Virus record (IMG/VR): IMGVR_UViG_3300030019_000003 | Span: 62,001 to 126,000 of that record | DNA from: a virus | DNA length: 64,000 nt | Strand: one strand, 5' to 3' | Part shown: positions 1 through 64,000 of the stretch, piece after piece | Layout: every line of letters starts with the position of its first letter | Numbering within the stretch: the first letter of the stretch is position 1 | Translations under genes and position numbers: made by a program | The notes under the pieces: generated by a model | What the model saw: only the letters and a program-made list of their open reading frames with translations | Database searches by the model: none | Told to the model about the DNA's origin: nothing

Positions 1-2748
1 TATACACCAGTAGTAGGCGATAAACTCTATACCGATACAGCTGAAGAATTTGAAGTAAAATCGTTTACAGCAAATGTCACTGTTGATCTTACAAATGTAA
101 TATCCGGGGCATGTGGTTCTGATTATACAATGTTATTAAAAAGTAATGGTGACCTGTATGCAGCTGGATCTAACATGTATGGTCAATTAGGTTTACCCGA
201 TACTATTGCTGGAGTAGAATATTTTACATTAGTAACAACGGGTGTTAAACAAGTAAGCGCTGGTCTCTATCATACTGTTATTGTTAAAAATGATGGTAAG
301 GTTTATGTTACAGGAAGAAATAACTTTGGGCAACTAGGGTTAGGAGATAATGTAGATAGGCACGGTTTTACAGAATTGAGTATTGGTAGCTTACTTACAG
401 TATTTGCTTTTGATAATCAAATAGCTGTATTAAGAACAACAGGTACCGTTGCAACATGTGGGTATAACATGGGTGGCGAGTGTGGTGTAGGTGACCTTAG
501 TAACAAGATGGCTCTTACGGAAACAAACCTAACAGGTATTACCTTTATTGTTGTAACAGGTAGTGGTATAGCATGTCTTGATGCTGCTGGTAATGGATAT
601 GTTACTGGATTAAACACACAGGGTATGTTAGGTACTGGAAATACTACTCCAACAACTACTTTTATTAAAACAAGTACTACAGGTTTATTAAACTTAAGCA
701 TAGGCTATACTCATGGGTTGTTTGTAAAAGCAGATGGTACAGTAGTAGTTGTAGGTTCAAATACTTATGGACAAATTGGTCAAGGCGTGTTACCTAGTTC
801 AAGTGCGCTATTAACATTACCTATTACTAATATTAAAAAAGCATTTGCCCCTAGATGGAGTAGTTTACTATTAGCTAATGACGGTAGTGTATATGCAGCT
901 GGATTTAATAACTTTGGTCAAACTGGCCTAGAAGTTACAACTGCTAATATTACAGCATTTACATTAACAGGATATAAAGCTTCTGATATCATAGCTGGTC
1001 CAAACCATACATTAGTTATTAAAGCAGACGGGTCAATACTTTTATTTGGACTAAATGCAAGTAACCAACTTGGTTTTAAATCAAGAGATATTAACAAGAT
1101 TTATATTAACACACCAAGTTTGTATTATCCGGATATGTATGTTACACCTGTTACTAACTTGGGACATGTACCTATTGGTGTACATCGTAAAGATGTTACT
1201 ATTATAGCAGAGCCAGTTGTTCAAAATACAGGTGATTCTGATTTTTCAGCTGTTAATGATTGTGTTATTTCAGAGTCTACTCGTAATGTGATAGACAGTA
1301 CATTACAATCAACGGCTAATAAGCTTTACATCAATAACCAGTATGTTGACTTAAAACTAGGTCAGCAACTTATAACTGAGAATAACGAAATTATTACCAT
1401 AGGTAATATTGGTAGTGATGGTTCTGATACTGCTATATCTGGTATCAAAAGTATTATAGGTGCTACTTCAGGTGTGTTTGCTATTAAAGAAAACTCTGAG
1501 CTTTGGTATATAGGTTTAAACATCTACGGTGAAGCTGGTGTTGGCCATAATAGTAATCTAACGGAATGGGCCTATTGTGGTATTAAAGTTAGTTCAATTG
1601 CTACAGGTAAAGGATTTACATTAGCCATTAGAGATACTGATGGAATGGTTCTTAGTGCAGGTATTAATGTTTATGGCCAATTAGGACTAGGTACCGTTAC
1701 TGATACTAATATCTGGAAAGAATCTAATTTTTATGCAACTCGTGTAGCTGCTGGTAATAACCATGCTTTAGCACTAGATCTACAAGGATTACTTTATGCT
1801 GTAGGTTTAAATAATCATGGACAACTTGGTATTAACTCATCTACTATTCTTAATAAGACCGTGTGGACAGCTTGTGTTCTTCCTCCTACTGTTTATACTG
1901 TAGCTGCTAGAATCTATTGTGGCGGTGATAGTTCTTACGTTATTAGAACAGATAGTGTGTTATATTCAGCCGGTAGAAATGATTATGGTCAATTAGGTAT
2001 TAACACTACTACGGATGCTTTGTCATTTACGAATACGAGTGTTAGTGCCCTAGATATGGCAGCAGGTGATTACCATATTGTTGTTATTAAGGTTAATAAT
2101 AAACTCTTTGGTTGTGGTCTTAATGATAAAGGGCAGTTAGGTATTGGTGTTGTTGGTAATAAGTCAGTACTCGTAGATTTAGGATTAACTGCTAGTAAAG
2201 TATTTTGTAATGCTAATGGTAGTTATATTAGAAAACTTGACGGTACATGGGCATACTCAGGTATTAATACGTATGGTCAATCTGGAAATGGGTTAACAGC
2301 TAATATCTTTACATGGTATACACCCGTTATTGTTCCTAAATATATTGCGTGCATGGGTTTGTCAACTATGGTTATTACTGAAGATGGCCTATTCTACGCC
2401 ACTGGTAATAACGATGCTGGTCAATTTGGTAAACCTGAAATAGATGTTACTTTAACATGGGTAAAGTTATCGGTAACTAAACCATTTTTAGGTATGTGCA
2501 AAACAGGTTACTGGATAGCTCCTAAAGTAACTATTGCAAGAATACCACAAGCAGTGTACCCTATTAGTAGAGTATCCTTTAATGGTGTAGTAGCAAGTGC
2601 TAAAGAGGGTACGTATAACACCCCAAATGTTACTGTTATTTTAGAAGATACAGAGTTTTCAAACTCTAGAACACTAACAACATCTGTCGATATTCCGTAC
2701 ACTAACAGAGTGTATAAAATATTAGGCACTGTTTCAAAAATAAGTTGA
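1..2748 (+). CDS. RCC1 double beta-propeller tail-fibre-like protein (5' end outside window)
   Basis: The frame is open from base 1 through the first ATG at 130, so the gene starts upstream and only its C-terminal part is here. I count fourteen RCC1-type blades with the signature G-x-N-x-x-G-Q-L-G, for example YAAGSNMYGQLGL and YVTGRNNFGQLGLGD. They fall in two groups of seven, separated by a linker of about 110 residues, so two complete seven-bladed propellers are predicted. The linker holds a small module (ANKLYINN...LKLGQQL) that recurs in the neighbouring fibre genes; a copy (VVGDKLYTD) also precedes the first propeller. The C-terminal tail (IPQAVYP...VSFNG) is shared with the next gene. 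RCC1 propellers are protein or ligand-binding folds; a tail-fibre or adhesin role is inferred from size, repeats and neighbours. The stop is 8 bases before the next start. Confidence 0.8.
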   Translation, partial: YTPVVGDKLYTDTAEEFEVKSFTANVTVDLTNVISGACGSDYTMLLKSNGDLYAAGSNMYGQLGLPDTIAGVEYFTLVTTGVKQVSAGLYHTVIVKNDGKVYVTGRNNFGQLGLGDNVDRHGFTELSIGSLLTVFAFDNQIAVLRTTGTVATCGYNMGGECGVGDLSNKMALTETNLTGITFIVVTGSGIACLDAAGNGYVTGLNTQGMLGTGNTTPTTTFIKTSTTGLLNLSIGYTHGLFVKADGTVVVVGSNTYGQIGQGVLPSSSALLTLPITNIKKAFAPRWSSLLLANDGSVYAAGFNNFGQTGLEVTTANITAFTLTGYKASDIIAGPNHTLVIKADGSILLFGLNASNQLGFKSRDINKIYINTPSLYYPDMYVTPVTNLGHVPIGVHRKDVTIIAEPVVQNTGDSDFSAVNDCVISESTRNVIDSTLQSTANKLYINNQYVDLKLGQQLITENNEIITIGNIGSDGSDTAISGIKSIIGATSGVFAIKENSELWYIGLNIYGEAGVGHNSNLTEWAYCGIKVSSIATGKGFTLAIRDTDGMVLSAGINVYGQLGLGTVTDTNIWKESNFYATRVAAGNNHALALDLQGLLYAVGLNNHGQLGINSSTILNKTVWTACVLPPTVYTVAARIYCGGDSSYVIRTDSVLYSAGRNDYGQLGINTTTDALSFTNTSVSALDMAAGDYHIVVIKVNNKLFGCGLNDKGQLGIGVVGNKSVLVDLGLTASKVFCNANGSYIRKLDGTWAYSGINTYGQSGNGLTANIFTWYTPVIVPKYIACMGLSTMVITEDGLFYATGNNDAGQFGKPEIDVTLTWVKLSVTKPFLGMCKTGYWIAPKVTIARIPQAVYPISRVSFNGVVASAKEGTYNTPNVTVILEDTEFSNSRTLTTSVDIPYTNRVYKILGTVSKIS

Positions 2749-2756
2749 GGTGATAA

Positions 2757-5700
2757 ATGGTTACTGAACCAGTATTTGTAATAAAAAATGAAGATGCCGA
2801 AGCAGGCATCGCTTTAAAAATAAACCCGGATGCTGTTAGACCTGTTTATACCTTACCTCCGGAGACAGGTATTCTTATAACAAAAGAATCTGTAGTTGCA
2901 AATGTTAATTCTCTTGTAGATGCTAATGAAAAAGAATTAGTATCTATTACTAAACCGGTGATTCTTTCACCGGTCAGTGGTAAAGAATATAATCAAACAG
3001 GAATTCATTCTACACAGTATGCATGTAGTGATACCTATCTTGGTAAGCATACTGCTAGTGATTGGGAAGTGGCTACAGACTTTGATTTTAATAATATTGA
3101 AGTTAGTAGCTATAAAGATAGTTTAAATAAAACAACTTTCTTATTTACAGCAAAACAGCATCAAGCTACTTACTACGCTAGAGTACGTTATCGTTCCGAT
3201 AACTTCTTAAGTGCGTGGTCAAGTGTGGCTAGATTTACTTCATCTTCTACATTCATAGGTAATCCTGTGCTAACAGTATCAGGTGATCAAAATGCTGCAA
3301 GTGTTAAACCTACTTTTTATGGTTCAGCTTTTGAAACCTATAATACTACGGATACACATCAAGGTAGTATGTGGGTTGTGAGTACTGATGCTGAGTTTAA
3401 AAATGTAGTTTATTCATCAGGTATTAGTACTACTAATCTATTATCATTAGAGTATCCAAACACATTACTTCCAGATGCTACCTATTATGCTAGGGTTATG
3501 TATTTTGGAGATACTTTAAACAGTTCATGGTCAGATACTATGGTACTTAAAGTAGGCGTTATGATGGATACACCTATCCTTGTAGCAAACGGATATGTTT
3601 ATGAAGGTGGATCTATTGATATTAATATTATTAATTATGATTCAGCTGCTAAATACGATATTTATACAACAGCAGGTGAGTATGTTCGTAATAATGATAT
3701 TGTGACTATCAAGGTTCCTAATAATCTTGTTATTGGTACTGAAGTTGGTGTTACTGTCAACATCATATGCTCTAATGCAACGACAGGAAAGATAGATAGC
3801 TTTCCAGGAGTGTGTAATTTTACTATTTTGAATTATCATACTACTGTAGATCAAAGTATCAGGATAGACGACTCTAACTTTAATTCCTTAGTTTCTAGTA
3901 AATCTACATTATGGATGAATCTAGATACAAATTTGTTCGGTATTAATAATAATATTAAAGATAGCAGTCACGTCTCTACTATTTCAAAATTTTATATCAA
4001 TAATAAAATTTGTGATATCAAAGCAGGTGAAATACTTACTTGTGAGACAGGCGAAACATTCGCAGTTAAGACTGTAGAAGATGACGGCGCCGTTGCAAGT
4101 ATTTATGATATTGTGAAAATAGTATCCGGAATGGGTCATGTTCTGTTATTAACTGCTAATGGTGATGTTTATGCAGCTGGTAAAAATGATAAAGGTCAGT
4201 TAGGTCTAGGTGATAAAATTGATAGACCTAATTTTGTAAGAACCTTTAGAGATGCTAAAGACATTGGTGCTGGCTATTATCATTCTATTGTTCATACAGT
4301 ATTTGGGAATATAAAGTTATCAGGTTATAATATCTACGGCCAATTGGGTAATAGCAGCATATCGGATAGCGTTGTCTGGATTGGGCCAGCTGATGCAATG
4401 CCGACAGTAAAATCATTTAGTGCCGGATTATATCATACTGCCATCATACTAGATGATGGTTTAGGTACATTAATGGTAGCTGGAGGTAATACTGATGGTC
4501 AGCTATGTTCTTTTGTGTCCACAGGTGGTTATAGCGCTACATTTGTTAAGATAACCACAGGTATTGATAAAGTAGTTTCCGGACAGTACCATGTAGCATG
4601 TAAGACAACAGATGGTTATTATGCTGGTTTCGGTAGAAACTTGGAATATCAATTAGGTATGAACATTACTGGTAACAGAATGGTGTTTACTAAATCAACA
4701 ACACATATTAACGATGTGTGGGCTAGTTCAAACTCTACTTATATTACAGATGCTAATGGTGTTCTTTATTGTGCGGGGTTAAATGCTGATGGTCAACTTG
4801 GCACTAACGATCTTATTAATAAGAATGTTTTTGTAACAACGAATCTTATTGTTGATAAAGTCTATCCACAAATGTATGGTGTTATTATTAAAACAATAGA
4901 TGGTATCTTTAAGGCTACTGGTAGAAATACTAGCGGTGAGCTGTTAATAGGTACTAAAGTATCTACTCAGGTATTTACAAATGTTACTGAGAAAGCTTTG
5001 GATGTTATTGGTATTAACGGATATTCCAATCTATTAGTTACAAAAACAGATAAGCATATGTACGGTATCGGTCTTAATAGTAGTTCACAATTTGGTAATA
5101 ACTCTACGCTACCATTGATATCTTTAACAGATATTTATGATAAAACTGTATACGGTTTGTATAAACCAGTATATTGGGTAACACTTGAAACTAACGCAAC
5201 AGTTGTACCAGATCATTTTTATAGATCTGTCGTGCAAACTAATATGACAGATATTATTCAAAATACCGAAGATGATGATTTTGAAAAGATATCTACTATT
5301 ACTACTACGGAGCCGCTAACCAATATTTTAAATACTATGTTGCAGTCTACTGCTGATAAGATATATATTTCTGATTTACTTAGTAATGTCAAATCTGGTA
5401 ACAAGTTACTAATTAATGATGGCACCGTTATAACTGTAGATACTGTTTCCGATGACGGTTCTATAGTAAATATCCCAACAATTTCTAAAATGATTTCATA
5501 TTCAAATCTAGGAACCTATGTTGTGATGTTGGAAGATGGATCAGTTTACACATGTGGTAGCAACTGGTATGGTTCCGCGGGAACAGGAAATATAGTAAAT
5601 AGCGCAGGGTGGAATAAACTTAGCATCATAGCTTCAGATATTTTTAATGCGATAAGCGGTGTGTTTGTTGTGCGCAAAAATGATGGAAAAGTATTTGCTT

Positions 5701-6800
5701 TTGGTGGGAATGGCGCAGGTCAACTTGGTGTAGGTAACACAACAGCAGCTATCACAACTTTAACAGAATGTGTTGGTATTACCAATCCAACATACATGAC
5801 TGGGTCAGGCTCTCATAGTGTAGCTATAGGACAAGACGGTAGACTATATTCAACTGGTTATAATACAGTTGGGCAACTTTGTTTAAATAACACCATTGAT
5901 ACAACGGTATTTACACCTACTAGCTATGTTGTAAAAGCCGTAGCATGTTCCTATGATAATACTTTGTTTATATCGATTGCAAATGAGTTAATGTTCGTTG
6001 GTAGGAATGCGAATGGCCAGGCTGGGTTAGGGAATACGATTGCTAAGACTACCCCTACGTTTACTAATATTTACGCAACTGATGTTAAGTGCGTTGGAGA
6101 GCTTTTTGTTATTAAAAAACTGGATGGGTTACTTTATTATGCTGGGTTGTTTGGATATCTTCTTAATGCTCTTCCCGGCACTATTGTAACTACATACACG
6201 CAGATATCAGGGTTATCGGATATAGTTTCTTTTGAAGTAAATGAGTCATCTGTATACGCCATTAATACAGAAGGTTATCTTTATACTTTTGGAAATAATC
6301 TACTTGGAAAACTTTGTTTGGGTACAACTAGTGATGTACTAGACGGGTTTCACTCTACTGGGTACAAATGTAAATTTTATAGTGTTGGTAGTTTTGGCGC
6401 TACTTTATTCTTAACTACTGGTAAAATCATTGGGTTTGGGTACAGATTTGATTATAACAGAGGTGATAACAGAATGTACCCAGCTGGCACACCTATCACA
6501 CTTGATTATGCTTATCCATTAGGTGGATCTTATAAAGTTAATAAATGGATAACCGTTAAAGAAACACTTGCAAATGTTCCAACGGCTATTTATCCATTAG
6601 CTAACATCTATTTTAACGGAATAGAAGCTATACCTAATACGGGTATAATAAATAATGGTGTTGCTAGTGTTTGGCATGACGATATAGAGTTACCTTTATG
6701 TCGATCTATTGAAACAAAAGTAGAGAGACAACAAAGCGCCTTAGTTACATTGATTACAGCGAATCTAGAAAAAATAGGTTCAAAAGTTACGGTTAGTTAG
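2757..6800 (+). CDS. Giant RCC1 double-propeller fibre protein with fibronectin-like N-terminus
   Basis: 1347 residues. Domain order read by eye: a short N-terminal segment ending in a PPETGILI-type motif like those that open phage fibre proteins; two or three fibronectin III-like repeats (about 60-280; motifs such as SDWEVATDFDF and YARVRYRSDNFLSAWS); an Ig-like stretch; the small linker module (INNKICDIKAGEIL); a seven-blade RCC1 propeller (about 450-800); a second linker (YISDLLSNVKSGNKL); another propeller of about seven blades, the last ones degenerate (about 915-1270); and a C-terminal IPTAIYPLANIYFNG tail. The start has a GAGGTG ribosome binding site. It is clearly paralogous to the genes on either side. 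Role as distal tail fibre or adhesin is inferred. Confidence 0.8.
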   Translation: MVTEPVFVIKNEDAEAGIALKINPDAVRPVYTLPPETGILITKESVVANVNSLVDANEKELVSITKPVILSPVSGKEYNQTGIHSTQYACSDTYLGKHTASDWEVATDFDFNNIEVSSYKDSLNKTTFLFTAKQHQATYYARVRYRSDNFLSAWSSVARFTSSSTFIGNPVLTVSGDQNAASVKPTFYGSAFETYNTTDTHQGSMWVVSTDAEFKNVVYSSGISTTNLLSLEYPNTLLPDATYYARVMYFGDTLNSSWSDTMVLKVGVMMDTPILVANGYVYEGGSIDINIINYDSAAKYDIYTTAGEYVRNNDIVTIKVPNNLVIGTEVGVTVNIICSNATTGKIDSFPGVCNFTILNYHTTVDQSIRIDDSNFNSLVSSKSTLWMNLDTNLFGINNNIKDSSHVSTISKFYINNKICDIKAGEILTCETGETFAVKTVEDDGAVASIYDIVKIVSGMGHVLLLTANGDVYAAGKNDKGQLGLGDKIDRPNFVRTFRDAKDIGAGYYHSIVHTVFGNIKLSGYNIYGQLGNSSISDSVVWIGPADAMPTVKSFSAGLYHTAIILDDGLGTLMVAGGNTDGQLCSFVSTGGYSATFVKITTGIDKVVSGQYHVACKTTDGYYAGFGRNLEYQLGMNITGNRMVFTKSTTHINDVWASSNSTYITDANGVLYCAGLNADGQLGTNDLINKNVFVTTNLIVDKVYPQMYGVIIKTIDGIFKATGRNTSGELLIGTKVSTQVFTNVTEKALDVIGINGYSNLLVTKTDKHMYGIGLNSSSQFGNNSTLPLISLTDIYDKTVYGLYKPVYWVTLETNATVVPDHFYRSVVQTNMTDIIQNTEDDDFEKISTITTTEPLTNILNTMLQSTADKIYISDLLSNVKSGNKLLINDGTVITVDTVSDDGSIVNIPTISKMISYSNLGTYVVMLEDGSVYTCGSNWYGSAGTGNIVNSAGWNKLSIIASDIFNAISGVFVVRKNDGKVFAFGGNGAGQLGVGNTTAAITTLTECVGITNPTYMTGSGSHSVAIGQDGRLYSTGYNTVGQLCLNNTIDTTVFTPTSYVVKAVACSYDNTLFISIANELMFVGRNANGQAGLGNTIAKTTPTFTNIYATDVKCVGELFVIKKLDGLLYYAGLFGYLLNALPGTIVTTYTQISGLSDIVSFEVNESSVYAINTEGYLYTFGNNLLGKLCLGTTSDVLDGFHSTGYKCKFYSVGSFGATLFLTTGKIIGFGYRFDYNRGDNRMYPAGTPITLDYAYPLGGSYKVNKWITVKETLANVPTAIYPLANIYFNGIEAIPNTGIINNGVASVWHDDIELPLCRSIETKVERQQSALVTLITANLEKIGSKVTVS

Positions 6801-6830
6801 GGGATTAAACCCCTAGCTATTTTAATGACA
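6796..6830 (+). terminator. Hairpin at the end of the second RCC1 gene
   Basis: TTAGGGG and CCCCTAG pair around ATTAAA and take in the stop codon of the upstream gene. Only a weak T-rich tail follows (GCTATTTTAA), so termination may be partial. Confidence 0.5.
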
Positions 6831-6876
6831 AATAATGATTAAGCTGATTAAAAATTTTAAACATTAGGAATATATC

Positions 6877-7290
6877 ATGGGATATGAAAAAAAGATTGAA
6901 CAGAATGGTGCTTTAGCCACAGTTGTCTATGAGAACAGCAATGGTGTTAGGGTTAGCAAGAGTAAGGGTGAGATTAGAAATGCTCTTGTAGCGGCTGGAA
7001 TTGATCCTGAGGACGTATTAGCAGACATCTCGAATAGTCTTTCACTCATGATCTCATTAACATCTAGAATGTACGGCGTTATGCCGGAAGAACAAAAAGC
7101 AAATTTGTTACCTGCTGATAGAACTCTTATTGAATATGTCTTTAAGAAACATCTAGAGACAAATACAACAGCAGATCTTAAGTTGTCAAGTGAAGGTACT
7201 ACTATGATTGATAACATCTTCACACGCTGGTCAACCATCACGAACATTGTAAACAGTATTAAAAAGTTTGTAACAACTGTTACTAAATAG
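6877..7290 (+). CDS. Unknown 137-aa protein between fibre genes
   Basis: Not recognised. A soluble, mostly helical-looking protein with an AGGA ribosome binding site. The N-terminal third contains VVYENSNGVRVSKSKGEIRNAL; the C-terminus is a hydrophobic-patterned helix (about 110-137, MIDNIFTRWSTITNIVNSIKKF) that could be a coiled coil or membrane-active helix. It has its own strong terminator just downstream and so can be a monocistronic unit between two giant fibre genes. A chaperone, small tail protein or lysis helper are all possible; nothing in the sequence decides. Confidence 0.6.
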   Translation: MGYEKKIEQNGALATVVYENSNGVRVSKSKGEIRNALVAAGIDPEDVLADISNSLSLMISLTSRMYGVMPEEQKANLLPADRTLIEYVFKKHLETNTTADLKLSSEGTTMIDNIFTRWSTITNIVNSIKKFVTTVTK

Positions 7291-7305
7291 ACATCTTAAG
7301 ATTAT

Positions 7306-7354
7306 GGATATGATAGGACCATTGAGTCCTATCATATTCTATCCACTTTTTTTT
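7306..7354 (+). terminator. Rho-independent terminator
   Basis: A 12-bp perfect stem (ATATGATAGGAC with GTCCTATCATAT) around a 6-base loop, followed after ten bases by an eight-T run. It closes the unit containing the 137-aa gene. Confidence 0.85.
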
Positions 7355-7366
7355 AAAGGTTAACCT

Positions 7367-7867
7367 ATGGAATTATTTACAGGGGCTGAACAAGAAATGG
7401 AGTGTTTAAAACTACCTGTTTCTATAGCTTTTAAACGTATTAACAAGAATAAACATGAAGAATTTGCCCATAAAGCAATTTGCTGGTGGACTAAGAGTGA
7501 ACTCTATCATGTTGAAATAGTAATTGGTGATATATGGATATCATCCACTGGTAAGGGTACTCATGTTGAAGCTCTTAAAGAGGATCTTAGTGATTGGAAC
7601 GTATTAGATATTGAGGATGTTGTGTTAACAAGAGAACAGTATAATAATGTGTTAGATTGGTTAAAAGATCATGAGCATATGAAATATGATTGGTTAGCTA
7701 TTGTTATGTCACAGTTTATACCTATAGGTATTCAAAGTGATAAACGTTGGTTCTGTTCAGAGATGGCTACACGTGTATTACAACTTCTAGGATATCCACA
7801 GGTACAAGATGTAGAAGCTTATAATGTATCACCTGGTTATCTGGGAATGTTATTTAATTATAAATAA
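7367..7867 (+). CDS. Permuted papain-like (YiiX/NlpC-P60 superfamily) cysteine hydrolase
   Basis: 166 residues. The fold is suggested by a histidine on a beta-strand early in the chain (H48 in ELYHVEIVIG) and a cysteine at a helix start later (C130 in RWFCSEMATRVLQLLG), the permuted order of catalytic residues in YiiX-type members of the NlpC/P60 superfamily. The segment YDWLAIVMSQFIPIG before the Cys and the SPGYL after it are also typical. Such enzymes hydrolyse amide or thioester bonds in cell-wall peptides or lipids; in a tail cluster a wall-related role during entry or lysis is plausible but unproven. Its ribosome binding site AAAGGT overlaps the end of the upstream terminator. Confidence 0.6.
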   Translation: MELFTGAEQEMECLKLPVSIAFKRINKNKHEEFAHKAICWWTKSELYHVEIVIGDIWISSTGKGTHVEALKEDLSDWNVLDIEDVVLTREQYNNVLDWLKDHEHMKYDWLAIVMSQFIPIGIQSDKRWFCSEMATRVLQLLGYPQVQDVEAYNVSPGYLGMLFNYK

Positions 7868-7916
7868 ACAGTAAAGAATAATTACGTTTGTAGTTATGAC
7901 TTAAAAAGGAAAGAGA

Positions 7917-10900
7917 ATGAGTAAAGGACTAAAAATTAAGTCAGTAGGTGGCGGTAGTCTTACTATTAAACCTAGTGACAGTGCTGACGTAGTCATCACG
8001 TTACCAGAAAATGGTGGAGACTTAGCAGGAGAAAGTGATCTTACAGCGGGTATTGATGCTATTGTATCAACTACGGTTAGTAGTGTTGCCTTTATAGAAA
8101 AACCAGCTGTAACATCACCATTGTTAGACGCCATTGATTTTACAGGCGTGATAACAACAACACCTTTTAAGACTATCGGTAATTATAAGGGTCAACATTT
8201 ATCAACTGAATGGAAAATAGCATTAGATGCTAACTTTACCAATATGGTTTTAGATAGCACAGATATTATTAATCTTGAGGCTATAACAATAGCGGCAGGT
8301 ATAGGTGTAAAATACTTTATCAAATGTAGATATAATACTCCACTCTATGTTAGTGAATGGTCCGGCGTAGTTTCAGCTACTGGTAAAGGTATTATTATAG
8401 ATGCTCCAGTTTTGAATACTGTACCTATATCAGCTATTGATCAGAATGGATTTCCTTATAAAGATGTACGTTTTAGGGATATCTCAGGATACGGTTATAC
8501 TGAAAAAGATGGCGTGGCGCTAACTAGTTATGGTTTATATTTTATTTATGGAACATCTCTTGCTGATCTTAATACTAAGATAGCTGCATTTGATGCCGGG
8601 ACTGCAACATGGGAAAGTCTTAGTCCTGTCAATAATAACATGACGATAGTACCAAATAGTTATGTTAGTACGGTTATAACACCTGATTATAATCAAACAT
8701 TGTATGTTGCTGCTGGGTACACAGCTGTCTATGGAGCTTCTGCAGTATTGCATGGTAAATTCTCTTCACCTTTTACTATTACAGGATTGACACAACTAGT
8801 AGTTCCTGTTGTAGCAGGTGATTCAATTGGATATGAGTTTAATACATCTACATTGACAATAAGCAATTATTCTTCTAAAACAGATCTACAAGGGTATACC
8901 ATTAATGTAACTCTTGGATCAATCGTCAGAACAGGCAATACTTTAAAATGGTCACTCCCAGCTGTAACAGCAGATACTCAAGCGACTATAACTATCAGTA
9001 ATTATAGTTTAACTTCAGCTGTAGCGACAAGTCCTGTTTATAGTAAAACTATTACTGCTAAGAACGTCAATGGTACCATAACAACCAACTGGGTTGAAGA
9101 TGTTTATAGACTTAGATCAGGTAACCTTATTGCTAGAACAGCTGCTGATACACATAATGGTGCTACTGCAGGTGCTGCTATGGTTGATATTTTAAACCAT
9201 ACTAAAACATCTACTACCAGTACATTATATGTAGATGACAGAGGTTTTAAAATCAAATCAGGTGATATGCTTATTAATGAAATAGGCGATGAAGTTATTG
9301 TTGACACGGTTGTTGATGATGGTGTGAGAGAGTATGTTTTTGATAACACAACTTCTAAAATATATGCAGATAATACTCATGGTAATGCTGCAAGTACAGG
9401 ATGTGTTGTTAAGAGTGATGGGACACTATACTATGGTGCATTTACTAAGTATAACCCTAGTGTGCAGTTTAATGCTGAAGAAGGTAAAAAGTATCTTGAT
9501 GATACATGTAACTTTATTAAGTTACCTTTTAAAGCAAAGTATGTTTATTTTAATTCACATATAGCTGGATCAGGTTATGCTATTGATAGCACAGGTTGTT
9601 TATGGACTATAGGTAACACAGCTCCGTTTTTCTATGCCACAGGGTATACAACACCAACTATGAATACATGGAGAAAAACTCAAACGATCGTTATTGATTT
9701 CTACAACAGGTGGATTATTGGTAATGACAATAATATGTATGATGTGTTTGCTACTAATATTACAGCAATTGCTGTACGTGTTTGGAGAATCGTAAGAGGC
9801 TCAAATGCAGATTTACCTGTTATAGGGTGTATTAGTACAGAAGCAAATACATTATATGTAAAAGGTATTAATACCTATAGCCAGTTAGGTACAGGTAATA
9901 ATACAACAGCAGCAAATTTTGTAAGTACAGGACTAAGTGTAGTAGATGCTGTCTTCGTAGGAGATGAAAACAATATTTATGGTACCGTGTGTATTGAACA
10001 AACAACGAATCTCGTTAAAGTAGCCGGTACTAACTCATTATTTCAATTTGGTGCGTTATTAGCGACCAGTACTACGTATTTAAACTTTACATCATTAGGT
10101 ATACACGCTACCCATTTATATTATCTTATTTATGGCCATGCTTTACAAACTGTTTCAAATGGTTTATACATATCTCCTAACGCAATAGATCCTGTAAACG
10201 CTACCTATAATTCTACCATAGGCTGGAAAACAACGGCATTAGCGTGTACTGATTTGAATTCATACGCTGCGTTAATGAGCGACGGATATTGGTATGCTAA
10301 CGATAGCTCCAGAGATGGTTGCTGGTATGGTAAAGGTGACTCAAGAGCTAACTATAAAATAACTCCTAACGCAAACTTCACTACGCCAACAGGGGTATTC
10401 GGTAGAATAAGTGATTTAAATCCTTATAAGCCTAACTTATATGTAACATCTAAAACACCTTACTTCGCAGCAGTTCCTAAACGTTTATTTGTAGCAGACA
10501 CACAGTTCAACATCTATGTTGATAAACATACAAATACTGCTACCAATATTAAACAGATTGGTTGTTCTTATTCTGAACTGTATATGAATATTCTTTATAA
10601 ATATCCGCTTACAGTAACGAATACTAATACCACAACTAGCTTTAGGGTGAATGGTAAAGAGATTGATGTTAATGTAGGGGATAGAGTTGTAGATGTCAAT
10701 GGTAACATACGTAATGTTGCGGCTGTTTCTAAATCAACTTTGACAAAACAACCTTTTTGTCCATCAATAGGTCAAAACATAATAACCTCCACAGATTTTA
10801 ATTCTTTCATATCTGCAAGTGATAAAACTTATGAGTTTAAAACAAATGGCTACTATGATGAAGGATCTGTAGAAGGTATATCTCCTTATCCATTAGTGTT

Positions 10901-12116
10901 TAAGAAAATAATGAAAAATCAGTACGTTACATTGGCACTTACTACGGATGGTGTCTTATACGGTAAGGGTTCAAATATGCAGGGTGGACTAGGTGCCGGG
11001 CCATATTCATTAACCTATACTAATTTCACACCACTTGGTATGACTGATGTCGTAGATTTCTGTTTAAGTTACACTTCCACATTTGTACTTAAATGGGACG
11101 GGACTGTTTATGTAACAGGTGGTAATGATAATGGTGAATTAGGTATTAATGCTATTGATGAATATGGCGATACCGTGACAGTATACGGGTTCACACCTAT
11201 AAGTATTAAAGCAACAGCTATAGCCGCAGGGTATAATAACTTTGCTATGATAGGAACAGCTGGCGATGTTTATGTTGCCGGATCAAATCAATATAATGCT
11301 TTTTTAAATAGTGGTTTTGCAAACGGCAATGATGATAATCATCCCGCATTAACACTGCTACCATTTAAAGCAACAGCTATAGCATTAAGCAGGCATAACC
11401 TAGTGATGATAAACCAAAGTGGTTTTTTAGTCGGCACAGGCGTTGGTAAATATCTTGGGGTTGGTTCTACAGAAGGGTATAGTTCTAATATAACTACTAG
11501 TATTAAACCTAAATATATAGTAGCGGGCGAGAGTTGTACTGGGTATATTACAGATACTGATGACTTTTACGTATCTGGCAGTAATACCGCCGGTGCTATT
11601 ATAAATACTAATATATGTGATACCGTTACTATACTATCTACATATACATTAGTGGCATCTGGTATTAAAACTATTAATATTAATGGTTATAACATGTTTG
11701 CTGCTAGTTATACTGGAGAAATTATAGGATCTGGTACCAATGGTTCAAAACTTCTAGGTAACACTGGACCATCTACGTCACAGCCATTTAAAAGAATAAC
11801 AAACTCTCTTACGGATCCTGATAGTAATCTTACAGCGAAATTTAATTATCGTGATAAGTATTACAGTGTTTATACGATTACGGTTGATACACCATTCCCT
11901 AGTATACCAACTTCATTGCACATCTTACCGAAGATGGAAATAGAAGGTATCGTGGATACAGTTAGTATAACAGGTGCCGTTACTAGTTCTGGTGTTGTTA
12001 CTTCAACATTTGCTACTACCGAATTTTCTCCAGTTGAGGCTGCTAGATTATTCTTTAGAACGCATCGTAAAGCAGCAATTACAAGTTTAAATTGTTCTTT
12101 CTATACAGTAAGTTAG
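7917..12116 (+). CDS. Giant RCC1-repeat fibre protein, third paralogue
   Basis: 1399 residues. It opens with a fibre-type N-terminus (LKIKSVGGGSLTIKPSD...VITLPENGGDL), followed by a fibronectin III-like repeat (about 60-160; YKGQHLSTEWKIALDANF and IKCRYNTPLYVSEWSG), Ig-like stretches, the small linker module (YVDDRGFKIKSGDML), a first propeller whose blades are strongly decayed (only YVKGINTYSQLGTGN and KVAGTNSLFQFG are clear), a second linker (FRVNGKEIDVNVGD) and a better-kept second propeller (YGKGSNMQGGLGAG, YVTGGNDNGELGIN, YVAGSNQYNAF, YVSGSNTAGAI). It ends with IPTSLHILPKMEIEG, matching the tails of the other two. The decay of blades compared with its paralogues suggests divergence of the binding surface. 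AAAGGAAAG precedes the start. Confidence 0.78.
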   Translation: MSKGLKIKSVGGGSLTIKPSDSADVVITLPENGGDLAGESDLTAGIDAIVSTTVSSVAFIEKPAVTSPLLDAIDFTGVITTTPFKTIGNYKGQHLSTEWKIALDANFTNMVLDSTDIINLEAITIAAGIGVKYFIKCRYNTPLYVSEWSGVVSATGKGIIIDAPVLNTVPISAIDQNGFPYKDVRFRDISGYGYTEKDGVALTSYGLYFIYGTSLADLNTKIAAFDAGTATWESLSPVNNNMTIVPNSYVSTVITPDYNQTLYVAAGYTAVYGASAVLHGKFSSPFTITGLTQLVVPVVAGDSIGYEFNTSTLTISNYSSKTDLQGYTINVTLGSIVRTGNTLKWSLPAVTADTQATITISNYSLTSAVATSPVYSKTITAKNVNGTITTNWVEDVYRLRSGNLIARTAADTHNGATAGAAMVDILNHTKTSTTSTLYVDDRGFKIKSGDMLINEIGDEVIVDTVVDDGVREYVFDNTTSKIYADNTHGNAASTGCVVKSDGTLYYGAFTKYNPSVQFNAEEGKKYLDDTCNFIKLPFKAKYVYFNSHIAGSGYAIDSTGCLWTIGNTAPFFYATGYTTPTMNTWRKTQTIVIDFYNRWIIGNDNNMYDVFATNITAIAVRVWRIVRGSNADLPVIGCISTEANTLYVKGINTYSQLGTGNNTTAANFVSTGLSVVDAVFVGDENNIYGTVCIEQTTNLVKVAGTNSLFQFGALLATSTTYLNFTSLGIHATHLYYLIYGHALQTVSNGLYISPNAIDPVNATYNSTIGWKTTALACTDLNSYAALMSDGYWYANDSSRDGCWYGKGDSRANYKITPNANFTTPTGVFGRISDLNPYKPNLYVTSKTPYFAAVPKRLFVADTQFNIYVDKHTNTATNIKQIGCSYSELYMNILYKYPLTVTNTNTTTSFRVNGKEIDVNVGDRVVDVNGNIRNVAAVSKSTLTKQPFCPSIGQNIITSTDFNSFISASDKTYEFKTNGYYDEGSVEGISPYPLVFKKIMKNQYVTLALTTDGVLYGKGSNMQGGLGAGPYSLTYTNFTPLGMTDVVDFCLSYTSTFVLKWDGTVYVTGGNDNGELGINAIDEYGDTVTVYGFTPISIKATAIAAGYNNFAMIGTAGDVYVAGSNQYNAFLNSGFANGNDDNHPALTLLPFKATAIALSRHNLVMINQSGFLVGTGVGKYLGVGSTEGYSSNITTSIKPKYIVAGESCTGYITDTDDFYVSGSNTAGAIINTNICDTVTILSTYTLVASGIKTININGYNMFAASYTGEIIGSGTNGSKLLGNTGPSTSQPFKRITNSLTDPDSNLTAKFNYRDKYYSVYTITVDTPFPSIPTSLHILPKMEIEGIVDTVSITGAVTSSGVVTSTFATTEFSPVEAARLFFRTHRKAAITSLNCSFYTVS

Positions 12117-12140
12117 CGGGGTAATTCCCCGCTATAATTT
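12114..12140 (+). terminator. Hairpin overlapping the stop of the third RCC1 gene
   Basis: TAGCGGGG and CCCCGCTA form a perfect 8-bp GC-rich stem around TAATT; ATAATTTAAGG follows. The stop codon lies at the stem base. The T tail is short, so read-through into the next fibre gene is likely. Confidence 0.6.
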
Positions 12141-12151
12141 AAGGATCATAT

Positions 12152-13750
12152 ATGCAAATAAAAACAAATGGAAACATTTCAAACATCAATATCGGATCTA
12201 TTCCAGATGATAGAGAGATCATTTTTAGCTCAAGTTCGATATCTCCTATTACTAAAAGTACTTTGGGTATTAAACTTAGTGGTTTAACTATAAAGAATAC
12301 TGTGGTGACTTCTCCTATTTCACAACCAGAGATTATTGATTCTGAGAAATTAGGATATGTATCTACATCTTCTTATGCTGTGAGCGACGGTTTTGTAGAA
12401 CCCCATGTTAGTACAAGTTGGATCATTAGTTCTACATTAGATAAAGCAACTGCTGGAAATGGTGATATCGCCAATGTTGCTAAATCAACAAGTTATTTAA
12501 CAGATTTTCCTAATAGTTTATTAAACTATGGTGGCACGTATTTTGTTAAAGCAAAACATCATAGTGCGAGTTATGACTCCGATTGGTCTATTGTTAAAGA
12601 AGTTAGTATTACTGATAAGTATATACAAACACCAACCATAACACTTGTTGATTCTAACATACTCGCGGCAACTCTCTCACCAGTTTTAACAATTACGGCA
12701 TTTAGAGCTGAAGGATTTACAGATACTCTTAAGGCTATTACTGTATTAGTAAGTGAAGATAGTAACTTTACATATGGCGTACCTTATACGGTAACAACAC
12801 CAACGATTACCTTAGAAGCATTAACACCTGGTACTGAGTATTTTGTTAAAGCAAAAATGCTTGGAGAGACACTAGAATCTGAATGGTCAGATGTTATTAG
12901 TTTTACAACAATGTTTAAAACAGAGAAGCCAGTTATAACAGGTGATACATCAGGATATGAAAACAACGTAGTTGTTATTACGATTACTAATTATAACCCT
13001 GAATTGTTATATTCTATATCTTTAACAGGTGGAACCAGTGAACAAGATGGTGATAAGATAAATTGGAAGTTACCTGTTGTTAATACTACAATCGATACCT
13101 ATACTGAAACACATACTTTACAAGTTGTAGCTTTGAATCTCAAAGATTCATTAGGCTTAAGCGATATTACAAGTCATGATGTGCTGGTAATGAATATTCC
13201 TGCCAGTGTAGACTATTTGTTTAATTATCCTACAGTTATGGTAAATGGATTTCATTCTGCTGTTTCAGGTATGAATAAATTTATAACAACAAAAACGATT
13301 GATCAACCAGAAAGTGATACTCCATTTGTTTCTGTTAGAGATATTATCTGTGTCGAAAATGCTGTTACGATACTTGATCCGTTACGTAGAAGTTTTGGGC
13401 CTACGACTATTTTTAACTATAATGAAAGTGTCTATATTCCTAAAGCAGGTGATATTCTCTTTACAGATACGAGTGCAATGTTATACGTTCTAAGTGTTGA
13501 TATTGAGAATAAAACATTTACAGTTAACAATGAGGTGGCAGTTTACAGTAAGATATTTAAACCTGCTAGTATGAATATAGGTATAGATACAGCTACTATA
13601 GTAAGAGCTTCTTATGTTGATGGTTTATTACAAACTTACTATGGTGAACTTGTAGTAGAAGAGACGTACTCATTAACACTTATTGTCGAGACATTAACTG
13701 GAAACACTGTTATGAATGTTTCTGGATCAATTTGTAAGAAGGCGGTGTAA
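12152..13750 (+). CDS. Fibronectin-like fibre protein without propeller
   Basis: 532 residues. N-terminal segment (QIKTNGNISNINIGSIPDD) resembles the starts of the RCC1 fibre genes. Two fibronectin III-like repeats follow (about 60-150 and 155-250; motifs HVSTSWIISSTLDKA, YFVKAKHHSASYDSDWS, YFVKAKMLGETLESEWSDVISF), then an Ig-like stretch (about 255-350) and a C-terminal part with the fibre linker motif (VYIPKAGDILFTD). It is built from the same modules as its neighbours but lacks RCC1 blades. The stop is directly followed by the next ATG. Tail-fibre or baseplate-decoration role is inferred. Confidence 0.7.
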   Translation: MQIKTNGNISNINIGSIPDDREIIFSSSSISPITKSTLGIKLSGLTIKNTVVTSPISQPEIIDSEKLGYVSTSSYAVSDGFVEPHVSTSWIISSTLDKATAGNGDIANVAKSTSYLTDFPNSLLNYGGTYFVKAKHHSASYDSDWSIVKEVSITDKYIQTPTITLVDSNILAATLSPVLTITAFRAEGFTDTLKAITVLVSEDSNFTYGVPYTVTTPTITLEALTPGTEYFVKAKMLGETLESEWSDVISFTTMFKTEKPVITGDTSGYENNVVVITITNYNPELLYSISLTGGTSEQDGDKINWKLPVVNTTIDTYTETHTLQVVALNLKDSLGLSDITSHDVLVMNIPASVDYLFNYPTVMVNGFHSAVSGMNKFITTKTIDQPESDTPFVSVRDIICVENAVTILDPLRRSFGPTTIFNYNESVYIPKAGDILFTDTSAMLYVLSVDIENKTFTVNNEVAVYSKIFKPASMNIGIDTATIVRASYVDGLLQTYYGELVVEETYSLTLIVETLTGNTVMNVSGSICKKAV

Positions 13751-13751
13751 T

Positions 13752-15620
13752 ATGGGTAACATACTCTTATACGGAGATAATAATAAAAACACTACAACTA
13801 TTATTGTTCCAGCAGCAGGCGGGGATTATATATTCCCAACTACTAATTTAGTATCAGAAGATTCTGCTGCTTTAGAAGTAGTGAAACGAACAAATGATGT
13901 TTTAGTAAAAGTAGGTGGAATATCTAAACCAAGTATCATAACTCCCCTTGTTGGTATATTAGGATTTACAGGTTATGTAAAAACTGATGATTTTAGTTTA
14001 ACAGGATCTTATAAAGGTCAACATGTTAATACTGATTGGGAGTTAGGTTTAGATCCAGATTTTGTAAATCTTATGGATAGTAGTTATAACAATGCTACTG
14101 ATTTAACGGCACATACATTTAAAATAACAGATCCAAGTTATAAAGTATATGTAAGATGTAGATTTAGATCTGGTACATATACCAGTGATTGGTCTGATAC
14201 TGTTCAAGTCACAACGGTGAATGCCTATATTGCTACTCCTGCTTTAACAGCAACGGATACCAGTGATGCTAGTAATCATTTGTTTACTATTAACGGAACA
14301 GTATTCGCACCTGTTAACGTTGATATGGAAGCTCATATTAAAACACGATGGGTTGTTAGTTTAGACAGTGATTTTAAAACAACTCTGTATGATGTTAAAA
14401 CAACAGATTTAGTATCAACTGTTTTAGGTAAAACAGGATCTATTAATATTGAACTTCTTAGAGGTAAGACTTACTATGTCAAATGTAAATACATGGGTGA
14501 ATTTTATAACAGCGGGTGGTCTAATACGGTAATTATTTCTGTAAAGGCTATAACAATTGCCCCAGTTGTAACAGGTCCAGCCTATGGCGTAGAGGGTACT
14601 ACGGTTAATGTTATTATTAACAATTTTAATCCTAACTATAAGTATACGGTATTAAAACAAACAGGTAGCTACGTTATAGACAGCGGAGTCATTAGTTATA
14701 CTTTACCCTATGTTGACAATGATACTGACATTACTTTATCTGTTATTGCAGAAGATGTTATAGCAGGTAGTTTAGAATCACCACATACTGATTTTAAAAT
14801 CAGAGTTCTTAATAGAGCTTTTGTAGCTGATACTAGTTTAGTATTTGATCCTACCACGTTCTCTACAGCTATTGGTAAAACAAATATGAGTTTTGTTACT
14901 AGTGGTATGACGTTTAACAAGAATATTAATATTTTCAATAATCATCTTGTTTCTTCTAAAGATGTTATTTGGATTAACAATAAACTTATTAATCTTAAAC
15001 CAGGTGATATTCTTATAGATGATTTAAAAAATGAGATTATTGTTGGCACTGTTAAGTTTGCTGGTGATTATATCAATACTAATGGTGGGTATTATGGAAC
15101 CTATTGGATAGTTCCTGCTATACCTATAGATAGAGTTCCGTTAACACTTTATTTAAAGCATGGTCGAGCTGTGAGTAATATCGCTATGCAAAGTATTACA
15201 GAAAAAGACTTTGTAGGCTTTGGGTCATTTACCGTAACTGAATCAACCAGTAACGCATTGGTTTCAGTATCAGATGATAGAAAAACATTAACGTTAAATA
15301 TTCAACCTTTTGTGGATATGGTATTGCATACTAATCTTGATACTTATTTAGTAGCTACTACTAACGATGTTGATGGTAAGGTAACATTAAATGATCCGTT
15401 AGACCAGGGCGTTACTGTTATTAATGCATTAACATCAGTGGTCATTAATAATGAGTCTGCGACACCTCTAAGTTCTACTTATAGTAATGATGGTTTAACT
15501 ATGACAACTACATTTGCTGCGGGTGAGCTTATTAGTACACGAACACTTCTTGTTGAGTTTGAAGTTCCTAACAATCATACTCTTGAGATTGTTAATATTC
15601 CTATTACTAAACAAGGGTAA
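13752..15620 (+). CDS. Fibronectin-like fibre protein without propeller, second copy
   Basis: 622 residues. I place the start at 13752 (MGNILLYGDNN), one base after the upstream stop and behind AAGAAGG, rather than at an in-frame ATG 36 bases upstream that lies inside the previous gene. Order: N-terminal fibre segment (TTTIIVPAAGGDYIFP), two fibronectin III-like repeats (YKGQHVNTDWELGLDPDF, YVRCRFRSGTYTSDWSD; IKTRWVVSLDSDF, YYVKCKYMGEFYNSGWSN), an Ig-like stretch (about 275-365), linker module (WINNKLINLKPGDIL) and a C-terminal beta-rich domain. Strongly paralogous to the upstream gene. Translation is probably coupled to it. Confidence 0.7.
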   Translation: MGNILLYGDNNKNTTTIIVPAAGGDYIFPTTNLVSEDSAALEVVKRTNDVLVKVGGISKPSIITPLVGILGFTGYVKTDDFSLTGSYKGQHVNTDWELGLDPDFVNLMDSSYNNATDLTAHTFKITDPSYKVYVRCRFRSGTYTSDWSDTVQVTTVNAYIATPALTATDTSDASNHLFTINGTVFAPVNVDMEAHIKTRWVVSLDSDFKTTLYDVKTTDLVSTVLGKTGSINIELLRGKTYYVKCKYMGEFYNSGWSNTVIISVKAITIAPVVTGPAYGVEGTTVNVIINNFNPNYKYTVLKQTGSYVIDSGVISYTLPYVDNDTDITLSVIAEDVIAGSLESPHTDFKIRVLNRAFVADTSLVFDPTTFSTAIGKTNMSFVTSGMTFNKNINIFNNHLVSSKDVIWINNKLINLKPGDILIDDLKNEIIVGTVKFAGDYINTNGGYYGTYWIVPAIPIDRVPLTLYLKHGRAVSNIAMQSITEKDFVGFGSFTVTESTSNALVSVSDDRKTLTLNIQPFVDMVLHTNLDTYLVATTNDVDGKVTLNDPLDQGVTVINALTSVVINNESATPLSSTYSNDGLTMTTTFAAGELISTRTLLVEFEVPNNHTLEIVNIPITKQG

Positions 15621-15657
15621 CTATAGAGCGCAACTGCGCTCTATAGTCTCTTTTTAA
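15621..15657 (+). terminator. Rho-independent terminator after the fibre run
   Basis: Perfect 11-bp stem CTATAGAGCGC / GCGCTCTATAG with an AACT loop, then TCTCTTTTTAATTTTTT. It closes the run of fibre genes beginning at 12152. Confidence 0.88.
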
Positions 15658-15686
15658 TTTTTTAATCTTAATATAAAGGAAGTAAA

Positions 15687-16364
15687 ATGGTAGATATTAC
15701 AAATATAGATAGTAAGATAGCTAGCATCAGTGACAAGTATAAATATGTTTTAGATTATCTAAAAGATGCAGAAGGTAATGTTGTTGAACGTAATCCAGGC
15801 GAATCTGATATTACTGCACCTTTAGGTGTTTATAGAAAAGAACATCCTAATGCTGATGTGTTTGTGTACATCGATAGTGTTGCTAAAGCAGTAACAAGTG
15901 ATCCATCAACAGCATGGAGCGCTTCTACTATTGCTAAGGTAGATAGTTTAGTAGATAAGAAAGTATGTTATTATTTAGCATATCTTTATTACAGTGATTT
16001 TTATAAATCTGCCGCATTAGATTATTATGATGCTGAAGTAGCTATTGCTATTGTTAGTATTTATGCTAATAGTCCATTGCTATGTAACACATCAGTTCAA
16101 AAAGCGGTTAACACCATGGGTGTTAAGAATTATATACATCTTGATAATGGCCCTCTTAAAGTAGATGGCGGTGTTGGTTCTGGTACTAAAAGTGAACTAA
16201 CTGAAATTGATGGATTATCAAAAGATGTTAATTACTCTTTTAGACTTTTGATTCTTCACCATGTTAAAACAGGATACCTTACATTATATCTTGGTAATAT
16301 TGATAAATTTTGTACCTTTATTAAAGGTTGGTTTAATCGTGTTGATAACTTATTAGCACTATAA
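15687..16364 (+). CDS. Glycoside hydrolase family 108-like lysozyme domain protein
   Basis: 225 residues. The pattern follows GH108 (zliS-type N-acetylmuramidases): an N-terminal helix ending in the Glu motif (E29 in KDAEGNVVE, where the family has EGG), then NPGESDITAPLGVYRKEHP in place of the family's DPGG-T-YGI, a helical YYLAYLYYSDFY stretch, VSIYANSPLLCNTSVQKAVN for the avnsG...LQ segment, DGGVGSGTKSEL for DG-iGp-T, and a C-terminal GWFNRVDNL for GW-nRv. If active it cuts the glycan strand of peptidoglycan. The glycines after the Glu and the DPGG motif are altered, so activity is uncertain. Located in the tail cluster, it could act at entry rather than lysis. AAGGAAG precedes the start. 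Confidence 0.55.
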   Translation: MVDITNIDSKIASISDKYKYVLDYLKDAEGNVVERNPGESDITAPLGVYRKEHPNADVFVYIDSVAKAVTSDPSTAWSASTIAKVDSLVDKKVCYYLAYLYYSDFYKSAALDYYDAEVAIAIVSIYANSPLLCNTSVQKAVNTMGVKNYIHLDNGPLKVDGGVGSGTKSELTEIDGLSKDVNYSFRLLILHHVKTGYLTLYLGNIDKFCTFIKGWFNRVDNLLAL

Positions 16365-16373
16365 GGAAATAGT

Positions 16374-16757
16374 ATGGGTGATACAGTAACCACAACAACA
16401 ACTGCAGCTGAAACAGCTGTAGAAAATAATTACCCTTATTCTTCAGCAACAGGATTAGATCCAACTGTAGGAGTAACAGATGGTGTAGTAGATGTTACTA
16501 CACGTATACGTAGACCGAACTTTGAAACAATAGCTCAAAACCTAGCAGCATTTCCTTCTAGAGAATTATATCCTGAAGCTAATTTAAAAGTAAAAACATT
16601 CTATATAACAGCAACATCAACAATTACATTAACAACAGATTGGCGTGTTAAAGGCACTGTTGTTAAAACATTAGCAGGGGATACTGGTCTTACAACAGGG
16701 TTAACTAAAACCGTTGTAAGAGTTAAAGGTAAGGTTAAGGATACGGTTTACAGCTAA
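16374..16757 (+). CDS. Unknown 127-aa small tail-cluster protein
   Basis: Not recognised. Begins with a run rich in Thr and Ala (TVTTTTTAAETAVENN), then a mixed region RRPNFETIAQNLAAFPSRELYPE and a C-terminal beta-rich part with alternating Thr, Val and Lys (ITATSTITLTTDW...VVRVKGKVKDTV). It starts 9 bases after the lysozyme-like gene behind AAGGAAA and is probably co-transcribed with it. Composition suggests a structural or decoration protein. No membrane segment. Confidence 0.6.
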   Translation: MGDTVTTTTTAAETAVENNYPYSSATGLDPTVGVTDGVVDVTTRIRRPNFETIAQNLAAFPSRELYPEANLKVKTFYITATSTITLTTDWRVKGTVVKTLAGDTGLTTGLTKTVVRVKGKVKDTVYS

Positions 16758-16821
16758 ACCATTTTAAATGAGACATATTGTCTAACATTACGTAATGATT
16801 ATGATTAAAAAGAGGTGAGAA

Positions 16822-18105
16822 ATGGCAGGAATTTCATTTACTACTGAGGCAGTTATTGTTGATGGTGTAAGTACTAGTTTCGCAGGACTCTATAGCGCAT
16901 CACAAGCTGCAGGAAATACGTTAGTTACAAAGTCAGGTAGTATTTATGTGGTTAACGCTAATATTGTTTTAAAGAATAATGCTAAGTTATCAGATACCTC
17001 TAAAACGGTCTCTATTCTAGGCGAGTCATTCGATATACAATATGGGTCTACGTTTCAAGTCGGTACCAAATACAGTAACTCATCTGTAGGCAATGGCTGT
17101 ACCATTTCGATGCCTAACCTCATAAATGAATATGGCTTTGGAGGTCTTGATCCGACTAACTCCGGTAACTTTTTATGTTATGGGTCGATAGTAGATGCTT
17201 ATTGTTATTGGAGCTTCTTTAAGGGAACTAACATTGTTGATATCATTCAGTCTACGATTGACGGTTATGGTAGGGTCTCTGGTCCTACTAGTGCATTACG
17301 CACAGTAACTATTAGACGTGCTCATGGTAAATACGGTGCTTTGTTACCTTCTGATAATATAGCAGCCTACAGCAATGTAACCATTCTAGACGTTGATGCT
17401 TATAATGTTGCTGACGATTTACCGGATTTAAGAAACCTATATACATTAGATGGTAATACTAGCACGACATCGTCGAGCATAGATATTTACTATGTTGATG
17501 CGAAATATGCCTATTCAGACTTGTTAACTGTTTTGGATTCAGAAGTAAGTAAACCCATTAAGTTATATGGCGGAAGCGTTGATAATGGGTATAACATTTC
17601 TAGATCGGATCCTAACAAGAATGACTTTTATCATTTGTTAAAGTTTTCACCGTATATTCAAAATACGGATGGTGTTAGATTAACAAAGATACCTGTTGTT
17701 ATTAAAAACAAGTTAGGGGTTGTTGAATTCAGTGGTGTCACAGGTGATGACGGTTCCATAGACGTGTGGCTAACCCGATATCAAGATCTAGCAGGTCCAA
17801 CTGTTGGAGAGTACCTTACGCCGCATACAGTAACAGTTACCTATAACGGTGAGGATATAGTTTCAATTGTTAATATGACTGATAACTTAGAGGATTTTCC
17901 TTTAATTATGCACCCACAGTTGACTATTAATTCTGACAGTTTAGCGACATTGCTTACAAGTGTTGTTATGGCGGCTAATACGAAGTTAGAAGAAGATCTA
18001 GGTCTTATTTCAAATGCTACTAATACAATCTTATTAGCAGTGAGTGATAAAGTAACGGCTACAGATACTATTCTTAAGCGTAATGGTATTACTATAAAGT
18101 TATAA
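16822..18105 (+). CDS. Putative beta-solenoid tail or spike protein with Ig-like C-terminus
   Basis: 427 residues. The first 270 residues are short beta-strand-like repeats (TVSILGESFDIQYGSTFQVG, STIDGYGRVSG, NVTILDVDAYNV) reminiscent of right-handed beta-helix spike proteins. Residues 285-360 look like an Ig-like or carboxypeptidase-regulatory-like domain (IPVVIKNKLGVVEFSGVTGDDGSIDVWL), and the last 60 residues are a predicted coiled coil (LATLLTSVVMAANTKLEEDLG). Preceded by AGAGGTGAG. No enzymatic motif stands out; a receptor-binding or baseplate protein is the best guess. Confidence 0.55.
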   Translation: MAGISFTTEAVIVDGVSTSFAGLYSASQAAGNTLVTKSGSIYVVNANIVLKNNAKLSDTSKTVSILGESFDIQYGSTFQVGTKYSNSSVGNGCTISMPNLINEYGFGGLDPTNSGNFLCYGSIVDAYCYWSFFKGTNIVDIIQSTIDGYGRVSGPTSALRTVTIRRAHGKYGALLPSDNIAAYSNVTILDVDAYNVADDLPDLRNLYTLDGNTSTTSSSIDIYYVDAKYAYSDLLTVLDSEVSKPIKLYGGSVDNGYNISRSDPNKNDFYHLLKFSPYIQNTDGVRLTKIPVVIKNKLGVVEFSGVTGDDGSIDVWLTRYQDLAGPTVGEYLTPHTVTVTYNGEDIVSIVNMTDNLEDFPLIMHPQLTINSDSLATLLTSVVMAANTKLEEDLGLISNATNTILLAVSDKVTATDTILKRNGITIKL

Positions 18106-18146
18106 AGTTATTTAATTTAAAAAACTCTTTTAAAAGGTATGACACA

Positions 18147-19175
18147 ATGAGAAAACAAAATATCCCTTTCGGAATTCTTATCGAACTTTCACCAGATGCA
18201 ACTGGCTTGGCTGCAACATTCCTAGCGAAATATCGTTTACAAAATGCAACAGGTGAATGGACAACTTTACCAGGTACATTTGTTGAACTTAAACCAGGTA
18301 CTTATGAACTTGCTGCAACATTTACAACTGTTGGTACATACAACGTTCTTCTAGAGTCTAGCGATGCAAGCATTGATAGTAACTCTATGGTTCTTGTTAT
18401 TGGTAAAGCAAGTATTGATGATGTTTATGACGTTGTTACTGCTGCAAGTACAGAGATCGGTCTTATCAAGGACAAAGTTAACTCTTTGGATACAACCGCA
18501 CTAAGTACAATTCAATCAGGTGTTTCTAACGCTATCTCATTGCTTAACGAATTAAGCAATATGGTTGGTAATACTGAAGTTGCAAGTATTACAGCTCTTA
18601 AAGACTTGTTGATCGCTATCGGTAATAGTGAAGATGCCCAAACTGGTCTTATCAATGCTATCAGAAGTATTTCTGACGGTATCAAAGAGATCTTGATGGG
18701 TCAAGATCAGTTCCTTGCTGATGGTACAACTCCAAACCCTAACTACCAAGCAACTAACGTTGAGCTTAAAGCTTTAATCGTTGCTTCTGTTGACGCTATG
18801 AAAGCTGATATCACTGCTGCTCAAGCTGCTATTATTGCAGATGCTCAAGCTACACGTGATCTTATCGTTACTAAACTTACAGGTGTTAAAACTGTAGTTG
18901 ACGCTAACGCAACTCTTCTTGGTGACAGTACCGCAGGTCTTGTTGCTATTAGAGCTGTTTTAGATCAAATCGCTACAAACACTGCAGGTGGAACAAATAC
19001 AATCATCGACGCATTGAACAATGCTGAGAATGGTCTTGCTGTTCTTAAAGCACAAACTGTTAGTATCCTTACAGCTATTGCTGGTGTTGATACTAAAGTA
19101 TCAAGTATTGCTACAGACGTTACAGCTCTTAAAGCAGCTGGTGGCGCTTCTACCAAGATTTCAGTCGTTATGTAA
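18147..19175 (+). CDS. Ig-head plus long coiled-coil structural protein, probably abundant
   Basis: 342 residues. Residues 1-90 look like an Ig-like beta-sandwich (FVELKPGTYELAATFTTVGTYNVLL); residues 95-330 are heptad-patterned helices (TIQSGVSNAISLLNELSNM, VELKALIVASVDAMKAD), suggesting a trimeric fibre shaft. Codon use differs from neighbours: CTT, ATC, AAC and GCT replace the usual TTA, ATT and AAT, as expected for a highly translated structural gene. It ends at one of the best terminators in the window. The same head-plus-coil plan is seen in the genes at 19232 and 21789. Confidence 0.65.
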   Translation: MRKQNIPFGILIELSPDATGLAATFLAKYRLQNATGEWTTLPGTFVELKPGTYELAATFTTVGTYNVLLESSDASIDSNSMVLVIGKASIDDVYDVVTAASTEIGLIKDKVNSLDTTALSTIQSGVSNAISLLNELSNMVGNTEVASITALKDLLIAIGNSEDAQTGLINAIRSISDGIKEILMGQDQFLADGTTPNPNYQATNVELKALIVASVDAMKADITAAQAAIIADAQATRDLIVTKLTGVKTVVDANATLLGDSTAGLVAIRAVLDQIATNTAGGTNTIIDALNNAENGLAVLKAQTVSILTAIAGVDTKVSSIATDVTALKAAGGASTKISVVM

Positions 19176-19182
19176 TCTTTCA

Positions 19183-19215
19183 ACACAGGGGTCACAACCC
19201 CTGTGTGATTTTTTA
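19183..19215 (+). terminator. Rho-independent terminator
   Basis: Perfect 10-bp stem ACACAGGGGT / ACCCCTGTGT, CACA loop, then GATTTTTT. Placed just behind the probably abundant coiled-coil gene. Confidence 0.92.
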
Positions 19216-19231
19216 AGTATAAAGGTGTCGT

Positions 19232-19621
19232 ATGAGCAGTATAATTTTCACATGGAATGAAAACACACAAAACATTATCACTATCACGGCTGATGCCACC
19301 GCTAAGATTAAGGCTGCTTATAAGAAAAGGGGTTCTTCGGTGGCCTTTAAAGAGATTAGTGAAGAGCCAACCTATCGCGGTGAGAATATCTGGGAGATAG
19401 CCACTTCCTTTAGTCTTGGAGAATACATTATCTGGGTAGAAGCAGAAATAACCGGTTCCACTTACGATGATTACAGTTTATTAAAAGTTATAACACCTGC
19501 AGATACTACTATAAACGATTCCTTATTAACATTGGAAGATAAAGTAAGTCTGTTAGAAGATGTTATCACATCGTTACAAGAAACAATAAAAGCAAAAACA
19601 AATATTAAAGCCGTAGGTTAA
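19232..19621 (+). CDS. Small Ig-like plus coiled-coil protein (129 aa)
   Basis: Residues 1-90 are beta-rich (IIFTWNENTQNIITITAD...YIIWVEAEITG) and residues 95-125 form a heptad helix (LLTLEDKVSLLEDVITSLQETI). This repeats, at smaller size, the plan of the gene at 18147, so it may be another fibre or tail-decoration subunit. The start follows AAAGGTG. It is the first of five tightly linked genes (19232-23042) whose junctions are 4 bases, a 1-base overlap, 4 bases and 0 bases. Confidence 0.6.
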   Translation: MSSIIFTWNENTQNIITITADATAKIKAAYKKRGSSVAFKEISEEPTYRGENIWEIATSFSLGEYIIWVEAEITGSTYDDYSLLKVITPADTTINDSLLTLEDKVSLLEDVITSLQETIKAKTNIKAVG

Positions 19622-19625
19622 TACG

Positions 19626-20429
19626 ATGCGTTACAATAACACATTTAAAGTAACCGAAACCCCTACTATAGTATTACCAATAGCGATCAATTACCTTAGG
19701 GTAAAAGCGTATAAATACAGTCTTGTTGATGGGCTTATTTTGGTAGACTTAGTAGTTGATAAACAGAAGTTATTTAATTTTTTCACATTAACAAATGTTG
19801 AAGCAGATACCTATTACATTATAGTCTATACAGGTGGCTTTGAAGTTATACGTGTTGGTAATCCTCCTATATCTTATTTTGCCTATTGTGAGGATGTCAG
19901 TATTACAGAGTTACCTTATACTCAATATGACTATACTGGTAATATTATTAAATCTGGTACGTTAACAAAACTAACAGATTATGTTTATGGTATGTTAATA
20001 ACAGAGACTGTTAAAAGCTTTGTTACAACAGATAATACCTTAACAACAATTACCTTACCAAGCAAGTTTATATTAGCTAACAACTATTCACAAGGTGAAA
20101 TATTACTACAACGTGGTAGATGGCAGTTGATAGCAATACCCGAAGCAGGTAAAGTGAAAGATATCTTCTTAGATAGATTAGCTAAACAAGAAGGTGTTGA
20201 AGCATCAAGTATGATAGACTTTGTTAGTGCGTATCCTGGTAGTGTTAATAAGTATCTTACTTATGTACCTGGTTTTACCAGTACTACAAGTGAGCATAAT
20301 TTTGATCTTATGCTAGTAGATGCTGGGCATAAAGAGATAACAGGATTCTGGGTAAAGTGTAAAGAGTGGTCACATACAACATCTGATATCGTATTCTCTT
20401 GGAGTAATACTGAAAGTGAGGTTGTCTAA
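19626..20429 (+). CDS. Unknown 267-aa beta-rich tail-cluster protein
   Basis: Not recognised. Beta-rich throughout, with Tyr- and Thr-rich strands (INYLRVKAYKYSLVDGLILVDL, TYYIIVYTGGFEVIRVGN). The C-terminal part includes HNFDLMLVDAGHKEITGFWV, which could be a small lectin-like or jelly-roll domain. It starts 4 bases after the previous stop, with only a weak AGG upstream, so translation is probably coupled. Its stop overlaps the next start by one base. Confidence 0.6.
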   Translation: MRYNNTFKVTETPTIVLPIAINYLRVKAYKYSLVDGLILVDLVVDKQKLFNFFTLTNVEADTYYIIVYTGGFEVIRVGNPPISYFAYCEDVSITELPYTQYDYTGNIIKSGTLTKLTDYVYGMLITETVKSFVTTDNTLTTITLPSKFILANNYSQGEILLQRGRWQLIAIPEAGKVKDIFLDRLAKQEGVEASSMIDFVSAYPGSVNKYLTYVPGFTSTTSEHNFDLMLVDAGHKEITGFWVKCKEWSHTTSDIVFSWSNTESEVV

Positions 20430-21784
20430 TGGCTTTATTTACACTATTAACAGGTAATATTATTGATGTTAACAATAATCCTGTATCTAAATTTAGATAC
20501 AGGGGGTACCATAAAGAAACTAAGACATGGTCTGGATGGTATAGTAACAATAACGAAACACAGTATAACTTCAATATGGGCGATGCCGCGTGGTTAACAC
20601 CTGCCGGTACCGTTAATAGTGGAGACACTGTTTATATTGTTGTTGAAACTTTAGAAGATACTGTAACTGCTAGAGCTTTTGCTATGATAAGTTTAACATT
20701 AACAAATGAAACTAGCTATGTTAATGATATTCAATTACTAAAATGTATCAAACCTAACGTTATTGGACTATGGTCATTACAGTCACCTACAGATGGTATT
20801 ACACTTGTAACCGATGATTCACACCCTGGATGGAAAATCTATACAGGTCGTGTCGGCGAGAGTATTGATGTAGTTGAAACTTTTAACGATAACAGCACGT
20901 GGAAGTATAACAATGTAGTACACTATCATACATTAGTTCATGATGGTGTTGATATTTTTTCAGATAGACTTGGTGTTGCTAGGACAATGTATGATTGGGG
21001 CGATAGTTCTTTTGTTACTTCTAATACAAATGTGTTTGCTTATGTTAGTAATGGAGCTGATAATGGCTACTATACTATCAACGCTAGGATTACAAACTTA
21101 GCCGGATTAACAACTACAGATACTGTTTATATTAAGGTTAAAAATAATGTTCCTGTACTAGTTTACACATGGGAACCTGTTAATCCTACTATAAAAGATA
21201 CTTTCATTATTACAGGTACTATAAAAGATATTAACAGTTCTATTATTACCGCTAAACATTATTTTGATAATGTTCTTATCGTTAGTAATAAGAAACTTTC
21301 TCAGAACTGGGAACAATCTTTAGGTGTTAAATATGTGAAAGAGCATATAATCAAAGGTGTTGTAAGTTGGTCAGATGGTTTTGCAGCACAATCTTTTGAG
21401 GTACTTGCTACGATAACAACCTTAAATATTCCTCCTAAATTTACAGTAAGCGAAGCACCTTCTGATACAGTAGGCTCTATACGTTTAACGTGTAATGATT
21501 TAGAAGATGTTGATGGTGTTACCAGTAACATACGAGTGCGTTGGGAATTATATTTTAAGACACCTGTTGATAATGATTATAAGAAGATCTTTGAAACAGC
21601 TTATCCTACAAGTACTAATAAGCGTTATATCGATATAGCAGTTGATACTGCTGGTTCGTATAAAGGTATTTGTTATGCTATTGATGAAGCAGGTGGAGAA
21701 ACGAATAATTATGTTGAATTTGTTATAACGGCTGTGGTAAGTGACGCTGATAGCGAAGCTTGTAACAAGATAGAGTGGGAGTAG
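20429..21784 (+). CDS. Multi-Ig-like structural protein (451 aa)
   Basis: Starts in a TAATG overlap with the upstream stop. At least three Ig or PKD-like repeats can be seen from about residue 100 (VDVVETFNDNSTWKYNN; NNVPVLVYTWEPVNPTIKDTFIITGTI; KFTVSEAPSDTVGSIRLTC), each ending in strands such as YYTINARITNLAGLTTTDTV. The N-terminal 90 residues read like a carbohydrate- or substrate-facing head (KFRYRGYHKETKTWSGWYSN). Such repeats are common in phage fibres and decoration proteins. Function is inferred. Confidence 0.62.
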   Translation: MALFTLLTGNIIDVNNNPVSKFRYRGYHKETKTWSGWYSNNNETQYNFNMGDAAWLTPAGTVNSGDTVYIVVETLEDTVTARAFAMISLTLTNETSYVNDIQLLKCIKPNVIGLWSLQSPTDGITLVTDDSHPGWKIYTGRVGESIDVVETFNDNSTWKYNNVVHYHTLVHDGVDIFSDRLGVARTMYDWGDSSFVTSNTNVFAYVSNGADNGYYTINARITNLAGLTTTDTVYIKVKNNVPVLVYTWEPVNPTIKDTFIITGTIKDINSSIITAKHYFDNVLIVSNKKLSQNWEQSLGVKYVKEHIIKGVVSWSDGFAAQSFEVLATITTLNIPPKFTVSEAPSDTVGSIRLTCNDLEDVDGVTSNIRVRWELYFKTPVDNDYKKIFETAYPTSTNKRYIDIAVDTAGSYKGICYAIDEAGGETNNYVEFVITAVVSDADSEACNKIEWE

Positions 21785-21788
21785 ATAG

Positions 21789-22163
21789 ATGAGATATATT
21801 AAAGGTGAAAAAGCTATACTTGTAGGTATTTTTAGTAAACCAGGATTAACAGTCACTATGAAAATGATCGTATTAGAAGGTGATAATCTTGTTGAGCTAA
21901 CCAGCAATATATGTGTTGAGAGTGAACATATGCCGGGTGTCTATATGTTTAGTACAGAAAACATTAAAGATGATTCTATCGTAACTGACTGCAATATACT
22001 AGCTGAGATGACAAATACGGCAGATGAGACGATGAAGCGGTACGGTAAGATATCCTTTGGTGGTGGCTTTAATAATGATACTGTCGTTGATCTTACAGAG
22101 ATAAAAACACTCCTTATGACTTTAACAAGTGACATAGAAGAGTTGATCGCGGAGGTATCATAA
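21789..22163 (+). CDS. Small head-plus-coil protein (124 aa)
   Basis: A beta-rich N-terminal 90 residues (ILVGIFSKPGLTVTMKMIVLEGD, MPGVYMFSTENIK) followed by a short helix (VVDLTEIKTLLMTLTSDIEELIA) at the C-terminus. Same plan as the genes at 18147 and 19232, hence probably a structural subunit. The stop abuts the next ATG directly, and GGAGG for the next gene lies inside this coding region. Confidence 0.58.
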   Translation: MRYIKGEKAILVGIFSKPGLTVTMKMIVLEGDNLVELTSNICVESEHMPGVYMFSTENIKDDSIVTDCNILAEMTNTADETMKRYGKISFGGGFNNDTVVDLTEIKTLLMTLTSDIEELIAEVS

Positions 22164-23042
22164 ATGGCTGCTCGTATTGAGATACTAGATCTTAAACTAG
22201 AAGACCAGGTTGATCATATTTGGACAGATTGGGAGATAAGTACAACCTTAGCTTTTAATGCCGTTGTTGCCAGATCAACTATGGACAAAGTGAATAAAAC
22301 AGACATTATGTTTCAGCAGGTATTTAACCCTAATGTTAAGTACTATGCCAGAGCAAGAGCATTATTAAGTACAGGTTATACAATATGGGGTAACATTGAT
22401 GTTACAAGACCAAAACGTGTTAACGATATTGGTGACAATGATGATATCCCTAGCAGGATAAGTATCCCTGTTATTACTACGGATAGTAACGATCTTGAAC
22501 ACGATATTACCTTATTTAAAATAAGTGTAACTGGGTTCAGTGCACTGGGTACAGCTAACCATTCTGCTACATCTTGGTTTATAGAAACACTAGAGGGTGT
22601 TCCTATTTGGAGTAGAGTATTTGAAGAAGTCGATATGTTGAATATACTGGTTGATGATGTTATCCTTGAAAGTAATACAGCTTATCGTATTAAAGCTATG
22701 TTTCATAGTAGTTCTAATGATGCATCACAAATGGTTAGTAAAACAATCAGAACTTCTGATAGTAGTACTATAGAGTTAGCAACTTATCTTGATGATATTG
22801 ATATTACAACAAGTGTGTCTTTAGAGATCAATTCTGTTGATAACGCTACAGGTTATACGTATGAGTTACTAGAACTAGATCGTGGTCTAGTGACACAATT
22901 ATGGAGCGCTAGTAGTACTGAGACGACAGCTATTATACCTGCTAACATTATGATTAACGCAAGTGTTTATATTCTGCGTATTAAAGATAATTATACTAAT
23001 GTGTGGAAATACTTTACCTTTACAACTCAACCTCTACAGTAG
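22164..23042 (+). CDS. Fibronectin-like tail protein (292 aa)
   Basis: Shares the fibronectin III-like repeat of the large fibre genes: HIWTDWEISTTLAFNAVVARS and YYARARALLSTGYTIWGN match YKGQHLSTEWKIALDANF and its partner strand in the RCC1 proteins. A second repeat covers about 105-195 and a third 200-290 (TTSVSLEINSVDNATGYTYELLE). There are no propellers. GGAGG precedes the start. Its stop codon lies inside the stem of a strong terminator, which closes the structural block. Confidence 0.65.
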   Translation: MAARIEILDLKLEDQVDHIWTDWEISTTLAFNAVVARSTMDKVNKTDIMFQQVFNPNVKYYARARALLSTGYTIWGNIDVTRPKRVNDIGDNDDIPSRISIPVITTDSNDLEHDITLFKISVTGFSALGTANHSATSWFIETLEGVPIWSRVFEEVDMLNILVDDVILESNTAYRIKAMFHSSSNDASQMVSKTIRTSDSSTIELATYLDDIDITTSVSLEINSVDNATGYTYELLELDRGLVTQLWSASSTETTAIIPANIMINASVYILRIKDNYTNVWKYFTFTTQPLQ

Positions 23043-23085
23043 ACCCTAGGGTCTACTGTAGAGTAGTGAGTCTCCATTTTTTTAT
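23032..23085 (+). terminator. Terminator closing the structural block
   Basis: 15-bp perfect inverted repeat (CTCTACAGTAGACCC / GGGTCTACTGTAGAG) with a 2-base centre, including the stop codon of the upstream gene. After about 13 bases a seven-T run follows. Confidence 0.85.
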
Positions 23086-23101
23086 AAAGATACATTATAA
23101 A
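23083..23101 (+). promoter_or_regulatory. TATATTAT-type promoter-like box (variant TACATTAT)
   Basis: TATAAAGATACATTATAAA: the extended box seen at the head of most operons in this window, here with one C in the core. It sits right after the terminator of the structural block and about 130 bases before the next gene. Confidence 0.55.
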
Positions 23102-23114
23102 GGTAGATTAAAAT

Positions 23115-23148
23115 ACAAGATCAACTACAGCAATGTAGTTGATCTTGT
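23115..23148. repeat. Perfect 15-bp inverted repeat without T run
   Basis: ACAAGATCAACTACA and its exact reverse complement around GCAA. No T tract follows on the + strand, so this is either a processing site, an mRNA leader hairpin or a protein-binding palindrome. It lies between a promoter-like box and the gene at 23228. Confidence 0.7.
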
Positions 23149-23179
23149 ACGATTACGGAAATGATTATAGTGGTGAAAA

Positions 23180-23207
23180 GCAGTGGGACACATCATTATC
23201 CCACTGC
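23180..23207. repeat. Third leader hairpin (9-bp stem)
   Basis: GCAGTGGGA pairs with TCCCACTGC around a ten-base loop, 20 bases before the start codon at 23228. With the two preceding stems it makes a three-hairpin leader. Confidence 0.6.
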
Positions 23208-23227
23208 ACTAACCGAAAGGAAATATA

Positions 23228-23815
23228 ATGAAAGAAGCTTCTTTCATTAAATATATCACTACTCCTAGTAGAGAAAAAATGGTACTTGCCTATATTGGGT
23301 TCTTTGCAATAGTTGTATTAATACTGTCTACTATAGCAGTGTTAATATGGGTTATCCTTATGTTAAATAATATTATTATCATAGACGAAAAAGAACGTTT
23401 TATGGTATTAACACTAGGATACGGTAGTATAGTTATTATAGCTCTAGGTCTGTATAACAGAGCGGTGTTAGCACCGCCTAAATTAGATCAAAGAGAATGC
23501 TTGGTTAAAGCCTATCGTATGTACGGATTGGACCAAATAAATGAAAACGACCTTATGGCTATTAAAAAGTCATATCTAAATAGAAAAAATATTAGAGCTA
23601 TTATGAAAATGGATATACCATTTATAATAGTATGGCTGGCATTGAATGCCCCAATTGTTTTTGTACCAGTTTTTCATTGGCCACTAACGTTAGTTGTAGT
23701 TTCTCTTTACAGCTCTTATATACTGTCTGTAATAACAAAGTATGAACAAACTGAGGATACACTAACAATGATTTTAAATATACACAAAAAAAGGATACAT
23801 AATGTTTTTAATTAA
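23228..23815 (+). CDS. Four-span membrane protein of unknown function
   Basis: 195 residues with four likely membrane helices: about 19-47, 60-80, 128-150 and 152-172. The loop between helices 2 and 3 is charged and probably cytoplasmic (LDQRECLVKAYRMYGLDQ). AAAGGAAA precedes the start. It overlaps the next gene by 14 bases. No holin or transporter signature was recognised; four helices and length are outside typical holins. It follows the structural block after a long structured leader. Confidence 0.65.
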   Translation: MKEASFIKYITTPSREKMVLAYIGFFAIVVLILSTIAVLIWVILMLNNIIIIDEKERFMVLTLGYGSIVIIALGLYNRAVLAPPKLDQRECLVKAYRMYGLDQINENDLMAIKKSYLNRKNIRAIMKMDIPFIIVWLALNAPIVFVPVFHWPLTLVVVSLYSSYILSVITKYEQTEDTLTMILNIHKKRIHNVFN

Positions 23816-24233
23816 AATAGTAAATGGGAAAGAAAATAAATTAATCAAATCAGGTGAATCTTATACTTCAGTAATACAAAACCAAGGTTTTGATGTTATT
23901 GTAAGTTTTGGGGATTTTAACAACGTAGAAATACTTACTGATGTTAAACAAGTATGCGCTGGTTATACACATTGTGTTGCCGTAACAACAGATAATAAAC
24001 TCTATGGTATCGGTAACAATGTGAGAGGACAACTAGGTCTAAAAGAAACACAGAATGCCAAAGGTTGGTGTTTCTTAATGGATAACGTAGCAAGTGTTCA
24101 TACTGGGTTAACAAATACGATTGTTAAGAATTCTGAAGGTTATACCTACGCTACCGGTGACTTTAGAAAATCTGATCCAGTGCTCGGTGTGTTGAAAGAG
24201 TTTAAAATGATTTTACAAGATAAAATAGCTTAA
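23802..24233 (+). CDS. Stand-alone mini RCC1-repeat protein
   Basis: 143 residues. One clear RCC1 blade (VKQVCAGYTHCVAVTTDNKLYGIGNN, then VRGQLGL) and parts of a second (VHTGLTNTIVKNSEGYTYATGD). An N-terminal segment (FLIKIVNGKENKLIKSGESY) resembles the linker module that precedes propellers in the fibre genes. Far too short for a seven-blade propeller, so it is either an assembly partner that completes a propeller, or a fragment of a former fibre gene kept open. It overlaps the upstream membrane gene. Confidence 0.65.
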   Translation: MFLIKIVNGKENKLIKSGESYTSVIQNQGFDVIVSFGDFNNVEILTDVKQVCAGYTHCVAVTTDNKLYGIGNNVRGQLGLKETQNAKGWCFLMDNVASVHTGLTNTIVKNSEGYTYATGDFRKSDPVLGVLKEFKMILQDKIA

Positions 24234-24246
24234 AGGTAGGAATATA

Positions 24247-24750
24247 ATGGTATATGGCAAAAGTGATAACATTCTAATGATTAAAGATATTGTTGCGGCT
24301 GGAGATGACCATGTCGCAGTTCTAAAAAATTGGATGGATGCTACGGCATTAACAATTCTGAATAAATGTAATGAAGAGTGCGGTGTGGAATTACCATATA
24401 ACCATCGACATGATGATGTCGATCTGGATACCGATATTTGTATAGAAATAACTACTGAAACTAGTTATCATATGATAACTAGTGAGTCAGGTGAGCAAGA
24501 AATAATCGCAGCTCTTGGTGGTTTCGGAGTCTATATCAAAAGTAAAGAAAGTACCAATATTCATCACGTTCACATTCCAGAACAATTTCCATTACCTGAG
24601 GTAATGATAAAACTCTGTGAAGAAATTAATATTATCTTAATGAAAACTCTTACTGGTGATTCAGATTCAAGACTTTTAGCTAATGTTGGATTAGCTACTA
24701 TTGAATTAATGGAAATGATCTCTAAGTGCGTGGCGAGGTTAAAAAAATAA
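24247..24750 (+). CDS. 167-aa protein with an RCC1-like N-terminal fragment
   Basis: Residues 10-30 (MIKDIVAAGDDHVAVLKNW) match the first half of an RCC1 blade, after which the similarity stops. The rest is unknown: an acidic His- and Asp-rich stretch (YNHRHDDVDLDTDICIE), a beta segment, and C-terminal helices (VMIKLCEEINIILMKTL). It lies 13 bases after the mini RCC1 gene, so the two may derive from one broken propeller gene. AAAGGTAGG precedes the start. Confidence 0.55.
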   Translation: MVYGKSDNILMIKDIVAAGDDHVAVLKNWMDATALTILNKCNEECGVELPYNHRHDDVDLDTDICIEITTETSYHMITSESGEQEIIAALGGFGVYIKSKESTNIHHVHIPEQFPLPEVMIKLCEEINIILMKTLTGDSDSRLLANVGLATIELMEMISKCVARLKK

Positions 24751-24767
24751 ATAGGAAAGGAATAAAG

Positions 24768-25271
24768 ATGACGACCTCTAATTATAAGGTGGCTAAAAAT
24801 ACAGTAGAGTACTATAAAAGTCTAGGTGAACAACCTATCACTTTACCGGCAGATATCTTAGCTAATCTTCTTGAAAAGAATTTAGATATGCTTATCGAGC
24901 TTGAGATGACAAGAGAGCATTCTTCAAAAGTAGTTGTAGATTCATTAGCAAAAGGACTTGCTAAGAGTGGTGTTCGTATTGTTACACCAGAGGAACTAAA
25001 AGATGATTTAACTATCACAGGTAATATTATTACAGATGCTGGTGAGATTCGTTCTTTAGTAATATCTAAAGAACGCTATCGTAGCAAGTCTGAAGACACC
25101 TTAAAGGAACTTAACCGTCACAAAGATAAGATTGTAGATTTGAATCGTAGAATTGATTCTATGCTCATTAAGGTACCTTTAAAGACGTCGTCGTCTGGTA
25201 CAGAAACAGCAGCCTTTGCAATAGCAGTCTTTACAGATATCGTTGGAAATACTTTAGACAAACACGCATAA
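24768..25271 (+). CDS. Unknown 167-aa helical protein
   Basis: Start placed at 24768, behind GGAAAGGAA, not at an earlier in-frame codon inside the upstream gene. Residues 25-70 and 100-145 are charged helices with heptad-like patterning (ADILANLLEKNLDMLIELEM; SEDTLKELNRHKDKIVDLNRRI). The C-terminus is small and hydrophobic (AAFAIAVFTDIVGNTL). Its stop codon lies in the stem of the bidirectional terminator. Not recognised. Confidence 0.58.
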   Translation: MTTSNYKVAKNTVEYYKSLGEQPITLPADILANLLEKNLDMLIELEMTREHSSKVVVDSLAKGLAKSGVRIVTPEELKDDLTITGNIITDAGEIRSLVISKERYRSKSEDTLKELNRHKDKIVDLNRRIDSMLIKVPLKTSSSGTETAAFAIAVFTDIVGNTLDKHA

Positions 25272-25320
25272 CAAGAGATAGCCTAGGCTATCTCTTGTTA
25301 CTTTGTTATTTTTTTCTTAG
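25269..25320. terminator. Bidirectional terminator between convergent genes
   Basis: 15-bp perfect stem (TAACAAGAGATAGCC / GGCTATCTCTTGTTA) around a 2-base centre, with CTTTGTTATTTTTTTC downstream on the + strand. The minus-strand gene ends at 25317, so the same hairpin can stop its transcript, though the A run needed on that side is less regular. Confidence 0.85.
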
Positions 25321-26123
25321 AGAGGTAAATGCTTATAAGTCTGCCCTGTGACACAACGATTAATCGTACTAGTAGAGACATTAAAGTCTTTTGATATTAT
25401 TGTATCTCTTTCACCTGCTTTTGATCGTGATCTGATAACCGCAACATCTTCATCTGAAAGTACTTTCTGATTTTTAATATTACCGGCTTTAACTGCTTTT
25501 TCAGCTTTAATCTGAGTTATAGTAGCTTTAGCTTCTTCTAAAGCAGTTTTAAATTTATCTGCTTTTAAAATAGCATCACCTGCTGTTTTTGATAAACTTG
25601 CTTTTTCAGATTCAAGTCGTTTACGCATACTGTCCATAGCTTTTTCTAACTCATTGGTATCTTTAGTATGCCCTGCTATAAGTTTATGCATTTTTATATC
25701 TGCACATCTTACATGCTCAGTATGCTCTATCTTAAGAGCATCATAAGCTATTGCTAATGCTTCTTTCTCTTCAAGGAGTTGTTTATACCCGTGGTCTTTG
25801 GTACAGTCAGAAACATTAATAAGAAAAGTAATAAAATGTTCTGTCTTTTGAAAAGGTAAGTTTTTTAAAGCTTTTACAGCTGTGCTAATATTAGTAGTAA
25901 TTGTTTTACTAACATCATAAGTGAAAGCCTTAATAAATTTATCAACCATAGAACCACACTCGGCCATGTCGTGCTCAAAATGTTTATTCTTTTCAACAGC
26001 CCCATCAAAAGCATGTTTATGCTGTTCTGCTGTCATTCCCGATTTCAACATTCCTTTACCATAAATAAACCAGGCGAATAATTCGCTAACGTAACTACCT
26101 GTAGACTTAACAAAACCACGCAT
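25317..26123 (-). CDS. Coiled-coil protein with C-terminal helix-turn-helix, the only minus-strand gene
   Basis: 268 residues. Residues 1-100 are helical with some hydrophobic stretches (YVSELFAWFIYGKGML). Residues 105-215 are a long coiled coil (LLEEKEALAIAYDALKIEHT; ELEKAMDSMRKRLESEKASL). The C-terminal 45 residues (LSDEDVAVIRSRSKAGERD... FNVSTSTINRCVTGQTYKHL) are a helix-turn-helix of the type found next to homing endonucleases and in resolvase tails. AAGGAGCG precedes the start. A transcription regulator or DNA-tethering protein is likely; no nuclease motif was seen. Opposite orientation to every neighbour suggests separate control or later arrival. Confidence 0.62.
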   Translation of the reverse strand: MRGFVKSTGSYVSELFAWFIYGKGMLKSGMTAEQHKHAFDGAVEKNKHFEHDMAECGSMVDKFIKAFTYDVSKTITTNISTAVKALKNLPFQKTEHFITFLINVSDCTKDHGYKQLLEEKEALAIAYDALKIEHTEHVRCADIKMHKLIAGHTKDTNELEKAMDSMRKRLESEKASLSKTAGDAILKADKFKTALEEAKATITQIKAEKAVKAGNIKNQKVLSDEDVAVIRSRSKAGERDTIISKDFNVSTSTINRCVTGQTYKHLPL

Positions 26124-26178
26124 AAACGCTCCTTATTGAGTAAGTATATCAATTAACTAGTATTAGTTTTGAAATACT

Positions 26179-26197
26179 TATAAAGATATATTATAAA
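26179..26197 (+). promoter_or_regulatory. TATATTAT-type promoter-like box
   Basis: TATAAAGATATATTATAAA, a perfect match to the extended consensus, 47 bases before the GTG start at 26242 and just after the minus-strand gene's start region. Confidence 0.65.
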
Positions 26198-26241
26198 AGT
26201 AATAACAAGAGATTGTTATAATAAAATCTAAGGGAGATCCC

Positions 26242-26520
26242 GTGAAAAAGAAAATTGCTGCTGTCGTTAGCAGAAAGTTAGGTAAAAAAGAACCAGTCGT
26301 TATGATGGTTTTAGAATCAGATGACAGAGAAACCCCGCCATTTTCAGCAAGGAAGGCATTGATGATGGGTTGTAAGATGCGAATAGTGGAGTACTGTAAC
26401 ACGTTTCCAGAATTTAAGAAAGCGTCCTGGATTATTGCGTATGTGAAAGTAAATGAAACAAGCGCCTTTGAGACAAGCGAGACGTTGTCTTATTCAGACT
26501 GTTTAAAGGTGGAGGGGTAA
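26242..26520 (+). CDS. Unknown 92-aa protein (GTG start)
   Basis: GTG start behind AAGGGAG. N-terminus is basic (KKKIAAVVSRKLGKKEP), then a mixed alpha/beta body (VVMMVLESDDRETPPFSARKALM; WIIAYVKVNETSAFETSE). Not recognised. First gene of a run of small genes (26242-27545) headed by a promoter-like box. Confidence 0.55.
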   Translation: MKKKIAAVVSRKLGKKEPVVMMVLESDDRETPPFSARKALMMGCKMRIVEYCNTFPEFKKASWIIAYVKVNETSAFETSETLSYSDCLKVEG

Positions 26521-26535
26521 AACCCTCCTTAGTTT
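26511..26535 (+). terminator. Weak hairpin at stop of the 92-aa gene
   Basis: GGAGGG and CCCTCC pair around GTAAAA, including the TAA stop; TTAGTTTATAA follows. Probably an attenuating or processing hairpin rather than a full terminator. Confidence 0.45.
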
Positions 26536-26560
26536 ATAATAAGATACGAGAGCAATTGAA

Positions 26561-26809
26561 ATGAGTAATATGCACACTTTTTGGGATAGATGGGATAAAT
26601 ATCGTAAAGGTGAGATTACTATGGTAGATCTCTATGGAGCGGGTGATTTAATTAGGGAATACAGACAAAGGCAACGACTACTAAATCAAAAACACCCACG
26701 ATATAGTTTTAGGCTGCGTAAGACTAAAATATTTTATAACGATAAAGTGTATGAAATGTTGACTAGAAAAGAGTTACGGTTAGTGGTCAGAGCAGGTATT
26801 AAAAAATAA
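26561..26809 (+). CDS. Unknown basic 82-aa protein, paralogue of the next gene
   Basis: Basic protein. Its C-terminal 30 residues (KIFYNDKVYEMLTRKELRLVVR) align with those of the following gene (KIVRFNNVRYTLLSKRELKMSVR), so the two are tandem paralogues. The N-terminal part is helical and aromatic-rich (HTFWDRWDKYRKGEITMVDLYG). Not recognised; nucleic-acid binding is possible given the charge. Confidence 0.55.
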   Translation: MSNMHTFWDRWDKYRKGEITMVDLYGAGDLIREYRQRQRLLNQKHPRYSFRLRKTKIFYNDKVYEMLTRKELRLVVRAGIKK

Positions 26810-26822
26810 AGGGGGTTGTGTT

Positions 26823-27071
26823 ATGAGTGATATAAAAAATGGTACTAGTAATATTAAAAAAGCCCTGTATATTTATGGTGGATATTATAGTTTATCAAAC
26901 ACGGTTAGGCGTGAGGTAGGTATTGGTGATTTTGACGGAGATAGTGTATCCTACGGTTTTATCACCGGAAAGAAAATCGTAAGATTTAATAATGTAAGAT
27001 ATACCTTGCTCTCTAAAAGAGAATTAAAAATGTCTGTTAGAAAACAAGTTAAAATCAAAAGAAAAGGATAG
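26823..27071 (+). CDS. Unknown basic 82-aa protein, paralogue of the previous gene
   Basis: Shares the VRY-LLSKRELK-SVR C-terminal module with its upstream neighbour, 13 bases away. The N-terminal parts differ (KALYIYGGYYSLSNTVRREVG here). Ends in a Lys-rich tail (KQVKIKRKG). Preceded by GGGGGTTG. Not recognised. Confidence 0.55.
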   Translation: MSDIKNGTSNIKKALYIYGGYYSLSNTVRREVGIGDFDGDSVSYGFITGKKIVRFNNVRYTLLSKRELKMSVRKQVKIKRKG

Positions 27072-27074
27072 TAA

Positions 27075-27302
27075 ATGGAAACAATAGGAATGATATGTAC
27101 AGGATGGTTATTGATCATGGACATATACACGGGTAGACCAACATCTAAAACGGATACACAAATTTCCACAATTGCAGTATGCGTGCCTAGCGAGATAGCT
27201 TGTAGAAGAGCAGGCGCTGAACGTGAAGTTACATTAAGAAATGAATTCGGCTTCTTTCCAAAACAATACGCGTTTACATGCACGGATATGTCCAAAAAAT
27301 AA
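27075..27302 (+). CDS. Unknown 75-aa protein with hydrophobic N-terminus
   Basis: Starts 3 bases after the previous stop behind AAAAGGA. The N-terminal METIGMICTGWLLIMDIYTG could be a weak signal or membrane anchor. Four cysteines (C8, and three in the C-terminal two thirds) would suit a disulphide-bonded small periplasmic protein. Unknown function. Confidence 0.5.
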   Translation: METIGMICTGWLLIMDIYTGRPTSKTDTQISTIAVCVPSEIACRRAGAEREVTLRNEFGFFPKQYAFTCTDMSKK

Positions 27303-27323
27303 TAAGTACTAAAAAGGAGTCTT

Positions 27324-27545
27324 ATGAATCCGCTACTATTAAATAGTTTATGTATCGCAATGCTGCTAGTGGTTATGGTAGCTTTGGCTACTATAATCTA
27401 TGATAGGTATAAAACTGGTAAGCAAGAAGGTATCGGTGGCGATATCGAGTACGTTATTAAAAATTTTGCTGTGCTATTGTTTTTGGAGTTTATTATTATG
27501 AATTTGTTAGGGTATAGAATTTATACCTTATGTTTACTTTTATAA
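27324..27545 (+). CDS. Small two-span membrane protein (73 aa)
   Basis: Membrane helices at about 5-25 (LLNSLCIAMLLVVMVALATII) and 45-72 (NFAVLLFLEFIIMNLL), with a short charged loop between (DRYKTGKQEGIGGDIEY). AAAAAGGAG precedes the start. A small-membrane regulator or holin-like protein is possible; no adjacent lysis genes support the latter. Confidence 0.55.
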   Translation: MNPLLLNSLCIAMLLVVMVALATIIYDRYKTGKQEGIGGDIEYVIKNFAVLLFLEFIIMNLLGYRIYTLCLLL

Positions 27546-27566
27546 TAAAATATACTGCGCTATTCC

Positions 27567-27602
27567 ACCTGTATCATTCGGTATTATCCGAATGATACAG
27601 GT
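27567..27602 (+). terminator. Strong hairpin terminator
   Basis: Perfect 15-bp stem ACCTGTATCATTCGG / CCGAATGATACAGGT around TATTAT. T-rich sequence (TATAATTTTTCTTT) follows after a short gap. Confidence 0.7.
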
Positions 27603-27654
27603 ACGGCGTCTCTTATAATTTTTCTTTAAACACTCCTTCGATGATTGATAATTT

Positions 27655-27673
27655 TTTAAAAATATATTATTTA
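27655..27673 (+). promoter_or_regulatory. TATATTAT-type promoter-like box
   Basis: TTTAAAAATATATTATTTA, 38 bases before the ATG at 27708, after the terminator of the previous operon. Confidence 0.6.
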
Positions 27674-27707
27674 AATATGTAGAAATAACTGTTAAAAAGG
27701 AGATATC

Positions 27708-27974
27708 ATGAATATTAGTGTCAGTATGCGGCTAGCCGATGGTAATAATTACATAGTAACTTATACGTCTGGAAATAATGATTACGTCGCTGTTAGTAGA
27801 ACGGATACTAATGAAAGAATCTTAGTTATCTTATTAGAAGTCAATAGTACCATAGTTGCTGAGCATTTTGATTCTACTAATGTAAGTGAGGATCTTATGG
27901 TAACCTTACATAATCTACAAACTAATATTGAGTATTTTAATGCTAAAATACGTGAATACAATACTAGCAAGTAG
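27708..27974 (+). CDS. Unknown 88-aa protein
   Basis: AAAAGGAG precedes the start. N-terminal two thirds are beta-rich (VSMRLADGNNYIVTYTSGNN; ERILVILLEVNSTIV), the end is a helix (LMVTLHNLQTNIEYFNAKIREY). Not recognised. First gene of the operon that carries the intein-bearing ATPase. Confidence 0.55.
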   Translation: MNISVSMRLADGNNYIVTYTSGNNDYVAVSRTDTNERILVILLEVNSTIVAEHFDSTNVSEDLMVTLHNLQTNIEYFNAKIREYNTSK

Positions 27975-27984
27975 AACTACGAGA

Positions 27985-28005
27985 TAATAATAATAATAAT
28001 AATAA
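27985..28005. repeat. ATA/AAT microsatellite before the ATPase gene
   Basis: Six to seven ATA/AAT triplets in the 48-base gap between the 88-aa gene and the ATPase. Simple repeats like this can vary in length by slippage and shift spacing to the ribosome binding site (AAAGGAAG, 10 bases on). Confidence 0.8.
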
Positions 28006-28022
28006 ACCCAAAGGAAGTAAGT

Positions 28023-29843
28023 ATGTCATCACCATTTGACGTAGAGTCATTCATGTCTTCGCACAATATTCAAAAGACTGTCCCTGAAATTGTTAACAAT
28101 CTTAATACTACTTTTACTATTAAGATTGGTAAATCAGGTATACCTACTTTAATTTACAAAGTAGTTAAGCAACCTAAAGGTAATAAATATTACTTAGAGC
28201 CTACCTTACCAAGATGGTCACTACCGCATAAAATCTATGGGGATCTTCGTGATAAAGCAGTTATCATTTGGAATAACTATGCCAAGTTATATAATAAAGG
28301 TGGTGGCTCTAGTGGGGCTATGCTAACAGGAGATTCTGGTGCTGGTAAAGCACTACATGGTGATACACTTGTTAGGGTAACGAATGGTTGGAAACCTATT
28401 AAAGATATCAAAATTAATGATAAAGTAATTGGAAAAAATGGGTTACCTGCTAAAGTAGTCGGCGTATTTCCACAAGGAAAAGTTCCATTATACAGAATAA
28501 CCTTTGAAGATGGTAGATCAACTAGGCCCTGTGGTGATCATCTATGGGAGATTATTCAAGATGGTGTAAAGGATGTGTATAATACTAAAGAACTTATTCT
28601 AAGAATGGATAAGCATCCTGACAGTATCTTTAGTATACCGCTTTGCGATGCTGTTTTAAATACACCTTTTACGATACCTTATGAGCCAGATGATTATACT
28701 AAACGTGTTAACAATTATCTGGAAGAGCGTATTCGCAAGTGTTATTTAGACAACACTGCTGATGTTAGAGAGAAGCTTCTACGATGTCTTTTAAAAGATA
28801 GTGTAAGTGAAGAAAAACCTTTCTTTCATTATGAATGTACAAATGAATTCATCGTTAAAGATATTGTTATGTTGGCACGTTCGTTAGGGTATATTGCTAA
28901 AGAGTATGCTACTACGGACACGAAGTCAATACCGCTGTTTGGTGTACGTGTTGAAGGTGAGAAACGAACATTACAAATATCATGTATTGAACCTATTGAA
29001 GCAGCTGAGGCTTATTGTATCTCTGTTAATAATGCCGATCATCTTTATGTTGTTGAAGATTATATTGTTACGCATAATACAGAAACATGTAAGATACTCT
29101 GCAATATTGCTATTGATAACAATATGCCTGTGATCGAGGTTAGTAACCTTGAAGCAACGATGGAGCTAGTTCAATTCTTAAGCGGACTAAATGATGTTGT
29201 AATATTCCTAGATGAATTTGTAAAGAACTTTGCATCATTACAGGATACGATGTTAACAGCTCTGAGTGATCTTTATAAAACGAATAAGTTGTTTATCATT
29301 ACAGAGAATGACTCAAGGCGTATTAATCAATATATCTTAAATAGTCCTAGTCGTATAAAACATCATTATCGTTTTAAACGTATTGGTAAAGATGTTCTAG
29401 AAGAATACAGTACAGATATGAAAGTAAGAGAAGATTTCTTAAAAGATCTTCTCTTAAAATATGATAGGTCGCCTGTTTTCTCGTTTAACCATTTACGTGC
29501 TATTGTAGAAGAACATGTTGAGTACCCTAATGATAGTCTTGATGATCTTATAGGAAGACTAAATGTATCCGTGCTTGACAATACTACAGCATTAAAAGTA
29601 ACCAAGGTATATGACACTGTTGCAAAAGAAGAATTAAAGTTTGACAGCTGTATTATAGATATACCTTATTTTAATAAAGGTTACTCTCAAGCTATAAAAG
29701 TAGCAAACAATGTTTATAAGTTTAGTAAAAATGACATCATAACAACGTATGATGATGGTGATAGAATTCTTTTAGGTATTGAGAATTTGGTTATCACACT
29801 TGATCTAATTAAAGAAACGGGGGGATCGACATCACGATGGTAG
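28023..29843 (+). CDS. AAA+ ATPase interrupted by an intein in its Walker A motif
   Basis: 606 residues before splicing, about 363 after. Extein: the N-terminal domain (1-95) leads to the P-loop GDSGAGK (103-109), which is broken after Lys109 and resumes at T353 (TETCKIL), so the active Walker A only forms once the intein is removed. Walker B is VVIFLDEF (392-399), a sensor-like Thr-Glu-Asn lies at 427-429, and an arginine-rich segment SRIKHHYRFKRIG (near 450) fits a sensor/arginine finger. The C-terminal 130 residues are of unknown fold. AAAGGAAG precedes the start. The ATPase may act in replication, packaging or nucleoprotein remodelling; nothing in the sequence decides. Confidence 0.8.
   Translation: MSSPFDVESFMSSHNIQKTVPEIVNNLNTTFTIKIGKSGIPTLIYKVVKQPKGNKYYLEPTLPRWSLPHKIYGDLRDKAVIIWNNYAKLYNKGGGSSGAMLTGDSGAGKALHGDTLVRVTNGWKPIKDIKINDKVIGKNGLPAKVVGVFPQGKVPLYRITFEDGRSTRPCGDHLWEIIQDGVKDVYNTKELILRMDKHPDSIFSIPLCDAVLNTPFTIPYEPDDYTKRVNNYLEERIRKCYLDNTADVREKLLRCLLKDSVSEEKPFFHYECTNEFIVKDIVMLARSLGYIAKEYATTDTKSIPLFGVRVEGEKRTLQISCIEPIEAAEAYCISVNNADHLYVVEDYIVTHNTETCKILCNIAIDNNMPVIEVSNLEATMELVQFLSGLNDVVIFLDEFVKNFASLQDTMLTALSDLYKTNKLFIITENDSRRINQYILNSPSRIKHHYRFKRIGKDVLEEYSTDMKVREDFLKDLLLKYDRSPVFSFNHLRAIVEEHVEYPNDSLDDLIGRLNVSVLDNTTALKVTKVYDTVAKEELKFDSCIIDIPYFNKGYSQAIKVANNVYKFSKNDIITTYDDGDRILLGIENLVITLDLIKETGGSTSRW
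28350..29078 (+). other. Intein (243 aa) with decayed LAGLIDADG-like core
   Basis: Residues A110-N352 of the ATPase. N-terminal splicing block: ALHGDTLVRVTNGWKPIKDI. Block B-like: RPCGDHLWEI. C-terminal blocks: HLYVVEDYIV then THN, followed by Thr as first C-extein residue. The first residue is Ala, not the usual Cys or Ser, as in class 2 (KlbA-type) inteins, or it could mark loss of splicing. The middle (VREKLLRCLLKDS... FIVKDIVMLARSLGYIAKEY) has the layout of a LAGLIDADG half (R-LL-GLLDTDG... L-RSLG) but lacks the acidic catalytic residues, so the homing endonuclease looks dead. Confidence 0.8.
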
Positions 29844-30049
29844 TAGTATTAACAGACAAGGCTAAGGATTACTGGTTATCAAGGCATTTGGGGCTTAATC
29901 TTAAACCAGGACAACGTTACACGATAGTAGCAGGAAGTAAGATATGTGTACATGTTAATACCCCTAAGGTATCAGGAACTATGTTTATTAGTGCTACGAA
30001 TCTTTTGAATGCTGGTGCTGCTAAAGCTGCTATGGAATTAGAAGGATGA
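29837..30049 (+). CDS. Unknown 70-aa protein
   Basis: Overlaps the ATPase gene by 7 bases and the next gene by 4, so translation is coupled on both sides. Beta-rich (LKPGQRYTIVAGSKICVHVNTP) with an Ala-rich C-terminal helix (LNAGAAKAAMELEG). The motif LKPGQRYTI recalls small structural modules in phage fibres but the context is non-structural. Not recognised. Confidence 0.55.
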   Translation: MVVVLTDKAKDYWLSRHLGLNLKPGQRYTIVAGSKICVHVNTPKVSGTMFISATNLLNAGAAKAAMELEG

Positions 30050-30411
30050 GAACTATCATTATTGCTGGATCAAGAGATTTTAGCGATAGGGAACTGATGA
30101 CGAAAACTCTTGACTCTCTTATAACAGATAAGAAAGATATCAAGATTATTCATGGGGATGCCCGTGGTGCTGATAAGATGGCAGGTGAGTATGCTAAAGT
30201 AAATAATATTCCATATGAAGCTTATCCTGCAGATTGGGATAAGTACAAAAAAGCAGCTGGACCTATTCGTAATAGAGAAATGTCTAAAGTAGGTAATGAA
30301 CTGGTAGCCTTTTGGGATGGGATTAGCCCTGGTACTAAGAACATGATTAATGTTATGGAAAAGAAAAAAGCTAAAGTCACTACGGTAATATATAAAAGAG
30401 AAGAAGAGTAG
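30046..30411 (+). CDS. SLOG-family (YspA/YpsA-related, DprA-like Rossmann) protein
   Basis: 121 residues. Family motifs are all visible: IIAGSRDF (5-12), HGDARGADKMAGEYA (36-50), PADWDKY (61-67) and AGPIRNREM (71-79). SLOG proteins bind nucleotides or nucleotide-derived ligands; phage versions of this subfamily are common and of unproven function. Starts in an ATGA overlap with the upstream gene. Its stop is in the stem of the following hairpin. Confidence 0.85.
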   Translation: MRTIIIAGSRDFSDRELMTKTLDSLITDKKDIKIIHGDARGADKMAGEYAKVNNIPYEAYPADWDKYKKAAGPIRNREMSKVGNELVAFWDGISPGTKNMINVMEKKKAKVTTVIYKREEE

Positions 30412-30430
30412 CTAACGCTACTCTTCTTCT
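30399..30430 (+). terminator. Hairpin overlapping the SLOG gene stop
   Basis: 14-bp perfect stem AGAAGAAGAGTAGC / GCTACTCTTCTTCT around TAAC. Only TGTGTTTATCTTG follows, so the T tract is poor. Confidence 0.65.
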
Positions 30431-30456
30431 TGTGTTTATCTTGATTTCCAGTAAAA

Positions 30457-30475
30457 CATAAAGATATATTATACT
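30457..30475 (+). promoter_or_regulatory. TATATTAT-type promoter-like box
   Basis: CATAAAGATATATTATACT, 53 bases before the ATG at 30526, following the SLOG-gene hairpin. Confidence 0.62.
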
Positions 30476-30525
30476 ATTAGATAAAGACAGTAATGCCTTT
30501 ATAATTCATACCCTAGGAGTATACC

Positions 30526-30708
30526 ATGTCTGAGAAAGTACAAGATGAGGCAGTAGCTTCACAACCATCCACTTTAAGAAAAGTTTTAGTTATGAGCGGT
30601 AAAGTAGTAGCAGGTGTCGCAGTTGTCGGAGTCGTTGTGTTTGGTGCGTTAAAAGCATTTGAGTGCGCTGGTGGTAGTGTCAGTGTTAGCCTTCCGTCAG
30701 AGGCATAA
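30526..30708 (+). CDS. Small single-span membrane protein (60 aa)
   Basis: Polar N-terminus (SEKVQDEAVASQPSTLRK), one membrane helix (about 25-47, VMSGKVVAGVAVVGVVVFGAL), and a Ser/Val-rich tail ending SVSLPSEA. It has its own promoter-like box and terminator, so it is expressed as a single-gene unit. CTAGGAG precedes the start. Unknown function. Confidence 0.62.
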   Translation: MSEKVQDEAVASQPSTLRKVLVMSGKVVAGVAVVGVVVFGALKAFECAGGSVSVSLPSEA

Positions 30709-30714
30709 TTTCAT

Positions 30715-30760
30715 AGGACTCGAAAGAGTCCTGTGTTTCTATTAACTATTTTTTTTTTGT
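30715..30760 (+). terminator. Terminator of the 60-aa membrane-protein gene
   Basis: 7-bp stem AGGACTC / GAGTCCT with a GAAA tetraloop, then after a gap a ten-T run (30749-30758). Confidence 0.75.
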
Positions 30761-30763
30761 TCT

Positions 30764-30774
30764 GTTCACCGAAC
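30764..30774. repeat. GTTCACCGAAC inverted repeat, copy 1
   Basis: GTTC-ACC-GAAC, preceded by T. An identical 12-base element lies at 39217-39228, near another operon start. Could be an operator half-palindrome. Confidence 0.5.
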
Positions 30775-30791
30775 GTTGATAGCTAATGTTT

Positions 30792-30810
30792 TTTAGCAAC
30801 ATATTATTCA
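30792..30810 (+). promoter_or_regulatory. TATATTAT-type box (CATATTAT variant) before the RNA block
   Basis: TTTAGCAACATATTATTCA. No protein gene of normal size starts downstream before the terminator at 30981, so this box would drive the candidate non-coding RNA. Confidence 0.6.
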
Positions 30811-30814
30811 TTTG

Positions 30815-30981
30815 ATAAAGGGAAATATTGTATAACATTATTTTTCAACAGATCCCTATTATCATGAGTACATTAGCATGTACTTACAATCGTCATAAGA
30901 AATTGTATATCAGTTTCTTAAGCAATACTCCTTTGGGTAAGGGGTGGGAGAGATTCGTAGTTGTATCTCTCCCATTTTTTT
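30815..30981 (+). ncRNA. Candidate structured small RNA
   Basis: About 165 bases between a promoter-like box and a strong terminator. Visible stems: AGGGA (30819) with TCCCT (30853); AGTACAT/ATGTACT with TAGC loop (30867-30884); TAAGAAA/TTTCTTA (30896-30920); ACTCCTT/AAGGGGT (30927-30945, one G-U); and the terminator GGGAGAGAT/ATCTCTCCC (30946-30973) followed by A and seven T. A 39-codon reading frame (ATG at 30864) runs through it but has no ribosome binding site and ends inside the T run. It matches no RNA family I know. Confidence 0.55.
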
Positions 30982-31002
30982 AGTTACGGTGTTTAATAAT
31001 AC

Positions 31003-31077
31003 GGGCCTATAGCTCAGAGGTAGAGCAATCCGTTCATAACGGATCGGTCGGGATTTCAAAACTCTCTGGGCCCACCA
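31003..31077 (+). tRNA. tRNA with CAU anticodon (Met or Ile2), CCA encoded
   Basis: 75 bases. Acceptor stem GGGCCTA / TGGGCCC (one G-U), D arm GCTC/GAGC, anticodon stem ATCCG/CGGAT with loop TTCATAA (anticodon CAT), T loop TTCAAAA, discriminator A and encoded CCA. The T stem GGGAT/CTCTC carries a T-C mismatch where tRNAs normally have the invariant 53-61 G-C pair, plus a G-U. CAU could be elongator Met or, after lysidine modification, Ile for AUA codons, which are frequent in these genes. Confidence 0.88.
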
Positions 31078-31101
31078 CTTTATTAAGTAAGGATAGTTAA
31101 G

Positions 31102-31266
31102 ATGAACGAGATAAAAGAAATCCTATACTTTATTTTAGGTATCCTTATTATTCAAGGTATGCTTGCAATACCTGTATTTACAGTAATACTAGTAGTAAGT
31201 GTGCTGGCTATTATATGGGTGATATCTAAGATAGTAAACGGTATAAAGAAGATATTTGCAGACTAA
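31102..31266 (+). CDS. Small membrane protein (54 aa)
   Basis: A short gene just after the tRNA with GGATAG upstream. Two hydrophobic stretches, about 7-22 (ILYFILGILIIQGMLA) and 24-42 (PVFTVILVVSVLAIIWVIS), and a basic C-terminal tail (KIVNGIKKIFAD). Its stop lies in the stem of the terminator at 31264. Unknown function. Confidence 0.6.
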   Translation: MNEIKEILYFILGILIIQGMLAIPVFTVILVVSVLAIIWVISKIVNGIKKIFAD

Positions 31267-31310
31267 CACTGGAATTAACTTTCCAGTGTTAGAAGTTTTT
31301 TATTTTTTAT
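31264..31310 (+). terminator. Terminator before the kinase gene
   Basis: 11-bp stem TAACACTGGAA / TTCCAGTGTTA around TTAACT, followed by AGAAGTTTTTTATTTTTT. Confidence 0.9.
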
Positions 31311-31327
31311 CTATAAGGGAGTTAATA

Positions 31328-31975
31328 GTGGAAAAAGGTAAGTTAATCGTGTTAGAGGGTCTAGATGGTTGTGGTAAAACTACACAACAGGGATTACTGT
31401 ATAATGCTCTAAATCGCGAAGGGTTAGAGACTATAGCTATTAATAATGTTTCCGATAGTATCTTCGGTAAAACGATACGCGCTGCTTTAGCAGATAGAAA
31501 ATACTGTGTTAATTCTAAACAAATGGCTGCGTTGTATATTGCTGAATTGCACTATGTTACAGAGACTATTAAAGAAGCTATTTATTCTGGTAAGAATGTT
31601 ATATGTTCTAGGCATTATCTTTCAACCTTGGCTTATGCAGGTACTGACGATAGTGTTGTTAACGGTATTATAGAATTATCTAAGTATGATATTATGCCAG
31701 ATGTAATCTACTACATAGGCGTTCCTTTTAAAACAATACATGAACGATTAACGAAAAATAGTAATCCAGACTTTTACGAAACTTCTCATAAACAAAAAGA
31801 AGTACTAGAGCGATATGAATATTTCACTCATCCGGATAATGAACCATTCGGAACACCTATTGTTAAGATAGATGGAAGTCTCAGTGTATATGCTATAGTA
31901 ACTTTAATATTACAAGATTTATATCCACGTTTAAGCTACAAATATTCTAAAGATGAAAAGGATCCACAGTGTTAA
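31328..31975 (+). CDS. tmk: Thymidylate (or dUMP) kinase
   Basis: 215 residues, the family's usual length, using the GTG at 31328 behind AAGGGAG. An in-frame ATG at 31256 would start inside the upstream gene and read through its terminator, so I reject it. P-loop GLDGCGKTT is at 11-19. The family's DRY-S-AYQG motif appears as SRHYLSTLAYAG, with the Asp changed to Ser. The lid-like region is ERLTKNSNPDFYE. It phosphorylates dTMP to dTDP; some phage relatives act on dUMP or modified nucleotides. The Asp-to-Ser change and the hunt for a partner synthase make the substrate uncertain. The last 7 bases overlap the next gene. Confidence 0.85.
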   Translation: MEKGKLIVLEGLDGCGKTTQQGLLYNALNREGLETIAINNVSDSIFGKTIRAALADRKYCVNSKQMAALYIAELHYVTETIKEAIYSGKNVICSRHYLSTLAYAGTDDSVVNGIIELSKYDIMPDVIYYIGVPFKTIHERLTKNSNPDFYETSHKQKEVLERYEYFTHPDNEPFGTPIVKIDGSLSVYAIVTLILQDLYPRLSYKYSKDEKDPQC

Positions 31976-32418
31976 AAATTATAATGGTTTTAATGTTAAC
32001 GTTAGGTTATTTAGTATCAGGTCAAGGTGATGGACAAGTTCTTAATACTGTTCCTGGTAAGATACATGTTCTTGATGGTGACACTATCCGTGTCGATATG
32101 GCTGTTGAGAATTGTCCCGCGGTTCTTTGTAAGGATTTAGATATTCGTATCACCGGTATCGATGCTCCTGAGGTACATACTAAAATAGCTTATGAAAAAA
32201 CACTTGGCGAAATGTCTAAAACTCTTTTTGAGGACTTCATTAAGAAAAGTACAATTACTATACATAATTGTTTTAGAGATAAATACTTTAGACTTAACTG
32301 TCAAGTCCAAGATGCCAATGGAACAGATTGGTCAGAATATGTTATTAGTAAAAAACTTGCGATACCTTATCAAGGTGAGAAGAAAGTTTATGACTGGACA
32401 AAACATACTTTAAACTAG
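31969..32418 (+). CDS. Exported SNase-like (thermonuclease family) nuclease
   Basis: 149 residues from a GTG behind AAGGAT; an ATG 15 bases on is an alternative. N-terminal hydrophobic stretch MLKIIMVLMLTLGYLVSG looks like a signal peptide or anchor. The SNase core follows: VLDGDTIRVD (34-43), RITGIDAPE (60-68) and DKYFRLNCQV (104-113). Residues equivalent to the staphylococcal nuclease calcium ligands and catalytic set are kept (D38, R60, D65, E68, R108). It would cut DNA or RNA in the periplasm or at the membrane, perhaps scavenging host DNA or attacking incoming rival phage DNA. Confidence 0.8.
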   Translation: MLKIIMVLMLTLGYLVSGQGDGQVLNTVPGKIHVLDGDTIRVDMAVENCPAVLCKDLDIRITGIDAPEVHTKIAYEKTLGEMSKTLFEDFIKKSTITIHNCFRDKYFRLNCQVQDANGTDWSEYVISKKLAIPYQGEKKVYDWTKHTLN

Positions 32419-32426
32419 GATAGACC

Positions 32427-32612
32427 ATGACAAATAATTTAAGAATGGCAAGCTCCGCATTACATAGTATAAATATCGCAGCGGAGATATGCGATACTTT
32501 TTGTGGCCCTATTAATAAAAAAAAAAAGACTCCTATAGAGATGCGAATAAAAGCCAATCGTGCTAAAGCCAAGATAGCTAAGAAATCTAAAAAAGAAAAT
32601 CGTAAAAAGTGA
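32427..32612 (+). CDS. Small very basic protein (61 aa)
   Basis: Starts 8 bases after the nuclease gene behind TAGGAT. The C-terminal half is almost all Lys, Arg and Ala (KKKKTPIEMRIKANRAKAKIAK then KSKKENRKK). A nucleic-acid-binding or condensing peptide is plausible. The A-run (32518-32525) could permit slippage. Unknown. Confidence 0.55.
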   Translation: MTNNLRMASSALHSINIAAEICDTFCGPINKKKKTPIEMRIKANRAKAKIAKKSKKENRKK

Positions 32613-32622
32613 GGTAAATACT

Positions 32623-33018
32623 ATGGGTAGTTGTAGTGATATTAAAAGAAAGTATAAACGTGCATTGTTTACAGGTGGTGCTAATACAGCTATGGTTATA
32701 GCTGCAAAGCACACAGTGTTTATAAATAGTATTATTTACCCTACGGCATTAATAACGCCAGTATTCAGCTTTAACGGTTTTGATACTGGTAATGATAAAA
32801 CGAATCTAAATTTAAGAACCACGTACAGGTCTACAGCCAAATTCACAACAAAGGATAACGCAGTGTGCGTCGCGCAACAACTTAAAACAAAAGTAGTGTC
32901 AGAGAAAGAAGAAAAAATCTTTGAAGAAATGACCGACGAAGAGCTAGAAGAACTCGCTAAGAAGAAAATAGCTGAAGGGCTATCTATATCACAAGATGAA
33001 ATTAAATCAGAAGAGTAA
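32623..33018 (+). CDS. Unknown 131-aa protein
   Basis: GAGGTAAAT precedes the start. N-terminal half is small-residue and Thr-rich with possible hydrophobic strand (TAMVIAAKHTVFINSIIYPTAL); the C-terminal 40 residues are acidic helix (EEKIFEEMTDEELEELAKKKIA). Not recognised. The stop codon is in the terminator stem. Confidence 0.55.
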   Translation: MGSCSDIKRKYKRALFTGGANTAMVIAAKHTVFINSIIYPTALITPVFSFNGFDTGNDKTNLNLRTTYRSTAKFTTKDNAVCVAQQLKTKVVSEKEEKIFEEMTDEELEELAKKKIAEGLSISQDEIKSEE

Positions 33019-33058
33019 CGGGTTGTCCCGTTACTCTTCTGAGAGTACTCATTTTTTT
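33009..33058 (+). terminator. Terminator with stop codon in its stem
   Basis: 14-bp perfect stem AGAAGAGTAACGGG / CCCGTTACTCTTCT around TTGT; GAGAGTACTCATTTTTTT follows. Confidence 0.88.
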
Positions 33059-33076
33059 ATAAACGTATATTATAAA
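33058..33076 (+). promoter_or_regulatory. TATATTAT-type promoter-like box
   Basis: TATAAACGTATATTATAAA, directly on the T run of the previous terminator and 29 bases before the ATG at 33103. Confidence 0.65.
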
Positions 33077-33102
33077 AGTATAAATCAATTAGGAGGTAAT
33101 AA

Positions 33103-33348
33103 ATGTGCGAATTAACTGCTCCAGATATTAACAAGGATATTAACATTGTCAATGCTGATGATTATGTTAATAAGGTGGATAGTAGCCTAATACTAACCGA
33201 TGAGGTTGTAAATGTGCTAGATGAACTAATTTCATTAGAAATAGCTTGTTACCTGATGTCACGTATTGGTGGAAAAAGACCTTTTGATCAAACACATTCT
33301 GATACATTACGCGTACTACATGAAAATAAAACAACGGAGTTTTTTTAA
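33103..33348 (+). CDS. Unknown acidic 81-aa protein
   Basis: Strong AGGAGGT site. Acidic, helical (VVNVLDELISLEIACYLMSRIGG). Not recognised. First gene after a promoter-like box. Confidence 0.55.
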   Translation: MCELTAPDINKDINIVNADDYVNKVDSSLILTDEVVNVLDELISLEIACYLMSRIGGKRPFDQTHSDTLRVLHENKTTEFF

Positions 33349-33417
33349 TAAAACCGAAAAAGTATACATTAGTAATAATGTTGAGTGGTAAAAAAAAATA
33401 AAATTAAGGAGTTTCCT

Positions 33418-33897
33418 ATGCTTAATAAAGAATTAAAACAAACAAAACGGGATTTTCTAGGTTTAGGAGTTTTAGCATGTATTATTATACTATGCTTTTT
33501 ATCATCTATTATCAAAAGTATTAACAATAATATCATCTCTTATGATTTAACAGAGGCATCCTATGCTAAAGTTACTCCTAACGGGGCAGCAGTTCACTTT
33601 GATATCTATAGCATAGATAGTAGTACCTATGAGGTAATCATAACACCTTTTACTGGTACTTGTGAGGATTATAAAAAGAATGTAACTCATGTCCCATCTA
33701 ACACAGGAACAATTATTTCCAAAGTACCTTCTGGTATGAACATACCTATTTCATTTTGTATACAAAATGTGAATGATACTACAACTATGAAAGTTGAAGT
33801 AATAGGCAAAGTTAATGGCGACACAGCTTTAAGAACTAGTAAGGTGATTTATGACAGCTTATTAAAGTATATTGATAACAATAACACATCTAAGTAG
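33418..33897 (+). CDS. Single-span membrane protein (159 aa)
   Basis: Start placed at ATG 33418 behind AAGGAGTTT; an earlier in-frame GTG at 33385 has no ribosome binding site. Cytoplasmic N-terminus (LNKELKQTKRDF), one helix (about 13-32, LGLGVLACIIILCFLSSIIK), then a beta-rich outside domain with two cysteines (TCEDYKKN, FCIQNVND). Could be a periplasmic-facing factor. The stop codon lies in the terminator stem. Confidence 0.6.
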   Translation: MLNKELKQTKRDFLGLGVLACIIILCFLSSIIKSINNNIISYDLTEASYAKVTPNGAAVHFDIYSIDSSTYEVIITPFTGTCEDYKKNVTHVPSNTGTIISKVPSGMNIPISFCIQNVNDTTTMKVEVIGKVNGDTALRTSKVIYDSLLKYIDNNNTSK

Positions 33898-33940
33898 TCG
33901 GATTGATCCGACTACTTAGATGTAGTTCTTTTTTTTTTCT
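33886..33940 (+). terminator. Terminator with stop codon in its stem
   Basis: 17-bp near-perfect stem ACATCTAAGTAGTCGGA / TCCGACTACTTAGATGT; AGTTCTTTTTTTTTTC follows. Confidence 0.92.
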
Positions 33941-33958
33941 ATTTTAGAGTATTATTTA
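33940..33958 (+). promoter_or_regulatory. Divergent TATATTAT-type box (AGTATTAT)
   Basis: CTATTTTAGAGTATTATTT: keeps the TATTAT half of the box and its position after a terminator, 25 bases before the ATG at 33980. A weaker match than the others. Confidence 0.4.
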
Positions 33959-33979
33959 GATTAACCAATAAGGATAACT

Positions 33980-34228
33980 ATGAGTCTTATACTTGATGCT
34001 AAAGCTGAACCTTTAGTAGGTGAATATTTAAGCTATGTTGGATTAACTACTACAGAAAAGGATAAGTACCTTAATATGATTAAGCAAGCTATTGCTGCTG
34101 TTAAATATCGTATTAAACTCGTAAGAAGAAAAAAAGTATCGGACTCTGAGCCTGTTCTATTAGCTACCTTAATTGACTTTAACGAGGACTACAGCTTAGT
34201 CAATACTGCAAGAATAATAAAGGAATAG
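33980..34228 (+). CDS. Unknown 82-aa protein
   Basis: AAGGATA precedes the start. Helical, basic centre (AIAAVKYRIKLVRRKKVSDSEP). The next gene begins 2 bases after its stop. Not recognised. Confidence 0.52.
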   Translation: MSLILDAKAEPLVGEYLSYVGLTTTEKDKYLNMIKQAIAAVKYRIKLVRRKKVSDSEPVLLATLIDFNEDYSLVNTARIIKE

Positions 34229-34230
34229 TT

Positions 34231-34785
34231 ATGGTGCTTATAGAAAAAGTTATACCTGAATTGATTCAGGATATACATGGTGTTAATAGGTTTGGTGTTT
34301 ATGTTGTTATACGAAAAGGCTTATTCTTTCCGAAGTATTTTGGTAAAACTTATATCGTTTATGTCGATAGTAGTATGAGCCATGAGAAAATGGATAGTAA
34401 ATATTGCATCTATGCTAATGATAAGTATAGTGGTAAAGAGTTCTTAGTTTTTTCAGACTCTGAAGCAATTCGTATTGATACAGCTATCATAGAGGAATGT
34501 AAAGAAACCATAGAATGCGTAATTAAAAACCTGTATGGCGATAGACCTTTAAAACCAGGTAATAAAAAGATAGACCATTACTTAAGAAACATTAAAGATA
34601 ATATTGATATTGTCACATTATCAATGGATGAAGATGTTCCTAATCAGAAAGCTGCTATTTATGCTGTTTTAAAAATAGCAGATCAAGTAGTTTGTAATGT
34701 TAGAAACTATCTTAGAACAGGGGATTTCTCAAGTCACAAACACGTTATTATTGAAACAGATGCTATTTTAAATACTAATGAATAA
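34231..34785 (+). CDS. Unknown 184-aa protein
   Basis: Mixed alpha/beta: an N-terminal beta region (FGVYVVIRKGLFFPKYFGKTYIVYV), a middle segment with CIYANDKYSGKEFLVFS and a helical C-terminal half (QKAAIYAVLKIADQVVCNVRNYL). No known motif. Likely translated with its upstream neighbour (2-base gap). Confidence 0.52.
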   Translation: MVLIEKVIPELIQDIHGVNRFGVYVVIRKGLFFPKYFGKTYIVYVDSSMSHEKMDSKYCIYANDKYSGKEFLVFSDSEAIRIDTAIIEECKETIECVIKNLYGDRPLKPGNKKIDHYLRNIKDNIDIVTLSMDEDVPNQKAAIYAVLKIADQVVCNVRNYLRTGDFSSHKHVIIETDAILNTNE

Positions 34786-34799
34786 AAAAAAGGGTTACT

Positions 34800-35375
34800 A
34801 TGAACAAGGAATTGATAGAGGGTGATGGTGTTAATTTTATAAATATAAGTCCACAAGCTACAACTGAGCTAGGAAAATGGCTATCGCCTTTTGCAGAACA
34901 CGCACCTATTATTGTAGAAGGAACAGCTTATAGTGTTAAAACACTTGAGGCTGCTAGATGGGTACTAAAATATCTATATGTTATTAATGAGACACCAACG
35001 ATAGATGATGCTCTAAAGTGTAAATTGTGTAAACATTATATACGTAATATTGTAGCAGGCAGTGGTGAAAAATCACGTTACTATGGTACAAGAATGATGA
35101 TGTATCTTGTTAATATACACGATATCAGTATTTCCTTATTTAAAGATAAGAATACTATCATAGCCGAGTTAAGCCATTACTATGATTTACTAACACATGA
35201 TACTGGAGACAATATTGATGCTCTTATTAAAAATGAGCTTGCATTTAAATATATTCAGATCAATGAGAAAGGTAAATACGTTAGAGATCTTAGTTTACAA
35301 TATGGTCTTAGAATACAAATATTGTCTAAAATCAAATTCCTGAGAAAGTTATGCGAAGAATCTCTTCATTCATAA
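34800..35375 (+). CDS. NADAR-like protein, paralogue of the gene at 62760
   Basis: 191 residues. The N-terminal block FINISPQATTELGKWLSPFAEH, then IIVEGTAYSVKTLEAARWVLKYL, has the layout of phage NADAR-like proteins (T-LGR-LSNF...F...G-F-SVEG-YW...K). NADAR enzymes act on ADP-ribose linkages or ADP-ribosylated molecules. The rest is helical and includes a CKLCKHY pair of cysteines. The gene at 62760 starts with the same block (YINIGKDAKTDLGKTLWLYAG... LYEYLRVLNVI). The NADAR assignment is from motif layout only. The gene overlaps the next by 25 bases. Confidence 0.45.
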   Translation: MNKELIEGDGVNFINISPQATTELGKWLSPFAEHAPIIVEGTAYSVKTLEAARWVLKYLYVINETPTIDDALKCKLCKHYIRNIVAGSGEKSRYYGTRMMMYLVNIHDISISLFKDKNTIIAELSHYYDLLTHDTGDNIDALIKNELAFKYIQINEKGKYVRDLSLQYGLRIQILSKIKFLRKLCEESLHS

Positions 35376-35596
35376 TACTTACTCTAATAGGTGTAGTATT
35401 ATCAGGTTGTATCCTAAAATCATTTACGATACCTATTACAACTAGAACTGTGTTAGATTGTAATATAGGTAGAGGCACGCTTGTAAATAATCTGTATCAT
35501 GATGTTTCAAATACAGATATGTACGCTGCTATTACTATTAACTGCGAGATTAAAACAATTAATATGCTTGAACACCCACTACAAGTTACGGAGTAA
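35351..35596 (+). CDS. Small lipoprotein (81 aa)
   Basis: Signal peptide MRRISSFIILTLIGVVLSGC with lipobox LSGC, so cleavage before Cys20 and lipid attachment are predicted. The mature part is about 60 residues and contains two more cysteines (C37 and C67), suitable for a disulphide. Phage lipoproteins of this size often block superinfection at the outer membrane (Llp of T5 is the classic case) or serve as outer spanins; the lack of a partner inner spanin nearby favours neither strongly. Starts inside the end of the NADAR-like gene. Confidence 0.75.
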   Translation: MRRISSFIILTLIGVVLSGCILKSFTIPITTRTVLDCNIGRGTLVNNLYHDVSNTDMYAAITINCEIKTINMLEHPLQVTE

Positions 35597-35627
35597 TCCG
35601 TAACTTGTAAGAGTCTATTTTTACAAT
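35581..35627 (+). terminator. Terminator with stop codon inside its stem
   Basis: 12-bp perfect stem ACAAGTTACGGA / TCCGTAACTTGT around GTAA; AAGAGTCTATTTTT follows. The TAA stop of the lipoprotein gene starts in the loop. Confidence 0.85.
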
Positions 35628-35629
35628 CT

Positions 35630-35648
35630 TTTAACGATATATTATTTA
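35630..35648 (+). promoter_or_regulatory. TATATTAT-type box with long repeated leader
   Basis: TTTAACGATATATTATTTA. The box is followed by AATTAATAAC, by AACTAGTTTACTAGTTG (35662-35678) and by TTAATTAATAACGAACAA (35683-35700). The same pieces recur at the box of the 45.45 kb operon. Leader length before the first gene is 100 bases, longer than usual here. Confidence 0.62.
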
Positions 35649-35661
35649 ATTAATAACCTAT

Positions 35662-35700
35662 AACTAGTTTACTAGTTGTTGGTTAATTAATAACGAACAA
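35662..35700. repeat. Leader repeat copy 1
   Basis: AACTAGTTTACTAGTTG (two ACTAGT palindromes spaced by TT) followed by TTAATTAATAACGAACAA. Both are found again at 45460-45492 in different order, next to the same promoter-like box. Confidence 0.75.
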
Positions 35701-35750
35701 GTACGTTAGTAATTAAGAGTTAATATATAAAATGGCACTAAGGACTTGAA

Positions 35751-35999
35751 ATGAGAAAGTTTTTTAAAATGTTATTGGCTTATACGTGCTATATTACTTT
35801 TATAGCAAAATTCTATAAAAAAGAAGTTGTTATTTACTTTATACCAACTACGTTGTTATCAGGTGTAAGTGAACAAGTTAACGCTGATATTGTTTCTACC
35901 TATGGTAGAAGACTATTTGGAATTAGCGCGCCTAGAGGTACTAAACGTACTGTAATACGCACTATTTTAAATAAACTAAAACTATGCCTTATCTGGTAA
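35751..35999 (+). CDS. Small basic membrane-associated protein (82 aa)
   Basis: One hydrophobic helix near the N-terminus (MLLAYTCYITFIAKF), a second hydrophobic strand (VVIYFIPTTLLSGV), and a very basic C-terminal half (YGRRLFGISAPRGTKRTVIRT). Not recognised. First gene of the operon behind the repeated leader. Confidence 0.52.
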   Translation: MRKFFKMLLAYTCYITFIAKFYKKEVVIYFIPTTLLSGVSEQVNADIVSTYGRRLFGISAPRGTKRTVIRTILNKLKLCLIW

Positions 36000-36015
36000 A
36001 AAAGGGAATACTAAA

Positions 36016-36420
36016 ATGAGTATAAAAACAATCCTAGATGGAAAAACATTTGATGCTTTTGTTAATGATGATGCTAAGCATTATGAGAATTTAGATTACA
36101 GTGAGGCAAAATTATTAGATAGTTTGACACCTACTATTTTAAGTATCATGAGTAAACTTGCTCCTGTAAGACAAGCTATTATTCATAACTTGATCATGAA
36201 ATGTCCTGATAAGATTACTTATTATCAAACTAAGGATATTGCTAATGCTATACGCGAAACAGTAAATGAAACATCTATCTGGTGTAAATTACTGTATGAT
36301 ATGGGTATGCTAAAGCGACGACGTGTTGAGGGTGAGACAGGTGGAGTTAAGTTTGAATACGCCATTACTAATGGGCTATTTAGAAAATGGTTTATCATGC
36401 GCTATACTATAAAAAAATAA
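36016..36420 (+). CDS. Possible winged-helix protein (134 aa)
   Basis: The middle and C-terminal parts read like a winged helix: helix (ILSIMSKLAPVRQAIIHNLIM), turn, recognition-like helix (TKDIANAIRETVNETSIWCKLLYDMGML) and a basic hairpin (KRRRVEGETGGVKFEYAIT). Could be a DNA-binding regulator. AAAGGGAA precedes the start. The call rests on pattern only. Confidence 0.45.
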   Translation: MSIKTILDGKTFDAFVNDDAKHYENLDYSEAKLLDSLTPTILSIMSKLAPVRQAIIHNLIMKCPDKITYYQTKDIANAIRETVNETSIWCKLLYDMGMLKRRRVEGETGGVKFEYAITNGLFRKWFIMRYTIKK

Positions 36421-36429
36421 GGATTATCC

Positions 36430-38205
36430 GTGATTAAAAATAATAAAGGTCTTGTGGACTATACCGGTGATAATGAGGCTATGCAACTTTTAGAAGGAAC
36501 AAATAGACAAGAGTTATTAAATATGATGGGCTACGAACCTTTCGTATCGTTTATGGGCGATCTTATTCATACATGTAACATGTTCATAAGGAAAGCTGAT
36601 TCTAAAAAGAAACGCTCAAGAACAGAAGGTCTTAATGCGCTTACGTTTTTAGCAGATAGTATAGTAAATAGACATCTTGTAAAAATATCGAAATATGCTA
36701 AAACGGTTGATATTAGGTTTAAACCAAATCGATACGGATTTGAACCTTTTACCTTAGAGATATGTTTTAGATCTAAAAACGGTAGTGACATTATAACCTT
36801 ATATTTACCTAATATGGAGTTAGGGGGTGGAATACTTTCATTAGCCGAAATATTGACCCTCTCTGATACAAGACGTCCTATTAATTATTTCATTAATAAC
36901 TATCCTGTTACTGAAACTTTTAACTTTAAGATACGCATGTTTATGAGAAGTGACAATTTAGAGCACGTACGGTTCTACGCAGATGTTATGGGTAGATCTT
37001 ATCAGGGATTTATTTGTTCAACACTTATGAGTATCTACACCAACTTCTTATCTTGTATGTATGGTAAACACGACAACTATTCAGATGTCGATCTTTTAAA
37101 AGAGATGCTTGCCGAGTCTGATATTGATAATTTGATTACTTATGCTGGGCGCGAATCAGAATGTCTTATTGATGGCGAGTATACAGTAATACATACAAAC
37201 AAAGGTAGAATGTGGTGTAAGGTACTGCCAAGCAGCGATTACTTTATAGGTACGACTTCTGAAAATATAGATGTGATTATACCTATCATTACTAGTGCTG
37301 AACTTACAAAACTAAAACTACATATGAAGTTTTTTAAGAATCCCGTACTTAAAGAAGTCTATGATAAGGTTTCTAAATTAGCAGAGTTATATTATGAAGG
37401 CAATGATGCCGAACATGGTATTAATCATGTTAACGAAGTTCTTTATAAAGCTTTGGATATGAATAGAAAACAATCACTAGGTGTTGACGAGACTCATATT
37501 ATAAAAGCTGCGATGTTTCATGATATTTGCGCCACATCACACCGTAAAGATCACGAGATAAAAGGTGGTGAGGTGTATCTTACAAAAATAGCATTAGAAT
37601 ATTTTATAACAGAAAGTCGTTTCGAGTCAGAGACTATCGCTAATGCCATAGTACAACATCGTGGATCTTATAAAGGTGAGTTTACAAGTACGTTAGCAGA
37701 GCTCATTAACGCTGCTGATAGGGACAGCCCTATCTTATCCGATTGTATAAGTCGTGTATACAGCTGTGCTACAGACGATAAACTTGTCTTTAATACTGAT
37801 ATTGATACTAGTAAGATAGATCCTATGTATAAAGATAAAGTAGCTACTGCTTTACGTAATCTTGATACTTTTAAAAATAATAATATTAAGAAAGCAATAC
37901 GCCGTACATATCTGCACCTGTTAGAAAAATATTCTAGGGTTGGATACGGTAGGCGTAATGCTATCTATATTGAATACTGGAAAGATCATTTAGAAGCATT
38001 CTATACTGAAATCGATGAACTTACGGTAGCTACTTTGATGCAAAAACTATATGCACTCGGTTTTAAAAGTATTAAGTATTATGACGTTCCTGGTTTAAAA
38101 GATGTTATCAAGAGGTGCGACGGCGATACGGTAACGGCGATGCAGCATATCTTTAGAAAAAGAATAGATATAGCTACTAACGCGGCGTTTAACCCGCAGT
38201 TTTAA
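36430..38205 (+). CDS. HD-domain phosphohydrolase with a large unknown N-terminus
   Basis: 591 residues from a GTG behind AAGGAT. Residues 1-310 are unknown, partly beta-rich (LEICFRSKNGSDIITLYLPN). Residues 325-470 form an HD domain: H333 (EHGINHVNEV), H364-D365 (MFHDICATSH) and D430 (NAADRDSP), the order of metal ligands in HD phosphohydrolases. Members cleave phosphate esters of nucleotides, for example dNTPs, ppGpp or cyclic nucleotides. Which substrate applies is unknown. The C-terminal 120 residues are helical. Confidence 0.72.
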   Translation: MIKNNKGLVDYTGDNEAMQLLEGTNRQELLNMMGYEPFVSFMGDLIHTCNMFIRKADSKKKRSRTEGLNALTFLADSIVNRHLVKISKYAKTVDIRFKPNRYGFEPFTLEICFRSKNGSDIITLYLPNMELGGGILSLAEILTLSDTRRPINYFINNYPVTETFNFKIRMFMRSDNLEHVRFYADVMGRSYQGFICSTLMSIYTNFLSCMYGKHDNYSDVDLLKEMLAESDIDNLITYAGRESECLIDGEYTVIHTNKGRMWCKVLPSSDYFIGTTSENIDVIIPIITSAELTKLKLHMKFFKNPVLKEVYDKVSKLAELYYEGNDAEHGINHVNEVLYKALDMNRKQSLGVDETHIIKAAMFHDICATSHRKDHEIKGGEVYLTKIALEYFITESRFESETIANAIVQHRGSYKGEFTSTLAELINAADRDSPILSDCISRVYSCATDDKLVFNTDIDTSKIDPMYKDKVATALRNLDTFKNNNIKKAIRRTYLHLLEKYSRVGYGRRNAIYIEYWKDHLEAFYTEIDELTVATLMQKLYALGFKSIKYYDVPGLKDVIKRCDGDTVTAMQHIFRKRIDIATNAAFNPQF

Positions 38206-38240
38206 ATAAAACAGATTTATTAAAATATAAGGAAAATCCT

Positions 38241-39179
38241 ATGGTATACAATATATACTTATTCGGTAACTTTATAGGTCCAGTATCACTCTCTGATGAG
38301 AGTGATACTGAAACTGAGTTATTGAACGCTGTTGTCGACATAGTTGGAGTTTATTTAGAAACTTCTCATTATATATCAGGTATAGGACAAAAAGATCTAG
38401 GAGTTGATATCACCCCTAGTGTTAAAAAACTATCACTTGCTATTAATTTAACCCATGTTATTAGTTATGCTAATAATGAAGATAGCAGTGATGGGTACAG
38501 GTTTAATATCTTAGAGGTGATGGCTATCATTAGATATTTTGATGGTAAGGAAGAGCAGTTTATAACATCAACAGCTAACACTATCAGTAACACTGTAGAT
38601 ATTATAACTGAGGGTAAACAACTTGCGAAAATACTAGATAATCTTTCTATTGAAGACTTAGCAAGTAAAGATATTTTAGAAAAATGTGCCCATGTTGAAA
38701 TAGACAATTCTCTTAATGATGCTACTGAGGTTGTATTATTCGACAAGTCTATAGGACGTATTGGTGATGTTAATAATAAGAAAACAAAAGATAGCTCGCC
38801 AAAAGAGAAAGTTAACATACTGGTTAAAGAGTATATGAAAAAGCGTATAGTTAATTTTCTAGATGCCAAAGGCTATCCTGAAGATTATATTAAATTATTT
38901 ACACCGTGCGGCAAAGATGGTATGCTTATAGATCATGGTATCACAGCATCTACCAATCTTGAGAATAATTTTCGTATAACCAATATACTGTATACGTTAT
39001 ATTTTAGATTGAAAAAGGTACCTTACGGTGTTTCTGTTGGAATTGATTCTAATGAGGATTATGAAATGGCTATGACAAAACTTATAGCTATGTCGACTGC
39101 GATCAAATCCTTATATGGTAGAGCTAGAACGACAGAAAGAATAAAAAAACTAGCTGAGGTTATTTTAAAGAAAGATTAA
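38241..39179 (+). CDS. Unknown 312-aa protein
   Basis: AAGGAAAAT precedes the start. N-terminal beta-rich part (YNIYLFGNFIGPVSL), a middle with acidic and Asn-rich stretches, and a helical C-terminus (MTKLIAMSTAIKSLYGRARTTERIKKL). Not recognised. The length and N-terminal style recall the unknown genes at 55552 and 56502, but I see no convincing alignment. Confidence 0.52.
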   Translation: MVYNIYLFGNFIGPVSLSDESDTETELLNAVVDIVGVYLETSHYISGIGQKDLGVDITPSVKKLSLAINLTHVISYANNEDSSDGYRFNILEVMAIIRYFDGKEEQFITSTANTISNTVDIITEGKQLAKILDNLSIEDLASKDILEKCAHVEIDNSLNDATEVVLFDKSIGRIGDVNNKKTKDSSPKEKVNILVKEYMKKRIVNFLDAKGYPEDYIKLFTPCGKDGMLIDHGITASTNLENNFRITNILYTLYFRLKKVPYGVSVGIDSNEDYEMAMTKLIAMSTAIKSLYGRARTTERIKKLAEVILKKD

Positions 39180-39216
39180 CTATTATAGAGTATAGCCTAA
39201 AAATAGTTATCATAGT

Positions 39217-39235
39217 TGTTCACCGAACTTATAAT
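39217..39235 (+). promoter_or_regulatory. GTTCACCGAAC copy 2 with a TATAAT box
   Basis: TGTTCACCGAAC is identical to 30763-30774. TATAAT lies right behind (39230-39235), with TTATCA 17 bases upstream as a possible -35. If real, the repeat sits in the spacer and could be an operator. Confidence 0.4.
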
Positions 39236-39290
39236 AGACGAATTGGAATGCGCGCAATCTGAATAAAAATAAAATAAAAAAGGTAGTCAA

Positions 39291-39764
39291 ATGAAGATTG
39301 TGGAATACAACTCTCTTTTACAAGAGGTCGATGAATCAAAACTTATACAAAGTATACTACAGGTTTACAAGGTAACCTTTAAAGGTGATAAGAATATCTA
39401 TACCTTACGTAAGGTTATAAACAAGTTTGTTAAAACAAGAAAAGCAACCATGCTTCTTTGTATAAACGACACAAGTGTTTTAGGATATTGTTTTGTGTTT
39501 GAAGTTTTAAAGACGGACAGAACATGTTTATATCGTAGATATTCTGAAACAAATACTTTTGGTTTTATTTCAGAGTTCTGCAGTATTAAAAAAGGCTGTG
39601 GTACTTTATTAATGAATCATGTTATAAATGATTCAGACTTTAAAGATAAAGACCTGATATTAACTATAAATAAAAAATCATTAATACATTACTATCATAG
39701 GTTTGGATTTATTCCACAAAATGTTGGTAAGAATGTACTGGTAAAAGCAATAAATAAAAAATAA
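39291..39764 (+). CDS. GNAT-like acetyltransferase
   Basis: 157 residues. GNAT layout: the beta-strand VLGYCFVFEV, beta-strand FISEFCSIKKGCGTLLMNHV where GCGTLL occupies the acetyl-CoA loop (normally Q/R-x-x-G-x-G/A), and a C-terminal SLIHYYHRFGFIPQ, the typical Y-x-x-x-GF motif. Transfers an acetyl group to an amine of unknown target; phage GNATs can modify host proteins, DNA bases or toxins. AAAGGTAG precedes the start. The loop differs from the classic motif. Confidence 0.65.
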   Translation: MKIVEYNSLLQEVDESKLIQSILQVYKVTFKGDKNIYTLRKVINKFVKTRKATMLLCINDTSVLGYCFVFEVLKTDRTCLYRRYSETNTFGFISEFCSIKKGCGTLLMNHVINDSDFKDKDLILTINKKSLIHYYHRFGFIPQNVGKNVLVKAINKK

Positions 39765-39789
39765 AATTAAAAAAAAAAGAGGTAAAAAA

Positions 39790-40362
39790 ATGTTACATGT
39801 AAGTAAATATCCTAATGTGGATAAAGGCTTGAAGACAACAATTGGGGTTAGTATCGTTACTCTAGCGTTTGGTGGTAAACAAGATCACCGTGTTAGTATC
39901 AGGTTTTTAACAGCTACTGACGCTGAAGCGTTCTATGACGAAATTAAAAACCTGCAGTCATTTAGAGCTCTTACACTACTGTCTATTAAAAAGAAAGACT
40001 ATTCATATCTATTAGTTATTGATAATATTTCTGCGGACAATAAAATGGAAACTTTTTGTAAATTATTTCCAGAGGAAGTGATCATTGATGTAGTTAGTAC
40101 GCTTCCTGAAACACGTGACATGGACCATAAGTTAATGAAAAAGACACTTAACCATGCAAGTAATATTTACTGCGTGGTTAACAATTACAACATGTTACTT
40201 TCTTTTAAACATCCGGAGGATTACGCCGATAGGTGTATTATCAGTATTACTCTAAGTGATGATCAGTTTAGTGGGGCAGTTTTAAATCTTCTAACTGAGA
40301 AAAATATTGGGCATGCGGGTACTTTACACAATACCTTCGTAAATGATATTCAGATAGGCTAA
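39790..40362 (+). CDS. Unknown 190-aa protein
   Basis: Mixed alpha/beta (TTIGVSIVTLAFGGKQDHRVSI; TATDAEAFYDEIKNLQSF). The C-terminal half is richer in His and Asn (DHKLMKKTLNHASNIYCVVNN). AGAGGTAAA precedes the start. No motif identified. Confidence 0.52.
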   Translation: MLHVSKYPNVDKGLKTTIGVSIVTLAFGGKQDHRVSIRFLTATDAEAFYDEIKNLQSFRALTLLSIKKKDYSYLLVIDNISADNKMETFCKLFPEEVIIDVVSTLPETRDMDHKLMKKTLNHASNIYCVVNNYNMLLSFKHPEDYADRCIISITLSDDQFSGAVLNLLTEKNIGHAGTLHNTFVNDIQIG

Positions 40363-40414
40363 CGCTAAGTGTCCTACACCACTGGACTAACTTTTAAAAA
40401 ATAGGAGATGTGCA

Positions 40415-40645
40415 ATGCCAAAAGGTAGCAAAGTAGACAGTTGTCATGATAAGATTAAAAAAGCTTTAATTAAAGAAGGTAAATCTGAAAAAGATGCCGA
40501 AAGAGAATCTCGGGCTATTTGTAAAGAACAAGAGCGAAAGCGTAACAAGGAAGCCGCTACAAAAGAGAGAGAAAAGAAGTTAGCAAAAGAAAAGAAAGAC
40601 AAAGAGAAAGAACGTGAAAATATTAAAAAACTTAAACAATGGTAA
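40415..40645 (+). CDS. Highly charged 76-aa coiled-coil protein
   Basis: Begins PKGSKVDSCHDKIKKALI, a start seen in many small phage and virus proteins (K-G-S-K-x-D-x-CH), followed by a Lys/Glu-rich helix (ERKRNKEAATKEREKKLAKE). GGAGATGT precedes the start. Probably binds DNA or forms a single alpha-helix. Function unknown. Confidence 0.6.
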   Translation: MPKGSKVDSCHDKIKKALIKEGKSEKDAERESRAICKEQERKRNKEAATKEREKKLAKEKKDKEKERENIKKLKQW

Positions 40646-40653
40646 ACCATACC

Positions 40654-40688
40654 CAGGACACGCGCTCTTTTTAGGAGCGCATGTCCTG
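40654..40688 (+). terminator. Hairpin with mismatch, no T run
   Basis: CAGGACACGCGCTC and GAGCGCATGTCCTG pair with one central C-A mismatch around a T-rich loop. No T tract follows. Confidence 0.5.
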
Positions 40689-40738
40689 CTAGTATTGAGT
40701 AATTATACCAAAATTCAAAAAATAAAAGGAACATGGAA

Positions 40739-41218
40739 ATGTTAGTAACTGAAATAGTAAACCACACGCCATATACTATAGGTTTTACCTATGGTGATAA
40801 AGAAATTGTTTTAGCGTCTAGAGGATTATTTAATGCAAATCATGCTTATAATAAAAACGAAGATGCTGGTGTTTTACGTATTGTAGATGATGAGATGATA
40901 ATTAGCTTAGCTGCACGATCAGGTATACCTAATTTTATTACGTTATCCGATATGTTAGAGAAGTATGTTAAAAGTAATAGTATTACAGAGCATGTATGTT
41001 TCTTTGTTAATTCAGGTTTTGGGAAAGCCGTTAATGTATTGGATATTTACAAACCTACAACACCGTACTACCAACCTGATAAAAATCGTGTTAATATATG
41101 TGATGATGACCACACAGATCATCTTGGTTGGGAATTAGCTATACCAGAATCATTCTTTAAAAATAGTGAAGGAACATACGATAATGACAAATACACATCT
41201 ATATTTATTAATCCTTAA
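40739..41218 (+). CDS. Unknown 159-aa protein
   Basis: Two ATGs six bases apart; 40739 lies 8 bases from AAGGA and is preferred over 40733, which is too close. Beta-rich N-terminus (IVNHTPYTIGFTYGDKEIVLA), acidic middle, and C-terminal DDDHTDHLGWELAIPESFF. Not recognised. Confidence 0.52.
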   Translation: MLVTEIVNHTPYTIGFTYGDKEIVLASRGLFNANHAYNKNEDAGVLRIVDDEMIISLAARSGIPNFITLSDMLEKYVKSNSITEHVCFFVNSGFGKAVNVLDIYKPTTPYYQPDKNRVNICDDDHTDHLGWELAIPESFFKNSEGTYDNDKYTSIFINP

Positions 41219-41279
41219 TGACTAGTGCCGTTCTGAATCAAAAATTAAAGTCTGTAAATTAAAATAAAAGGAGTTGGTT

Positions 41280-42377
41280 ATGATACTATACGTTGTTACT
41301 GATATACCTGAGGTAGTATTAGCAGCCGAAAGGATTAAAAAGATATATGCCGCTATTCCTGAAATAAACATACCCATTAAAATTATTAGTATGTTCGAAC
41401 ACATAATCGAACCTGTAGAGTTTTTTGAACTCCGTGTTAGTAAGATTATGGTCAAGTATGAGTTTAAGTTAATATCCTCCGGCGGAGACATAATTGATGT
41501 TAAAACAGCAAGGGCGCCCTACACAGAATATTCCAGCGAGTCACCTTTTCAAATATCAACTATAAGTAACATACTTGTGTACCGTATGCTATCAATGATT
41601 TATAATAACCAAAAAAGGTTATTTAAAGACGATGTGTCATCACAACTGCTCTTAACCAGATATGCCAACGCACTTTGTGATGATGAAATCAAAACGAATA
41701 CTTCTGGGTGGAATGAAGCTTACAGAAATATTCCATTTGAAAAAGAAGACCAAATAGAAGTTACGAAGCCAACAGTTGTTAACTCTTTAGAGGCTAAACA
41801 ACTGTTGCGTATGCATAACAAAACTAATGGAGATTCTGGCGAGACACATGTGTTTACAAAGCATGACCATATGATTATGAAGTGGTGCAAAGATCTTGCG
41901 GGTATGTCGTACTGTGAACGTTCACAGATGGGCGCTATTATAGCTATTGATGAAAAAACATTTATCACTGGTTATAATGGTACACTAGAAGGGTTTGAAA
42001 ATAAATGTGATGAAATGGCGCTGGTGTGCAATGTTTGTAATGTTGCTGTTGACCCTAATGACTATATTGAAGGTGAAAAACATTGTAAGAAAGGTTGGGT
42101 TGAGAAAAGACCTAAATCTACTCTCAATGTTATACATGCTGAAACGAACGCGTTATTCCATGCTAATGTTAACGGTATCAGTGTTGTTGGTAAGACAATG
42201 TATATGACAACATCTCCGTGCGTCACATGCGCCAACAACATCGTTAAAGCTAAAATAGGTATGATTATCTACGAAAATGAACATGATGATCTACGAGGCT
42301 TAGAGACGTTAAGAAAAGCTGGTGTTAAAGTTGTTAAGTATACGGATCAAAGTAGCACTAATGAAAACTGCCAATAG
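41280..42377 (+). CDS. dCMP deaminase with an extra N-terminal domain
   Basis: Start at ATG 41280 behind AAAAGGAG. 365 residues, about twice the usual length. Residues 195-360 are the cytidine/dCMP deaminase fold: H286-A-E288 (NVIHAETNAL) and C314-x-x-C317 (TSPCVTCANNI) bind zinc, E288 is the proton shuttle, and a second cysteine group (CNVCN... HCKKGW) fits the extra zinc site of dCMP deaminases. YCERSQMGAIIAID opens the domain. It makes dUMP from dCMP. Residues 1-190 are unknown. With the tmk-like gene at 31328 it supplies the dUMP/dTMP route. Confidence 0.9.
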   Translation: MILYVVTDIPEVVLAAERIKKIYAAIPEINIPIKIISMFEHIIEPVEFFELRVSKIMVKYEFKLISSGGDIIDVKTARAPYTEYSSESPFQISTISNILVYRMLSMIYNNQKRLFKDDVSSQLLLTRYANALCDDEIKTNTSGWNEAYRNIPFEKEDQIEVTKPTVVNSLEAKQLLRMHNKTNGDSGETHVFTKHDHMIMKWCKDLAGMSYCERSQMGAIIAIDEKTFITGYNGTLEGFENKCDEMALVCNVCNVAVDPNDYIEGEKHCKKGWVEKRPKSTLNVIHAETNALFHANVNGISVVGKTMYMTTSPCVTCANNIVKAKIGMIIYENEHDDLRGLETLRKAGVKVVKYTDQSSTNENCQ

Positions 42378-42504
42378 CGTATGGCTTAATATGGCCATCG
42401 CAGAGACAATAGTTGTTCTGGGGTTATCGATAATCATTTCTTACTTAGAATGGCGTGTTGATTGCAACTTAGCTACCATCATCTTTAATAGGTGTGGTAA
42501 ATAA
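42361..42504 (+). CDS. Possible small membrane protein (47 aa)
   Basis: ATG at 42361, overlapping the deaminase by 17 bases, no strong ribosome binding site. One membrane helix (about 9-28, LNMAIAETIVVLGLSIIISY). The tail contains two cysteines. May be translated by coupling. Moderate doubt that it is real. Confidence 0.42.
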   Translation: MKTANSVWLNMAIAETIVVLGLSIIISYLEWRVDCNLATIIFNRCGK

Positions 42505-42528
42505 AAAAATAATGCTTAAGAGGGTATT

Positions 42529-43581
42529 ATGAAAAATAAGATTGAGTGCCTTGAGATTGAAATACTCAAGGATGAACTGATTATGGATGTTGTTGATTTA
42601 AATGGGGATGTTTCTAATTCATTATATGGAAAAAGAAACACTAATGATTTAAATTTTGGAAATACTAAAAGATTAGCATTTAAAACTTACGGCAATCAAG
42701 TGATGCTAAATTTTACAAAAGATGGCGTTTGTTGTATTACAGCTTCACTTGACTTCTTTTTGAATAAGTATTATACACATCTTTTGCATTATGCTGATGA
42801 ACTGCATACAAAATATCGCAAGACAATACCAGGATTTAAACAAGTAGGTTTATTAATAAATATTGAAGTAACCCCTAATTATTTTGCAGTACTTACTGCT
42901 AATAGGTATTTACTAGATGAACTTGATTTGTTATACGATGGTATCGTTAAAGCAGCTGTAGCTATTAAAGAAAAAAGATCTATGATAACTAGTGATGTGT
43001 TTAATTCACTAACTTATAAAAAGATACCAGGGACAGAAATGTTTTTGAATAAAGATATGTATCTGCTTGTAGATTTGGATCGCACATCTAGTTATTTATC
43101 CAAAGATGTTTTAGAGTTTATGCCGTCAGAGAATGAGGTTCCAGATAACACTGTTTTATATAAAGCAGGCGCCAATATCAATATTAAAATTCGTAAGATT
43201 CTTAATTATGGTATATCTGAATTCTTAGCAAAGTTTAAAACAACAGATGATCTTTACACCGATGTTGAAAAATATCTTAAAGAATATGTTTCACTTGGTG
43301 TTACTTATGATAAAGTAACTATCATTTTAAATTTCCTTAATGATATTTCTGATCATGGTCAAAAAGTAGCTAGATCAAGTATTGAACGTAAACTTGATAA
43401 AGAGTTACGTGTTGTTAAAAAATCTTTAGAAGATATCAAGTTTGTATATGTTATTAGACCAGATGGGTACGTACAGGTAAAGTCACCACATGAACGTAGT
43501 GGGCACTGGCGTAACTATAGAAGTGGTAAAACTATATGGGTACCTAAATGTAAGGTACACAGTGAACTGATGTCGGCATAA
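42529..43581 (+). CDS. Unknown 350-aa protein with HWRNYRSGK C-terminal motif
   Basis: Residues 1-290 are unknown. Near the C-terminus RSGHWRNYRSGKTIWVPKC matches a short motif (H-W/F-R-x-Y-x-S-G-K-x-x-W-V) common at the ends of diverse phage proteins, thought to be a small basic beta module. AGAGGGT precedes the start. Function unknown. Confidence 0.55.
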   Translation: MKNKIECLEIEILKDELIMDVVDLNGDVSNSLYGKRNTNDLNFGNTKRLAFKTYGNQVMLNFTKDGVCCITASLDFFLNKYYTHLLHYADELHTKYRKTIPGFKQVGLLINIEVTPNYFAVLTANRYLLDELDLLYDGIVKAAVAIKEKRSMITSDVFNSLTYKKIPGTEMFLNKDMYLLVDLDRTSSYLSKDVLEFMPSENEVPDNTVLYKAGANINIKIRKILNYGISEFLAKFKTTDDLYTDVEKYLKEYVSLGVTYDKVTIILNFLNDISDHGQKVARSSIERKLDKELRVVKKSLEDIKFVYVIRPDGYVQVKSPHERSGHWRNYRSGKTIWVPKCKVHSELMSA

Positions 43582-43591
43582 AAAAGGAGTA

Positions 43592-43816
43592 ATGGTGGGT
43601 GAAACAGTTTCAAAAGTATGGGAAGTTAAACAGCGTGTTAAAAATAAACATGCCGAGTTAATCGCAGCTGGAGTAGATATAAAAATTAGTAAAGTCTATG
43701 AGAAGATGGCTACTGAACACGGATATCGCGATTGGAATACTTACGTGGCCATATTAAAACGTGCTGATGAGAAGGCAGGGTTTATTACGAATAAAAGGAA
43801 ATCCTATGGAAAATAA
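43592..43816 (+). CDS. Small helical protein with GYRDWNTY motif (74 aa)
   Basis: Contains KMATEHGYRDWNTYVAILKR, which resembles the short helical LA-x-x-x-G-(F/Y)-x-x-W-x-x-L motif found at the ends of some antitoxin-like and glyoxalase-related proteins. Start ATG 43592, with a GTG at 43595 as alternative (better spacing from GGAG). Overlaps the next gene by 11 bases. Confidence 0.5.
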   Translation: MVGETVSKVWEVKQRVKNKHAELIAAGVDIKISKVYEKMATEHGYRDWNTYVAILKRADEKAGFITNKRKSYGK

Positions 43817-44315
43817 GAAACCATTAGTTAAAGATAGCGAAGGTTACTATACTGTACAATTAGGAACTATCATAGGTGAGAATGTTGTTCTTCATAAGGG
43901 AACGCCCCATGAGATTACTTTACATTACCCTGCGAAGGATTTTGCTGTAGCCTTAAATATTTTAAAGGAAGGCTTAAAAGAAAAACCTCTTCTAGGCGAA
44001 ATGGGCAGTCCTAAATATTATGAGAACATGCCGAGGGATCAACGTTTTACAATGTTTCGTACAGTCATGTTAGATAGGGTCTCACATGAAGTAGTAGATG
44101 TTGAAATGATTCCAGTAGGTGAAACAGAAACATTTATTATTAAAGGTAAGATAAAACCTTGTGGCCCAAACGGTCATATGCTAGCAGCCTTTATAGCTGA
44201 GGATAACTTTCCAGTATTTGGACTAAGATCTATAGCTAATATACATCTACTTGATGAGAAAGTTCACACACGCACAGTGGAAAGAATCATAACTTGGGAT
44301 TGGATTTTAGAATGA
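43806..44315 (+). CDS. 169-aa protein with layout like S80 prohead proteases, no clear catalytic Ser
   Basis: Start at 43806 behind AAAAGGAAA; an earlier in-frame ATG lies inside the upstream gene. The order LLGEMGSPKYYENMPRDQRF, DRVSHEVVDVEMI, GKIKPCGPNGHMLAAFI and FGLRSI follows that of S80-type (T4 gp21-like) prohead proteases (GELdHP; RVSH; G-i...G-L; gvSsR). The Ser normally found in the last motif is replaced by Leu/Arg context. So this may be a non-catalytic relative or a look-alike. The surroundings are not structural, which weakens a role in capsid maturation. Confidence 0.4.
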   Translation: MENKKPLVKDSEGYYTVQLGTIIGENVVLHKGTPHEITLHYPAKDFAVALNILKEGLKEKPLLGEMGSPKYYENMPRDQRFTMFRTVMLDRVSHEVVDVEMIPVGETETFIIKGKIKPCGPNGHMLAAFIAEDNFPVFGLRSIANIHLLDEKVHTRTVERIITWDWILE

Positions 44316-44530
44316 AAAACATTTTTGCAAAGGTTCTAGCATTTTTAGTTTTAGCCTGTACTGGTGTGTTTTTAGCAGGAGGGTTCTTACCAATATCTTT
44401 TAAACTTATTGGTGGAATACCTCAGGCTATAACCAGTATGGAACTATGGTTTCTTACGGGTATTGTACCCTTTATTATATCTGTGCTTATTGGTAAACGC
44501 CACAATGCGGCTATGAATAAAAAACCATAA
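44312..44530 (+). CDS. Small two-span membrane protein (72 aa)
   Basis: Start at ATG 44312, in ATGA overlap with the previous stop. Helix 1 about 8-30 (VLAFLVLACTGVFLAGGFLPIS), helix 2 about 44-62 (ELWFLTGIVPFIISVLIG), basic tail (KRHNAAMNKKP). Size and topology would suit a class II holin, but no endolysin is adjacent. Confidence 0.55.
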   Translation: MKNIFAKVLAFLVLACTGVFLAGGFLPISFKLIGGIPQAITSMELWFLTGIVPFIISVLIGKRHNAAMNKKP

Positions 44531-44598
44531 CACTTTATTGATTACACAGTTCATGTTTTAAAACAACACATACTGTAGACAATAAATGGTGGTGCCAC

Positions 44599-45384
44599 AT
44601 GAGTCCTATTTATGAGAAGTTAGATCCGTTTCATCTTTTAGATGTTAAAAATCCCCTTCATCCTTCTATCTTTATAGATACACCAGAATACAATATGTTG
44701 ATACTAGCATTACCAGCATATGTGGAGAATGAAATTGTTATAAATCCTTGTTCCTTTGTGTTCAACGATACGGAATATTATTACTATGATATTAGTGATG
44801 ATAGATTTGTAAGTTGTGGCTCTATGGAACAGATTTATGAAATTATCAATGCTAAAACGACATTAGTCATGGATATGATGGAAGAGTTTCACGATGCTAT
44901 TGATTGTGTTGAAGATATGCTTTATAATAATAAAGCTTTTAAAACATTTAATAGCTATTGGCTTACGAACAAGAAAAAACTGAGTAAGATAAGCAGACTA
45001 CTGATCGTTGCAATAGATGCTGTAGAGGATTTTCTAGAAGTCTGTGTTAAAGACGATTCGCCATTAGCAGTACACTTTAAAGATATCTATGAACATTTAG
45101 AGCGTACGGATAGATCAGCAACCTATGCTTTAGAACAGTTGGCTAACCTTTATAGCTTTTACGATAGTAGAAATAGTGAACGCATGAATAGTATCATGTA
45201 TTTTCTAACAATATTATCTGGTGTATTCTTACCACTAAGCTTGATAGTAGGTTACCTCGGTATGAACACACATGGCTTGCCATTGGTAGATAATGAATAT
45301 GGTACATGGATAGCAACAGGTATGCTATTATCGTGTGCTAGCGGTATGGGATTCCTTATACGTTACTTAAGTAATAAACACTAA
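44599..45384 (+). CDS. CorA-family divalent cation channel
   Basis: 261 residues, somewhat shorter than bacterial CorA (about 316). N-terminal alpha/beta cytoplasmic domain, long helices (about 95-195; NSYWLTNKKKLSKISRLLIV), then the hallmark: first pore helix SIMYFLTILSGVFLPLSLIV ending in the GMN signature (G221-M222-N223 in GYLGMNTHG), and second helix WIATGMLLSCASGMGFLIRYL, with a short positively charged end. CorA pentamers pass Mg2+, Co2+ or Ni2+ across the inner membrane. A viral copy could raise Mg2+ for replication or packaging, or counter host metal withholding. Closed by a strong terminator. Confidence 0.85.
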   Translation: MSPIYEKLDPFHLLDVKNPLHPSIFIDTPEYNMLILALPAYVENEIVINPCSFVFNDTEYYYYDISDDRFVSCGSMEQIYEIINAKTTLVMDMMEEFHDAIDCVEDMLYNNKAFKTFNSYWLTNKKKLSKISRLLIVAIDAVEDFLEVCVKDDSPLAVHFKDIYEHLERTDRSATYALEQLANLYSFYDSRNSERMNSIMYFLTILSGVFLPLSLIVGYLGMNTHGLPLVDNEYGTWIATGMLLSCASGMGFLIRYLSNKH

Positions 45385-45396
45385 CAAAATCAATAT

Positions 45397-45444
45397 GATA
45401 CTCAACAGCCAAGGCTGTTGAGTATCGTGACTATTTATTTTTTT
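45397..45444 (+). terminator. Terminator of the CorA operon
   Basis: GATACTCAACAGCC / GGCTGTTGAGTATC: 14-bp perfect inverted repeat with AA centre, followed by GTGACTATTTATTTTTTT. Confidence 0.88.
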
Positions 45445-45462
45445 ATAAGGATATATTATTTA
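45444..45462 (+). promoter_or_regulatory. TATATTAT-type box with repeated leader
   Basis: TATAAGGATATATTATTTA, starting at the last T of the CorA terminator, 64 bases before the ATG at 45524. Followed by the same leader words as at 35.64 kb. Confidence 0.65.
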
Positions 45463-45492
45463 ATTAATAACGAACAACTAGTTTACTAGTTG
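45460..45492. repeat. Leader repeat copy 2
   Basis: TTAATTAATAACGAACAA (45460-45477) overlaps AACTAGTTTACTAGTTG (45476-45492). Both words occur at 35662-35700. Confidence 0.75.
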
Positions 45493-45523
45493 AGTTAAAA
45501 TATAAAACATTAAAGGGGATCCT

Positions 45524-46189
45524 ATGAGAGTTATTTTACTTTGTGATAAAGTTGATGAATACTACGTAAGTGGTGTTATGACACATTCAGGTATTGACAT
45601 GTCAAAATGCGCTATTGATAACACATGTACAAGTGATGATGGCGATACACGTTTTACTTTTGAGATCGAAGATGGTTATGATACATCTGATAAGGTTATT
45701 TCAAGATTAGCCGGGTTAAATGGCCGCTATCATATACACTATGATGAACGCGGATACTATTTTCTTGTAAATAAAACTATCGTGATGCATAAATTAAATA
45801 CTGGTTTTGCATCGTATCCGTGTGAAACAGGGGTAACCCAAAAGATTCCACACCACACAAAAGCAAATATGTTAGACGTGCTAAAAAAATCATCTTTTGG
45901 TTTAAAACAGCACGGGTTTAAAACAATCGGGGAGTTGCAGGATAAAGTTTATGAAAATGATGGTAGCAGCTATGGCTCAGTACTTACAGATATATTGACA
46001 CAAAAAGTAATTTCAGATTATACTAAAATATCCGAAGCACTAGCACTATTGAAAATATATGTTGCTTCCGGGGAGTGTAACGATTTTGATAGCGATATTG
46101 TTAGTCTATTTGAATTAGTATTCCATAGGAATCCTGATGTTGATCTAGTAGCACCTTACAGTATGCATACAAATAAAGAAGGAAAGTAA
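45524..46189 (+). CDS. Unknown 221-aa protein
   Basis: AAAGGGGAT precedes the start. N-terminal alpha/beta (VILLCDKVDEYYVSGVMTH) with several cysteines, then a His-rich middle (RYHIHYDERGYYFL; TQKIPHHTKANM). The next gene begins directly after its stop. Not recognised. Confidence 0.52.
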   Translation: MRVILLCDKVDEYYVSGVMTHSGIDMSKCAIDNTCTSDDGDTRFTFEIEDGYDTSDKVISRLAGLNGRYHIHYDERGYYFLVNKTIVMHKLNTGFASYPCETGVTQKIPHHTKANMLDVLKKSSFGLKQHGFKTIGELQDKVYENDGSSYGSVLTDILTQKVISDYTKISEALALLKIYVASGECNDFDSDIVSLFELVFHRNPDVDLVAPYSMHTNKEGK

Positions 46190-46585
46190 ATGGACGCTAT
46201 CACCGTATATAAAATCATTATTACAACCATTGTCGTTGCCTTCGTCATATTCGCTGTTTATCGCATAGAAAGAAATGTATTTGGCATTAATGATGCTAAA
46301 GAGTATCCTCTTAAAAAGACAACAGTTAGCCATAATGTAGATTGTATATTTGTAAATGACATGGTTGAAACTCTTAATAAGTATTTTGAGTTAGGTCTCT
46401 TTACAGATGCAAGAACATATCTTGATAGAATATTTAACATAGCAGGATTAAGTTCTGAAGAAAAACTTCTACTAGTTACATTATTACGTCAAGAGATACA
46501 TGATGAACACGTAAAGACAGAGACGGGTAATAATTATCTTAGAATATATTTACTACGTGCTGATCTAAGATATAGAAAAATATAA
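46190..46585 (+). CDS. Single-span membrane protein (131 aa), TM plus helical repeat type
   Basis: One N-terminal helix (about 5-25, TVYKIIITTIVVAFVIFAVYR), then a helical soluble part (DMVETLNKYFELGLFTDARTYLDRIFNIAG). The plan (membrane anchor, then a helix pair with N-(V/M)-x-x-L-x-x-x-F/G-K-x-x-D/A) matches the genes at 61545 and 62277 and may be a distant paralogue, though the FKDRW motif of those is absent here. Confidence 0.55.
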   Translation: MDAITVYKIIITTIVVAFVIFAVYRIERNVFGINDAKEYPLKKTTVSHNVDCIFVNDMVETLNKYFELGLFTDARTYLDRIFNIAGLSSEEKLLLVTLLRQEIHDEHVKTETGNNYLRIYLLRADLRYRKI

Positions 46586-46598
46586 AAGGTGTTGCGAT

Positions 46599-46829
46599 AT
46601 GAAGATTAAGCGTCCGGAGATAGTTTTAAATCATATACAGATAAAAAGTCTAAAGGCTTTTAAGAAGTTGGCCAAGGCCTTAACTGTTATTGAGGAAGAA
46701 TGTGGTATAAAGGAAACACGTATTACTATTAAAGGTGTGTTCTTTTGTCCGTGGATAGATAAGTCTAAATGTGAAGATACTCCTATGGAGAAATTACTTA
46801 TAGATATTGTAAAAGAGGTAAAATGGTGA
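46599..46829 (+). CDS. Unknown 76-aa protein
   Basis: Basic helix (IKSLKAFKKLAKALTVIEEECG) then a short strand region with two cysteines (VFFCPWIDKSKCEDT). Stop overlaps the next start. AAAAGGTG precedes the start. Not recognised. Confidence 0.52.
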   Translation: MKIKRPEIVLNHIQIKSLKAFKKLAKALTVIEEECGIKETRITIKGVFFCPWIDKSKCEDTPMEKLLIDIVKEVKW

Positions 46830-47173
46830 GAACAGTTGTTATGGATTTTGAAAACGGGTTAGTAGTCCCTGATGGGCAAGTGCTAAGTTGTATCGAAGAG
46901 TTATTTAAGTCCGATAAAGACGAATTGATACTGGGATCTAACGTCATGTTATATGGCGTTAGATATTACTGTAAAAAAGAAAAGATCGTGTTTAAACTAG
47001 TACTTATGAACGGTACCAGCGTCGAAGTAGAGAATGACATACTAAAGGGCGAGAGTACCAGGTTAGGAACAGGGTTATTAGATGTTCCCTACCACGAGAT
47101 ACATGGCATTTGTTTAGATTATCTATTAGGTATAGACGATGGTAGCATTGTGAAACTAAAGGATACCCTATGA
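46823..47173 (+). CDS. Unknown 116-aa protein
   Basis: Beta-rich (MLYGVRYYCKKEKIVFKLVLM; GTSVEVENDI). Overlaps the upstream gene by 7 bases and the downstream one by 4. Not recognised. Confidence 0.52.
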   Translation: MVRTVVMDFENGLVVPDGQVLSCIEELFKSDKDELILGSNVMLYGVRYYCKKEKIVFKLVLMNGTSVEVENDILKGESTRLGTGLLDVPYHEIHGICLDYLLGIDDGSIVKLKDTL

Positions 47174-47616
47174 ATGCTACACAGTGGCTAGAATGGCTAG
47201 AAAAACAAATGGTGGATAATAACGCTATTGAAATGGATTTTGACCCAGGTGAGCTAATTGCTAAAATTTTTAATATAACAACATATGACTCAGCAATGTC
47301 ACGTATTTTTGCAGAACAAATTGTTGAAGTATTTGAAGTAATCCGCGACAAGAATACATTTCAATATATACAGAAGTCGCATGAGCATTACTATCGTTTC
47401 TTAATGGTTATAAATCTCAAGAAAATTATTAAATTATTATCGTGGGGTACCTCTATACGTGGATGTTGGTTCGATGTTAGTATAGACTCTGTATTTGATC
47501 CAGTTGATGGGTTAACACGTTTTGACAATCAAACATACCCACAGATAACTACTAATGAAGAAATGGGTGAATTCATAACAGCGTTGCACTTATATTTAGA
47601 TAAGTACCCAGAATAA
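47170..47616 (+). CDS. Unknown 148-aa protein
   Basis: ATGA start. Helical first half (ATQWLEWLEKQMVDNNAIEM; AEQIVEVFEVIRDKNTF), then WGTSIRGCWFDVSIDSVFD. Last gene of the operon that begins at 45524. Not recognised. Confidence 0.52.
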   Translation: MNATQWLEWLEKQMVDNNAIEMDFDPGELIAKIFNITTYDSAMSRIFAEQIVEVFEVIRDKNTFQYIQKSHEHYYRFLMVINLKKIIKLLSWGTSIRGCWFDVSIDSVFDPVDGLTRFDNQTYPQITTNEEMGEFITALHLYLDKYPE

Positions 47617-47653
47617 ATAGAAGAACTATTTTCTAAATAATTTGTATAATAAA

Positions 47654-47695
47654 GAGGTCGGGGCTTCGCCCCTCCCTATAGTATTTTTCATTTCA
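47654..47695 (+). terminator. GC-rich hairpin after the operon
   Basis: GGGGC-TTC-GCCCC with flanking AGG/CCT pairs, then TATAGTATTTTTC. Stable but with an imperfect T run. Confidence 0.65.
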
Positions 47696-47699
47696 GAAT

Positions 47700-47860
47700 A
47701 TATTTCATGCGGTGAGCATGTACCGATTAGTTTATAGTGTTACCGTGTGGTGCCCGCTTCCCCTACGCCAGAATCTCGTCTGACTCAAAGTAGTCTAACC
47801 CGCATGAAACATAAACTGAACCCGCAATATAGTTGCCAAAGGACTGACACCAAAAGATGT
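47700..47860 (+). ncRNA. Candidate structured RNA or leader in a 287-base gap
   Basis: A 10-bp long-range stem closes the element: TTTCATGCGG (47703-47712) with CCGCATGAAA (47800-47809). Inside lie a short GACT/AGTC hairpin and the pairs GGTG/CGCC. The base composition is richer in G and C than the genes. TATAAT (47863-47868) follows and could be the promoter of the next gene, in which case the structure is a separate transcript or an operator. On the other strand the segment has an open frame of 71 codons (47763-47978) with no ribosome binding site, which I do not accept as a gene. Confidence 0.4.
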
Positions 47861-47903
47861 CATATAATACCATAGTGTAAACTATTATTAATAAGGAATA
47901 GAA

Positions 47904-48155
47904 ATGATACAAGAAACTACCATAACGTTTAATGAACCTATTGGTAAGGATTATGTTGTGTATGCCGAACAGCTGCATACGTTAGCTAAGGAAGTAGGTA
48001 TGAGCTATTCTCTAACCTATCAAGAGTTTTCTAATAATTGGTATGGTAGTGTTACAGATTCTGTCACAGAGAATGAACTAGAGACTAGAGACTATATGCT
48101 TAGTAGCACAATGGAGTTAATGATAGATCATCTTACCAAAATAAAAAATAAATAA
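47904..48155 (+). CDS. Unknown 83-aa protein
   Basis: AAGGAATAG precedes the start. Beta strand then helices (YAEQLHTLAKEVGMSYSLTY; STMELMIDHLTKI). Acidic. Not recognised. Confidence 0.52.
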   Translation: MIQETTITFNEPIGKDYVVYAEQLHTLAKEVGMSYSLTYQEFSNNWYGSVTDSVTENELETRDYMLSSTMELMIDHLTKIKNK

Positions 48156-48165
48156 GGAGTTTCCT

Positions 48166-48483
48166 ATGTTAGAAAAAGGTTATTGCGAAGTATGTGGTAA
48201 TAGTGATTTATCTGTCGATACTGGTAAAACAGAATATGGTGAATTCACCCGTTGCTCTATCTGTTTAAGAGTAGGTGCAGGTATCCCTGGTGATCCTAGG
48301 TTTGTTAAAAACACTACTCGTTACGATAAAGAAACGGATCAGTATATTCGTGACGGTAAAGTGGTAACACTGCGTGAACGTCACACTGCGAATAGAACAG
48401 TGCTTAAAACTAGGAAAGACATGATAGGTAGTATTACAGCAATAGCTGCTGAAAAAGGTAGAAAGTGGCCTAATGTAAAATAA
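48166..48483 (+). CDS. Zinc-ribbon protein (105 aa)
   Basis: AAGGAGTTT precedes the start. Two CxxC pairs near the N-terminus (C8-EV-C11; C30-SI-C33) form a zinc ribbon. The C-terminal part is basic (RERHTANRTVLKTRKDM). Nucleic-acid or protein binding is likely. Confidence 0.6.
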   Translation: MLEKGYCEVCGNSDLSVDTGKTEYGEFTRCSICLRVGAGIPGDPRFVKNTTRYDKETDQYIRDGKVVTLRERHTANRTVLKTRKDMIGSITAIAAEKGRKWPNVK

Positions 48484-48498
48484 TAAAAAGGAATCAAT

Positions 48499-48954
48499 AT
48501 GAGAATACAAAAAAGGGTATATGACATAGTAGATTACGGCGCGATGCTAACTTTTGTAGTGGCGCTAGTAAGTTACGTCATATCTATAGATATTGATGTA
48601 TACACCTATTGGAATGCCGATAGTGTAACATCAAATTTAATGGCAGTGATGTTTTACTTTAATAAAGCGTATATTGCAACAAGCATACTTTGTTTTGTCT
48701 TTCTCTCCGTAGTTTATTTTGACGAACTGGGGTTTAGGGCTTATCTACTTAACAGTGCGTGTCTAATGTTGGTAATTATGGCGTTCTGGTTTTTGCATAT
48801 GTACTGCATTACATATCTTTTATACGGTATACACCCAGAGGTGTATGCTCAGAGTAGTTTATTATTCGCAGGCTCAGTATTGTTTATTTTCTTTAGCGTT
48901 GCTATTTTATTTAAGGTGCTAGTTGAAGTTATTAATATTTTTAAAAATACATAA
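48499..48954 (+). CDS. Four-span membrane protein (151 aa)
   Basis: Helices at about 12-30, 55-75, 82-108 and 120-145 (for example ATSILCFVFLSVVYFDELGF; AGSVLFIFFSVAILFKVLVEV). AAAAAGGAAT precedes the start. Not a known transporter. One of several multi-span small proteins in this genome. Confidence 0.6.
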   Translation: MRIQKRVYDIVDYGAMLTFVVALVSYVISIDIDVYTYWNADSVTSNLMAVMFYFNKAYIATSILCFVFLSVVYFDELGFRAYLLNSACLMLVIMAFWFLHMYCITYLLYGIHPEVYAQSSLLFAGSVLFIFFSVAILFKVLVEVINIFKNT

Positions 48955-48971
48955 TAGTCTGAGGAGTCTCT

Positions 48972-49289
48972 ATGCCAGAAAATAAAAGATACCCTTATAT
49001 CAATAAGGACTTTAAATACAGTCTTGAACAGCCGGCCCAAGTTGAAAGTTTCGTAAAAATAGCCACTATAAAATGTGATAGTTGCAAGACTATCGCTACT
49101 GTAACGGTATGTTACCATGATTTTGGAGCTGATGATGATGCCGATAATCTAGATACATATTGTTCTAAATGCGGTAAATACTGGAAAAAGTATGATAGGC
49201 TTTTAGAGTCCGAAATTCTTTCAGAAGTTTTCAAATGGTATGTCGGTAAGAAACCGTTACCTAAACCAGAAATAGGGTACATAAAATGA
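48972..49289 (+). CDS. Zinc-ribbon protein (105 aa)
   Basis: CxxC pairs: IKCDSCKTIATV (about 34-42) and TYCSKCGKYWKKY (about 70-80). The first 30 residues are unstructured-looking (KRYPYINKDFKYSLEQPAQ). Possibly a nucleic-acid-binding ribbon. GAGGAGTC precedes the start. Overlaps the next small gene by 4 bases. Confidence 0.58.
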   Translation: MPENKRYPYINKDFKYSLEQPAQVESFVKIATIKCDSCKTIATVTVCYHDFGADDDADNLDTYCSKCGKYWKKYDRLLESEILSEVFKWYVGKKPLPKPEIGYIK

Positions 49290-49372
49290 TTAATGTCTTA
49301 AAAATGTTCATATTAGCCTGGCTAGTTCTAGATATATTCATCACTCTTGTAAAACATTTTAAATTAGTTTAG
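49286..49372 (+). CDS. Very small membrane peptide (28 aa)
   Basis: In ATGA overlap with the zinc-ribbon gene. Almost wholly one hydrophobic helix (KMFILAWLVLDIFITLVKHF). Too short for standard gene callers. Could be a regulator of a membrane complex, or a chance frame. Confidence 0.4.
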   Translation: MINVLKMFILAWLVLDIFITLVKHFKLV

Positions 49373-49398
49373 TATTATAAATAAATAGAGGAGCAATC

Positions 49399-50226
49399 GT
49401 GTTAAAATATAACGATCTGAAAGATAGACCGGCAATAGTGTTTAGCGTAATAAACGCGGTCACTTATGAAGCTGTACTTGTTGTTGACACCGGAGGGGAT
49501 ATTTTATATATTATTAACAGGACAATTAAGAAGATTGCCGGTATATATAAGTTACCATCTGGTCGTCAACCTTACTCTGGAACATTTGATCCGGCATATA
49601 CAGGAGAAGATCTTTTTAATATTCTTGTTAAACTTCAAAATGATAAAGATTTTAAAGAAAGTCTATTATGTAGTGAAAACGCCAAAGATAAACTTGCAAA
49701 GTATCAAAGTATTGATAGGCTATCTAGAGCAAAAAGAAAAGTTCTTAATGAAATTATTAAGGTAAACTTCTTATCAGTATGGCGTGCCTGTTCTGGTATA
49801 GATTCTGATAAAATTCCCAAAGACGGCATAGCCTCGGGGATCACTGCCTATTTTGTAAAGAATATTATGTTACCTACAATAGACGGTTCTAATTGTTTAT
49901 TAATATCTAATAATGATACGGTATTTGTACCTAAAGCCAACAGTGTACTTAAACAAGATGGTAAGATCTATACATATGTCGATATTATTTTTAAACATAA
50001 CGGATGTGACATTAAAGAACTTGAGCAAAGTGATGTGAGTACTTATAATGTAAGAGATAATTTTGAAGATCCTGCAAACAAAAAGCTCACACATTACTAC
50101 GTCACAAATAATGGTATTAATAGTGCACGACTTACTTTAGAGTTAGTATCTATTAAAGAATCGGCATGCGTTAAATTCAGGGTACTTGGTCAGTTATTTA
50201 AATTTAACTTTGTTATCGAACACTAA
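49399..50226 (+). CDS. Unknown 275-aa protein (GTG start)
   Basis: GTG behind AGAGGAG. Beta-rich N-terminus (AVTYEAVLVVDTGGDILYIINRTI), helical centre (LAKYQSIDRLSRAKRKVLNEII) and a C-terminal beta domain (YVTNNGINSARLTLELVSIKES). Not recognised. Confidence 0.52.
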   Translation: MLKYNDLKDRPAIVFSVINAVTYEAVLVVDTGGDILYIINRTIKKIAGIYKLPSGRQPYSGTFDPAYTGEDLFNILVKLQNDKDFKESLLCSENAKDKLAKYQSIDRLSRAKRKVLNEIIKVNFLSVWRACSGIDSDKIPKDGIASGITAYFVKNIMLPTIDGSNCLLISNNDTVFVPKANSVLKQDGKIYTYVDIIFKHNGCDIKELEQSDVSTYNVRDNFEDPANKKLTHYYVTNNGINSARLTLELVSIKESACVKFRVLGQLFKFNFVIEH

Positions 50227-50237
50227 AAGGAGTAGTT

Positions 50238-50915
50238 ATGAGGTTTGCTACATATGTTTGGAATAAATTATTTAATAGCAAAGAGGATAATCCTGTTAAA
50301 GAGATTAAGAAAGATTATCCTCTTTACGCTATTGATAAACTTATTCGAGCTTGTAACCAATCAGTAATAGACGCGCTGCTACCATTAGCAGATATTGGTA
50401 AGTATCTTGGTTTTCCAGAAGGTGTTCCTAACGATGAAGCTGACATAGTACTTAAACTTAATGATACCGAGTATTTATATCTATATTCTATCGTATGTGA
50501 AGAGGATATTCTATTCTGTACTTTTGAGTATACAGATAAAGGAGATGTAGAAATATACCCTTATAAAAGTGTTAATCAGTTCATGCGACTAAGCGATTGC
50601 TTCTATACAAGGGGACTGTTAAATGTGATTATCAGTACACTCCAAAGAGTAGCAAGTGACAGAATATATAACTGCCCTTATGTGATTGTTGGGGTATGCG
50701 ATAATGCTTATATACTTGGTGCCGAAGCAACCTTTGAAAACTATGTTCTTCCTAAATGGATCGTTGAGGATAAGACTCAACTTAAAGATTTTTTAGGATT
50801 AAAGAGCTCTGCAGATATGGTAGTTACTAATGTATACGCCGAGGTTAAAGATTATGTCAGGGATGCAGTTATAAAAAATAAGGATCCGAAGACATTATTC
50901 AGATTACCATATTAA
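50238..50915 (+). CDS. Unknown 225-aa protein
   Basis: AAAAGGAG precedes the start. Alpha/beta (LYLYSIVCEEDILFCTFEYTD). Helical first 60 residues with basic patch (KKDYPLYAIDKLIRACNQSVI). Not recognised. Confidence 0.52.
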   Translation: MRFATYVWNKLFNSKEDNPVKEIKKDYPLYAIDKLIRACNQSVIDALLPLADIGKYLGFPEGVPNDEADIVLKLNDTEYLYLYSIVCEEDILFCTFEYTDKGDVEIYPYKSVNQFMRLSDCFYTRGLLNVIISTLQRVASDRIYNCPYVIVGVCDNAYILGAEATFENYVLPKWIVEDKTQLKDFLGLKSSADMVVTNVYAEVKDYVRDAVIKNKDPKTLFRLPY

Positions 50916-50947
50916 AAAAAAAAACAACTACAAAAAAAGGATAAATA

Positions 50948-52360
50948 ATGAAAACAGCGATTTCACTATTTGCAATTAACACAATGAGTGCCGTCTATCT
51001 TGGTAAAGGTAAACTGGCATCGGCCAACATTGAAACAGGGATTATATGGGATTTATTATTTACGACCAAGAAATATCTTCTTGATTTAGACATTAGTTTA
51101 GGAACGTCCGAACATCTTAACTTTTACACATCACGTGATTATTTCGCGTGGGTTAAAAAACTTAAAAAATCAGATGAAAGTGCCGAAAAAGAGCCTGTCT
51201 TACATGCGAGTTTTGATGTGGATGTTGAAAAAGGTGTTCTTGTTATTACCGGTGATGTCAAGCTTATGATATCTACTAGCTTTACACCCGAAGAAAATTT
51301 TGAGACATGTGGTATGACAACGACTATCGGTGATTTAAAAAGAGACTTAAAGATTTTATTAAAAAATTATGATATGGGTAATTTTGAAAAAGCTGATACT
51401 AAACAAGTGAAGCCTAACTACAACGTCGGGGATACTGTAACAGTTGCTGAGGATCGTAATCCATATATAGATGATGTGACGGAAACAGCGATGCTTAAAT
51501 TTACTGGTAAAAAAATGGTAATTGATACGATCGATATCGTAGGCGGAGGTCTTATTCGTTACTTTTGTACTGATGAGAATTCTGTTTCTCCAATGCTTGG
51601 TAGTAGAAGGCTTGCGTTTTTTGATTCAGATTTAGTTTCATATCATGATCAAGATACAACAAAAAAATGTGATACATTAGCAGCGTATCTAAAGGAACTT
51701 AAACTACTAAATGTGGCAAAACCTTTCATTTTAAAACTTGTAAATGACGTGTACGACGTAGACTATGTTAAAAATTGTGAAGATGGTTTCAAATGGTTAG
51801 TAGCAGGTAATCTAGTTACCGCTACACATCCCACTATAACAGATGTGTATAATTTAAAATTCTCTTTTGAGGATAATAATATATCAGGAACAGTCTCAAT
51901 CTATGACGGGGTTGAACTTTTAGAAATTTTAAAATATGGGGGTAGTCTGTCCGATTTTAAATTCGCCTTTCAGGAATTTACTTTTAGTATTAGTAAAGAA
52001 AAGACGCTTCCTGAGACAGTAACCAATGCCGAGCTTATAGCTGAAAAATTCACACCTGTTTATAGTATTTTAGCTATGGCTCAGGCTTTTAATGTTAATG
52101 GGTATACTAGTACTAATTTTCAACTTATGTCATTATCAGAGATTATCGATATAACAGATAACTTTTCTAATAATGAGAATCCGGCTATTTTAAATATACA
52201 TAATCCAGATAGAGAGCACATGGAACTGGATGAAGCTTTTGATGTGGAAGATTTTATAAAAACACCGCGAAGAAACGATACCTTTATGAGTATTGAGGGT
52301 ATTCATGGTCCTGTGAATCTTAGACTAATTTTTAGGAATAAAGATGTCAATATATCATGA
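50948..52360 (+). CDS. Unknown 470-aa protein
   Basis: Largest unknown of this stretch. AAAAAGGAT precedes the start. Several beta-rich regions with repeated style (HASFDVDVEKGVLVITGDV; NLKFSFEDNNISGTVSIYDG), suggesting two or three similar domains joined by helices. Contains VADVTEIV-like acidic segments but no catalytic motif. Overlaps the next gene by 17 bases. Confidence 0.52.
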   Translation: MKTAISLFAINTMSAVYLGKGKLASANIETGIIWDLLFTTKKYLLDLDISLGTSEHLNFYTSRDYFAWVKKLKKSDESAEKEPVLHASFDVDVEKGVLVITGDVKLMISTSFTPEENFETCGMTTTIGDLKRDLKILLKNYDMGNFEKADTKQVKPNYNVGDTVTVAEDRNPYIDDVTETAMLKFTGKKMVIDTIDIVGGGLIRYFCTDENSVSPMLGSRRLAFFDSDLVSYHDQDTTKKCDTLAAYLKELKLLNVAKPFILKLVNDVYDVDYVKNCEDGFKWLVAGNLVTATHPTITDVYNLKFSFEDNNISGTVSIYDGVELLEILKYGGSLSDFKFAFQEFTFSISKEKTLPETVTNAELIAEKFTPVYSILAMAQAFNVNGYTSTNFQLMSLSEIIDITDNFSNNENPAILNIHNPDREHMELDEAFDVEDFIKTPRRNDTFMSIEGIHGPVNLRLIFRNKDVNIS

Positions 52361-52826
52361 GTGTAGATTTAAAGAAGTTAAACTAGATCTTTCTGAAAGA
52401 CCTGACATCATCAGTTGGTTAGTCTATTCTGAGAATGCCAGACTAGGTGTAGAGTGCGCTATAGAACTTCCGCCAGAAATCACACCTGGTAGTATATGTA
52501 ATGAGTTGTTTCATCAATGTATAACAACCGATTCTGACGATACTCTAACATTGGATATATCCAATGTTAGAGAAGTTCTTATAGATTACACACTAGGTAA
52601 TGCTAATAAGGATAATGATATTGAGGAAGTTGTTCTTTTATTAAGTCAGTACATTATCTCTGGAAAGATTATTCTAAGCTATGATGGTATTTATCGTAAT
52701 TTTGATTTAGAGGCTATTAAAATGGATCACGATATACTTACTAAAGATGATCTTTATAAGTATACTACATATAGAGGTAGCTGCGGGAAAAATGAGCCTG
52801 AAGAGGATTTTTACTATTATTATTAA
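52344..52826 (+). CDS. Unknown acidic 160-aa protein
   Basis: Starts inside the end of the 470-aa gene, AGGA at suitable spacing. Acidic, with a helix (DIEEVVLLLSQYIISGKIIL). Ends in EPEEDFYYYY. Not recognised. Confidence 0.52.
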   Translation: MSIYHECRFKEVKLDLSERPDIISWLVYSENARLGVECAIELPPEITPGSICNELFHQCITTDSDDTLTLDISNVREVLIDYTLGNANKDNDIEEVVLLLSQYIISGKIILSYDGIYRNFDLEAIKMDHDILTKDDLYKYTTYRGSCGKNEPEEDFYYYY

Positions 52827-52844
52827 ATATACCGTGGAGGTAAC

Positions 52845-53522
52845 ATGTCGTTATTTATTTGTAGCAAATGCAAGGCTATTGAGAATACTGCATTAGTATT
52901 AGCAAGCTTAGAAAATGAAAAAGATTTTCCTATGCCAGAAGATGAACCTGAAAAAGGTATTCATATTCGTAGTAAGGGTAATCTAAGACAACTTTATAGA
53001 ACAGATAGGCATCCTTGTTATGCTCTTATGGATATGCAGGGTTTTGGATGTATTGATCATGTTGAAATGTTGTGTTGTGAATGTAACACAGGTAAGCATC
53101 ACAATGAATTTCCAAGAACTATTGCTAATGAAGATGAACTTAAGTTAGCAACCTATTCTAAATATAATTTGATAACTCCTTTCGATCATGTTGACGGAAC
53201 AATCATAAGTGATGACGCTGCCCGTTTTGGATATCGAGCACCTACAGAAGAAGAAGAAAAAAACAGATCTAAAAAAGGTAAAGCTCTTTTAGCTGAAATG
53301 GCGGGTTTAGCAGCAGGGCTAGGCGGGTCAGACATATTTGCAGGTAGTAAATACTTTAGAGATAAACCAGATAGGTTTGCAGATCAAACTGAGCTTGAAA
53401 AGAAAAAAGCGCTTATGAAAGCGGATCTTAAAAGACAGATTAAAGAACTTAAACGTTCTGGCGAAGATCCTGTAAAACTTAGTAATTTTATTTCAATGTA
53501 TAATAAATTTAAGGAGAAGTAA
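52845..53522 (+). CDS. Protein with N-terminal zinc-binding domain (225 aa)
   Basis: N-terminal domain: FICSKCKAIENTALV and MLCCECNTGKHHNEFPR form a zinc site (CxxC plus CxxC, followed by HH). This N-terminal type is common in phage proteins of unknown role. The middle is Gly-rich and Ala-rich (EMAGLAAGLGGSDIFAG) and the C-terminus is a basic helix (KKKALMKADLKRQIKELKRSG). Followed by a TATATTAT box. Confidence 0.6.
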   Translation: MSLFICSKCKAIENTALVLASLENEKDFPMPEDEPEKGIHIRSKGNLRQLYRTDRHPCYALMDMQGFGCIDHVEMLCCECNTGKHHNEFPRTIANEDELKLATYSKYNLITPFDHVDGTIISDDAARFGYRAPTEEEEKNRSKKGKALLAEMAGLAAGLGGSDIFAGSKYFRDKPDRFADQTELEKKKALMKADLKRQIKELKRSGEDPVKLSNFISMYNKFKEK

Positions 53523-53540
53523 TGCGTGATATATTATAAA
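53522..53540 (+). promoter_or_regulatory. TATATTAT-type promoter-like box
   Basis: ATGCGTGATATATTATAAA, exact core, 70 bases before the ATG at 53610. It overlaps the stop of the previous gene and no terminator precedes it. Confidence 0.52.
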
Positions 53541-53609
53541 AAGCCCTTACATGCGATAAAGCTATTCTTGGATTAATTATTAATTGATTTAACTGGTAAA
53601 GAGGGTGAG

Positions 53610-53873
53610 ATGACGTTTTCAAGAGATAGTGATGTAAGAGTTCCTAATAAGGAATACCTAGAAAACATGGTAGACGATGTCGAAGGATCTATTAAGAAAC
53701 TTTGTAAAGTTGTAGGGAGTAATTTTGAATTAACCCAAACAATAGATAGGTTACAGTTTGATCTTAAGAATGTTTTTCTAGGTCTTAACTTATGTCTTCC
53801 AAGAGATAAACTTAGAGCGAAAGAAGCTATAGAGGATATTGCTATCCGTGTTGCAAGTGTTATAAGAAAATAA
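53610..53873 (+). CDS. Unknown 87-aa helical protein
   Basis: AGAGGGTGAG precedes the start. Helical (EYLENMVDDVEGSIKKLCKVVG; LRAKEAIEDIAIRVASVI). Not recognised. Single-gene unit between a promoter-like box and a 17-bp-stem terminator. Confidence 0.55.
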   Translation: MTFSRDSDVRVPNKEYLENMVDDVEGSIKKLCKVVGSNFELTQTIDRLQFDLKNVFLGLNLCLPRDKLRAKEAIEDIAIRVASVIRK

Positions 53874-53935
53874 GGTATACTGGTTAACCCACACGGGTTA
53901 ACCAGTATACCTAGTAGTCATTTATTTTTTTAAGA
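53874..53935 (+). terminator. Strong terminator
   Basis: 17-bp perfect stem GGTATACTGGTTAACCC / GGGTTAACCAGTATACC around ACAC, then TAGTAGTCATTTATTTTTT. Confidence 0.9.
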
Positions 53936-53945
53936 ATAGATTCTT

Positions 53946-53964
53946 AAATAGAATATATTAAACA
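53946..53964 (+). promoter_or_regulatory. Weak TATATTAT-type box (TATATTAA)
   Basis: AAATAGAATATATTAAACA. Core differs in its last base. Twelve to thirteen bases before a good ribosome binding site region, 14 bases upstream of the ATG at 53975, so its placement is closer than usual. Confidence 0.4.
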
Positions 53965-53974
53965 TTAAGGATCA

Positions 53975-54583
53975 ATGATGTCAACAATTATACGCGTAAT
54001 TACTCGCTTTCCTAAGATCTTAGAAGGATATCAAACTACTAGCTACGATAAAGCATCAAACTGTGAATATGCTAGTTTGTTAGTTGTTTTAAAACATGTT
54101 GTAGAAATAAAACCACTTCCGGTATCAGAGAAAGATTGTTACTATCTGCGAGAAGGTGAAATCGAGAAAATAAAAGGTGATAGGTTAGGGTTAGAATACC
54201 ACCCCAACGATAAACCGAATATTGATAAGTTTTTGAATTTTTATACCAACAACTTCATTATGTCTCCGGATAGCGGCAAACCACTGGTTTGTGAAAACAC
54301 GGCACTCTATAAGGGCGACCCTAAAGATTTGGTACTTAATGAGTATGGTCTTTTATCGCCAGAGTTTTATACATTCGATCTCATCACACTGCTCACTGAT
54401 GATAAACAACAGCTCGTGCGTTGTTGTAAACACTTTAACTGCACACCACTTTACATTAAACTGTTGGGCGAGCCTTTTCCTAAATTAGAGTTTACAGGGG
54501 TGCGCAAGTTTAATACCGCCATACTAGCTGAAGCAGAAGGGATCTTATCTAAGATATTAAACCTAGAATCTACTGGAGAATAA
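53975..54583 (+). CDS. Unknown 202-aa protein
   Basis: AAGGATC precedes two adjacent ATGs (53975, 53978). Alpha/beta, with cysteines spread through the chain and a C-terminal helix (AILAEAEGILSKILNLE). Includes the segment ENTALYKGDPKDLVLNEYGLL. Not recognised. Confidence 0.52.
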   Translation: MMSTIIRVITRFPKILEGYQTTSYDKASNCEYASLLVVLKHVVEIKPLPVSEKDCYYLREGEIEKIKGDRLGLEYHPNDKPNIDKFLNFYTNNFIMSPDSGKPLVCENTALYKGDPKDLVLNEYGLLSPEFYTFDLITLLTDDKQQLVRCCKHFNCTPLYIKLLGEPFPKLEFTGVRKFNTAILAEAEGILSKILNLESTGE

Positions 54584-54584
54584 A

Positions 54585-54686
54585 ATGGCTAATAAAAAAA
54601 GAATCATTTATGTTGATTATCTTTATACTGAGTATGCAATTCTTGATAAAAAGAAATATGATATTCGGCTTATAAACCAAGATTAG
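54585..54686 (+). CDS. Very small protein (33 aa)
   Basis: One base after the previous stop with GGAGA at good spacing. Sequence is strand-like and aromatic (MANKKRIIYVDYLYTEYAIL). Followed by a hairpin. Probably translated; unknown function. Confidence 0.45.
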   Translation: MANKKRIIYVDYLYTEYAILDKKKYDIRLINQD

Positions 54687-54714
54687 TAAAATCTATATAG
54701 TGTAAATAACATTA

Positions 54715-54746
54715 TTACAAGTAACCGTTATAACGGTTACTTGTAA
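54715..54746 (+). terminator. Hairpin before the next box
   Basis: 13-bp stem TTACAAGTAACCG / CGGTTACTTGTAA around TTATAA; only CTACATTTAAC follows. Confidence 0.65.
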
Positions 54747-54751
54747 CTACA

Positions 54752-54770
54752 TTTAACAACATATTATTTA
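54752..54770 (+). promoter_or_regulatory. TATATTAT-type box (CATATTAT variant)
   Basis: TTTAACAACATATTATTTA, 33 bases before the ATG at 54803, right after a hairpin. Confidence 0.6.
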
Positions 54771-54802
54771 TATATGTATATAATAAAACCAAGGAGTAAA
54801 CC

Positions 54803-55111
54803 ATGAGTACTGTTTTAGAAAAGTTGACCAAAAAGGTTATTAAAAGCACCGGTAATAAAAACTTAAAAGTTACATTTGAAAATGATACACTCTATGTTGA
54901 TAACTTTGTAACATCGGAATGTGTGTTTGAGGGTATGAGAGTAGATACTATTACTATGGAATCTACAGGTAAACTTAAAGATATAGGTTTAACATCTAAA
55001 GATTTAGCACTAGTAGGTCTTCCACCTATTCTAGATGACACCATTCTTGAAGAGTTAGTGTTGAAAGATTCGTTTGAAATTGAAGGTACTCTTGAAGTGC
55101 CTGAAGATTAA
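54803..55111 (+). CDS. Unknown 102-aa protein
   Basis: AAGGAGTAA precedes the start. A short helix then strands (KNLKVTFENDTLYVDNFVTSE) and an acidic end (EELVLKDSFEIEGTLEVPED). Not recognised. First of a run of unknown genes to 59159. Confidence 0.52.
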   Translation: MSTVLEKLTKKVIKSTGNKNLKVTFENDTLYVDNFVTSECVFEGMRVDTITMESTGKLKDIGLTSKDLALVGLPPILDDTILEELVLKDSFEIEGTLEVPED

Positions 55112-55125
55112 GAAAAGGACATAGT

Positions 55126-55539
55126 GTGAATGCGAATAAAGAGAAAGTTCTTAATGAAATTATTAAAGAAATGATGGAAAAATCAGAATATGAAATTATG
55201 GGTACTAGGACGTTGATTAACAAATTAATCAACGTCTTTAGAAAGATTGCCGACAATAGTATAGCTATTTTTGATATTCCAGTTGTACTTCAAGATTTAG
55301 AAGTGTCTATGCTCATACGGTATGAAGATCAAGATGAAAATGAAACATACTTAAGAGTGGATGAAGTTGTATACACTATAGGTTTGAAAGATGCAGAAAG
55401 TGACAAAGCCCAGATTATCCTACAGGGAAATGGTCTACTACCAGAACTATTTGAAGTTTCATATCATGAAGCTATAAAAAAGACCAAAGTAAATGACAAA
55501 GTATATCCACCTTATGGTAATTACACTATTTTAAATTAA
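55126..55539 (+). CDS. Unknown 137-aa protein (GTG start)
   Basis: GTG behind AAAAGGAC. Helical N-terminal part (EKVLNEIIKEMMEKSEYEIMG; RTLINKLINVFRKIADN), beta-rich C-terminal part (LEVSMLIRYEDQDENETYLRVD). Not recognised. Confidence 0.52.
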   Translation: MNANKEKVLNEIIKEMMEKSEYEIMGTRTLINKLINVFRKIADNSIAIFDIPVVLQDLEVSMLIRYEDQDENETYLRVDEVVYTIGLKDAESDKAQIILQGNGLLPELFEVSYHEAIKKTKVNDKVYPPYGNYTILN

Positions 55540-55551
55540 GAGGATAACAAA

Positions 55552-56490
55552 ATGCAAGATAACTTTGTATTACAGGTTACGCTGTTAAAAGATGGCGAGT
55601 TATTATACGATGAAGATATCCACGCCACGGTGCTGCATGGATTAGTCTTTGCCGGGATAGGCTGCGATACCTCTATTAACAAAAGTGTTTCAGAGTCGGC
55701 TATTATAATCGATCTAGACAAAAAAGGAAACTTTAAGTACAAAGGCGTACTTAATGGTGTAGCATATACTGTGCCTTCAATGTTCCTTAATGCAGCTAAT
55801 TTGGCTATGGCTGTTAATAGGCATATGCTAAAAATAAATGATGTAAACTATCTTATGAACGATTTGTACGTACTTAATTTGTATGGTAAAATGAAATACG
55901 GTTTTTCAGATACTAAGAATAGGTCGGGTGAAAACAGTGTTATTATAACACCGTTCTTTTCATGTGTTTATAATATTAGTTCAGCTAAAAATCTTGGTAA
56001 AGTTTTAGCGGTAGCGTCACATTATGCTAGTGTTAATATAGGCGAAGCGCATGGTATTAAAAACGCTTTAATAACCACAAACAGTATAAAATCTGATTGG
56101 TCGCATGCGGACATTTCTAAAAATAAAAACTTCATTATTATTAAAAAACACATTAAGACTGTGATAGATCCGATGGCTACCATCTATAAATTTAAATTTA
56201 GAATGTATAGCCTGTCACTGTCTGACATAACTGCCACAGTACGTTACACGTCTGATAAAAAATATATCATGGAGACTATCACGATAGGTGTTTCTAGCAA
56301 TATCGATACTTATAGCAAAATCCATAATTTTGTTAATAATAATATTGAAGAAAGATATATAGGTTTTTTAAATGGTGTTATAAAATCTATTGCCGGTGAA
56401 ACAAAAATATTAGGCGGTATTAAAAACAAATTTATAAAAGGGTTAGATCAAGTTATAGAAGAGTATAGTACTTTTACGAAATTTAAATAA
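55552..56490 (+). CDS. Unknown 312-aa protein
   Basis: AGAGGATAAC precedes the start. Beta-rich with central helices. Similar in length and N-terminal pattern (FVLQVTLLKDGELLYDEDIHA) to its downstream neighbour and to the gene at 38241, but no shared motif I would vouch for. Not recognised. Confidence 0.5.
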   Translation: MQDNFVLQVTLLKDGELLYDEDIHATVLHGLVFAGIGCDTSINKSVSESAIIIDLDKKGNFKYKGVLNGVAYTVPSMFLNAANLAMAVNRHMLKINDVNYLMNDLYVLNLYGKMKYGFSDTKNRSGENSVIITPFFSCVYNISSAKNLGKVLAVASHYASVNIGEAHGIKNALITTNSIKSDWSHADISKNKNFIIIKKHIKTVIDPMATIYKFKFRMYSLSLSDITATVRYTSDKKYIMETITIGVSSNIDTYSKIHNFVNNNIEERYIGFLNGVIKSIAGETKILGGIKNKFIKGLDQVIEEYSTFTKFK

Positions 56491-56501
56491 AGGAAATTCC
56501 T

Positions 56502-57437
56502 ATGATGTATTTGATAATAAGGAATCTAGATAACGATGATAAAAGCCGTGAAGAGTCAGTGGTAGCTACAATACAAGCAGCTGTGGCTACTATAGGTCTT
56601 AAAGAATTGACAGTATCAGATAATTTTGGCTTACTCAAGACAGAAAAAAACTTCATTTATATTTTATACGAAAAAAGTAGTTGTCTTGTTATAAATGTTT
56701 GTATTGGCGGTGTTCTTTCTAGGCAAAAAGGTTGTGAATTGACAGAACTAAATCTTTCTCGTAAACTATCTTTTGCCTTGTCCGATAGTGTTTCTCGTAA
56801 TAAGAAAGGGCTAGATGGTCTAAACCTATTAATAGAAGATAAACATTTTTTTCCAGGTGTAATATTATTATTACCTTATGGTTTTAAGGATCGTAAGTCT
56901 AAAACACCGGACACCATAGAGTTGACAGTCGTTACAAAACATTTCAGGGCAACCTATAGTGTGAGTACTGGGAAAGCATATAAAGAGATCATGTTACACT
57001 ATTCAAATTTGTTAACAAATGAATTTTCTCTTGATCTAGGTATTAAAACTTTTAAGATAGTTCCAAGTGGTATATCATATGATTTTGCTTTTTATACAGA
57101 TACGCCTAACAGCATACGTTTTATGTTAGAAGTAGTTACCACTACAGGAACATCGGAAGATGGTTCATTAACGTCAATATGGTTTGAGCCTGGTCGTTTA
57201 CTATTCGACATAGGTGAATCCAACGGTGAATCTTATCTTGTTGGCGAGTATTATCCGGGTAGAGTTTTACCAGGTGAGACAACTTATAAAATGTTTGCAG
57301 AGGGTTTTGTAAACTTTGCAATACGGGTGCGTAACCATATCGTAACCGAAGCTAACATTCTTGACAATGTTAAGAAACAGTTGTTAGATATATTAGATAT
57401 GGAAATAGAACGTGTTAAGGGGTTTAATAACTTATAA
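56502..57437 (+). CDS. Unknown 311-aa protein
   Basis: AAAGGAAATT precedes ATGATG (56502, 56505). Mixed alpha/beta; contains PYGFKDRKSKTPDTIELTVV and GEYYPGRVLPGETTYKMFAEG. Not recognised. About 10 bases after the 312-aa gene. Confidence 0.5.
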   Translation: MMYLIIRNLDNDDKSREESVVATIQAAVATIGLKELTVSDNFGLLKTEKNFIYILYEKSSCLVINVCIGGVLSRQKGCELTELNLSRKLSFALSDSVSRNKKGLDGLNLLIEDKHFFPGVILLLPYGFKDRKSKTPDTIELTVVTKHFRATYSVSTGKAYKEIMLHYSNLLTNEFSLDLGIKTFKIVPSGISYDFAFYTDTPNSIRFMLEVVTTTGTSEDGSLTSIWFEPGRLLFDIGESNGESYLVGEYYPGRVLPGETTYKMFAEGFVNFAIRVRNHIVTEANILDNVKKQLLDILDMEIERVKGFNNL

Positions 57438-57447
57438 AGGACTAATA

Positions 57448-57765
57448 ATGAGAGTTGGTTATGTTGTATCTGAAAAAATAGTAAAGCATGGTATGTATAT
57501 TATGTTTTACGATAAAGACAGTATTGAGGCTGCTATGCGGTTCTTGAAAAATAATTTAAAACATTTGGAGTACCTGTATAGATTTTACCGTAAACGTGAA
57601 ATAAAGAGTGGGTATTTTTCAAAAAGAGTTATTGTTGACCCGCCGCTATCTGAGTGTGCTTACGTGCTTACGTGTTATAAATGCACTTATCGTGTCCAAG
57701 TGCTTATTACATACATTAAAGAGAACTTCACGAATAATAAAGGGGCCAGACGTGGAAAAAACTAA
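57448..57765 (+). CDS. Unknown basic 105-aa protein
   Basis: Start at 57448 behind AAAGGAC, not at the earlier in-frame start inside the previous gene. Basic, aromatic (HLEYLYRFYRKREIKSGYFSK), with a pair of cysteines (LTCYKCTYR). Its end overlaps the next gene by 14 bases. Not recognised. Confidence 0.52.
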   Translation: MRVGYVVSEKIVKHGMYIMFYDKDSIEAAMRFLKNNLKHLEYLYRFYRKREIKSGYFSKRVIVDPPLSECAYVLTCYKCTYRVQVLITYIKENFTNNKGARRGKN

Positions 57766-58465
57766 TAATAATAATAATAAGCCGGTGTCGGCTATTACAT
57801 TAGTCACACCAGCTGTTTTTGAGCAATACCATGTAGATATTGATTATGTTGCAGCATCTAAGGCTATTAACAAACATTTAGAAGAGGGTGTTATACCTTA
57901 TGACATGTCAAAAATTTATGGTAGTGAACTAGCTACGGATGGAGCCATCGGGCAACGCCGATCGCCATCGTTTTCTGACATGTGCCATAATTCAGTACTA
58001 GAAGGGATGAACGAGGTTAAATTTGATTTTGAACTTGATTACAAAGATATGGTCGAGACAGGAATTGAATTTTATAAGTTATTTTTTAAAAGAAAAGTAG
58101 CGCTTGCAATAAAAGCTGAAAGTGATTCTCTAGAAGTAATAGAGGTTTTTCCTAAAGAAGAAATACCTTATGTTATCGTGGCTAATAAGCATGTTCCGTT
58201 TACAAAAAATAGTAAATATTTGCTAGATAGGGATAAACATGCTAGGGGTAAATTTATTGTTATATCAAACGTATTATATACAAATCACTTCTTATGGTAT
58301 TGTGTGTTTACTAAAATTGGTAAACAATATTTTGCGATACTTCTTCCACCGGAGATAGATACGCATGTTAGTGATAACTTTCCAGCTGAGTTTGGATGGG
58401 ATATACTTTCGACGCAGATAACTATTAGTAATTATAATAGAGCAAAGGATAAAAAAGATGACTAA
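57752..58465 (+). CDS. Unknown 237-aa protein with poly-Asn start (GTG)
   Basis: GTG at 57752 behind AAAGGGG. The N-terminus MEKTNNNNNKPVSA comes from an AAT triplet run (57762-57780), so its length could vary. The rest is alpha/beta (ITLVTPAVFEQYHVDIDYVAA; PYVIVANKHVPFTKNSKYLL). Overlaps the next gene by 8 bases. Not recognised. Confidence 0.52.
   Translation: MEKTNNNNNKPVSAITLVTPAVFEQYHVDIDYVAASKAINKHLEEGVIPYDMSKIYGSELATDGAIGQRRSPSFSDMCHNSVLEGMNEVKFDFELDYKDMVETGIEFYKLFFKRKVALAIKAESDSLEVIEVFPKEEIPYVIVANKHVPFTKNSKYLLDRDKHARGKFIVISNVLYTNHFLWYCVFTKIGKQYFAILLPPEIDTHVSDNFPAEFGWDILSTQITISNYNRAKDKKDD
57762..57780. repeat. AAT triplet run inside a gene
   Basis: About six AAT/ATA triplets, coding for Asn5 next to the start codon of the 237-aa gene. 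Same simple repeat as at 27985-28005. Confidence 0.8.
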
Positions 58466-59159
58466 AACTCAAAAAGATTTGTTCGTAGGCAAAACCATTA
58501 AAGACATAACAAACATTGGACATCACGGGTATAGTAAATTAAAAATAGAATTTACAGATGGTACCATTGTTGTATTGACACCAGAGGGTGATGAAATTTG
58601 TGGGTATGCTGGACTTTACTCTGAAAAAAGTAATTGTAGTCTACTTAGAGATGATGTGGAATATACTGCTGATACTAATTGGTTTGAAAACAATGACCTA
58701 GTTACTAGACCATTGCCTGTGATCGTTATTAAAAATAAGGACGATCTAAACAATTTTATTAATCAGAGTATTAGACATAGTCAATATGATCCTGCGGAAT
58801 GGCCAATAACACCATTTAATGTATTCGATACAGCGAGTGGTGGGTTATATGTTATAGCCGATACGATAGTTAACAAAATTAATAAACATATTGTTACTGA
58901 TTTGGTAATAATATTACATATTCGTTGTTCTGTATGTGGTGGCGATGTACCTGTCAGTTTTGAAATTGGCAATGGAATTGGTACTCCTGTGCCTACTAAA
59001 TGTTGCTGTTCAAAATGTGGTGCAGATCTTGGTGATAAGACAAATGCTGCTATTTGGTTAGGTATATCACCTATAAAACCATTCTTTAACTACATACTCA
59101 CAGATCCAGAGGATGTTAAGGAATTCAAAAACATGTTAGAAACATGGAAAGAAGCATAA
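58458..59159 (+). CDS. Zinc-ribbon-containing protein (233 aa)
   Basis: CSVCGG and a cysteine cluster TKCCCSKCGADLG (about 155-190) make a zinc ribbon in the C-terminal half. The N-terminal 85 residues are beta-rich (KDITNIGHHGYSKLKIEFTDGT). Unknown role. Starts inside the previous gene; stops one base before the terminase-like gene. Confidence 0.55.
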   Translation: MTKTQKDLFVGKTIKDITNIGHHGYSKLKIEFTDGTIVVLTPEGDEICGYAGLYSEKSNCSLLRDDVEYTADTNWFENNDLVTRPLPVIVIKNKDDLNNFINQSIRHSQYDPAEWPITPFNVFDTASGGLYVIADTIVNKINKHIVTDLVIILHIRCSVCGGDVPVSFEIGNGIGTPVPTKCCCSKCGADLGDKTNAAIWLGISPIKPFFNYILTDPEDVKEFKNMLETWKEA

Positions 59160-59160
59160 T

Positions 59161-60243
59161 ATGGTACTTTTTAAAGATGACTATCAATCCTCTCCAGTTA
59201 TAGATCTGTCTACTAGAAACATAACTTTTCTAGAGTATGCCTATAGTTTAAAAGAGTCAGGTATTAAAAATTGGGCATTCTGTCTAATATTACATAACGC
59301 AGAACTTATAGGCGTAGATCCTTTCTCTAAGGATCTTACTGTATTACAAAAAACCGCTATCATTCTTGAAGCAGCAGAAAATCCGTGGTATTTTTTTAGA
59401 GAGGTTGTTAGGGTACCTGCGCATGGCAATTGCGCGTCTAAATACTTTAAAGCAAATGCGTTTAGTATACCTATACTATGGTCACATCTTGCAGGTATCT
59501 CACTTTTAATTGCTGGGCCGAGGCAGGTAGGTAAATTATTACCTGTTGATATGCTACTAGAGTATAGTATCATTTTATCTGGTTATCATACATCAGAAAT
59601 ACTTTTCAAAGATGATAATATCCGCAGTATAAGTATTCTGACTATTCTAAATAACATAGAATTATTACCGGATTTTTTCAAAAGCAGTGTCACACCTCAA
59701 CATATTAAAGACCCTATAGAAAAATTAGTATGTAAACCTAATAGCACATGTATCAATACTAGTGTTGCAAATCAGATTGCTAAATACGCCGCGTTGGCAT
59801 ATCGCGGACAGACTTTTAATACTTTTGTAATTAGGGATGCCTTATTCGTAAAAAATCTAGATAAGTATATCACCAATGCTTTACCAAGTATGAACTACGC
59901 CAATGAACTTGTTGAGGCTAATTCTTTAGGAGGCATGATTGTTATCACGAACTATGATGATCTTAAACGTAAGGATTCAGAGGGATCTAAATATGTTTAT
60001 GATACCTTTGTTAAAAATCAGCCAGTTTGGGATGATACCCTTTATGATACTTTAAATTGTAACAATATTAAGGATACTTTTACTGTTAAAAAAGATGGTA
60101 AAGCTACGAGGTTGTTTCTTAATATTGATGCTAGTTATGCTAAAATAGGGTTTACGGAAGAAATGGTTAAACAACACATACTTGACAGTTGTATCGATAC
60201 TGAAAAATGCCCGTATGAATTCTTAGACCATTGGGTGATTTAA
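59161..60243 (+). CDS. Terminase-large-subunit-like ATPase domain with broken Walker motifs
   Basis: 360 residues, shorter than a terminase (about 500-650) and with no nuclease domain. The layout is that of phage terminase ATPases: NPWYFFREVVRVP (about 77-89), LLIAGPRQVGK (115-125) in the Walker A position, YRGQTFNTFVIRDALFV in the Walker B region and YITNALPSMNYANELVEA... GGMIVITNYDDLKRKDSEGS for the coupling motif. But the P-loop Thr/Ser is L126 and the Walker B Asp-Glu is replaced by R225-D226-A227. So it is probably inactive as an ATPase. It may be a regulatory relative of the terminase or a relic. Confidence 0.6.
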   Translation: MVLFKDDYQSSPVIDLSTRNITFLEYAYSLKESGIKNWAFCLILHNAELIGVDPFSKDLTVLQKTAIILEAAENPWYFFREVVRVPAHGNCASKYFKANAFSIPILWSHLAGISLLIAGPRQVGKLLPVDMLLEYSIILSGYHTSEILFKDDNIRSISILTILNNIELLPDFFKSSVTPQHIKDPIEKLVCKPNSTCINTSVANQIAKYAALAYRGQTFNTFVIRDALFVKNLDKYITNALPSMNYANELVEANSLGGMIVITNYDDLKRKDSEGSKYVYDTFVKNQPVWDDTLYDTLNCNNIKDTFTVKKDGKATRLFLNIDASYAKIGFTEEMVKQHILDSCIDTEKCPYEFLDHWVI

Positions 60244-60260
60244 AATCTGGAAGGAATGGC

Positions 60261-61538
60261 ATGTTAGAGACACTACTTGCAAGTTATAATGATTTTATAG
60301 AAATATCTAAAAGTAATCCTATGTTAGCAGGTGCTATAGGTTTATGGGGTGCTGGGCTAGTTACGTGGTTAGCACGTAATATACCCAGCAGTATAGGATC
60401 ATTTATAGTGGCACAATTAACAACAAGGATGACGATGACAAATGTCTCGTCATCTACGTCTTGGGATAGCAATGAGTTACAGTTTAACGCCTTCGTCAAA
60501 TGGGTAAATAGCGCTGGGTATATAGGGTGGAGTCGCTCATTCACAATCACAACTGATGAAGATGTTGAACAAACTCCAGTACTTGTATTTGGTTTAGGAT
60601 CACATTTTTTTATTTATAAAGGAATATTCTTTTATATCTTTCGCAGAAGATTAGAGGCGGCCTCCAGTAACCAAGATAAACAGGAAATATCAGTTATTGG
60701 TTTAACACGTAATCGACAAAAACTTTTAGATCTTTATAACGCTTTTAAATACGTAAAAGATTTTAAAGAACTTTGTGTACGTAGCTGGAGAAAAGATGAA
60801 TGGATATACTCCGGATTTATTACCAAGCGGTCAATAGAAACAGTAGCTATAAATGAGAATATCCTTAGTGACATAATGGATAAACTTACCTTTTTTACAG
60901 AACATAAAGAATGGTACACCTCTAGGGGTATGTCTTATAAACAAACATTTCTTCTTCATGGTTTACCTGGTACTGGAAAGACCTCTCTTATCAAGGCGCT
61001 AGCGAGTTATTATAACCGAGATGTCTATACCATTAATCTAGGATTAATGACCGATACAGCACTTAGTAAGGCTATGGCTACTATTCGTAAAAATAGTATT
61101 ATTCTTTTCGAGGATTTTGACGCTAATAAAACAGTGCAAAAACGAAAAGTTAAAGGAGAGTCTATTTCATCTGATGAAATAGAGGTAGAAAGTACTGAAC
61201 CAGAGGAGTATTCGCCGTTGACGTTATCAGGCCTTCTTAATGAGTTAGACGGCATTATCTCATTAGACGATGTGATTGTGTTTATGACAACAAACCATAT
61301 CGAGAATATCGATAAGGCTATCTTACGTAAAGGCAGGGTTAATTTTATGTATGAGATAGGGCTACTTAAAGATGCTGAGATTAAAAAACAGATGATGGTT
61401 TATTATCCAGGTAAAAGTTTGTCTAATGATGTCACATATGAGGATATTGCCGGGTGTAATTTAGAAGCTTTATTCTTAGAGCATACTGATGATTATGAAA
61501 GTTTCTTAAATTCGTTACCACACGCTATTAAAAAATAA
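60261..61538 (+). CDS. BCS1-like AAA+ ATPase with membrane-anchor N-terminus
   Basis: 425 residues from ATG 60261 behind GGAAGG (an earlier TTG lies in the upstream gene). Residues 19-50 contain a hydrophobic segment (MLAGAIGLWGAGLVTWLARN), as in BCS1. A BCS1-type N-terminal domain follows, then the AAA+ domain: Walker A GLPGTGKTS (234-242), Walker B IILFEDFD with E284-D285, and sensor-1 MTTNHIENIDKAILRKGRVNFMYEIG, the characteristic BCS1/Rec-A-like NHxxxLDxALxRxGRxD order. BCS1 homologues remodel or translocate folded proteins at membranes; jumbo-phage copies are frequent but uncharacterised. It overlaps no neighbour and is followed by membrane-anchored paralogues. Confidence 0.82.
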   Translation: MLETLLASYNDFIEISKSNPMLAGAIGLWGAGLVTWLARNIPSSIGSFIVAQLTTRMTMTNVSSSTSWDSNELQFNAFVKWVNSAGYIGWSRSFTITTDEDVEQTPVLVFGLGSHFFIYKGIFFYIFRRRLEAASSNQDKQEISVIGLTRNRQKLLDLYNAFKYVKDFKELCVRSWRKDEWIYSGFITKRSIETVAINENILSDIMDKLTFFTEHKEWYTSRGMSYKQTFLLHGLPGTGKTSLIKALASYYNRDVYTINLGLMTDTALSKAMATIRKNSIILFEDFDANKTVQKRKVKGESISSDEIEVESTEPEEYSPLTLSGLLNELDGIISLDDVIVFMTTNHIENIDKAILRKGRVNFMYEIGLLKDAEIKKQMMVYYPGKSLSNDVTYEDIAGCNLEALFLEHTDDYESFLNSLPHAIKK

Positions 61539-61544
61539 GGAGTC

Positions 61545-61934
61545 ATGATGTGGATTTGGAATACCAGTACCATAATGGCGTTACTGTTTATTGCTTTCAT
61601 TATTATCGCCGTAATTACGTTATACATATATGTGTGCATACACGACACTACTAAAGAGAATGTTGTTACTAATGATACTGAGCTTGAGTATCATGCTACT
61701 ATACATATTTATTGTGTTTTAGATAATGTAGATGACTTAATACAACGTGGAAAGATTGGTAGCGCAACTAAGTATCTAGTAGATGGTTTAAGTATCTTGA
61801 ATAAAGAAGATACCATATCCGCTATTGAAATCGCCCGGTTAAAGAAATCTACTTCACAATTCAAAGATAGGTGGAACCATGTTATTGATATGCATGATAT
61901 CTATACTGGTCAAAAATGGATAAGGAAAACGTAG
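61545..61934 (+). CDS. Single-span membrane protein of the FKDRW family, copy 1 (129 aa)
   Basis: One membrane helix (about 11-32, IMALLFIAFIIIAVITLYIYVC). The soluble part contains NVDDLIQRGKIGSATKYLVDG and ends with FKDRWNHVIDMHDIYTG. The gene at 62277 has NVNELINTGKIAEATKLLCE and FKDRWDYVIMVFKIYKN, so the two are clear paralogues. AAGGAGTCAT precedes the start. Directly downstream of the BCS1-like gene, so a partner or substrate of that ATPase is possible. Confidence 0.65.
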   Translation: MMWIWNTSTIMALLFIAFIIIAVITLYIYVCIHDTTKENVVTNDTELEYHATIHIYCVLDNVDDLIQRGKIGSATKYLVDGLSILNKEDTISAIEIARLKKSTSQFKDRWNHVIDMHDIYTGQKWIRKT

Positions 61935-61982
61935 TGGTGCTTTAAACTTGTTTATACATAATTATTTTTTAGAAGGAAAACT

Positions 61983-62261
61983 ATGGAAATAGACAATGTT
62001 GTTCCGACTGTTATCTTTAGAAAGGATAGTGTTGGAATGACATTTATGCTAAAAGATTTATTCGATAAAAAAGTTATAGAGGATAATACTAACTTTAGTA
62101 TCGTTATACCATCAGGCATAAGTGTCATTGGTTCTTTTAGAATTGGTAGTTCAGGTACTGCATTTGATTTTTCAGACGTACCTGATAAAAAGATTGTGAT
62201 GTCGGGTGGCGGACGTATATGCAATATAAAAACAAGAAAGTTATTTAACTTAACATTATAA
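61983..62261 (+). CDS. Unknown 92-aa protein between the FKDRW genes
   Basis: AGAAGGAAAA precedes the start. Beta-rich (MTFMLKDLFDKKVIEDNTNF; NFSIVIPSGISVIGSFRIG). Ends RICNIKTRKLFNLTL. Not recognised. Confidence 0.52.
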   Translation: MEIDNVVPTVIFRKDSVGMTFMLKDLFDKKVIEDNTNFSIVIPSGISVIGSFRIGSSGTAFDFSDVPDKKIVMSGGGRICNIKTRKLFNLTL

Positions 62262-62276
62262 AAGAAGGAAAATAGT

Positions 62277-62753
62277 ATGGAGTTTTTTATTCAAATGTTA
62301 CCAGTAATACTAATATCGTCTGGTATGGCTTATTTTGTGCAATGGTATTTTAACCATAAGCAGTTAGTGTCTGACTTAGAAGATCTAGATAAAGAACTTC
62401 CACTACCGACAGCTATTATGAAAAGTTTGGAACGTAATCTAATACGCACACTTGTAAATGTTAACGAACTTATTAATACAGGAAAAATAGCTGAAGCCAC
62501 AAAATTACTTTGTGAAACATGTTCTAGTGGTTGTGGCTCTAAAGCTACTTTTGAGTATGCGTTTTCAGCAGTGACGCTTGCTAGGAATGTGTCATCTTTT
62601 AAAGACCGGTGGGATTACGTTATCATGGTTTTCAAGATCTATAAGAATCTAAATGGTGATGGTGATCAAAATACCAATCTAGACATACCTGATGTTAGCC
62701 CTAAAGATTTAATAAAACAATGTGGGATTAACTTAAAGCTAGTAACGAGATAA
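62277..62753 (+). CDS. Single-span membrane protein of the FKDRW family, copy 2 (158 aa)
   Basis: Membrane helix at about 5-27 (IQMLPVILISSGMAYFVQWYF), then LVNVNELINTGKIAEATKLLCETC and FKDRWDYVIMVFKIY, paralogous to the gene at 61545. It has a longer C-terminal tail. AGAAGGAAAAT precedes the start. Confidence 0.65.
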   Translation: MEFFIQMLPVILISSGMAYFVQWYFNHKQLVSDLEDLDKELPLPTAIMKSLERNLIRTLVNVNELINTGKIAEATKLLCETCSSGCGSKATFEYAFSAVTLARNVSSFKDRWDYVIMVFKIYKNLNGDGDQNTNLDIPDVSPKDLIKQCGINLKLVTR

Positions 62754-62759
62754 AGGAAA

Positions 62760-63308
62760 ATGATGAGAAATGACGGAAAGACCTATATCAATATAGGTAA
62801 AGACGCTAAAACAGATTTAGGTAAAACACTTTGGCTGTATGCCGGTTTAAAGAAACAAATCACGTATGTTGATGAACAGGGCAAGAAGTTTAAGTTCATG
62901 TCTTTAGGAGGCCTTTATGAGTATCTACGAGTACTTAATGTTATTAAGACATATAACTTTGAAGGTGTGCCGTTAGCTATTCTAGAAATGCTTGATGGTT
63001 TGAAAGAATCAAAAGGATTTAATAGTTTAGCCGTTGGTACTTCTATTATTCGTAAACTGGTTGAAACCAGACGATATACCCTAATAGATTTTCAAAAAGA
63101 TTCTGCTGCTAGGGCAAGTGTACTTACTGCTATGGTAGACACTTTGAACAACCAACCTAAATTGGTAAAAGCACTTGTTGAAAACACTTTACCATTAGGT
63201 TCTTTTAGGGTTATTGGGTATACATCTATATATCCAAATGTATCTGAAGCATGGGTTAGCGAAAATTGGAATAAAGCACTTGAGATTGTTAATTCCAATA
63301 AAAATTAA
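62760..63308 (+). CDS. NADAR-like protein, paralogue of the gene at 34800
   Basis: 182 residues. First 65 residues YINIGKDAKTDLGKTLWLYAG... KFMSLGGLYEYLRVLNVI match the N-terminus of the 34800 gene in spacing and several residues (INI, T-LGK, Y-L-VI). The remainder is helical (LAILEMLDGLKESKGF; ASVLTAMVDTLNNQPKLVKAL). The NADAR link is by motif layout only. Two adjacent ATGs (62760, 62763). It is the last gene before the non-coding region. Confidence 0.45.
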   Translation: MMRNDGKTYINIGKDAKTDLGKTLWLYAGLKKQITYVDEQGKKFKFMSLGGLYEYLRVLNVIKTYNFEGVPLAILEMLDGLKESKGFNSLAVGTSIIRKLVETRRYTLIDFQKDSAARASVLTAMVDTLNNQPKLVKALVENTLPLGSFRVIGYTSIYPNVSEAWVSENWNKALEIVNSNKN

Positions 63309-63322
63309 CACCATATTATTAA
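63304..63322 (+). promoter_or_regulatory. TATATTAT-type box (CATATTAT variant) at the non-coding region
   Basis: ATTAACACCATATTATTAA, immediately after the stop of the NADAR-like gene. The only transcript it can drive in this window is the gene-free region to 64000. Confidence 0.6.
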
Positions 63323-63324
63323 AA

Positions 63325-64000
63325 ATGTAGGGGCAATAGGGTGCAGTCTTAACCGACTGATACCTAGAGTAGCATAAACTACATAACCGGCAGGGATCAC
63401 ACCGTAGCTACCGTAAGGTAGTCTAGAAGTTATTTTTTAACAGGTCACTATTATATTGAGAATAAAAAATAACCGCTTAACAAAATTAGCGATTACTCTT
63501 CTCAGTTGGTTTATAACGGTCGCCCCCGGCCGTATAACTGACACCAGGTGATACATAATGCCCAGCAGGTTATGTATCGATAACAGTAATAGCTGTTATA
63601 CCTACCACTGCTGCAAACCTACTGCATGACAAAAAATCCGACAAATCGTTAGCAGTATTGGGAACACGCATGCAGAGAGTCGGTAATCGTTATGCGTGTT
63701 AAACTTGGTGCCATAATGGGTTTTCACATGCAACATGTGAAAAAGCTTAGCTTTTCGCCTGACTTTAAGTCATATCGCGATGTGATGCAAGCAGCTTAGA
63801 CTAACGTCTCGGCAAGCCGGTAAACCGGAGGGTGGGATTGGCAAAAAGACTAATATTAAAAGTACGATGTTACTAATAATTACTAATGGAATGCTGTATA
63901 TGTTGCAAACAGTTTGACTTAGTCTAGCGGCCAATGGTCGTTATGTCCACATCGGAGTTACTAGTTAAGCAGCCGCCAAGCGCAACCATAGGTTGGTATG
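63325..64000 (+). ncRNA. Giant structured non-coding RNA candidate (runs off the window)
   Basis: About 675 bases without a plausible gene. Composition is clearly richer in G and C than the genes around it, as in structured RNAs. Stems seen by eye: CAGTC/GACTG (63344-63359); CTACC-GTAA-GGTAG (63408-63421); CAGTT...AACTG with inner TATA/TATA (63503-63540); GATACATAA/TTATGTATC (63550-63578); ATAACAG/CTGTTAT (63580-63599); AACACGCAT/ATGCGTGTT (63663-63700); TTTTCACATG-CAA-CATGTGAAAA (63721-63743); GCCGG-TAAA-CCGG (63816-63828); long-range TAGACTAA (63797) with TTAGTCTA (63919). Size, phage setting and density of hairpins recall GOLLD and ROOL RNAs; I cannot confirm either. Confidence 0.6.

Follow-up and report, generated by a model that had tools for sequence, protein, structure and literature searches.

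The window analysed here is a stretch of 64,000 nucleotides that corresponds to positions 62,001–126,000 of a 252,159-bp virus record (IMG/VR record IMGVR_UViG_3300030019_000003, called G000 below). The gene under study, whose product we call P0001, occupies positions 59161–60243 on the forward strand, and the original prediction had described its product as terminase-like. The reading frame is intact, and all of the peptides quoted in that prediction (NPWYFFREV, GPRQVGK, NALPSMNYANELVEAN, and MIVITN) are present. Genes on the same strand flank it closely on both sides, with the stop of the preceding gene at 59159. The codon-usage value of the ORF was 0.156, which is inside the range of 20 neighbouring genes (0.10–0.28; wrong frames, −0.14 to 0.11), so the ORF fits its surroundings. 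The genes at the locus are as follows.

58458–59159, forward strand: upstream gene, 233 aa, in a tightly packed run shared with the pseudo-terminase; no family match
59161–60243, forward strand: pseudo-terminase P0001, ATG start, 360 aa; ATPase-domain-only paralogue of the phiKZ-type terminase large subunit (TerL)
60261–61538, forward strand: BCS1-like AAA ATPase on the downstream side, probably starting with the ATG at 60261; common in phiKZ-like phages

The downstream gene matched the Pfam AAA family (1.1e-17) and, below the cut-off for that family, BCS1_N (1e-5), which bears out the BCS1-like ATPase originally named as a neighbour. It corresponds to phrog_7485 and weakly resembles IetA, a defence protein. 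A functional tie between this gene and the pseudo-terminase was considered and dropped, because 170 phage records contain a BCS1-like gene and most of them have no pseudo-terminase, and because the paralogues of P0001 described below have no neighbouring genes in common. Beside the BCS1-like gene, two small proteins (61545–61934 and 62277–62753) with N-terminal hydrophobic stretches form a paralogue pair, with 42% identity over 67 aa. Elsewhere in the window, GATATATTA was found at 8 sites against 2.9 expected (e.g., 53528–53536 and 30463–30471), several of them in intergenic gaps, and it is a possible phage promoter element; no such element lies immediately before ORF 59161–60243.

The kinship of P0001 was examined by profile searches, structure comparison, and alignment. 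It matched the PHROG profiles phrog_32359 (“terminase large subunit,” E = 1e-28) and phrog_2 (E = 8.7e-25). A Pfam search returned no match for P0001 or for P0002, a second TerL-like protein described below, and PADLOC returned none for P0001. With tblastn, 301 phage records were matched, almost all of them annotated or alignable as phiKZ-type TerL, and the best full-length matches had 28–31% identity over residues 1–359. P0001 was 36% identical (about 31–36%) to the N-terminal part of the TerL that its own phage encodes. An AlphaFold2 model built from 57 sequences had a pLDDT of 87.8 and a pTM of 0.89, and the top Foldseek match of this model was the ATPase domain of T4 gp17 (2o0h, E = 3.4e-10), with the T4 gp17 ATPase structures ranked above the P74-26 and D6E terminases. 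T4 gp17 was also found by sequence profile (E = 6e-4). P0001 is colinear with the entire TerL ATPase domain, and this full colinearity, together with the T4 gp17 fold, rules out a chance P-loop protein. The three approaches agree on a similarity far beyond chance, so the terminase-like identity held up, and P0001 is almost certainly a non-catalytic paralogue of TerL.

The motifs of P0001 were then compared with those of 87 TerLs in an alignment, which gave the following assignments.

59290–59397, forward strand: N-terminal module, residues 44–79 (LHNAELIGVDPFSKDLTVLQKTAIILEAAENPWYFF), the best-preserved part of P0001
59515–59538, forward strand: degenerate Walker A, residues 119–126, GPRQVGKL (QPRQTGKS in TerL)
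59815–59844, forward strand: degenerate Walker B, residues 219–228, FNTFVIRDAL (VDE in TerL)
59932–59961, forward strand: degenerate coupling motif III, residues 258–267, GMIVITNYDD (TTxG in TerL)

In Walker A, Lys125 is kept and the Ser/Thr of GK[ST] is replaced by Leu. In Walker B, the invariant Asp is Arg225 and the invariant catalytic Glu is Asp226, so the Leu after the P-loop Lys and the Arg-Asp-Ala in place of Asp-Glu, both noted originally, are confirmed by the alignment. Motif III reads ITNY, with the invariant Thr replaced by Asn264. All 87 TerLs have both the P-loop Lys and the catalytic Glu. P0001 keeps 12 of the 14 N-terminal invariants and 11 of the 20 in the core. The C-terminal RNase H-like nuclease domain is absent, as had been predicted: the C-terminal YEFLDHWVI aligns with “RDFLNLW” at the boundary between the ATPase and nuclease domains of TerL, the ORF ends there, and the next gene probably starts 18 bp on. 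Because of the changed motifs and the missing nuclease, P0001 lacks the features that define TerL, although it keeps the TerL fold. The claim that its nucleotide-binding residues are lost holds in part: the Mg-binding and catalytic residues are gone, but the P-loop Lys is kept and the Glu has become Asp. Judged from these residues, P0001 would not hydrolyse ATP. That it is still an ATPase through a changed site, with Lys125 and with Asp226 for Glu, is very unlikely; the retained Lys and the Arg-Gln upstream of it speak for such a site, as does one paralogue with an intact P-loop (GRQDGKT, see below), but substitutions affect the Mg-binding Ser/Thr, the Walker B Asp, the catalytic Glu, and also the Thr of motif III, and other copies have lost the Lys as well.

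A search of the same genome for an active terminase located an intact TerL, which is split by an intron. This gene and two associated features are listed here.

G000:C1, about 134.6–136.2 kb, reverse strand: intact TerL of the window phage, with full motifs and the nuclease half
G000:C1, about 135.1–135.5 kb (L005:14456–14071), reverse strand: group I intron in TerL (Rfam RF00028, 52.2 bits, E = 2.7e-12)
G000:C1, about 131.9–132.7 kb (L005:10910–11716): P0002, 268 aa, degenerate TerL-like protein, lying ∼1 kb away from the intact TerL

The intron lies between Walker B and motif III, so that exon 1 encodes QPRQTGKS and VDE, and exon 2 encodes TTPG and the nuclease half. The two halves are in different frames, which join once the 433-base stretch between two GGCGGC copies at the intron junctions is omitted. 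There is no endonuclease gene within the intron. The TerL frames of two other IMG/VR loci (L107 and L144) break off at the same position, and no intron was detected in them by Rfam at the gathering threshold. The working TerL is ∼13 kb from the P0001 gene and on the opposite strand, in agreement with the earlier statement that P0001 lies outside the packaging and structural genes. P0001 is therefore not the sole packaging ATPase of this genome, and the separate intact gene excludes the possibility that P0001 is a fragment of the real TerL. The first half of this TerL is 44–54% identical to the TerLs of phiKZ and Burkholderia phage FLC9. A 639-codon open frame of the same phage weakly resembles chimallin (E = 8e-9, 23% identity), which suggests that this phage, of the phiKZ kind, probably forms a phage nucleus.

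P0002 carries the sequence marks SENPWYYFREV and LRLGRRGVLNTS, and its resemblance to TerL is clear only in its first part (PHROG, E = 0.0016). A profile of TerL plus paralogues matched it with E = 6.8e-39 over model positions 9–177, although this profile itself contains P0002. Its P-loop is unrecognisable, and it is shorter and more degenerate than P0001. Its structural model was poor (pLDDT 56), and this model was left out of further analysis.

TerL is regarded as a single-copy catalytic core gene and serves as a phage marker. When whole records, about 105 in number, were searched with the profile of TerL plus paralogues, ∼6 of them carried a paralogue, in a sample biased toward finding carriers. 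The further ATPase-length paralogues, each accompanied by a full-length TerL in its phage, are as follows.

Vibrio phage pir03: 321 aa, P-loop PRQRGRS
Vibrio phage Yong MS32, with its sister strains MS31, XC31, and XC32: 336 aa, GRQDGKT intact, DN for DE
Vibrio phage BONAISHI: 310 aa, P-loop PRQAGGT
IMG/VR record G028: 345 aa, P-loop PRQHHRE
IMG/VR record G060: 353 aa, P-loop RQQRRV

The three paralogues from isolates are hypothetical proteins in GenBank. The catalytic Glu is replaced in all seven paralogues and the P-loop Lys is lost in five of the seven, with the reservation that the alignment near Walker B is uncertain for the most diverged rows, BONAISHI and P0002. The similar changes in relatives, where conservation of the altered motifs had been proposed as a check, fit a pseudo-terminase. 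E70, N74, and Y77 in the N-terminal arm and R121 in the P-loop are kept in all seven. The paralogues are 16–29% identical to one another over the alignment, and the fully colinear copies (the window phage, G028, and G060) are of similar design and end at the same domain boundary. The paralogues are located in variable accessory regions, and each is almost confined to its own phage; the only orthologues of P0001 found were identical copies.

We next considered the origin of these copies. In a maximum-likelihood tree, the paralogues were scattered among the TerLs on very long branches (1.7–7.1, compared with a TerL median of 0.36), and P0001 fell within a large clade containing its own phage's TerL. 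The G028 and G060 copies were sisters (100/97) near their own TerLs. A single clade of all seven paralogues was rejected (AU p = 0.024, with a long-branch caveat), which disfavours one ancient origin for all copies. The paralogues therefore probably arose more than once, by several duplications, although the long branches make multiple origins suggestive rather than firm. The sister relationship of the G028 and G060 copies indicates that one dead copy seems older than the split of the two phages, and since these copies are 29% identical whereas the TerLs of the same phages are 70% identical, they appear to have been kept while changing fast.

These data bear on the idea that P0001 is a relic, i.e., a duplicate in decay that no longer serves a function. 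The very long branches, the restriction of P0001 orthologues to identical copies, and the short, degenerate, and poorly modelled P0002 would fit such decay. However, P0001 has an intact frame, normal codon usage and gene spacing, and a confidently predicted fold, and two phages with TerLs only 70% identical both still carry a member of the sister pair. The several origins also count against a simple relic, as does the preserved N-terminal arm, which was kept while the Glu was lost in every copy. We consider a relic unlikely.

The arm, residues 44–79 in P0001, was also found outside terminases. A module of ∼33 aa, with the consensus N..L...DP[FWYH].P.LT.EQK..I.EEC..NP.YF[FY] and ending directly after YFF, is found by itself in 11 proteins encoded by 10 other jumbo phages (loci L037, L174, L175, L176, L177 with two, L178, L179, L262, L263, and L264), among them Erwinia phage Kwan, Pseudomonas phage Noxifer, and IMG/VR records. 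The remainder of these 11 proteins has no evident similarity to TerL. Because the module travels without the motor, it is most simply read as a binding element. To our knowledge, no small terminase subunit (TerS) has been identified for phiKZ-type phages. A published comparison credits a classical TerS to another group of jumbo phages (PMC7824862), and residues 1–58 of the P22 TerL are enough for TerS binding (PMC9611059). The recurring arm module points to a TerS-equivalent partner in phiKZ-like phages and could serve as bait for finding it.

Based on these results, we suggest, with a little under even confidence, that P0001 works by binding and has a regulatory role. In this proposal, the ATPase domain of TerL was duplicated and cut at the junction with the nuclease domain, and the Mg-binding and catalytic residues were lost, while the fold was retained and, most of all, the N-terminal arm. 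The product would then occupy the surfaces of TerL that serve its packaging partner (the portal or a TerS equivalent) or other TerL subunits, and the assembly of the motor would be slowed or gated. The target may be the phage's own TerL, in which case the timing of packaging would be affected, or the TerL of a co-infecting jumbo phage. In T4, a TerL ring takes up one dead subunit, and such a ring shows less DNA engagement, more failures, slower movement, and more pauses (PMC8589836). Since T4 rings accept a dead subunit and then falter, such a subunit would throttle a motor effectively, and the lone arm modules in 11 proteins are as expected if the arm binds. Against this role, the fast evolution of the copies also fits weak constraint, only ∼6 of ∼105 records in a sample biased toward finding them carry a copy, the paralogues are without conserved neighbours, and the needs of the fold alone may explain the retention of the arm.

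Two more specific uses of a dead subunit can be set beside this regulatory role. In the first, P0001 would act as a weapon between phages, stalling the TerL motor of a co-infecting jumbo phage or capturing its packaging partner. The variable accessory location, the nearly private copies, their rapid divergence, and the slowing of a TerL ring by a dead subunit (PMC8589836) are in keeping with this, and co-infecting nucleus-forming phages are known to interfere with one another through an intron endonuclease (PMC12908238). We regard it as improbable, because P0001 is ∼31–36% identical to its own TerL and ∼30% to others, with no obvious foreign match, and because phage nuclei keep the genomes apart. 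In the second, which is more doubtful still, P0001 would be a decoy that binds immune receptors of the Avs1–3 type without triggering them and so shields the real TerL. Avs1–4 recognise TerL or portal (PMC12931631), the Avs3–terminase complex 8dgc was among the structural matches of the P0001 model, and a copy reduced to the ATPase domain, unable to hydrolyse ATP and with a surface that drifts, would be suitable for this purpose, but the lone arm module in other proteins is left unexplained. As a broader and more tentative extension of the binding role, phiKZ-type jumbo phages may repeatedly derive non-catalytic motor subunits from TerL and reuse the 33-residue arm as a portable docking module, which would amount to an undescribed layer of packaging control or sabotage.

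We found no description in the open-access literature of a naturally dead, ATPase-only TerL paralogue in phages, or of a dead or duplicated TerL in jumbo phages; P0001 is a pseudoenzyme derived from TerL. Dead ATPase-only copies are annotated as hypothetical proteins, or would be named terminases on the basis of PHROG matches. Should such copies take part in the motor or gate it, heteromeric packaging motors may exist in nature, a situation that has so far been probed only with artificial mutants in T4 single-molecule work.

Among known systems, P0001 resembles the phiKZ-type TerL (phiKZ gp25, PHROG 2/32359) over the whole ATPase domain and shares with it the invariants T18, E70, N74, Y77, R80, E81, R121, Q122, and P170; unlike it, P0001 lacks GK[ST], DE, TTxG, and the nuclease domain, and is encoded away from the structural genes. 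The T4 gp17 ATPase domain (2o0h, 3cpe) is its best structural match, but P0001 is only ∼13% identical to gp17 and has neither its catalytic residues nor its nuclease domain. The paralogues of pir03, BONAISHI, Yong MS31/MS32/XC31/XC32, G028, and G060 share with P0001 the length of an ATPase domain, the lost Glu, an intact TerL elsewhere in the genome, and an accessory location, although the MS32 copy differs in retaining Walker A. A further parallel is with the ATPase-dead gp17 mutants in T4 motors, in which a dead TerL subunit stands beside active ones (PMC8589836); those mutants were made in the laboratory, whereas P0001, known here from its sequence, is a natural and separate ATPase-only gene.
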